A stretch of 64,000 bases of DNA, taken from positions 1,154,501 through 1,218,500 of the forward strand of contig NC_036455.1 in the NCBI RefSeq assembly GCF_002775205.1. The letters are read 5' to 3'. The notes below the pieces were generated by a model. It had not been told where the DNA came from. It searched no databases and worked only from the letters and a program-made list of their open reading frames with translations. Positions 1 to 64,000 of this stretch are shown here, one piece after another. A program made the translations under genes and the position numbers. The stretch comes from Xiphophorus maculatus (Eukaryota; Chordata; Actinopteri; Cyprinodontiformes; Poeciliidae). Each line of letters starts with the position of its first letter. The stretch's first letter is position 1.

Positions 1-564
1 TGGAGGGATTGTCACTTTCAAGCCATTTATACTGTTAGCCTAGGCTAGCCCCTTGTAATATGCAGGGATATTCCACCTACACTTGAACTGCAAAACATAT
101 TATTGAGATTTTAAATGATAGGCTAACATTGTAAGCTGTTCATAGGTTTTTACAAAAAAAAAAAAATCTTAAAAGTACCTCGGAGGTTTGTTTGGGAACA
201 TTAGTGAAAAAAACCCCAGAAAAAATACAAGTTAGGAATGTTAGGTTATGAAACAAAATTCCAACTTTTAAATATGCAATGTAGCAACTAAACTGACAGA
301 CTAGGCAAGAATAACATTATAGCATTGCTCAGAGGTTCCCCTACTAACAGGACAAATACTCTAAACATGCAATCAGAAAAAACTGGAAAGATTTAAATCA
401 AAGTCTGACCCTAAATTCATTTGTGAATTAAAGTTCACAGAGGCTCTCCAATACTCCTACAATGCACTTGTGCAAATTAGTAAAAGTCTTAAAAAAAAGT
501 TTATTCTTATAGAAGGTTGTAGTTGCTTAATCATTCCTTGTTGCTTCGTCTGTATTTCTCCAAG
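1..564 (+). other. mtdh intron, left edge of window
   Basis: AT-rich sequence ending in a splice acceptor at 563-564. No exon is visible. The large first mtdh exon, which should encode the membrane segment, must lie left of the window. Confidence 0.5.
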
Positions 565-3500
565 GTGCATGGGAGACTAAAGTCAGCAATCGAGAGAAGC
601 GGCAGCAGCGAAGGAAGGACAAAGGTTCAGAGGATTCTGGGAGCCCGGGAGGCGACAAAGCTTCCAAGGCCCACGTCGAAACACCTGCAGCCTCAGCAAC
701 GTACAAAAAGAAGAGAGGAAACAACGGTAATCATCCTCTGAAGACTAAATTCATTGTTCTCATTGGTTTCAATAAGAGAATTTGATGCCACACCCAAGTT
801 TAAAGTGGTTGTTTATACTCGCTAACACAAGCTTTATATACTGAGTATGATGTCGCAAAGTTGATATTGACACATTATTTGCTCTATATGTGATGCAGAG
901 AACCAGCATTGGAGACCGAACACAAAGGGAGACGGAGCCAGTGGGAAAGGCAACACTGAAACATTGAACTGTAAGTATGTTCTGTACTTTTCTTAATAAG
1001 TTTTGACCTGTTACATCTTAATGTCGTGGGAGATAAACTTAAGAGGAAACAAATAAACATTTAAACTTGAAATTCTTTTGTTTCATTTTGAGTTTTGCAA
1101 CAATTCAAACAGCATGAAGCACCAGTTTAACAGCATATTTATCTAACATAACGATGCTTTGAATGCCACCCAGGATGTCTAGCAGCAGTATCGCAAGTCA
1201 TGCATTTCCCTTTTTTGCTACTTCTTTTTGTAGCTTCCTCTGCATGGAGAGCAGAGCCTACAGTCAATGGTGAAGGCTGGTCTGATGTTCCATTGAAGGC
1301 CACTGGTCAAGCTGGTTCTGTGGAAAGAAAGAAGTGGAGCTGCATGCCTCCATCTGCACAGTACAGGTCCCAGTCTGACCCCCGACCCTGGGCTCAGGAG
1401 TCTCAAGGTACCACTGCTATTCCCGTGTACTTTCACATATGGAATCAAGAGTTTATGAGATGGATTAGCAAAATAGTGCGTAATTCAGTTCAATTCAAAA
1501 GTACTTTATTAATACAAATGCAGAATAAACAGGAATAGGAAAAGTCACACATGATTCCAATATTTTTTTACAAACTGAAAAGTGTGGCATGTGTTTTTTC
1601 TTAAAGCCGCTTAGACTCTGCCCATCCTTATGGCTCAGTATCAGTCAGATTAAATGATTGAGTTAATTTTTGAACAAGCGTGTTCAAGTTTTGGTGCAAT
1701 TGTCAGTAAGATTTAGGTCTGGACTTTGACTGCACTGTGTAGCTGGCAACCTGTAGCTCAGGTTGCCATGTTTAGAGTCGTCATCCTGCTGAAAGTTGAA
1801 CCTCTCCCTCAGTCTGAAGTCTTGAAGCCGTTTACAGTTTTTTTTCTTGCCTGTCGAAGAAAAGCATATCCACAGCATGATGCTGCCGCCATCGTTTTAC
1901 ACCGAGGATGGTGTGTTCAACATGATGCGATAGTTTGTCCACCGCAGCATATAGGCAAAAAATATTCAGTTTGTGTCTTAGCTTACCAAAGCACGAACTG
2001 CAAACGGGATTTCTTAGAACGCTGAAGGCATTTCATTGCACTGGATTTTATTTAGGGGTGTTATAGTAAGGGGTGCTGAATAACCATTCAGATTGTGGCT
2101 TTGTGACTTATTAAATCTCTTCTAACTCTAATAGGATGATGATAATTGACAAAGCATAGCATCCGTATCAACTTTGGAGGAGGTTGTTTTTTTTAAGAAT
2201 CAGTTAAAAATACAAGTGATAACTTAGCAGACTGTTGTTCTGTTATTGACTAATATAAATCATAGTAGCATTCCAACCATATCTCTGTCTCCATGTGTTG
2301 TCAACAGCCGCCTGGAGCAGCATGGACTTGAAGATGAAGACAATGCCCTTTTCTGTGCTGCAGCTGAACTCTGCAGGTTGGTGCTAAATGATCACATCTA
2401 CTTCCTGCTTGTTCTGTCCAGGAAATAAAAAAAAGAGTTTCATAATGAGCCAGAATAGATTTTATAGCCTTACAAAATGAATAGTAATAAACCTCTTTCT
2501 CTCTTAGATCCATTATCAAATTCAGCTAAGATGCAGTGGGCCAACCAAACCATTGTTGACGATCAGTGGTCAGGAGTCAGTGAGTAGCCACTATTTCTTC
2601 CTACAGGGCACAGCCATATAAGTGACTGCAGCTTGTTTATAAAGGATCTGTTTGTTCTTCTTTCTGATGTCTAACCTGCAGCTGTCTGCTACATGTTTTC
2701 CAGAGGGGATGGCAGCAGATTCCTCCTCTGATTGGAATGCCCCAGCGGAGCACTGGGGAAACTACGAAGAGCCTCCTATACCTGTGGTGGCAGCAGTAGC
2801 AGCAGCAGCAACCCTGCAGAAGGATCAAACCAAGGTTTTATACTTTAATACACTCCAGTTACTGTTGTTCATACTATATATGAACACTCACAAGTTGTAG
2901 CTCTGCGCATATCTCAGTTTTGGGTTCATGGTTAGGTACTAGTTTGGTTAACCAGCAGAAAGGAACTGGTGCTGAATGCTTTGTTTGTTTCCTGTTCTTT
3001 TAAATAGACACTCTTGCATGGACGAACATAGAATAATAAAGAAATCATCCATGCAAATGAGGGGCTCTGAGGTTCCAGGCCGCAGTTGAGATGTTTGTAA
3101 ATTTACTTCAAAATTAAAAATATTTTTAAACTATTTCATTTTGTGTTAAACAGCGCCCCCTACTGGCCATGTGTGAAACAGACCGTTTGATTGAGGCTAA
3201 AAATAAGATGAATCACTTTTGTTTATGAAAATATTTCAGAATTAAATAAGAGTGTTTTCTTGGTCTGCAAAGGAGAAGTAAATAACTTGATGAAAATTGG
3301 GGTAAAAGCTAAATGCATTCCTTTTGAGGCATTCGGTAATTGTTTTTGCCTATTATATTTAACAGCTGTGTCATAGAATATCATTAAAAAGTTAATTTAT
3401 TTCAGTAACTCAGTTCAACGGATTATAGACATGGATTTCACATGGTGGCTTATTTAATTATTGCACTTTTTTCCTTCATCAAAGCTTACTCCTAATATTT

Positions 3501-4083
3501 ATCCATGATTCCATGTCAAAACCCTTGTTTTGATATTTTTTTATGTAGAATTCAAGATTTAAAAAAAAATAAATACATTTATGGCAGGTATCAGAAGATG
3601 AGAAGGACACTGACGATCCCTCAGGTGGAGCAGCCAAGTCTAAGAAGAAGAAGAAAAAGAAGAAGCAAGCAGAAGAGGATCCTGCAGCTGATGTTCAAGT
3701 AGGAAATGCAACACAAATACTTTTTTTTAAATTAAAATATTTAAATCAGATTAATTTGTAAAAGTACTTGTTTTCTTGTAACTTTTCTTGGAATTGTTTG
3801 ATTATAGACTCCAAGTGCAGCTTCTATACTCAGCGCAGCAACCAAAGTCCCACAGCTTCCTGCGCTGCCGCTAAATTCACAGAATACCAGCATATCATCC
3901 TCTCAGAGTGAGTTCAGGCTCCGTTAATCACAACGTAGTAACAATTTTCTCTTTTTTCCATACATGCTAAAAATATTTACTCTAAACTGACCTCTGCTGT
4001 TTTGCCTTCTGACAGAGAAGTCTGAGCAAACCGTCGAACCTCAGAAGCCCTCCCAGAAGAAAAAGGTCAGAAGGGAAACTTGA
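565..4083 (+). CDS. mtdh: Metadherin (LYRIC/AEG-1), 3' coding exons, 5'-partial
   Basis: Scaffold protein of ER, junctions and nucleus that binds SND1 and supports NF-kB signalling and tumour growth (family knowledge). Nine coding exons with consistent phase: 565-726, 899-970, 1234-1407, 2308-2376, 2508-2579, 2704-2834, 3588-3698, 3808-3907, 4016-4083. Recognisable blocks in order are GAWETKVSNREKRQQRRKDK (first exon), TVNGEGWSD (third), VDDQWSG (fifth), the SND1-binding block DWNAPAEHWGNY (sixth), a lysine run KKKKKKKK (seventh) and the C-terminal KKKVRRET then TGA. Human has DWNAPAEEWGNW; both tryptophans needed for SND1 binding are kept, while the final W is Y here. The 2308-2376 exon is the least conserved but keeps frame on both sides, and its end plus the next exon reads NSADPLSNS against remembered human GSTAEPVSQS. 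The donor of exon 6 (gttttat) is weak. The N-terminal exon lies outside the window. Confidence 0.93.
1500..2030 (-). mobile_element. Tc1-like DNA transposon relic
   Basis: Lies in an mtdh intron. Read on the minus strand it carries degraded transposase blocks: MLWICFSSTG (from GGGSIMLWGCFSS), FQQDDDSKH (catalytic DNDPKH block) and SPDLNLTDN (from SPDLNPIEN). The part left of about 1700 matches the usual 3' untranslated tail of the same fish family (gccacacttttcag on the minus strand). The reading frame is broken. No intact terminal repeats or target duplication were identified. Confidence 0.8.
2835..3587 (+). other. mtdh intron with CTCF-like motif
   Basis: Intron between the SND1-motif exon and the polylysine exon. 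Apart from a CTCF-like core at 3151-3167 nothing is recognised. Confidence 0.6.
3151..3167 (-). promoter_or_regulatory. CTCF-like motif
   Basis: Minus-strand reading CCAGTAGGGGGCGCTG fits the CTCF core CCASYAGRKGGCR without mismatch. It lies in an mtdh intron. Occupancy is unknown; motif call only. Confidence 0.45.
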
Positions 4084-7060
4084 AGGAACAACACAAGTCT
4101 ATTCAAATGTTATGCAAATGATTAAGAGTGTCTCATGCAATAATTACCAGGTACAGTTTCTGTCTTAGATGTGTAACTTTTTAATAGCGACAAGAGGACA
4201 GCGAGCAGCAGATCTAACATGCTGTATAGGAGTGAAATGTGGTCCTATGGACTGTTAATTGTAACTAATTTTGCACTATTTGCTAAACTGCAACCAGAGG
4301 CAGAGTTTCAGGTGGGATTTCAGTAATGCTACATGGTTAATAGTTTTGCAAATATATTTCCATCCTTTTTTTTTTGTCCAGCAGGAGTGTGTGTAATTGT
4401 TAACCCAAAAACTACAAACGCGGGTTTTAATTCTTTTTTATTTTTTTTTTGTCTTGCAAAGTCTGAGTTAGGCTGGCCGCCCTAAATGATGCACTTTGTT
4501 TTTGTTGCTCTTCCACTCCCTCTTTGTGATTTACTGAAATGCTTTATGCTGAAGGTAGAAGGCTCTGTTTAGATTTTGGTTGAATCTAACAAAGCAGAGC
4601 CCAGATGTTCGCTAACGGACTCAAGAGTTTCGTTACATGTTCATAGATTATCTGTTTCGCACAAATTTTTCTTGTTAGTTAAAGAAAATATTCTCAGTTC
4701 TTAAACAGAAAGTAATAGGACATATTCAACACCATTTCATTGTAATATTGCAGTTCCATTCAGAAGTTTACATACATTCATTATGGACATAAATGACCTA
4801 TTCATGTACCTTTAATAATTGATTTGAACTGTTCTTGTCTACAAAGTCCAGCCTGTACACAAGGTTTAGTGTACAGGTTTGAATTTAGGAGGATTTTTCC
4901 AAAATGATACAAGCAAACTCAAATATTTATGTTCTCCCCTTTTTAATATGTTTATATGTTTAATATGTTTTAGTATCAGTCAACCCGTTTAATAATTCTG
5001 ACTGGATATATCACCACTCTTCCTAAGAGGAATGGCAGGTTTCTTTTTATGTTGTTGGTTTCCTGATAACAGATCAGCATAGTCCATCAATTTGTAATGA
5101 GGTTGAAATGGGGGCCAATTTCAGAAGTTTGTTGCAGACAGCTTAATCCATTTATTTTTATTTTTATGAGCAGTCTAACATCCAGCCAGAAATATGCCAG
5201 AAGCTGTGGTTCCTCTGCAACTTGCTAGGGGATTTTAAACAAATATTGGTGGGGTGACATATGTAAAATATATATGTGAGCAAGTATGTATAGTTTTGAC
5301 CCTATGGTAAATTCAACCATAAGCTTCTAAGTCTTGTTTTTAAATTGAATCAAAGCTGCCTGTTGTATAGATACATGGTGCTGTTTCTATTGCGTCTATA
5401 AAATCCCAACGTTATCCTAACATTTACGCCCATAATGACCGAATGTAGGCATCAGACTGGAAATGGAGACACATTTTTAGGTAATCTTTGAACTAGAGAA
5501 TACCTGTGGGAAAACTTCTTGATTCTATGTTCTACACCATCTTGGTTTGCTTTTTTTTGCTTTGCTAGAAAGGGCAGAACATTTCGATGAACTCTTTAAT
5601 ATTTCATGCTTCCATGTTTGATATAGACTGCTTCACTCTTACTCTAAATCAAGCGTGTCATTTTTCCTCGCACCGTTTAATTGCAGCTAAATGTTGTAAG
5701 TTAAAGCATTCCAACCTGACTACTTTAGACAGTAAGGGTAATTAGTAAAAGAAAAAAAGCACTTACAATGTATGATCTTCTATAAATGTAGATTTCATCC
5801 ATTCCTTTATGACATTCCTCGACATTCTTCATGTTCAAACCATCCATCTTGCGGATTTTCAGATGAATATGGTCTTGATATATCAGTACTTCTGAAATTT
5901 CTGAACTTCAGAAAGTTCAGGGTTATTTCCACCTAGCAGTACTTGTTCAATAACTATCTTTGGCTTTAGCTGCATTTACAAAATATTGAAATTTCAATTG
6001 AAGTTTGCTGCATGTCGACAAATTAAATTTCCTTGAGATTGCAGTGACTGGTAGAAGCCACCAGGAGGCACTGTAACTGAGGCTCGAGGTTGATGGAGTC
6101 AAGGCGATGAAACGGTAACGTCAGTAAATGCTGTCTTTCTATTTTTTATGAAAGTTGTCATTATGATTAAGTCTGTCCTTTTCTAAGTAGCTTGTATGCT
6201 TTTTTTTTAAATGCGTTCTTCTGCTCTCTAAATGACTTTTTACAAGGATTTCTTCCATTTGTTTCCTAGAAAAAGCCACGCCATATGTATAGATTGTAAG
6301 GGCTTTTTTCTAGTTTGTGATTGCACTGTGCAGAAACCTGTATAGTTTCTTTTTTATTGCGAATTAATTGTTTTTAAACGGTTTTTCCAAATGTGAAACT
6401 TTTTTTTTTTTCCAAAGAATGAAGGAGAATTTTTTTTTTATTAAAAAAAAAAACGAATGAAAAAGAGCTTTGCAAAAATGTGACATGGAGCAGTTTGAAC
6501 TCTTCATTCAAGTTGTTTGAGCGTATACATTTAAAAGAAATTAATTTCTACTGCCTTAATCTGCCGTATAGAAAGTTTCTTGGAATCCTTTAGCTTCCAT
6601 CCTTTTGCAAGTTTTTATCTTTTTTCTTTTTTTTTTTTTTGCATGACTTTGGTAATAGTATTTGTGGGAAACAAAAGAGACAAAAGACCAGTCTTCTTTT
6701 ACTTTAACTATTTTGTTCTAGAATACCTCTTGTTATAAATACCATAACAGCTTTATGTTAGAAGAAAACTTGCAAACTTCCTACTTTTTATGGGCATCCA
6801 TTTTTTCTCTCTCTTGACTCTTGAATTACTCTTGAAATATTAAAATGTTAATTGACTGGTGTTGATTAATGTTTGTAGGTCTGAAATGATGCTACACTGT
6901 GGATTCAGGTGCCCATTTTGTTCCCTTTTTACCAATGAGTAAAATTATTGCTTGTATTTATACAGTTGTGTCTAGAAAATCTCGGATGATTTTGTTAAGG
7001 ACATCATAATGATCTTTCTATGTATGTTCTGGAAAGAATTAAATGGGAAATGCTTCATAT
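4084..7060 (+). other. mtdh: mtdh 3' untranslated region (approximate end)
   Basis: About 3 kb of U-rich sequence follows the stop with no coding potential or splice-linked exon, in keeping with the long mtdh 3' UTR of other vertebrates. No AATAAA was found; ATTAAA variants occur at 6838-6843 and 7038-7043 and either may set the end. A Sleeping-Beauty-like MITE is embedded at about 4751-5305. The distal end is inferred. Confidence 0.5.
4751..5305. mobile_element. Sleeping Beauty/Tc1-type MITE, degenerate
   Basis: Left end reads ttcagaagtttacatacatt. The right end (about 5285-5303), reverse complemented, reads agggtcaaaactatacatac. About 15 of 20 positions agree, and both resemble the salmonid/SB terminal core GAAGTTTACATAC. 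Interior of about 550 bp has no transposase. It sits inside the presumed mtdh 3' UTR. Confidence 0.5.
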
Positions 7061-8639
7061 CATTTTGTGGATTTTATTGTGCCTGATTTTGACATGTGAT
7101 ACAGCACCCTCCTCATTTCTTGGCACCCCTGGTATGGCAAGGCAGGTTCAGTTGTTCAGAAGACTATTTGAAAGTGGTTTATATTAAAACCTAAGTGTAC
7201 AAAAAGAACATCAATAGCAAGAAATATATTAGTGTCACACTTATTTGGTGACTAAGGGAATGTGGTTATGTGTATAAACATATGTATCATCAGCATACAT
7301 GTCAAGGTAGGAAGACATTATATAAATATTAGATAAGATTGACACGAGAATGGATTCTTGTGGCCTACAAGAGAATCTCACCTACGTTTCCATTCTATCA
7401 GTATGTTATGATCAACTGTGTGAAGCTCAATGTGAGTCTTTGATGTGCAAATGAGTCGGAATAAATTAATTTTCCATTGCTGTACCATAATCTCACTCCC
7501 CCCCAAAATTTGACAAATCCAACAGGAGGGAAGCCTGTGTTTAGAATTTTCTTTCTGAATTTTTATTTCAAATTATGCCACTTTCATAAACATATTTATT
7601 TTAAGGCTTTTCACAACATAAATCTATTATAAAATAAGCTAAAACTGACGACATGTTTTGGTGCAAATCTACATGTATGTCAGCAGCCATGCTCTTCCCC
7701 TCCCGAGACCGAACTGCTGCCTCAGTCAATGTGTTGAGGCAGTCGCGTGGCATGTTACTCGCACAACCTGACCCCTTTACTGCATCTCTCTCTCTCTCTG
7801 TCTCTCTCTCTCACCGACTCTCTCACTCTTATCTCTTAGTTCATTTAGGATTTAGCAGCTTTTAATCTCTTACAATCTCCAACATCTCTATGTGCATTCA
7901 GCTGCACCACAGTGGATCATCACAGCATATGCTAACAGTGAGAGGTCACGCTGTAATGGCTGACTGCTCAAAAACGGACTCCTCCTGTTGCTTTTGTAAA
8001 AATGGAGTTCCACTCTCATGATGCCTGAAACTCAGACGTCTCGCCGATTGAAAGCAACAGATGTTATGAACTGAATTTAAAAAATCTAGATATGAACTAG
8101 ATTTAAAGTACCTAGTAATATCTGTGTTTTTCGCAATTTCTGATAACTGAGAGAAATAATTTCAAGAGTTTGGACTGCAACGTTGGAGCCCCCTCTCTGC
8201 TATGTAGCGGTTCAAAACATGAAAACAGAAAATTGGACCTGAACTTAGACATGTTTGAATTGTGCTTGAGCATTTAATGAGGAAGCTATGTCATTTCAGA
8301 AGAGGAAAATCCCCAATCTGAGTATGACGCAGTTCACCTAACAGAGCTTAGCCCTGTGTTTACTGGTGGCCCAGCTGTCCGGCTTGGTTTAGGCCATCTG
8401 CACAGACTGACATGAAATGAAGTCCAATCCCTCACTTCAGATGTTCCGAAAATTAAAATATCTTTGAGAGACTGTTTGGAAGTGATTTAGGGGCAAAGTA
8501 AATGAAGAAAAGTGATAACTCTTTTCTAGCTTTTTCTTCTGTAGACTGGGAGTTTTATGAAAAAGAATGTGCTCCCATGCAAATTACATATGCTTTTTTT
8601 CTTACACTTACATGTTTTGGATCATTAAACACATTTTAA
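7061..8639. other. Intergenic, mtdh to laptm4b, left part
   Basis: AT-rich with a CT-rich tract around 7780-7830. A phrase near 7340-7385 resembles dispersed fish repeats, but no family could be fixed. No gene is seen. Confidence 0.45.
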
Positions 8640-9560
8640 AATCAGATAAATATATCCAAAGTAAATTGAAGATGCAATTTTCAAGTTATAATTTTATTAA
8701 GTAAGGGAACATTTTGATCCAAACCAACATGGTTCAATGGAAAAAGGTTACCATGTTGGTTAAATCATTAATTAGAGGTTACAAAACCATTATTTAGTTT
8801 ACTTTCACTACATAGGCTTGAAGACTGCCTTACTTGTAGAATCAAGTAGTGCCTGTCTGACAACAAGACTAGAAAATCTCAACAACCAACACTTACTATG
8901 ATTTAAAGGTATTCAGAAACAAAGGAAAGGGAAAAGAAGAAATTTGCAATACTTCATTCCAGTGAATCATCATGAGAGCTATTATACACAAATTGAGAAA
9001 AAATGAAACGGTGGTGAACCTTCCAAGGGGTTTCTGGTCTAGTTTATCAACGACTCAGATATTCATGATAGAATGGTGGAAACCAAAATAACTCAAAACC
9101 CATCTCTCATTTCCCAAAAACATATGAAGGAATGGATACCCAAAGGGAAATGTTCTGTGGATTGATGAGACAAAAACGGAACCTTTTAGAAGGCGTGTAC
9201 CATTGCTGGAGTAATACTAAGACATTTCAGAAAGAAAACCAAAAAACATCACACAGTGATGGACAACTAGCAGCAATTGGTGGGACCTTGAATTTTGTAC
9301 TGCATCAGATAATCCTGAATGTGTTCACGTCAGCTTGCACACTTAAACTAAAGAATACCTGGGACCTGGGATTATGCACCAGGACAATGATCTATTGCAC
9401 ATGAGCGTGTTCATCTTCATATACCTCAAACCAAACAAGATTACGTTTTTGGAGTGACCTAGTTTGGACTGATTTTAGAAATCATAATTTCATTACTGTT
9501 TTTTTATATTTACTCATGTTATCTTTGACTGTAAAAATTGTTTCGCGATGTGAAATAATT
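8640..9560 (+). mobile_element. Tc1-like transposase relic, second subfamily
   Basis: Within about 8880-9440 the plus strand has degraded transposase phrases: at about 9150-9175 a WIDETKTEL-like block (Tc1 WSDETK), and at 9350-9400 TWDLGL then an AGGACAATGATC stretch encoding the QDND catalytic block, with several frame breaks. Wording differs from the other Tc1 relics, so it is a separate subfamily. An 11-bp perfect inverted pair (8722-8732 and 8751-8761) may be part of its 5' end. Ends are not defined. Confidence 0.6.
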
Positions 9561-9739
9561 AAGTGAGCAAAAATATGTATATATGAAAACATTCTGAGGG
9601 GAAAATTATCTTTCCGTAGTATTGCGGAAGTAATCTAAGGACACAGAAGCTGGTCAAAGTTAATGGAAAGAGAAATTAGATAAATACAGGGAGTAAAGGG
9701 TGGAAGAAAAAGTAATATGCCAAAAAAAAAAAACAACAA

Positions 9740-9960
9740 CTTGAGAATGGGGTGGAGGTTCACCTTCCAGCTGATGGAAACCCCTAAACATGACATCAGA
9801 ACTGCAACAAAGTGGTTCAGATCAAATAATTCATTTTTTAAAAAATAACCCAAAGTCCAGATATACAATAAATTCAGTTGAGAATGTGTAGCAAGACTTG
9901 AAAATAGATGTTCACAGTTGCTGTCAAAGCAAACTGACCGAACTAGGGCTATTTTGCGAA
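9740..9960 (+). mobile_element. Tc1-like 3' transposase fragment
   Basis: A short stretch reading like the end of a Tc1 transposase gene: CCTAAACATGACATC for the DPKH region, CAAAGTCCAGATATAC for SPDLN, then GAGAATGTGTAGCAAGACTTG for ENLWQDL. Frame is broken and both ends are missing. Confidence 0.6.
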
Positions 9961-10094
9961 CCCTCGCAATAACCGCCCCTCTAGAAAAAGCATTTTAAAA
10001 AATGTGTTTGTAAAATGACAAATATGAAACGTTCGATAAGCACGAACGCTTTTACAAGATTCTGTTTATGTTAAAAGGAGAATTGGCAAAAAAT

Positions 10095-10096
10095 AA

Positions 10097-10175
<79 letters not shown>
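10095..10175. repeat. (AT)n microsatellite
   Basis: About 80 bp of uninterrupted AT dinucleotides, roughly 220 bp left of the laptm4b CLEAR motif. Confidence 0.97.
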
Positions 10176-10176
<1 letters not shown>

Positions 10177-10238
10177 CGAGAAAGTTTAAAATTAATATAT
10201 TGGATTGTTATTTTTATTTCAAAACATTCTCCGTAGTC

Positions 10239-10240
<2 letters not shown>

Positions 10241-10284
<44 letters not shown>
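10241..10284. repeat. (ATC)n microsatellite
   Basis: About 14 copies of the trinucleotide ATC in the laptm4b upstream region, about 40 bp before the CLEAR motif. Confidence 0.97.
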
Positions 10285-10285
<1 letters not shown>

Positions 10286-10322
10286 TCTCTCATTTTGACC
10301 CTAAAAAAAAAAATCCTCCCTG

Positions 10323-10332
10323 GTCACGTGAC
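10323..10332. promoter_or_regulatory. CLEAR (TFEB/TFE3) E-box palindrome
   Basis: GTCACGTGAC is a perfect 10-bp CLEAR palindrome 236 bp upstream of the laptm4b start codon. It fits a lysosomal membrane gene under TFEB control. Binding is inferred. Confidence 0.7.
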
Positions 10333-10567
10333 GGTAGGATAAAGCAGATTAACGGTTCCCTCTCCCTCTGCCTCTCCGCCCGCACGACTCCACACTCTGT
10401 GGAAAAAAACAGTTCAAACGTCCACTGAATGCTGCGCCAACCGCTTCACCTGCTTCTGACACAGTAGCCTAGAGTATATTTAATATTTTTGTCGGGGGAG
10501 CAGCATTCATGAATTAACCACTAACCCCCCCTCCCCCCCAAAAAAAACCACATAGCGTTAGTGAAAG

Positions 10568-22088
<11,521 letters not shown>

Positions 22089-23755
22089 GAGATGACCTTG
22101 CTGCTGAATTAGACACCCAAACAAACACAACAGTAGGATCCCAACTCAGGCTGCAGTAACAAGTCAAGGCCATGTATTTTTTTCTAGATGCCAGTTTCAG
22201 CCTGGATTCCTGTGAAGTTTAGATTAGATGAAACTGACCTTGACGTTACTTTGCTACTTCCTCCTGCCCCCACCCCCAGTTTGTTGTGACGCATCGTCTC
22301 CTCCAAGGACAGCGCGACCGTTCCCACCAGCGCTCCCTGCAGGCAGCTGCTCTTCCCTGGAAGCATCTGAACTCTTGGCACTGCCAGAACGCTCTGACCC
22401 AACTTTATTTAAACTCCCCCTTTTTTTTCTCTCTATCTTTTTCTTCTCCCGCTTAAATTAAAAGCTGCACCCGTTTGGCCACCAACTGTTAAGCCCCGAT
22501 ACTGTGAATCAAACCCTGGTGTCTTTGAATAGAGACCTACTACGTGACAATGGATGAGAGACAAAGAAGGGTGTGAAAGAAAAACAAATGTTATCAGTAA
22601 AATAGCACTTTAAAAAAAAAAAAAAACAAGTAGTTTGCAAATTTTCTTCCAATGAATGTAATGTCAGGGTATTTTTGTATGACTTTTTGTATTGCGTTGG
22701 AAACCGATGGGGGGAAACATGAGAAGTGTCGCCTGTTCTAACTGGAATATTAACTTGTGTCACTCATCCTGTGGGAAGGTATGCAGAAAAAACAACACCT
22801 GGACCGAAAAAAAAGAACAAAAAACAACAAGAAAAAAATGTCTTCTGTGCGTTTACCCATCGACTACCAGTGGAACCCTCATCCAAGCCACTGGTTTCTG
22901 TCCCAGTATTCCAGTTTGCCTTCCGGTCTTTTCCTTGATCTAACATGGTGTAACGCCTGGATGCGAGAGCCGTTTACAGTCCGACCCCTTGCAGATCCAC
23001 AACCGAACAGGGAGCAAGACAGGAACTAAAGTGAGCACATGAGGTGAAACGTTGTCTTTCCATTGAAGCGTTGGGGATGATTCTGAATTAAAAGTCCTTA
23101 TTTTATCTTGTAAAATATCATATTTTTAAAAATGTTACATTTTGGAGATTTATTAGTTATAACCCAGTCATTAAAATGAGCAGAAATAAACATTTAAAAT
23201 CACCCAGAAGTTTGACTTTTTGAATCCAATTCCTGCGTTTTCACTTTTCGGTGATGTTCTGATGCGTTGACATGCACCTGTATCACACAGGCTACGCAAC
23301 TGTTCAGTCTCATTCTACTCCGTTTCATACTTGAATCCTGGTCTTATTAATCTCCTCCCGCCATCTTTAATCATGTTTCTAATCTTCCCCACGCCTCTGC
23401 TAATCCTACAGTAGTCAGACTGTAAACGCACTTTAAAGTCAGCTTCAGGCCGCTGGAAACTGATGTATGTGTTTTTGGCTCATCTTGACCTGACTGTGCT
23501 GTAGCTAAGCGTCTCCTGATGTGATCCGGTTTTCCAAACTGTACCAACTGACGGTTAGATGTGTCATAAATCCATGTTTGCGTCGTGTGAAAGTAGCAGA
23601 ACCGACAGACTTTCAGATGTACGTGAACCACTTTTGTCTCTGAGGCTAACGGATGGATGGATTTATCCTGTCAGGACTTCTGCCTCCCCTTTTGTTGGAT
23701 CTGCATGAGCTCATGTTTTCAATTATAAACAATAAAACTTTAAATTAACTCGTGT
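22089..23755 (+). other. laptm4b: laptm4b 3' untranslated region
   Basis: Follows the TGA at 22086-22088. Ends near AATAAA at 23731-23736; an earlier AATAAA lies near 23185. No splice-linked exon is seen. Confidence 0.65.
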
Positions 23756-26700
23756 TGATTATTATGTATTGACTTGACAGCTGTTTATTCTGTGAATTAA
23801 TGGATAATAAGAAGCGAGCCATAAATGACCCCTTGTTGTGTTATATTAGTGTGTTAGAGTGGGAATGTAGCACTGGTTTTTGACATACCAGTTTGTAAAA
23901 TTTTCAGTAGGTTTGTCCAGATTGGAATTGAATTATCTGCTTTTCCTTTTTTTTTTTTTTTTTAAATTTTTTTAAATAAAAAAATTGTCCCAAATAGTTG
24001 CTAATTTTTTGCTAGCTCTGCTGTTTGGCCTGTTTTTGCTGTTTCTAAGGTAAGCTAAAGTAACATAAAACAAATTTCACAAGTTTCAAAGCTTTTCTTA
24101 ATCAAGAAATACATAAAGTCTATGTAAAGCATCGGCATACAAAGAGTTGAGATTTAGTTTTCATAATGGATACATAACGGATGAAGATTTTCAAACGAGT
24201 GGCCAACTTTAATCGGCACCAAAATATAGAGTTTGTTGACACAATTGACGGAGTGGAGCAAGACATTAAAAAGTCATTCCAAATGGGCTGTAATGGACTA
24301 AAATGAAATAGCCCTGCATGAATAAATCAATAAATGTTGCAACTCAATAAAACTTGCCATCTAATCACTTAAATTGGTATTGATAAAAATATATATATTC
24401 ACATAAATCCATCCTGGTGGGGGCATAACATTTATAGAGGTGACTAATGCCCCTCTGGCACCAGATGGGTGGTGAAGTAGTCTAATATGTTGACCCATTC
24501 TTTCTTTACCAGAGCTTGGACATTGTTACATAGAATTTCTTTTCATTTCACTTTATTTTTTATTTTATTCCCTCAAGAAATACGAGTATTTACTGCAATA
24601 GATAAAGGAAATCATGACTGAAAAGGAGCAGAAGGAGAATATTAGCTATTCAGCACAGAAAACTGTTAGACGTATTTCAAATAGACAACAAAACATCAGC
24701 TTATTCAATGACTTTCAAATTTCTATTAAATGCAGAAATATTGTTCCATAAACTGACACCTTTAATTGAAAGGCATCATTCCATCATTGCTGATTCTTTA
24801 CTTTTCAGTCAAGGCAAACGCTTGTCTCATGAATGAGGGATTTTTATTTTATTTTTTTACAAAAGCTAACAGCAATCATTCAGTATAAGGGCAGGATTAT
24901 TGAGTTTATCTCTAAGACGTTGTATTGCTCTCACTTAAAACTGTTCTCACTCATTTAAACAGAACCAGAAGATATTTCAGAAACCTACATTTGAGAGTTG
25001 GAAAAGCGTATCTGTAAGCAACCTAGACTTTTTTTTTTTGCAGTGCCAGAGCCGTGTTTTGTCCAAAAGAGGTATATGGAGGGATTGATTCTGGAAACGA
25101 TGCTTGCACTCTCCTCTAAATTGAGTCAGCTTGTTATTAGAGCTGAATGAAAGTGCTGGAGTTACAGCATCTTTTAATGGTGAGGATATCCTGGGAAACA
25201 TTGCTCAGCAGGAAATAAAATGCACCCTAAGCCTAATTTGAGCACAAAGGGCTGACTAAGATCTGTTCTGTGCTAAAGAATAGTCTCCGAGTCATGAACG
25301 GTTGAGAGTTTTTCCTCACATTGCCACTGGGAACGACAACAAGTTGACATCGCTCTAACATTGCTTGGAAATATCTATCCTTCTCTTCTCTTTATGGGTT
25401 TTTATTAAGTAATTTATTTTCCAGTCAGCATTTAGAAAACCTTTTGGCCAAAATGTCTGGATTGAAGGTGCTGCAGGAAACTAGACAGATGCACTCACCT
25501 ACTTTAGGACGAGGCAGTAAAATAAAAAGAAAAAAACTGGGTCACATTCTGGCTCTTCTTGCTGATATGGTTGTCAGGAAACAAGATTACAGGATAAAAT
25601 CAGCTTCAGACATTTCAATTTTAATGGGAGACACTGATTTAAACATATTTCTTTAGCTACATCCTTCCACAAAAATGAAAGCTCTGGGTTTGGTGAAACA
25701 TTTACATTAAACATGTCTAATGTAGGAATTTTGTTTACCCATCAAAACTGTTTCATTTTTTTATTTTATTTATGCAAAAACATATTTTCTCTCGTCAATT
25801 TGATGGGAAGCAGCAAAACAAGTGTCCTCTATTTATGGGAGAGACTGCTCACACTCATTAGCACCAATGCTTTCACAGAGCCTCGGTAGATGTTGTCCTG
25901 ATTTTCCATGGGGATTCTGCGGCACGTGAACCAGATCAGCAGAGATGAATTGAATGTAACTGGAAATCCAGGAAGCAGCTTAGGGACGCAATGGGTGGAA
26001 AAACTGGGCCAAACGGCTCGATGCGTGATGGACCTACAGGCTGGCAGCCCGATGGCTCAAACTGCTGACGGATTGGATTGTCTGTGTTCATGAATTCTCA
26101 TTTTTATCCTTTTTTTTTTCATTAATAACTTCGATTCTGTTCCTTTAAACCTCGAGATCCTTTAAACCACAAAGATGTCATTGCTACAGCGACAGTCTTA
26201 GATGCATCTGGCTTTTAAAAGCTTCAACTTTGACTCAAACCTTTGAGTGGTTTTGCTTCACGATCCTCTTGAGGCTGCTCCTGTTTGTTTTCTACCATAT
26301 TTTTTCCTTCCACTCAACCTTCCATAGATCACTCTGAACAATTTCTTTAGCAATGACCTTTGGATTGTCTGTGTTCAATCCAAACATTCCTTCTGAACAG
26401 CGTCTGAAAACTGTTGAGTCAGCAGTTTCCTCTCTGACTGCGAAACCCATAACGTAGGAATAGCATTAACATTTCTGACATTTTATTGTATCGGCCTTAA
26501 TTATCCATAACCTGTGAAATGAACAGAAACAACTAAAATATATCAATGTGTAATAAAACATCAATTTTTGAACTGAATTATTGTAGCTAACTTTTAAATG
26601 TTACTCTTAATAACATTTAGTAACCATTTCTAACATTTATTAATTAACATATTTGCATGTACCGTACATGCTTGTTATTTATTTCAGTCATATTGAACTA

Positions 26701-27451
26701 CTTGCATCACTCTTAGGTATTTTATGGTTATATTTATATTAATAATACTTATAATATTTTTGTTGCTGAAAGCTAACTAGATTTTATGCCATCATTAGCC
26801 TTAAAATAATCTCTAAAAGGAACTTAAAACTCTGATCTGATTCCTTTGGGTGAATTTTATATGTGGGTCAAAAACTAAATAAAATGGCAGAAGGCTGCTG
26901 ATTTTTCTCTTTGTAGTTATTAACTTACACATTGAATATTTACATATACTGTTCTGTAATTTGATTTTATACAACGTTCACACAGTTTTCCCCTATAGTT
27001 TTGTCAGTGATTTTTATAATGTAGAAGGTTAATTCACAGACAGCAAATGGTTACTTATGAAACAATAAAGTTGCAGAAAACGCTAAAATCAAAGCCACCA
27101 TTAGTAATTCAGAAGCTTTGAGGGACGGGTCAGCAGACCCATCTACTCTTTACATGACGGATCATCACCCTGTGTGGCCTTTCATGTTTCCGACTGTCCT
27201 TGCATCCCAGCCAACAACACGTTCTATAGTTTATGTAAGTGTCTGGAGACAGGGAGGGCGCGGCGCTTTGAGAGATTAATAGTTGCATAATGTTGACATC
27301 GGAGCAGTTCCATCCTGATGGTTTGCACTGAACGCGCTAATCCAGTTGTGACGCTTTGTTACACAAGTACCTAAAAATAATATTGGTTTAAAGTTTCATC
27401 TGAAGGATTTTACTTAAACATGTCTACTGTTCCTATAGACCAGAGTGAACC
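23756..27451. other. Intergenic, laptm4b to rpl30
   Basis: AT-rich with poly-T near 23948-23965. Small open frames (25444-25656 and 25908-26093, plus) match no family I know and have no exon signals. The human order would place MATN2 in this gap; no EGF or VWA coding blocks are visible. Confidence 0.5.
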
Positions 27452-28082
27452 CCCTACAGCAGCGGTGTCAAACTCATTTTCGTTTTGGGCCAAATCAAGA
27501 TCATGAATGCTCTTCAAGGGCCGGTTGTTCCAGAATGTATCGATAAAACCTGTTCACAAACTGTTAAAATATCAATGAATTTTTAAAATTAAATAACATT
27601 GAACATCTTTTAAGTCCCTCCAGGATATTTTTTTTAATTTTTGCAATAAAAATCCAAGCGTTTGTGGCACTAATTTGGAAATATTTGCGCTCATGACGGT
27701 AAATGTGACTTTTTTATTACTCGCTGTATAAATCATGGACTATTATCTGACATAAATTAAGCCTGAGGAAGCGGTTAAGTACAAGTAAATGTTTTTGTAC
27801 ATTTTTGAGAAAAATCTGCAATAAACTCCCAATTATGTATTAATGCAAAAAAAGTGCAAGAATGTATTGATTTTGCATAAATTTCCACAATAATTCTTAA
27901 GAAACTGGAGGGACTGATTAACATAATTTGGCAGTACATAGATAAAAACTGCATTGATTTAATTGATAACATAATATTTAAGCACATTTAGTGTTTAGTC
28001 TAGAACCTAGAGGGCCACATAAAAAGCTATGATGGTCCGGATTTGGCCCACAGGCCTCGGGTTTGACCCATGTGCCTTACAG
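27452..28082. mobile_element. hAT-type non-autonomous element with 8-bp target duplication
   Basis: Left terminus CAGCGGTGTCAAAC (27460-27473). Right terminus, reverse complemented, is CACATGGGTCAAAC (ends 28074). Flanks ccctacag (27452-27459) and ccttacag (28075-28082) are an 8-bp target duplication differing by one base. The CA...GG...TCAAACTC start with 'gggcca' followed by AT-rich filler is the classic hAT pattern. No transposase frame remains. Confidence 0.8.
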
Positions 28083-28247
28083 CTACTGAAAATGTTCCTG
28101 TCATTATGGGAATACATAACAGAGTACAGGGTTCTCTAGGAGAGGAGGTGGCAAAAATAAAAATACTATTTTAATGAAAAAGAAACCGCATAGCAACTGT
28201 GTTATTTCTATTTGTTTTATTTATTTATAACAATATTGCTGAGCAAT

Positions 28248-31584
<3,337 letters not shown>

Positions 31585-31650
31585 GTTTGCGGTTTAGTCC
31601 GAACCGGCCAACCTGCGTGACAAACAAGAAGCAGGAGAAGACCGCAGTTA
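31585..31650 (-). promoter_or_regulatory. rpl30: rpl30 5' UTR with candidate TOP start
   Basis: Minus strand just above the ATG has the pyrimidine tract CTTCTCCTGCTTCTTG (about 31624-31640), as expected of a ribosomal-protein TOP leader. A GCCATATTG element (YY1-like) lies near 31730-31740. The start base is inferred. Confidence 0.4.
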
Positions 31651-31699
31651 TGGTTTTATCTGCGGGAAACGTCTAGAAAATGGAGATTTTAGTGTGAAA

Positions 31700-32690
31700 A
31701 CTCGGAGCTCGACTTACAGCGAAATCACTCCAATATGGCCTCGGAGTAAAAGGAAGTTGCGTAGTTCGTTGCGTCGGTTTCTTCTGTTCGGCTTCCGCCA
31801 GCAGCTACTGTTCAGAGAGCTTTTCCGTTCATATTTGTGATTTTTTATTCTTTAAAATGTAGTTAGATTACATTAAAGCTAGCTGGGTTGTTACTGACTA
31901 AATCAGTAACATAAACCGTGAAAAAGGTTTTATTTAGGATGTTTTTCTATTTCACTCTGACAATTACAAATAAAAAAAATTAAGTTAATATGTTGATGAT
32001 TTGTTATTGATCTGAAATATATCATTATTCTCATATATATTATTGAGCTTGTAAAGAAGAATAGGCTACTTGTTGTTACCTAGAGGTCGGCAAAACTGAT
32101 TATATTTACTTGAGTAACATTTTGAAGACTTAGTGCATTTACTTGAGTAATGAACCAACTGTAGACAGGAAAAAGCGTAAATTACTACAAAAACTCATAT
32201 TTTATATTTTTTTAAAAACTAGAATTTTTAAAATTTTTTTTTTTTTTTCTAGCAGTTTTTCAATTTTTGGAGTTCAAAAATGTCCTTCTTTTGTTCCTGG
32301 AAAATTGGCGGAGATGAACTTCTGTTTTTTCTATCTGCAATGGGCCTAATACACCGTCATACTTACTTGAGTAGATTGATTTTGCGTTGATAGAAAGAGA
32401 TTTCTGCAACATATGAACTAATGTTTATGCTAATCTGAACACATATATATTTTTATTTTTACTGTTTTTGTTGTTTTTATTTACCATCTTTGTCTGAATA
32501 AATATTATTGATTGATATTTACTCAGCATGTTTTACATGTTTACATCATTATTGTTCATTTTGTATTAAGAAACAACACGGTTATTTCTATTTCAATAAA
32601 ACGACCGTTTACATATATATTAAATAAGAAAAGTAAGTTTACTGTGACCCCCTTCCAGCTACATTCCTCTGGAACCAGAACACCGGGTCC
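31700..32690. other. Intergenic, rpl30 to erich5, head-to-head
   Basis: About 1.1 kb between divergent start sites, AT-rich in the middle. Tracts around 32085-32155 and 32355-32375 repeat 'ttacttgagtaa' phrases typical of an old fish repeat, not assigned. No gene is seen. Confidence 0.45.
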
Positions 32691-32813
32691 GCTTTGGGCG
32701 CTCCTACCAACCGGTAGGAGACGACACGCGTGCGCGACGTCATCGCTGCAGCCACAGCCTGTCTGCACCCACTGAGCGTGAACTTCTCCAGTCCCCAGTG
32801 CGCACAGGGCAGG

Positions 32814-34922
32814 ATGGGATGCTCCACCAGCTCTCAAACTTCAGCGGTAGACACGACTCGACCCAACGCCAAAACTGAGGCGAGCAATGGAGCCAGCACG
32901 ACAGGTGACTGAGAAAAGATGAAACTTTATTCCTGTAGACGAATGATCAAAGCTATTAATAAGTGCAGGTGCAAATGCACAAAACAGAAGTTGCGTGTAG
33001 GGAGGGGGCATTCGTTTTTAGCGAACTAATGTATCAAATTAATAATTTACTTTAATCTGAGCAGAATGAAAGTAATAACTTTTCAAAAATCTGTTATTTG
33101 CTTGCATAAGAGCTAACATTTATGCATGCCTTCAAACCAGTGGTTTTCCTCAAATCAAATGCATAAATCACTAATCCACTTCAGTTAAAGTAATGCTATA
33201 AATAGCCCTGAGTGTGTCTGTGGAAATGGTGTCAAGTTGGAAGTTCTCTGCTTTCTCCGTATAGAGTTGCCATTTATCCATTTAACGCTGCAGTGAATAC
33301 ATTTAGATAAGGGATGCAAATTGGTGCCAGTGTTATTTCTCTGTGTGCAGCCGGCGCCTTGTGCTTTCACATGGGGCGAGCCACATCTCCGCAGGGACAG
33401 GATGAGAAAGTTTATTGCCATTAGTTAACAGTGGCTTCTGGCTATGATCCTCCCAGAGCAGATTTGGTGACAGTCTACGGTTTCAGAAGGAAATGGAGAA
33501 GCGGAGTCGGGCAGGACTTTGTTGTAGCAGGGTCAGAGAGGGCCCTTTCTTTGGTGCCAGTTAGTTTGTACACTATTGCAGAATGAGGGGGAGGTATGCT
33601 ATCAACAAAACTATGTGTGTGTCTGAATGAACAGACTTTAAAGTGGGAAGTTTGTTGAAGCAGCTGAGACGATAAAAAGGTAAAAGATTCACTAAGTGGG
33701 ACCTCCTCTGAGGTGAAAGCACGCAGACGTAACGCTTTAAAGAACACCTGAGGAGCTGGGAAAGTGTGTCTGACTTCCCTGTGGAGCTGGCAGACAAAAG
33801 GAGATATGCTCACCAAAGTTTCTCTTTTATTACTGGCCTTTGTTTTGAGTTTATCAGCGAAATAACAGTGAACAGTATCCCTGTTTTCTTGTTATCAGCC
33901 TCTTGGAGGTCAGATGGAAATGTATCAGGATGTCTCCGTGTTTTTGTATGCATCTTATTTTCCTTCTCCGGATGCCTGAGGGAGAAAAAAGTAAACACTT
34001 TTTAATCCAAGGCTTGCACCTCTTGAAGACACATTCCCCTAATGCCAGGTCTTTCAGTCAGTTAATACAAGTTTTGTCTTAATTAAAAACATTTTTGCTG
34101 TTTTCGGCTGTCGATTAGTTTCGTTCTCTTGTAAACTCTTATAATATTGAAAGCAGAGACTTGAGACTTCTGTGATCCATGCAAATTATCCCAATGCAAA
34201 CCATTCCACCCAAAAACTCTACAAGGAAGTGGTGCAGCACATCAGCAAGATACACAGCAGCCTGCCAATGTCGCAGTCTGCTGTGCTGTTAATGTTCCTG
34301 AAGAAGAGTCCTCATAAACATTAACTTAGGTTTATGTCAAACGGAGGTCCCTGTTTAGACACATTTTTGCTTTTAATCTAATAAGCATAGCAGATATTTG
34401 GAAGATGAAAAGGTTTTTATTTGTTTTCTTGTTGCCTTTTTTCACATTCCGGTGAAAGATGTCATCATAATCCTTTAAAAGTGAATGTTTTTTCTCATAT
34501 AGCAACAACAAAACGATGCATTTTCATGTGGGGAAAGTTTCTGATTAGCGGGAATACGTTGCTGCTGCACGGTTTGGTTTACCAACCCAAACCGTACATA
34601 TTTCTACTCTTCCTGTTGGCTTTTTCATTAAACCTTACTTGCAGCTGCTACCTGGGTCACGTAAGCATAAAAAACAACAGAGGAAGTAACATTACTGCTG
34701 ATTTTAATGCAGTAACATACAGCCTAGCATCTGAGTATTTCTGTTTGTGCAGGTATGTGGTCACTAAGGAACCACAGCGATTCAAAGTTCTGCTATTAAC
34801 TCACCTGTGTTGCTGTGATTCAGGTCATCAGTCTGTTGAAACAGGAAATCTACTTGGGGAAATCAGAAAATGATTAAACTCTGAAAACAAAACAACGAGC
34901 CCTTACACTTGCTGTGTCATAG

Positions 34923-35000
<78 letters not shown>

Positions 35001-38000
35001 AATGTTCAAGGTTGATATTTTGAACATTTACTTTGCGTCTTCATAATATGTTTTCACGGCTTTCTGATGACACTGCAGGTTTATTTACTTTGTTCAATAT
35101 TCCGCACTTCTATACGCTGTAGCTGTTATTAAAAAAAACTGGTTTAAGGATTTTCTGTAGGGACAGATACAGGAAATCCTTCCTGCCACATGCCATCTCA
35201 CTGTACAATAAAAGCTAAATCATTGTTCTGCACTAATCAGTCCAATTTCGCACAACTGCACTGTGGCACACTTGCTGTACATATATTTACATATACATAC
35301 TGTTTCTGCATTTTTTGAATCTTTGCAAGGACTGCTCTAAGCTGCTTTTTATATTGACAGCATGTTACATTTTATTTTTATTTTTATTTTGTCTACAATT
35401 GCTACTCAGTGGTGGTTGTTGTGTGTCTTGTCTCTATGCTGCTGTAACTGCGAAATAATTTCCCTGCTGGGATGAATAAAGTAATTCTATTCTATTCTAT
35501 ATTCTATTAAAGCTGTAAAATATCTTGAAGTTAGCCTGACAAAGTGACAGTTTAAGTTTAAGGTATTCTTGTCATTCATTGTGATCAATACTTGTTAGCT
35601 TAGTTTCCAGGAACTATTGCAATATCCTTTGATTGTTTGCTGAATTGTTGTACATGTTCCCAACAGGGGCGGCTGGTGAGAATGGAAAAGTAGCTGAGGA
35701 CAGCGAGACCATTCCAGACCAAACACCGGCTGAAGGCGGCGATGCTAAACCTGAGAGCGAAGCCGCTGCAGCTGCTACAGCTGCAGAGAGCTCTGCTCCA
35801 AGCCCCCCAGCAGCGGAGGAGTCGCCTCCTGGAGTAGACAGCAAACCTGCAGAGGCAGCAGCAGGAGATGATGCAGCAGCAGCAGGAGATGATGCAGCAG
35901 CAGCAGGAGATGATGCAGCAGCAGCAGGAGATGCGCCAGCAGAGGCTCCACCTGCAGACGGCTCTGCTGAAGCAGCACCAAGCTCCTCAGAAGCTGCACC
36001 TCCGGAGCAAGGTGGGTTACAGTTAAAAATAACAAGCAGTGACGTGAAGAGCGAGCGACTTATTGAGTGTTACTGCGTTGAGCTGGGAAAGATCAGTCAT
36101 CTTTAGATTCAGCTTAAATGCTTCTGAACATCCACATCCTAACATTGCCCCGCAAGATATTTCCTTTAAAGGATTCACTTATGCTTTTTTATCAATGCAA
36201 ATTACTCCTGATATGCAAATCTCCTTAGAGTGACTGACGACAGCATTGAGACAACCTTCAGGCTGACTTCTCAAAGTTTTGGAACAGGTCGGGTTGTGGG
36301 TAAATCATACATTCATGTGCTTTTATTTTATTTTTGTCAATTTGAGTGGTTTTGCTTTCCGGTGGGAGGAAGACAAGATGTGCAGATTTTTTTCCCTGGC
36401 GGCCATTGGTAACCAGAGTGGTTTTAATGCCCTTGTGCAGGTACATGATGTCCCCTCTGTCTTTCCCCAGACCATCCTCATTCCTTGGCTGTAACCAGGT
36501 AGTATCCAACAACACTAGTTGGCTGCAGGAATGTGTTTGCAGGCCACACCTCTAGTTATTTTCTCCTAAATAATCTGCCTCTGTGTCAGTTTACTCGATA
36601 TTCTTACTGTGATTGGTGAACTATTTGATAGCTCAACTCATAGTAATGCCTAACCAGTTGGGTTATAAAACAATATCCCAATATTTTTTAAAACATCTCA
36701 TAGAGTATTGTTCAAACCATCATTTGAAAACGAAAGGAATACGGCACAGCTGCAAATTCACCAAGACGCGGCCGTCCGCCCGAACTGACTGGAAGCTGGT
36801 TAATCAGAGAAGCAGCCAAAGAGTCTATTTGGTGTTTATATCTGCAAGAGCTGGAGAAATCTGCTGACTGAACAACTACGTGTTGCTCCACATATCTGAC
36901 ACACATGAAGGAGTGACCCGAAGAAAACCAGAGTCCCTTTAAAGTTTGCCACGACAAAACAAACATTGGCTGGAGGTGTTTTGGTCACAATTGAACTTTA
37001 AGGCTTACAGGCAAAACTAACATTGCACAGCATCCTAAAAATATCATCACAGAGGGACATCATCATGCTGTGGGAATGCTTTTCCTTATGGAAGCTCCTA
37101 AGAGTGGATGCATCGATGGATGGAACTAAATATGGGATTAAAAAAAACTGTTTTAAGAGACTGAAGCTGAGGTTCACATTTTAGCAGGATAACAACCCTG
37201 AACACACATCCAGAGTTTCTATGGAATGGTTTAGAATGCTCTAGTCAAAGTCCAGACCTAAATCAATTTAAGAATTTGGTAAAACTTGCAAAGTGATGTT
37301 CACAGATGTGCAGAGCTGGTAGATATATCCTCAAAGACATAAAGTTGTAGCAAAATGTGTTTCTACAAAGTTAATTAAATACTGAATGTTTCATTAAAAA
37401 AAACTGTTATGAATCATGTTGTGCAAAAAAAAAGTATTTTTTTCCATCTAGCTATTTACTATTAAACACTACTTTATGTTGGTGTCACATAAAATCTAGA
37501 TAGAAACAGATTAAGGTTTATGGTTTTAATTTGGCTGCATGTTGCTCTTTCAATTTGGAGAGACTCAGACGGAGAAAAAAACTGCGATTAAGATATTTAT
37601 TGACATGCACAAATTTAAAAGTTCTTTAGCGCTTGGACCCCGGCTGAGGACATCGAGCTGTGAATTGCAATAAGCTCGGATGAGCATTCCCCATGTAGGT
37701 TAGGGATGTCATCCCCCGGGGCCCCGAGACAGGTGGTGGAGGTCGGTGGATGATGAGTGCCTGGAGAGCCGGGAGGTGGAGGTGGAGAAGGGGTGGAGGA
37801 GGGTTGAGCGCGGCTGGAAAGCAGAAGATGCCATGGATGGAGGTCCTTATCAACTAGGCCTTGGTCGGTGATTGGACGTGACGTGGCTTGGTCCAGCGTT
37901 GATAGGTCTGCGGCGATGAGCGGGACTCGCCGATTGGATGTTGCGGGTGGGGCTAGAGAGTCTTCCAGTTTGAATTTGCGCCTAGGCTTCATTTGTCATC

Positions 38001-40667
38001 TGAAGGCTTAAATACTAAATGAAAAATGAAAAACATTTTTATCTAGGAACAAGTATTCAATCAGATATCTTTACTCCAGGTATTTTTTTTAAATCTTAGA
38101 CAGTAGGTCCAAGGTACTGATGGGCTGTGGAGATTTAATCAATTATCTATAAAATCAACAGATTTGGCTAAAGAAATCAGGCCATTCAACCAAAGCTAAG
38201 TGTGTTTCTAGAGAACGTGTCATGTTTGTAGGGTGATGATTCCACTTCTGTTCCTCAGTGCACATCTGCACATTGATCTGCGTGACTCAAGGCAGTTTTC
38301 ACTGCTATCAGTTCTCTCAGTGATGCAAATGACCCTTACCGCGGGCGTTTGTTCGGCAGGTCAACGCTTCATTTTCCTCTACGCTCAATGCAAAGCATCC
38401 GACTCTGTAACAACACAGACCAGAGAGGTAGAAGCTTTAGAAGTGCAACGCAAAAGGATGATTGTGCATTTGGTTTTCTCTTGAATTCACATTTCAGGAA
38501 GAGCCTCAAGTGTGTTTAGTCCACATATTTCTAAGTGAATGGAAATGAAAGCAGGACTCATTGGGAGGGTTACCGTCAAGAAAAAAGGGGAAGAAAGGCA
38601 TCTGTAGATCAGATTTGCATACTTTACAAAAAACTATGCAAGTAAAGAAAAATCATTCAAAGACCCTTAGAAAACTTTGAGAATTAACTCAAGAGTAAAG
38701 AAAACCTGACTCTTCAGAAAAATCCTAAATCATTCAAAACCTTTGCTCATTGGAGACAAACAAAGTGCTTGTTCTGGCTCTCACTTGATCTTGACGCCTC
38801 CCGCTGGTGTCCAACTTGACTCCTCAGATCAGGCGTTGACCACAGCCCAGCTTAGTTGTTCTGCCTGCAGCTGATGTGTTTTCAGCACTTTGTTGTCAGT
38901 GCCATCCCATTAATTCGCAATCTGAATCCTCGGAGAAACCAGAGCACGTTACAGGGCTTCCACCGACGTCGGGCTGCAGGCTGGACCTCTTTTTCACAGC
39001 CAACGCAGAGAGATGAGAGCGTGTCACACAAGCAGAGGAGCTCAACCATTTCTGAGGATTTTAGGGCTCATCTTGTTGTAAATCTTAAACCAAAAGCATT
39101 TAAAGAGAAAAAATTCAGAAGAAGCATGCTAATTTCACACAAACAGTGTCACAAATATTTGAATTTATATTGGAGCTGACCTCATTGTACTCAAAAAAAA
39201 AATCTCTTCAAAATAAAATCAGGTTAATATACAGCTCTGGGAAAAATAAGAAACCGCTTAAAAGGATCAGTTGTTCTGGTTTTACTTTTTATATTTATAT
39301 GTTTAAGTAAAATGAACATCGTTCTTTTATTCTATGAACTACTGACAACATGTCTCCGATATTCCAAGCAAAAATGTAGTATTTATTTGCAGAGAATGAG
39401 AAATAACGAAATGACAAAAAAGATGTACTGTAGTGCTTTCAGGCCTTAAATAATGCAGAGAAAACAAGTTCATGTTCATTTAGAAACAACAATACTAATG
39501 TTTGAACTCAGGAAGAGTTCAGAAATCAATATTTGGTGGAATAACCAGGAGGTTTAGTGGTCTCTTAATTTTTTTTTGAAGAGCTGTATATTCAGCCCCC
39601 GGAATCATTACTTTATAGAAACATAATTTTGCATAAATGTCAGCTGTTGGTGTTTTGTGGTACCAGCTTTGCACATGTCAAGGGTCCAGGATATTGTTTT
39701 ATAATCTATCCTCAGAACTTCATCCTGTTTGGTCTCTATGCTCCTTGTTCTCCATTAAACCTCTTAGACCTTCACAAAACAACTGGATTCATACAGTTAG
39801 AAAACTTCTGACGTCATTTTATTACATTGGCTATTATTTAGGAAATTCAAATAACAGAGGGGTAGATTTGTTAAAAATGATTGGAAAACTATGTATTATT
39901 TATCTTCCACTTCACACTCATGCACTGTTTTGTGTTGGTCTGTTAGATAAAATCCTCCAAGAATGGATTTAAGTTTCCACTTGTAACATGACAAAATGCT
40001 AACAAAGGTGCCATTTACAAATCTGGATCATCGTAAACAGGAGTGTAAAAATTGAAGCCCTGGGCCATTTGTGGCTAAAATGACAAATGTGAAGTTCAGC
40101 AAAACATTTTTGTCTTTTATTAAGCATGTTTTTTTTGGTGGGTTCATATCCCAAACATCGATTCAGTTCTGTAAAATACAACAAATGTTTTCAGACAAAG
40201 AGTGACACTTGCATTGTTCCAATTCTCAAGAATAATCGTCCCAAAAAAGTAGGAAACTGCAAAAATCTTTTTCATATGTTGCATCTACAGTTATTTATAA
40301 ATCAAAAACAAAGCTGCTTTGTGTCATTTAAATACTTTGTGTTTAGTTTATGATTTTACAATTTGGGCCTACATTGCATAAGTCTAAAATAACATTCCTG
40401 ATTCGAAACCATGTTTTTCCATCTTTAATCCATGTGCCGGTAGACGAATCTAAACGGCGGAATGGCTGATGATTGCTCACACAAACTCTTTCTCTCTAGA
40501 GGCCACAGCGACTGACTCAGAACCCAAACCAGAGGAGGCACCTGGTGAGCAAATGCTGCGTTATTACGAGTTACTATTTTTACATCACGGTGCACAAAAC
40601 AAAACCGTATGAGCACCGTTGTTCTCAGATACCGTCTCTGTTTTCGTTTCCAGCGCCCAGCGAGTGA
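32814..40667 (+). CDS. erich5: Glutamate-rich protein 5-like, N-myristoylated acidic protein
   Basis: Four coding exons, 164 aa: 32814-32904, 35667-36011, 40500-40544, 40654-40667. Starts MGCSTSSQT: Gly2 is a likely N-myristoylation site and Cys3 a palmitoylation site, predicting a membrane-bound disordered protein. The large second exon is rich in Ala, Glu, Pro and Asp and holds three perfect GDDAAAA heptads at about residues 100-120. It ends KPEEAPAPSE. Naming rests on the MGCS start, acidic composition and position between rpl30 and rida, as in human; the human protein is about 374 aa, so this one is far shorter. Composition also recalls BASP1, but BASP1 begins MGGKLSKKK and lies elsewhere. 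No enzymatic domain is present. Confidence 0.75.
34923..34998. repeat. (TTA)n microsatellite
   Basis: About 25 copies of the trinucleotide TTA in erich5 intron 1. Confidence 0.97.
35144..35515 (+). mobile_element. LINE 3' end fragment
   Basis: Begins with the end of a non-LTR reverse transcriptase frame reading DRYRKSFLPHAISLYNKS then stop, a familiar LINE C-terminus. A 3' UTR follows with ctatgctgctgtaactg, atttccctgctgggatgaat and AATAAA, closing in an attct simple repeat tail at 35484-35515. The copy is 5'-truncated, as usual for target-primed insertion. Confidence 0.7.
35871..35938 (+). repeat. 21-bp coding minisatellite in erich5
   Basis: Three perfect tandem units of ggagatgatgcagcagcag plus ca, encoding GDDAAAA, followed by a partial fourth unit that turns into GDAPAEAP. 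Confidence 0.9.
36690..37560 (+). mobile_element. Tc1-like transposon relic, most complete copy
   Basis: Plus strand follows the whole order of a fish Tc1-like element: DNA-binding region (gcacagctgcaaattcacca, ttaatcagagaagcagccaa), a cattggctggaggtgttttgg stretch (EDTKVLW region), catcatgctgtgggaatgct (IMLWGC), caggataacaaccctgaaca (QDNDPKH), aaagtccagacctaaatcaa (SPDLN) and the 3' tail with ttatgttggtgtcacataaa. Many stops and shifts make it long dead. Terminal repeats are not clear. Confidence 0.8.
37615..37992 (-). other. Orphan 125-codon Pro-rich open frame with downstream AATAAA
   Basis: Single-frame antisense ORF in erich5 intron 2, starting MKPRRKFKLEDSLAPP, with a Pro/Ser-rich middle (PSSTPSPPPPPGSPGTHHPP). 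It is clearly more GC-rich than its surroundings, has no introns, and a minus-strand CAATAAATAT lies about 20 bp after the stop. This fits the 3' end of an inserted retro-derived sequence or a retrocopy, but I do not recognise the family. Confidence 0.3.
39229..39591. mobile_element. Tc1/mariner-type MITE with TA-flanked termini
   Basis: Left terminus tatacagctctgggaaaaat; right terminus, reverse complemented, tatacagctcttcaaaaaaa followed by aattaagagaccact. Interior phrases (ggttttactttttatattta, actactgacaacatgtct, aatatttggtggaataacc) are those of a very common fish Tc1-derived MITE. It is about 360 bp with no coding frame, and TA borders both ends. Confidence 0.8.
39800..40010 (+). mobile_element. 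Tc1-like 3' tail fragment
   Basis: aaataacagaggggtagatt, cttccacttcacactcatgc, tttgtgttggtctgttagat and cttgtaacatgacaaaatg match the 3' tail of the Tc1 family seen at 36690-37560. Transposase is absent. Confidence 0.7.
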
Positions 40668-41140
40668 AGCGTGACGTACCTGACCACACGGATGAGTTTG
40701 CTGGAAGAGGCGCTCCCCGTCCGTATGCATGAGTGGGAGTGGGAGTCTGAGTGTTTGTGTGGAAGAAACACATGCCTTGTTGCCAAGATGCTGACCCTGA
40801 TGATGACCTCTTTCATTCAGGGTTCCTCTGTCACCATTGTGCCTTTTCCCCCTCCTCCCCTTCTTAATGATACACAACTACAGTTTTTACTGTACATAGA
40901 TATGTTCATTGGAGAGAAGTTTAGATAAATCACTATACTCAATATTTATTATCTGTATAGAAATGTTTGACTTGGATTAGAATCTATGCAGATTTCTTTC
41001 TACAAACTATATTCTGACAAAAACCATAGTTTATTTTTACCAATTTAAATATAGATAGAGGTGGCCTTTAATTTGAAGTACTATTGTTAGTACATCAAAT
41101 TACTAAGGTCCTGGAGAAATAAACGCTGCCTTTGCTGAAT
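40668..41140 (+). other. erich5: erich5 3' untranslated region
   Basis: Ends near AATAAA at 41118-41123. It converges on the rida 3' end, whose minus-strand AATAAA lies at 41296-41301, leaving about 150 bp between the two transcript ends. Confidence 0.65.
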
Positions 41141-41591
41141 TAAATAAGAATATTCCTACGTCTCATGATGATGAAAGCCTGAAATTTGTTATAAGCTGTG
41201 AACTGTCACATAAATTAAAAAGGCAGTATATAAAAAAAATGACACTCAAGATGTTTGTTTCTTTGAATCAACACATTACGACATTTAAGTACCACTTTAT
41301 TTGCTGCTTCTGTTAATAACTTTATGTGTAAAAATTACAACAAAACAAAGAGACAAACATTGACATTGCTTTAAGATTATCTCACTGGTGTACATCAAAC
41401 TGGAAAAATCTTGATTGGTGCCTTCAGCGTCCTTTACAGCGACCTGTTTTAAAGATTTCTCATCTTGTTCAGCCGTTGAGGGTCCCAGCTACTGTTTGGT
41501 TTAGAAACACAACGCTGCCTCTTCGGGAAAACCTCAAATAATTGGGCACCTTGTTGCTTGGCTACAACTTGTTTGGGACGCGGCCGGCTAG

Positions 41592-44500
41592 TCAGGAGTC
41601 GGAGAGAGGGCCGAGGACGGCGATCGCCTCGATTTCCACCAGCGCACCCTGCAGAGGAGACAAGACAAGGTTCCATGCATGCAAGCATTTCTATAACATA
41701 AGAGCCATTTAAACTGAATTAAACTAAATTTGATCAAATTTGCAGCTCAACTAACATGTAATTTTCGTTGCTCTAGACCAGGAACCGCTCATATAATTAA
41801 TATGAAAAATACTTTTGGAGCTAAGCTTTACTGAAAAGATGTATTCTTGTTGTTTAAATAAAATATCACACTTCTCAAATAACTAAAAATATATACTTGA
41901 CTGCATAATTTTGTAGTTGAGAATTGTTTCGTTAAGTCGGTATGTTGCATTAGTATTGTTGGTATTGAATGTATTGTAGTATTGTAAGTATTGTATGACA
42001 GGAACCTACAATTAAGGAACTGATTTGCATTATTTACCAAACAGGGTGACATTATTTAACCTTTTTAAAAATCCTTTAAAATCCTAATGCCATTTGTCCA
42101 CACAAAAGAGAAATGTAATCTTCCTAAAAACTGCTCAAAAATATTTTCTGATATTTTTCTCCATTTGGAACAAGTCGATCTTGTAAAGCAAAAATATTCA
42201 CATCAATATAAAAGTTCTGAGGGACTTTAACCCTTTGAAGTATATTTACATAGACACTGCTTTTAATTAAAAAAAAAAAGTCTAAAAAAATACTATATAA
42301 ATACTGTCATTTGCATAAAATACTGTACGTAGTTTTTGATTATTGTTGTTAGTCAATAAATGGGTCAATATTTGCTACAAACATTTTCTTACCTCATTCA
42401 TTCGTTTGTTGGATTGAAACAACGTGACTTTTTGTTGTTAGTTCTTTTTATATTTTGCCAATTTAAGGAACTGGCATGGTAAGTGTAAAAAAATAAAGTA
42501 GTAAAAAAACAAATAGCACAAAATTCTCTTAAGAGCAAATGCAACTTGTTCATGGAACAGATTGTTTCTCTATTCAGAGGTCTCAGTTTGATATATTTTC
42601 ATTCAACACTGGCAGAGGAAACAAATATTTTCTGTGATAATCTAAAATAACTACGAGCCTCGCAAATCTGAATCTTTACAGCTTCAATTAAAGTCCCTGA
42701 AACTGCAGGAAAATTGCTGCAGTGCTTTTAATAAACATCATTTCGGTAACAAACCAACTAAAGAGGTTTTATAGACAGATAATGCAGAGATTAATTAGCG
42801 AGCCCATTCGTATCCTTAAATGCGGGTCATATTTAAAAATGAAGCAGACGAATCTGCAGGTTTGGATCGGTACTCACTCTGGGCAGAGCGGCAACCTGGT
42901 AGGCAGCTCGGGCAGGAAAATTAGTGCTGAAAACTGGGAGAACGGAAGAAAACAAAGTTTATAGCTGCTTATTAAGGATGTTTTGTGTTTTGCTAAAATA
43001 ATTTTTTAAACATCTTTTTAATAATGAATAAACTCAGCCTCAAATAATCCTTACTTCAGCCATTAGTTGTATTTGTTTCACTGTGAAGTCAGAGATCATC
43101 AGTTTGGCTCATGTGTAACACCAGATTAAGGCAGATAAACATATTTTTATACGTTACATATGGAAGAGGGGCTGAAATGTAAAAGGGCTCTTCAAGCTGG
43201 AGGAAAACGCTATGAATTAACCTAATATACACACTTTATTACCTTTTGTTTGCTTCTATGTCAAATTTTTCAAAAAGGAGATAAACTTATTGAAAATTTA
43301 ATCAATATTTGAGTACAAGTGGAAGTTTAAGAGCAGGGATAATAATCTGATGAACTGCAGAATCTGGCTTTGTTGTATTTAAATGTTTTTTAAAAAATCT
43401 AAACTAAAGCTTCTCTACCTTTTTTTAACCTCCTGAGACCCTGCATCCTCATATGAGGACATTACATTTTTGTAAACACAGATGTAAATAATAACATTGA
43501 TTGAATGGTCTTATCGTCACACAGATAGACCCAATGTCCTCGTCTGAGGACATTGGGTTTTGAGATAACCACTTATTGTAGAAGGCTACAACTTCATTTT
43601 TAGGCTAATTGGGTCCTTATGATCCCAAATGACAAGGAGAAATGTATATGCAAAAACAGACCCATTGTCCTCATATGAGGGCATTGGTTTTGACATAGTT
43701 CAAGAGCACATAGACAGCTAAAATTTAATTTCAACTAAAATTAGGTCATACTAATCCCAAATAGTAAGGAGACATAAAAAATGCACATCAAACAAAAGCC
43801 TGGGTCTCAGGAGGTTAAAGGTCTTCTAAAGCTTTTCTGTGGATTTTGACTGCCTTTCATCTTATTATTTGATTCCAGTTTAGTGCTGGCTCCTGGCTAA
43901 CATAAAGTAGAGGACAAAAATAGAAAGGGTCACATTTTACATTAAGAGCGTTAATAAAATAATTAAAATCTGACTTGTTGAAAGCAAAATATTAAGAAGT
44001 GAGGGATTATTCAAGACTTTTCCCCATTACTATAGTTATGTTTGGTCACTTTGACCAAATTAAAGGGGTCATTTGGATTTCCTTTGGTTTGCTCCGGACA
44101 CTTCCTTTCTGCTTCCTCCCTGCAGAGTCAGGGAATGTTTCCTGGTTTGCAGGTGTGAATTGCACCTGCAGGGAGGCAGGAGCTCGGCGTGTCGAGTCAT
44201 TGTCCCGAGGAGCAGTGCTTGCTGGGAAAGTTTGGGTTACATCAGCGTGCCTGTGTAGCGGTGTCCACTTACAACTCTGGACTCAGCCGGTTCCATTACA
44301 CCGGACTGTTGTAATCCAGGAGGAAAAGTCCTAGCACTTCCACTGCATTGATACAGCAGAGGGAGAACTAAACGTCAGATTCGGAGTCAAGGGTCAGGGG
44401 TCACAGCCGATGCTTTGGTAGACCAACGTTGGTGCCTTGCTGCAGGGAGGTCCAGGGTTCAATTCCCATCCTGTTATCTCTGTGCATGTTTCTGCCTCTT

Positions 44501-45083
44501 CTTTTACTTCCTCTCAAAGTTCTGCAAACTTTGTCACATTGCTATGACTGTACAGATGGGATAATATCACTAATAATGTATTAATAATATATTAAGAATA
44601 AGAATGCATTTTTTGGAGTATTGCAAGATAAATTAATATTTAAAATACTTACTTAAAAAAATGCTGTTAGAAGTTAAATCTAAGTTTGTATTTTTATTAT
44701 TAATAGCATTATTTGAAAGTAATGGTTAATACCTAAAAAAATCAATAAAATGCTGACTGTTCAGGTTTTACTGGACAGAGACATCAGTTCTCATTATTTT
44801 GGTTAATAGCTGTGGTATATGTCAGGTACAACATGCGTTTCTCTAACAGCTGCAACGTTAAATAAAAACGGAAATTTTTTTAACTGGTTTCCCAATAATT
44901 ATGTCTTCAGCTTTAAAATAAACGAAGCAATATAGGATTTTGTGAGACTGATGTGTGGTGGAGTCACTCCAAACTCTTGATATGTAATCATGAGTCTGTG
45001 AAATCTGATTTAATAACTATTCATGAACCATTTCAACTGTCTTTATATGTGTATTTTAACTTGTTTGCATTTAACTGGTCTGG

Positions 45084-45151
<68 letters not shown>

Positions 45152-47059
45152 TACAGTCAAGATTTCTTTGCATTGACTTATTGGACATAATACATAATGC
45201 TTTTGAAACTAGCAATTTGGTTTAGGTAATATTTAGTATATTTTACAGTTCATCCATAAAGCAAGTCATGTTTGTGTTTTTTATTGTGATCATAGAATGT
45301 TATAAATCCAGCTTTTATTTGTAATACATGTTTTATGTTACAGAACTGAACAAGATGAGCAATCACTAGAAATTCCCATCTAGGTTGACGTTTGCATAAC
45401 ACACACACACACACACACACCCCCACACACACCCACACTTAAAAAATCTTTTTAGAACTCAAAATTAAGACATTAAGGGAAAAAAACATCTGGGGTTGAT
45501 AAAGTGTTATTAAACACATTCAAATGCTTTATTTAATTGCAACAAAAGCCATTATTAATTTACATGGAGTTGGGAGCTACTCAGAAGAAAACGTTATTGA
45601 TGCTTTTGCTTAAAATTAATCTAAATTCCCCATCTATCATATTAAATACAGACTTACAAGTCTTGTAGACGTCGTTGACGGAGTTGAAGTCGTTTATGTC
45701 CTTCAGCAGCACTGTGGTCTTCACAACTAAAGTGAAACAATTTGGGATTTTGAGTTCAACGTTAAAACCAAGCGATTAAATTAAAAAGGAGGCAACCGAC
45801 AACAGACTGTGCAGAATGTGTAAAGTCTGACCGTTACTGTAGTCACAGCCTGCAGCTTTAAGGATTTCCCCCATGTTGCTCAGAGCCTGAGTAGAAAGGG
45901 AAAGGAGACTGAAGACTGTCTAAGAGTAAATAGTTCAATCTGAGGCCGGGTGAAGATGTCTTTCTGTTTGTGGGTCACCTGTTTGGTCTGAGCCTGAACT
46001 CCTCCATCCACCAGCTGACCGGAGGCCACGTCCATCCCAATTTGACCCGAGACGTACATGGTTCTGTCCGCCACCACCGCCTGGCTGAGTGGGACACACA
46101 AACACAGACAAACTATGTGAAGATGTGAACATTTTAGCAGACAAAATGTGACGTCTGGGCTTTTTAAGTACCTAATAATTGATTCTTTAATGTGAAAGTA
46201 AAATAATTCACAACAAACTGACATGAATAACTTAATGTGTATTAGATCTACCAGTAATGTCATTTAAAATAGCGCTAATCCATTTTACATTATACTAAAA
46301 GATTACGTTGAATAAGGTTGCTACTACCTTCACTCACCACAAGGGGGCGCTTCCACCTCCCCAAATTAAGTTAAACAGCTAATGTACTAAAGAATTTCAC
46401 CAATCAAGTCTAGTTTGAACATTTCAATAATACAGTTCAGATTGACGTTATATTTAGCATCACTATTACAAAAATACTTCCAGATTTGATCCTGATTAAT
46501 GTGCGGACAAAAAAAAGCAACAAAAAAAAAAAGCACCTGATTTAATCTGAAACAACTGATTGGCTAAAGCAAGAACACCCGCAGTTTATTCAAAGGCACC
46601 TACGAAGCATTTGTTCAGTTTGCAACTTAAAAAAAAAAATCCGCATTAAATAAAAACAAAACAAAGTTGCCTTTTATTCTTATTTTCCAGATAAAGTGGG
46701 CATAACCTTACCTATAAATGCCCTGCCTCACCGGGGCTTTCGGTGTGTAAATGATTTTCCGAGGAGTTGCTGCCATTTCAAGTCCTGTCTGCTTCGCAGC
46801 GATTCTTCTCCTCTCTACAAAGTTACATTTTTTGCTCGGTGAGCAGCAGGTGAGTTCACTGGACAGGAAGTCCCGCCCCCGAGCAAACATGTGTGGTCCT
46901 CCCCCCCCCCCCCCCCCTAACACACTCAAACTTTCCAGATCTTGCAGCAAAGACATGAAAGAGTTGCAGATTTCTTGTTTTGAACTTCTCTTACCTGTAC
47001 GGACCGATAGCAGCTGGAGCTGACGTGGTGTGAACGAGCTTTCTGTTGAGCGCAGACAT
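41592..47059 (-). CDS. rida: 2-iminobutanoate/2-iminopropanoate deaminase (RidA/UK114)
   Basis: Hydrolyses reactive enamine/imine intermediates from PLP enzymes; trimeric chorismate-mutase-like fold (family knowledge). Minus-strand exons for the canonical form: 46995-47059, 45979-46084, 45832-45886, 45658-45726, 42878-42933, 41592-41648; 135 aa (human 137). Blocks include RKLVHTTSAPAAIGPYS, MYVSGQIGMDVASGQLVDGG, ALSNMGEILKAAGCDYSN, VVKTTVLLKDINDFNSVNDV, FFSTNFPARAAYQVAALPR and GALVEIEAVAVLGPLSDS. The PARAAYQV arginine that grips the substrate carboxylate is present. Exon 5 must use the acceptor before TTTTCAGC, since the nearer CAG breaks the frame. A second homologous first coding exon lies at 46712-46776. 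The gene lies tail-to-head downstream of stk3. Confidence 0.95.
43425..43818. mobile_element. piggyBac/Kolobok-like MITE with TTAA duplications
   Basis: Perfect 13-bp terminal inverted repeats CCTCCTGAGACCC (43429-43441) and its inverse (43802-43814) are directly flanked by TTAA on both sides (43425-43428, 43815-43818). About 386 bp, with three internal short palindromes around 'atgtcctc...gaggacatt'. No coding frame. The TTAA duplication is the mark of piggyBac or Kolobok elements. Confidence 0.88.
45085..45148. repeat. (TA)n microsatellite
   Basis: About 64 bp of TA dinucleotides in rida intron 4. Confidence 0.97.
45401..45437. repeat. (AC)n microsatellite
   Basis: AC dinucleotides with C interruptions in rida intron 4. 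Confidence 0.95.
46337..46350 (+). promoter_or_regulatory. CTCF-like motif in rida intron 1
   Basis: CCACAAGGGGGCGC differs from the CTCF core CCACCAGGGGGCGC at one base. It lies between the proximal alternative first exon (46712-46776) and exon 2. Binding is inferred. Confidence 0.5.
46712..46776 (-). CDS. rida: rida alternative first coding exon (1B)
   Basis: 65-nt open stretch with ATG at 46776, encoding MAATPRKIIYTPKAPVRQGI then Y and AG| before a strong donor (GTAAGG). Length and phase are identical to exon 1A (46995-47059), and 10 of 22 residues match it (including R6, K7, T11, A14, P15, G19, Y21, S22), so it is a duplicate of the first exon. Spliced to exon 2 it gives a full RidA with a different N-terminal strand; the loop IGPYS becomes QGIYS. 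Use would need its own promoter in 46777-46994, a region holding a run of about 18 C. Confidence 0.8.
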
Positions 47060-47344
47060 GTTTTCCTCTCTCTTTTTTCAGTGCAACTCAAGTGCCATGA
47101 GTTGAATGGAAATGGCTGCGCAACAGCTTTTGGGAACACTGTTTAAAAAAAAAAGACACCGTAAAACTCAGACTGACAGCGCAGGGAGGAAGTTTACAGC
47201 GGTGTAAAAGCGTGAGTGAAATGGCATTGCGCCTATAGAAGAACAAGTACGGTAAAGATTACAGCTTTTATGTAGGTCACAAACCTCAGGATCAAAGTTT
47301 ATTTACGAAAGTCATAGATAAGAAACCAAGGTCTGATAACTATG
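47060..47344 (-). promoter_or_regulatory. rida promoter and stk3-rida gap
   Basis: About 290 bp between the rida start codon and the presumed stk3 poly(A) site; the rida promoter must lie in it. No named motif stands out. Confidence 0.4.
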
Positions 47345-50055
47345 TGTAACTTTTATTAATTATTACATGTTCTCAAAGTATAACATACAAAAAAAAATAA
47401 ATTAAAAAGGTTTAATGCTTACATTCCACTCTGCATCAAATCAAAAATAAAGCAGAAAAAAATAACGCAAATGAACACAAACTTAAATGTATTTAATTTC
47501 GCACAAGTGACAGGGACAGCTGAGTCAGTTTCCTATTTTAACTTTACTTTTTAAAAAAAAAATGAAATCAAACATAATAAATCATCTTCCATATTAACTG
47601 TGCGCTTACTAGAAAAGCATCCCTCTAAAATGCAAACATGCATAGTCGAAAAGACAGCAAAACATAAGTTTGGGCAGAAATTTCAACAGTCAAGATCACG
47701 TTTAATAAATAATTTAAAAAAAAAAACAATTCCAACACAGGAGAATCATATTCCTATGCAATTTATTGCGGCGCAGACTCCAGGCCCTAAAATTAAAAAG
47801 GCGACAATTTACAAATTACTTAATTCTTATCAATTAGAAGGAAAACAAATCTGAAGAGAAGCAGATATGGTTTACATGATACAGTGCTGATGCTGTTTAT
47901 ACTGTCTGCTTATTCCAGATAAGTCAGCGAGACACAGTAACAGATCTGTTTATTCAAAATAAACAGGCGATCCACATTCATATGTAACAGAAACCTGGAA
48001 AAAAAAAAAATAAACCAAACATGTACAAGATATTAAGACAGGGTTATTTCATTCAGGGTCATTGTTAACATGAAAAATAGAGAAAAAGGCAAATATTTCT
48101 TTTAAAAAAAAAAGACAGCATCTTATTTAAGGGGTCAAAGGTGTCAACAGTTTTCAAATCAACAGCTATGATTGTATTTTTGATACTGTTTTGAGAGTTT
48201 AGCCTGAAAATGTCAATAAAATGCAGCTTAAATTTAATCAGATGTAGATAACTGCAGCAGATTATCAAGTTGAATCCAGCAGAAAATTTAAAAAAAATTA
48301 CATCACCCTTTTTGTGTCATAGGGACTTGATGAGGAGAAAACATCACATCGGCTGATATTAATATCAGAGGATTGGTTAAAATGCAATATTTGTTCCAGG
48401 TGTAATGAATTTATACTTTGCGTCCTGAAAGGATATTAGCCTGATGGAGTCTCAGTGCAGTAGTTGCTCCCAGCTGACAAAACCAGCTTATTAAAATGTA
48501 ATAGACTTGAGGGAACTGGACTGAAAACAGAATCGGGAAGAGAATGTAATTTATTGCAAATGATATTTGCATAATTTCCTGATTTGTTGATGCATTTAGA
48601 AACTGAAAATATTAGTTTTGATGCCGTTAATGAATTTATAATATAGATTGGTTTATTGAAAATGGGTCGATTCTGATCTTTAACGTTATTTTACCATCAA
48701 TTCAGCTTTTAAAATGTTGTTACAACTTGTCACTGCGAGATGTTTTACAGATAAACAGTGAACGCATCGCTGCCCTCTAGCTTAATAAAAGGAAAATAAC
48801 CTCTGCCCAGTTTATTGAGGATTATCTTAGATTTTTAAGCACAGCTACTTTATTACAAAACAAAGCCACATAGTTGTGTGCCAACAGGTTCCATGTTTAA
48901 AAGAAAAAGAGCATTTTACCCTAAAACACTGTATTCCTTCATCGACAGAAAACAAAACGTAGCCCTGCACGACTGCTGCAGGGAAAATCTGAAAAATGAA
49001 GCAACAAAGAGGAATTAAAATGTAATTGTTGTAGTTAGATGCGATAGATCTGACGGCTTTGCTTTAGTTTAGTTGATGCGTCTTAACCCTAATTTCCGAG
49101 ACGAATCTGAAATCTAATTATCATTTAACAACTTCAGAAGATTTTTCAACAAATAGTTTTATTTTACTGCTTAGTCATCCTTCATCTGGATCAATTAGCA
49201 GAATAAAGTCTCAGACTCTGAATGCATAACATCACTGTGAGCTAAGAGGACGATGTGTTTGTGTTTGACCGAAGAGGCACTAAGATACATGAAGTCTGTT
49301 AAAGCAGACGGTGCAAAAAAAAAAAAAAAAAAAAAAACCCCAAACATTAAAACTAAAACAAACCCAAAAGTAGATCATAAAGACTGATAAGTTTGAAGTT
49401 CTGTGGTGCGTAACCCGACCTTTACAGCTTTAATAATTTCCCTCCAAACCAAAGCACGGTACAAACGTCCCGTTACTTGGTGTTTTACTACATTGCTCGT
49501 TATTTTAAGGCATTCTCAAAGTCAGCATAATTCTGATTGTCTTTGGTCATAGTCGAACCTCCACAGCATCTGATGGAGGTTATTTCCAAACTAGGCTCTG
49601 TGTTATATTTACATTAGACGTAAAGAGTGTGAAGAAGAAGAAAAAAAAAAAAAAAAAGGAGGTAAATAAAAAAAAAAGCACTTCATTAAATCTGCTGCGT
49701 CTACAGCTGCTCCTGCTGCAGGACTGACTTCCTTATGTGCTGATGCTGACTCCAAGGCTGACAGTTCACTGAGAAAAGAGGAAATTCCTTTTTAAGATGG
49801 CCTCGGGGTCACTTCTCTATTTGTTTTTTGCCCACAGTCCTGATCAGCGTTTACCAGAAAACGGCTTCACAGCAATTGCAGAGAAACAGACGTCATCCAG
49901 GAAAGAAAGCATCTAACTTCATTCAGAGGCCAGTTAGCAGTTAGTTGGGACATTAGAGAGGGTTTAGGTAAGAACAACATGGTGGTCTTTGTTCTCCTGC
50001 TGGGACAGAAGTTTGCTGCTGGCTTTTGGAAGGGGAGGAGGGATTGGAAGAGCCC
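47345..50055 (-). other. stk3: stk3 3' untranslated region (approximate)
   Basis: A/T-rich with no coding frame. A minus-strand AATAAA at 47352-47357 is taken as the distal poly(A) signal; shorter ends are possible. Poly-A/T runs occur at 49314-49336 and 49640-49660. Confidence 0.45.
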
Positions 50056-57737
<7,682 letters not shown>

Positions 57738-57814
57738 AGAAGAGAAGACAGATTTGACTTTAGTTGTTGTTTTTTTTACTGTTTTTGTTGTGTATCACCA
57801 TGTAAATAAACAGT

Positions 57815-58600
57815 CTCTCAAGCCTGGCATCCGCTATCCCTCTCTTTTTAAAAAAAAATCTTTTAAATTAATTTTACAAAGGAGTAACGTGTTAAAATGT
57901 TCTCTTTTTTAAAAAAATGTTTCTAAAATTGATCAAATGACTTTCTCACAGTTGTTCACTGTGTAAAATATAAAAAAACACAACTCCTGTTCTTGCTGTA
58001 CGTCTTGAGTTGTTGCAGGAAGTACAGTCTTTGCTGGGCTTTCTGCGCTACAGTTTGTACCTGCAACAGGTTTTGAAAAAGGGTTGTCCGGATTGTGCCT
58101 GCTGATAATCCAGGGGTATTATACCAAGATTGTCAATTTATTTATTGTCTGCCCCTGTTTATAATAGGGGTGGACTTTCAGAAGAGCAACACAATGAAAA
58201 ACAAGATCAGATTGTTTTTAGTAACGCAGTAAATAAACAGAAAAAAACTTTTACAACTAGCTAAAGCACATTGTTTAAACTATAGTCATAAAAATATCTG
58301 GCAGTGACTGACGGTTGACAGGTTATAATTTGATGGTAAATTAAAGGAAACCTTCGGGGTGCTTTAAATGCTAAATGATGTGGGTTTCATTTGACCATCT
58401 CTAATTAAAATCTTGGATATTTAATTGATCGAGCTTTACTATTTTGTTTTATGCTAAGCAAACTTTCTTGAAAACACAATTTAACATGTATGAGGGCTCG
58501 ATTGTAGTGGAAAAAACAAAAACTGGATTTTCTGTGCTGTTGTGGCGTCATCTAATCAACTTTGTGTCGTATTTCTAATTAATTTTGACAAAAAGCTTTG
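57815..58600. other. Intergenic, polr2k to spag1
   Basis: Under 0.8 kb, AT-rich. No exon for the N-terminal TPR domain of spag1 is visible here. Confidence 0.55.
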
Positions 58601-58900
58601 CCTGCTAAATGAGTGTAGACAGAGGGAGCGGTGGCGCGGACAGTGGTCCCTCTTTCATGCTAGCACCGCCCATGCCTTCAGCAACGAGTCTTCCCCACCA
58701 GTTTGCCTGCTGCAGCATCTCTGCACTGCTGTGGCTCACCCCACCCCCACCCGCTCTGACGTCACTTCTGACACCTCCGCTCGGAGGTGTGTCCAGCAGA
58801 AATCCCCCTGCCAGTCCACGGATGTAGCTGCGGCTCTGAGCGATACCGAGAAGCAGGGAGGGAGGAAGAGTTTGGACGCACTGCGGAGGGGAGTGCAGCC
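58600..58900 (+). promoter_or_regulatory. spag1 CpG-rich promoter and leader with full CRE
   Basis: Sharp rise in GC and CpG beginning near 58620 and continuing through the first exon, unlike the flanks. A perfect palindromic CRE, TGACGTCA, lies at 58757-58764, 137 bp upstream of the start codon. The transcription start is inferred. Confidence 0.55.
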
Positions 58901-63118
<4,218 letters not shown>

Positions 63119-64000
63119 GTTGGCTACATCACTTTATCCCTAACTTACAGCTGACATTGTGTAAATATGACCAGCACTTAACTGAACTCTGTTAAATTCA
63201 CCCAGAGAAAGATAGGATAAGAAAGTAGTGGTGAAGTAGGTTGAAAATGACATTAGAATGTGATATTAGACAGCAGAATTCACAAAGAACGAGTGTGTAA
63301 ATGCAGAGTAGGATTGCAGGTGCTCCAGCTGACAGTGTGTGTGTTTAGAGTCGTATCAATAATGCAGAGAGAAGCCGATCCGCGCAGACTGTAGTGCTGC
63401 TGTAATGGAACAATCCAGGTCGGGTTTCCTCCGGGTTCAGACTCTTCAAACAGCCCAGACGGCTCCACTCAGAGGCTGCATGAAAACGCATTTCAATACA
63501 TCATGTGTGTCTGTAGCAGAACTTCTACAAACATGGAAATAACTTGCTTTTTTGTGCTGATTAAGAAAATAAAACTAAATCCTAACTGGAGAAAGGAAGT
63601 CCCTGAGCGACATAGACAGATGATTTCATGATCAGTTAATGAGTTTCCTTCGCAGAACAGCTGCTTCTCTTCCTGGGGAATCACTTTACTTTTCAGGCTT
63701 CAACAAAGTCTTGAATTGCCCTTCAGTACAAAGATATTTTGCTCCTACGGAGCCAGACTTTCTTGTAAAGTTTTAAAATGTCTAGACTGGTGTTTCTCAA
63801 AATCTTCTGTGAACGTTTTAAAAGATTTTGATGCATCTCTCAGGCTCTATATCTGGTCTTTGCTGGACTTCTTTTCTTTTGTACTCAACACACAACTTTC
63901 AGATATTATTTATCTACTGTAAATATGTTTTTTAGACCACACACTTTTGTCCTGTAGTTGTTTACTTTTCTCATTATAAGCAAAAACGTCACAACATGCT
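63119..64000 (+). other. spag1 intron, right edge of window
   Basis: AT-rich intron after the 62961-63118 exon, whose phase-1 end requires a further exon beyond the window. Nothing else is recognised. Confidence 0.55.

Follow-up and report, generated by a model that had tools for sequence, protein, structure and literature searches.

RidA is a trimer whose active sites lie between the subunits, and the substrate carboxylate is bound by Y21, R107 and E122, as described in PMC7311433. The same account gives Salmo salar two isozymes encoded by six-exon genes. SsRidA-1 (137 residues) is the product of ridA-1 on ssa10, a locus whose flanks have kept matn2, pop1 and nipal2. SsRidA-2 (135 residues) is the product of ridA-2 on ssa14, where stk3 is the sole old neighbour kept. 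The SsRidA-2 sequence comes from cDNAs; the two salmon cDNA sequences attributed to ridA-2 both correspond to SsRidA-2 (PMC7311433). In SsRidA-2 the 15-20 loop is altered and the pocket is strongly positive. Among the sequences compared in that paper, Pro9 and Ile20 are unique to it, and its Arg17 and Gln18 sit where small hydrophobic residues are usual. Its authors consider the 15-20 loop crucial to specificity, and their structure and assays link the loop to altered substrate preference. SsRidA-2 is far less active on most nonpolar imino acids, and with the imine of L-Glu it is the most active among the enzymes compared. Its low stability is tied there to Pro9 in strand beta1 (PMC7311433). 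We take structures 6TCC and 6TCD to be SsRidA-1 and SsRidA-2, respectively, because Pro9, Arg17, Gln18 and Ile20, which PMC7311433 gives for SsRidA-2, are all present in the 6TCD chain.

A second kind of system bears on the present locus. Tandem duplicated exons are taken here as adjacent exons with homologous regions of at least 7 residues. For human genes, PMC9741552 gives 236 events of substitution between such exons, 40 of them N-terminal. It also describes the fate of such exons after gene duplication, with CACNA1F/CACNA1S, the FYN family and PGM1/PGM5 as cases. Here, we describe a rida gene of Xiphophorus maculatus that carries a canonical and an SsRidA-2-type first coding exon side by side. 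The window is the whole 64-kb stretch of DNA that was analysed.

Two first coding exons in one rida gene

The two first coding exons, 1A (46995-47059) and 1B (46712-46776), lie on the minus strand. Each is 65 nt long, starts with ATG and ends in AG before a donor, GTAAGA for 1A and GTAAGG for 1B. A gap of 218 bp (46777-46994, minus), with a GC box at 46879, separates them. Exon 1A encodes the canonical N-terminus MSALNRKLVHTTSAPAAIGPY(S). Exon 1B encodes an SsRidA-2-type N-terminus, MAATPRKIIYTPKAPVRQGIY(S), with R17, Q18 and I20. When the serine completed by exon 2 is included, the peptides of 1A and 1B, MSALNRKLVHTTSAPAAIGPYS and MAATPRKIIYTPKAPVRQGIYS, agree in 10 of their 22 residues, the same value on recounting as in the initial annotation. 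The DNA identity is 31/65. The exons common to both forms are also on the minus strand: exon 2 (45979-46084), exon 3 (45832-45886), exon 4 (45658-45726), exon 5 (42878-42933) and exon 6, which includes the stop (41592-41648). With exons 2-6, either first exon gives 408 nt and 135 aa in an unbroken frame. Read-through past the donor of 1A meets a TAA at once, and the same is true past the donor of 1B. The initial annotation had proposed two homologous rida first coding exons of the same length and phase, with good donors, each able to join exon 2 in frame. All of these features are found as it described them, and both joins give an intact RidA of 135 residues. At the DNA level, the pair of first exons is real.

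The chance level was evaluated by scoring the 37,654 open 22-codon stretches of both strands against the N-termini of SsRidA-1 and SsRidA-2. Against SsRidA-1, 1A scores 73, 1B 44 and the third-best stretch 27. Against SsRidA-2, the scores are 70 for 1B, 29 for 1A and 27 for the third-best stretch, 1A being hardly distinct there. For either salmon N-terminus, the two exons are the top two of all stretches. The 64-kb window contains two open segments of the form ATG-60nt-AG/GTRAG, namely 1A and 1B. A chance ORF is rejected on these scores and on the two exons being the sole segments of that form. With the ten identities counted above, and as the two best RidA N-terminus matches in the window, the adjacent exons share a homologous region of at least 7 residues. 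Their frame and donors would permit use as a substitution pair in distinct transcripts. No duplicated flank was found around 1A and 1B, the direct repeats near the exons being merely A-rich.

Both predicted products are recognized by the family profiles. TIGR00004 gives 175.4 bits for the 1A form and 162.3 bits for the 1B form (cut-off 106.25), and PF01042 gives 147.2 and 138.2 bits (cut-off 27.3). In gap-free alignments to 6TCD, Y21, R107 and E122 are retained in both. The two spliced forms, as predicted, belong to the Rid family, and imine deaminase activity is predicted for each.

The substrate loop and the salmon isozymes

The best match among solved structures is 6TCC for the 1A form and 6TCD for the 1B form. 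Exon 1B encodes R17-Q18-G19-I20-Y21-S22, exactly the loop of SsRidA-2. It is identical to SsRidA-2 (6TCD) at 14 of 22 residues, and at 11 of 13 over residues 10-22. Exon 1A is identical to SsRidA-1 (6TCC) at 14 of 22 residues. Six residues are common to 1B and SsRidA-2 and absent in 1A, SsRidA-1 and 8QOU; one of the six, Ala2, is also present in the first exon of the second rida gene of this genome, on C3 (see below). In prokaryotic relatives, positions 17, 19, 20 and 21 are A, G, P and Y in 80/80 sequences, a sample made of the best 80 of at least 488 confirmed matches to the 1A form and leaning to canonical sequences. Exon 1B retains G19 and Y21 and is altered at positions 17 and 20. A pattern of the AP-x-RQGIYSQA type had 0 matches in viral contigs, a result of little evidential weight.

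R17, Q18 and I20 are all present in the 1B peptide, and residue 9 is Ile. The low stability ascribed to Pro9 is therefore not predicted for 1B, which is classed as SsRidA-2 type by its loop and locus and not by the stability trait. Because cDNAs are the source of the salmon SsRidA-2 sequence, transcription of a 1B-type exon does occur in another fish. The proposal made earlier, that a duplication of exon 1 gave two N-termini with different substrate-pocket loops, is borne out by the SsRidA-2 loop of 1B and by the apparent constraint on both exons.

Differences between the two salmon enzymes affect 15 of the 22 residues of exon 1 and 15 of 112 elsewhere (Fisher p 4e-7). Two control pairs were compared in the same way, with a mixed outcome. 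The 1A form and the C3 product, both canonical, differ at 8/22 positions in exon 1 and 19/111 in the body; SsRidA-1 and 8QOU differ at 5/22 and 27/111. The salmon contrast fits first exons that parted earlier than the remainder of each gene did, or on a separate course, and is supportive of this, not decisive. Fast change of one exon would fit the contrast too. It is also weakened by the canonical 1A/C3 pair, which likewise differs more in exon 1.

Divergence and constraint

We computed NG86 dN and dS against the C3 paralogue, for exons that are small (about 18 synonymous sites) and with dS near saturation. Exon 1A gives dN 0.24 and dS 1.68 (dN/dS about 0.14), exon 1B dN 0.44 and dS 1.33 (about 0.33), and exons 2-6 dN 0.14 and dS 1.60 (about 0.09). 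Neutral decay of the C3 first exon was then simulated in 20,000 runs at assumed numbers of substitutions per site. At 0.5 per site, the observed identity was kept in 85/20,000 runs for 1A and 268/20,000 for 1B; at 0.8 per site, in 0/20,000 and 1/20,000. These assumed distances are safe for the paralogue test, because the paralogue dS is about 1.6. Judged from sequence comparison, exons 1A and 1B both look constrained against the C3 paralogue, although either may have fallen silent recently.

A second neutral simulation used 100,000 runs each against the salmon sequences, again at assumed distances. At 0.5 per site, the frequencies for 1B against SsRidA-2 are 0.0013 (14/22) and 2e-5 (11/13, residues 10-22), and those for 1A against SsRidA-1 are 0.0017 and 0.0004. 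At 0.2 per site, they rise to 0.20 and 0.036 for 1B and to 0.22 and 0.10 for 1A, so that neutrality is not rejected for either exon at low divergence. The synonymous difference pS is 0.82 between 1A and 1B and 0.66 between the bodies of the paralogues, both near saturation.

Neighbours of the locus and a second rida gene

The stk3 gene is located 3 kb upstream of rida on the same strand. Its exons, corresponding to kinase and SARAH parts, are found at 50056-54762 (minus), and the gene probably extends further. The kinase exons fall within 52662-54762. The SARAH end (50059-50259) has its best matches with STK3, not STK4. No further gene was seen by eye among ORFs of at least 40 aa in the 3 kb between rida and stk3. 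Unlike the description of salmon ridA-2, the window also holds mtdh (plus strand, LYRIC match) and rpl30 (minus strand, L7Ae-family match). The name rpl30 within its Pfam (L7Ae) family is our assumption, assigned by eye, and two other plus-strand genes are presumably laptm4b and erich5, also named by eye. From 1 to 63200, the window reads mtdh (+), laptm4b (+), rpl30 (-), erich5 (+), rida (-), stk3 (-) and a TPR gene (+). The last is a probable TPR gene at 58.8-62.1 kb, with matches below the Pfam cut-off. We take this order to follow that of human 8q22. Relative to the latter, pop1 is missing here and lies at the second rida locus, and none of matn2, nipal2 and kcns2 was seen in the window; for matn2, the ORFs of 22.1-29.6 kb were inspected by eye.

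In the window's own genome (704 Mb, 101 contigs), two loci match rida exons: the window itself, on C13, and one on C3. One extra weak match on C5 has an E value of 2.6 and six internal stops. None of the 3 genome matches is a retrocopy that runs across the 1B junction, and that possibility was rejected. The C3 gene has six exons with one canonical first exon, MAALIRRIITTAKAPAAIGPY, and encodes 136 residues. Its first exon is identical to 1A at 14 of 22 residues. On the rida strand, the 40 kb read around it contain no 1B-like segment, the next-best score being 24. At C3:28824735-28826576, rida (ridA-1) and pop1 are arranged head to head, with start codons about 0.6 kb apart (pop1 exon by eye). 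The two genes perhaps share a two-way promoter that is no longer at the window locus. As for C-termini, the window product ends in GPLSDS (135 residues) and the C3 paralogue in GPLNDTS (136); the window end resembles the GPISES of SsRidA-2.

The POP1_N family is matched on C3 alone in this genome, and the SARAH family on C13 and C20 only, where the C20 match may be stk4 or a second stk3. The window locus is stk3-adjacent and pop1-free. Because of these stk3 and pop1 neighbours, we assign the ridA-1 layout to C3 and the ridA-2 layout to the window. The initial annotation, correct on the exon duplication and the loop difference, had missed both the stk3-linked ridA-2 layout and the second, canonical rida gene. 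Nothing observed favours the difference in localisation that it had raised as a possibility. The orthology of the window gene to ridA-2 rests mainly on neighbours, and the fit is imperfect, with mtdh, rpl30, laptm4b and erich5 kept. The length of the product, 135 residues, agrees with SsRidA-2. For exons 2-6, supporting sites with C3 included number 1 for window plus SsRidA-2, 2 for window plus SsRidA-1 and 0 for window plus C3. Without C3, there are 5 for SsRidA-1 plus SsRidA-2, 2 for window plus SsRidA-2 and 2 for window plus SsRidA-1. On these sites, the window gene does not group with SsRidA-2, and a paralogy assignment from exons 2-6 was rejected. Among the bodies of the four fish sequences, that of the window stands furthest apart, at 91-94/111 identities to the others, which share 96-97.

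Start sites, splicing and promoter

No acceptor with a good pyrimidine tract was found upstream of 1B, where five YAG sites have pyrimidine fractions of 0.33-0.60. Because of this, and of the TAA past the 1A donor, 1B most likely needs its own transcription start in the 218-bp gap. The gap presumably holds both the start site and the promoter of 1B. Its GC box at 46879 is one of three in the window, both strands included, and gives a weak hint of a separate promoter for 1B, weak because the CpG ratio of the gap is low (0.39, below the 0.51 of the window).

As for start contexts, G occupies positions -3 and +4 at the 1B start, and the 1A start has A at -3. SsRidA-2 begins at the same MAA as exon 1B. 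Upstream of 1B, its frame continues for 122 codons without a stop and contains two in-frame ATGs (46708-47142, minus), so that no upstream stop marks where the 1B protein has to begin, and a form with a longer N-terminus is conceivable. The open frame crosses exon 1A in another frame, as well as a poly-G tract.

Discussion

We consider it likely that ridA-2 acquired two alternative first exons by tandem duplication, and hence that two RidA enzymes can be made from one gene. The first coding exon of ridA-2 would have been duplicated in tandem long ago. Copy 1A would have kept the canonical loop A-A-I-G-P-Y, and copy 1B would have acquired the R-Q-G-I-Y loop. As alternative first exons, each with its own transcription start, 1A and 1B would both be used and would splice in the same phase to exons 2-6. 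The resulting two 135-residue enzymes would differ solely in their first 22 residues, that is, in strand beta1 and the greater part of the substrate loop. The 1A form would be a canonical imine deaminase with an expected preference for nonpolar imino acids. The 1B form would be SsRidA-2-like, if the specificity of the salmon enzyme can be transferred to it. Exon choice would then probably decide which RidA enzyme the window gene makes. The best reading of the locus is that the difference published for salmon 'paralogues' may correspond here to exon choice within one gene. Since exons 2-6 are common and active sites are formed between subunits, the 1A and 1B forms may also assemble together, giving trimers in which both types of loop occur. 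A wider proposal would be that teleost ridA-2 generally has two isoforms, that salmon ridA-2 hides a canonical 1A and that the published specificity split is an exon-choice switch. We offer this tentatively and lean against it.

Other explanations of the exon pair were weighed. Possibly 1B alone is used now and 1A is a relic that fell silent not long ago; with the canonical enzyme supplied by ridA-1 on C3, ridA-2 could have done without its own canonical form. Such a canonical copy is indeed available elsewhere in the genome, 1A deviates at some positions, with S13 for instance in place of the K13 of SsRidA-1, 8QOU and the C3 exon, and salmon appears to retain the SsRidA-2 form alone, both ridA-2-assigned cDNAs being of that form. 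However, 1A is intact, with its ATG, frame and strong donor, it keeps 14/22 identity to the C3 exon, and its dN of 0.24 stands against a dS of 1.68. Simulation rejects neutral decay of 1A over the age of the paralogue split, so that any silencing would have to be recent. We judge this history unlikely. That 1B is instead a chance open stretch or a dead duplicate, never spliced, is extremely improbable. Neutral decay at an assumed 0.2 per site does leave 14/22 of 1B in 20% of runs, but at 0.5 per site the values fall to 0.0013 and 2e-5. Moreover, the protein that 1B resembles at 14/22 residues, and at 11/13 over residues 10-22, has a cDNA and a crystal structure in salmon.

The arrangement could also be that of an internal mutually exclusive pair, placed behind a shared untranslated 5' exon and served by one promoter. 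Internal pairs are common, making up half of the 236 human cases of PMC9741552. Against this, the best pyrimidine fraction before any AG in the scanned region upstream of 1B is 0.6, and the six exons of the salmon ridA genes equal the number of coding exons of each form here; we hold such an arrangement to be very improbable. The age of the pair is a separate matter. We give even chances to an origin inside ridA-2 after the teleost genome duplication and to an earlier origin with loss of 1B from ridA-1. The 40 kb examined at the C3 paralogue contain no 1B, which speaks for the later date. The pS of 0.82 between 1A and 1B, which is not below the 0.66 of the paralogue bodies, speaks against it, although values so near saturation hardly discriminate. 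A post-duplication origin is compatible with the reading that we prefer, two alternative first exons within ridA-2.

With two such exons, the published story of paralogues becomes a testable story of isoforms, in which one gene has one swappable cassette of 22 residues. The enzyme whose substrate loop this cassette surrounds serves in detoxification and is nearly universal. The 1A and 1B forms would represent a natural loop-swap experiment, the remaining 113 residues being identical. Of the two copies left by the genome duplication, one retains the pair of first exons, and in the second no such pair was found.

Comparison with known systems

The RQGI-loop enzyme is already known from salmon, and the tandem exon swap is of an established kind. 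None of the literature matches listed, mostly from the non-subscription literature, describes alternative first exons for rida in fish by its title or abstract, and PMC7311433 alone among them deals with the fish enzymes. The presence of both exon types at one ridA-2 locus appears to be new among these matches; annotated isoforms may exist.

The 1B form and its locus resemble SsRidA-2 (ssa14, 6TCD; PMC7311433) in the RQGIY loop, the length of 135 residues and the stk3 neighbour. SsRidA-2 was described as a separate six-exon paralogue, whereas the window locus additionally carries an intact canonical 1A. Further differences are Pro9 in SsRidA-2 where 1B has Ile9, and the larger number of neighbours that the window retains on the other side. 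SsRidA-1 (ssa10, 6TCC) and mammalian RIDA/UK114 have the canonical A-A-I-G-P-Y-S loop, as in 1A. The C3 gene is like that of SsRidA-1, with a canonical first exon and pop1 adjoining; 1A instead sits in the ridA-2 locus.

As in the PGM1/PGM5 case of PMC9741552, one duplicate gene has both exons and the other has one. The window gene is also like the human exon-substitution events given there, where adjacent homologous exons swap one short homologous region (PMC9741552). Unlike in those human events, the enzyme here is small and soluble, its first coding exons are the ones involved, and most of its substrate loop lies in the region that would be swapped.
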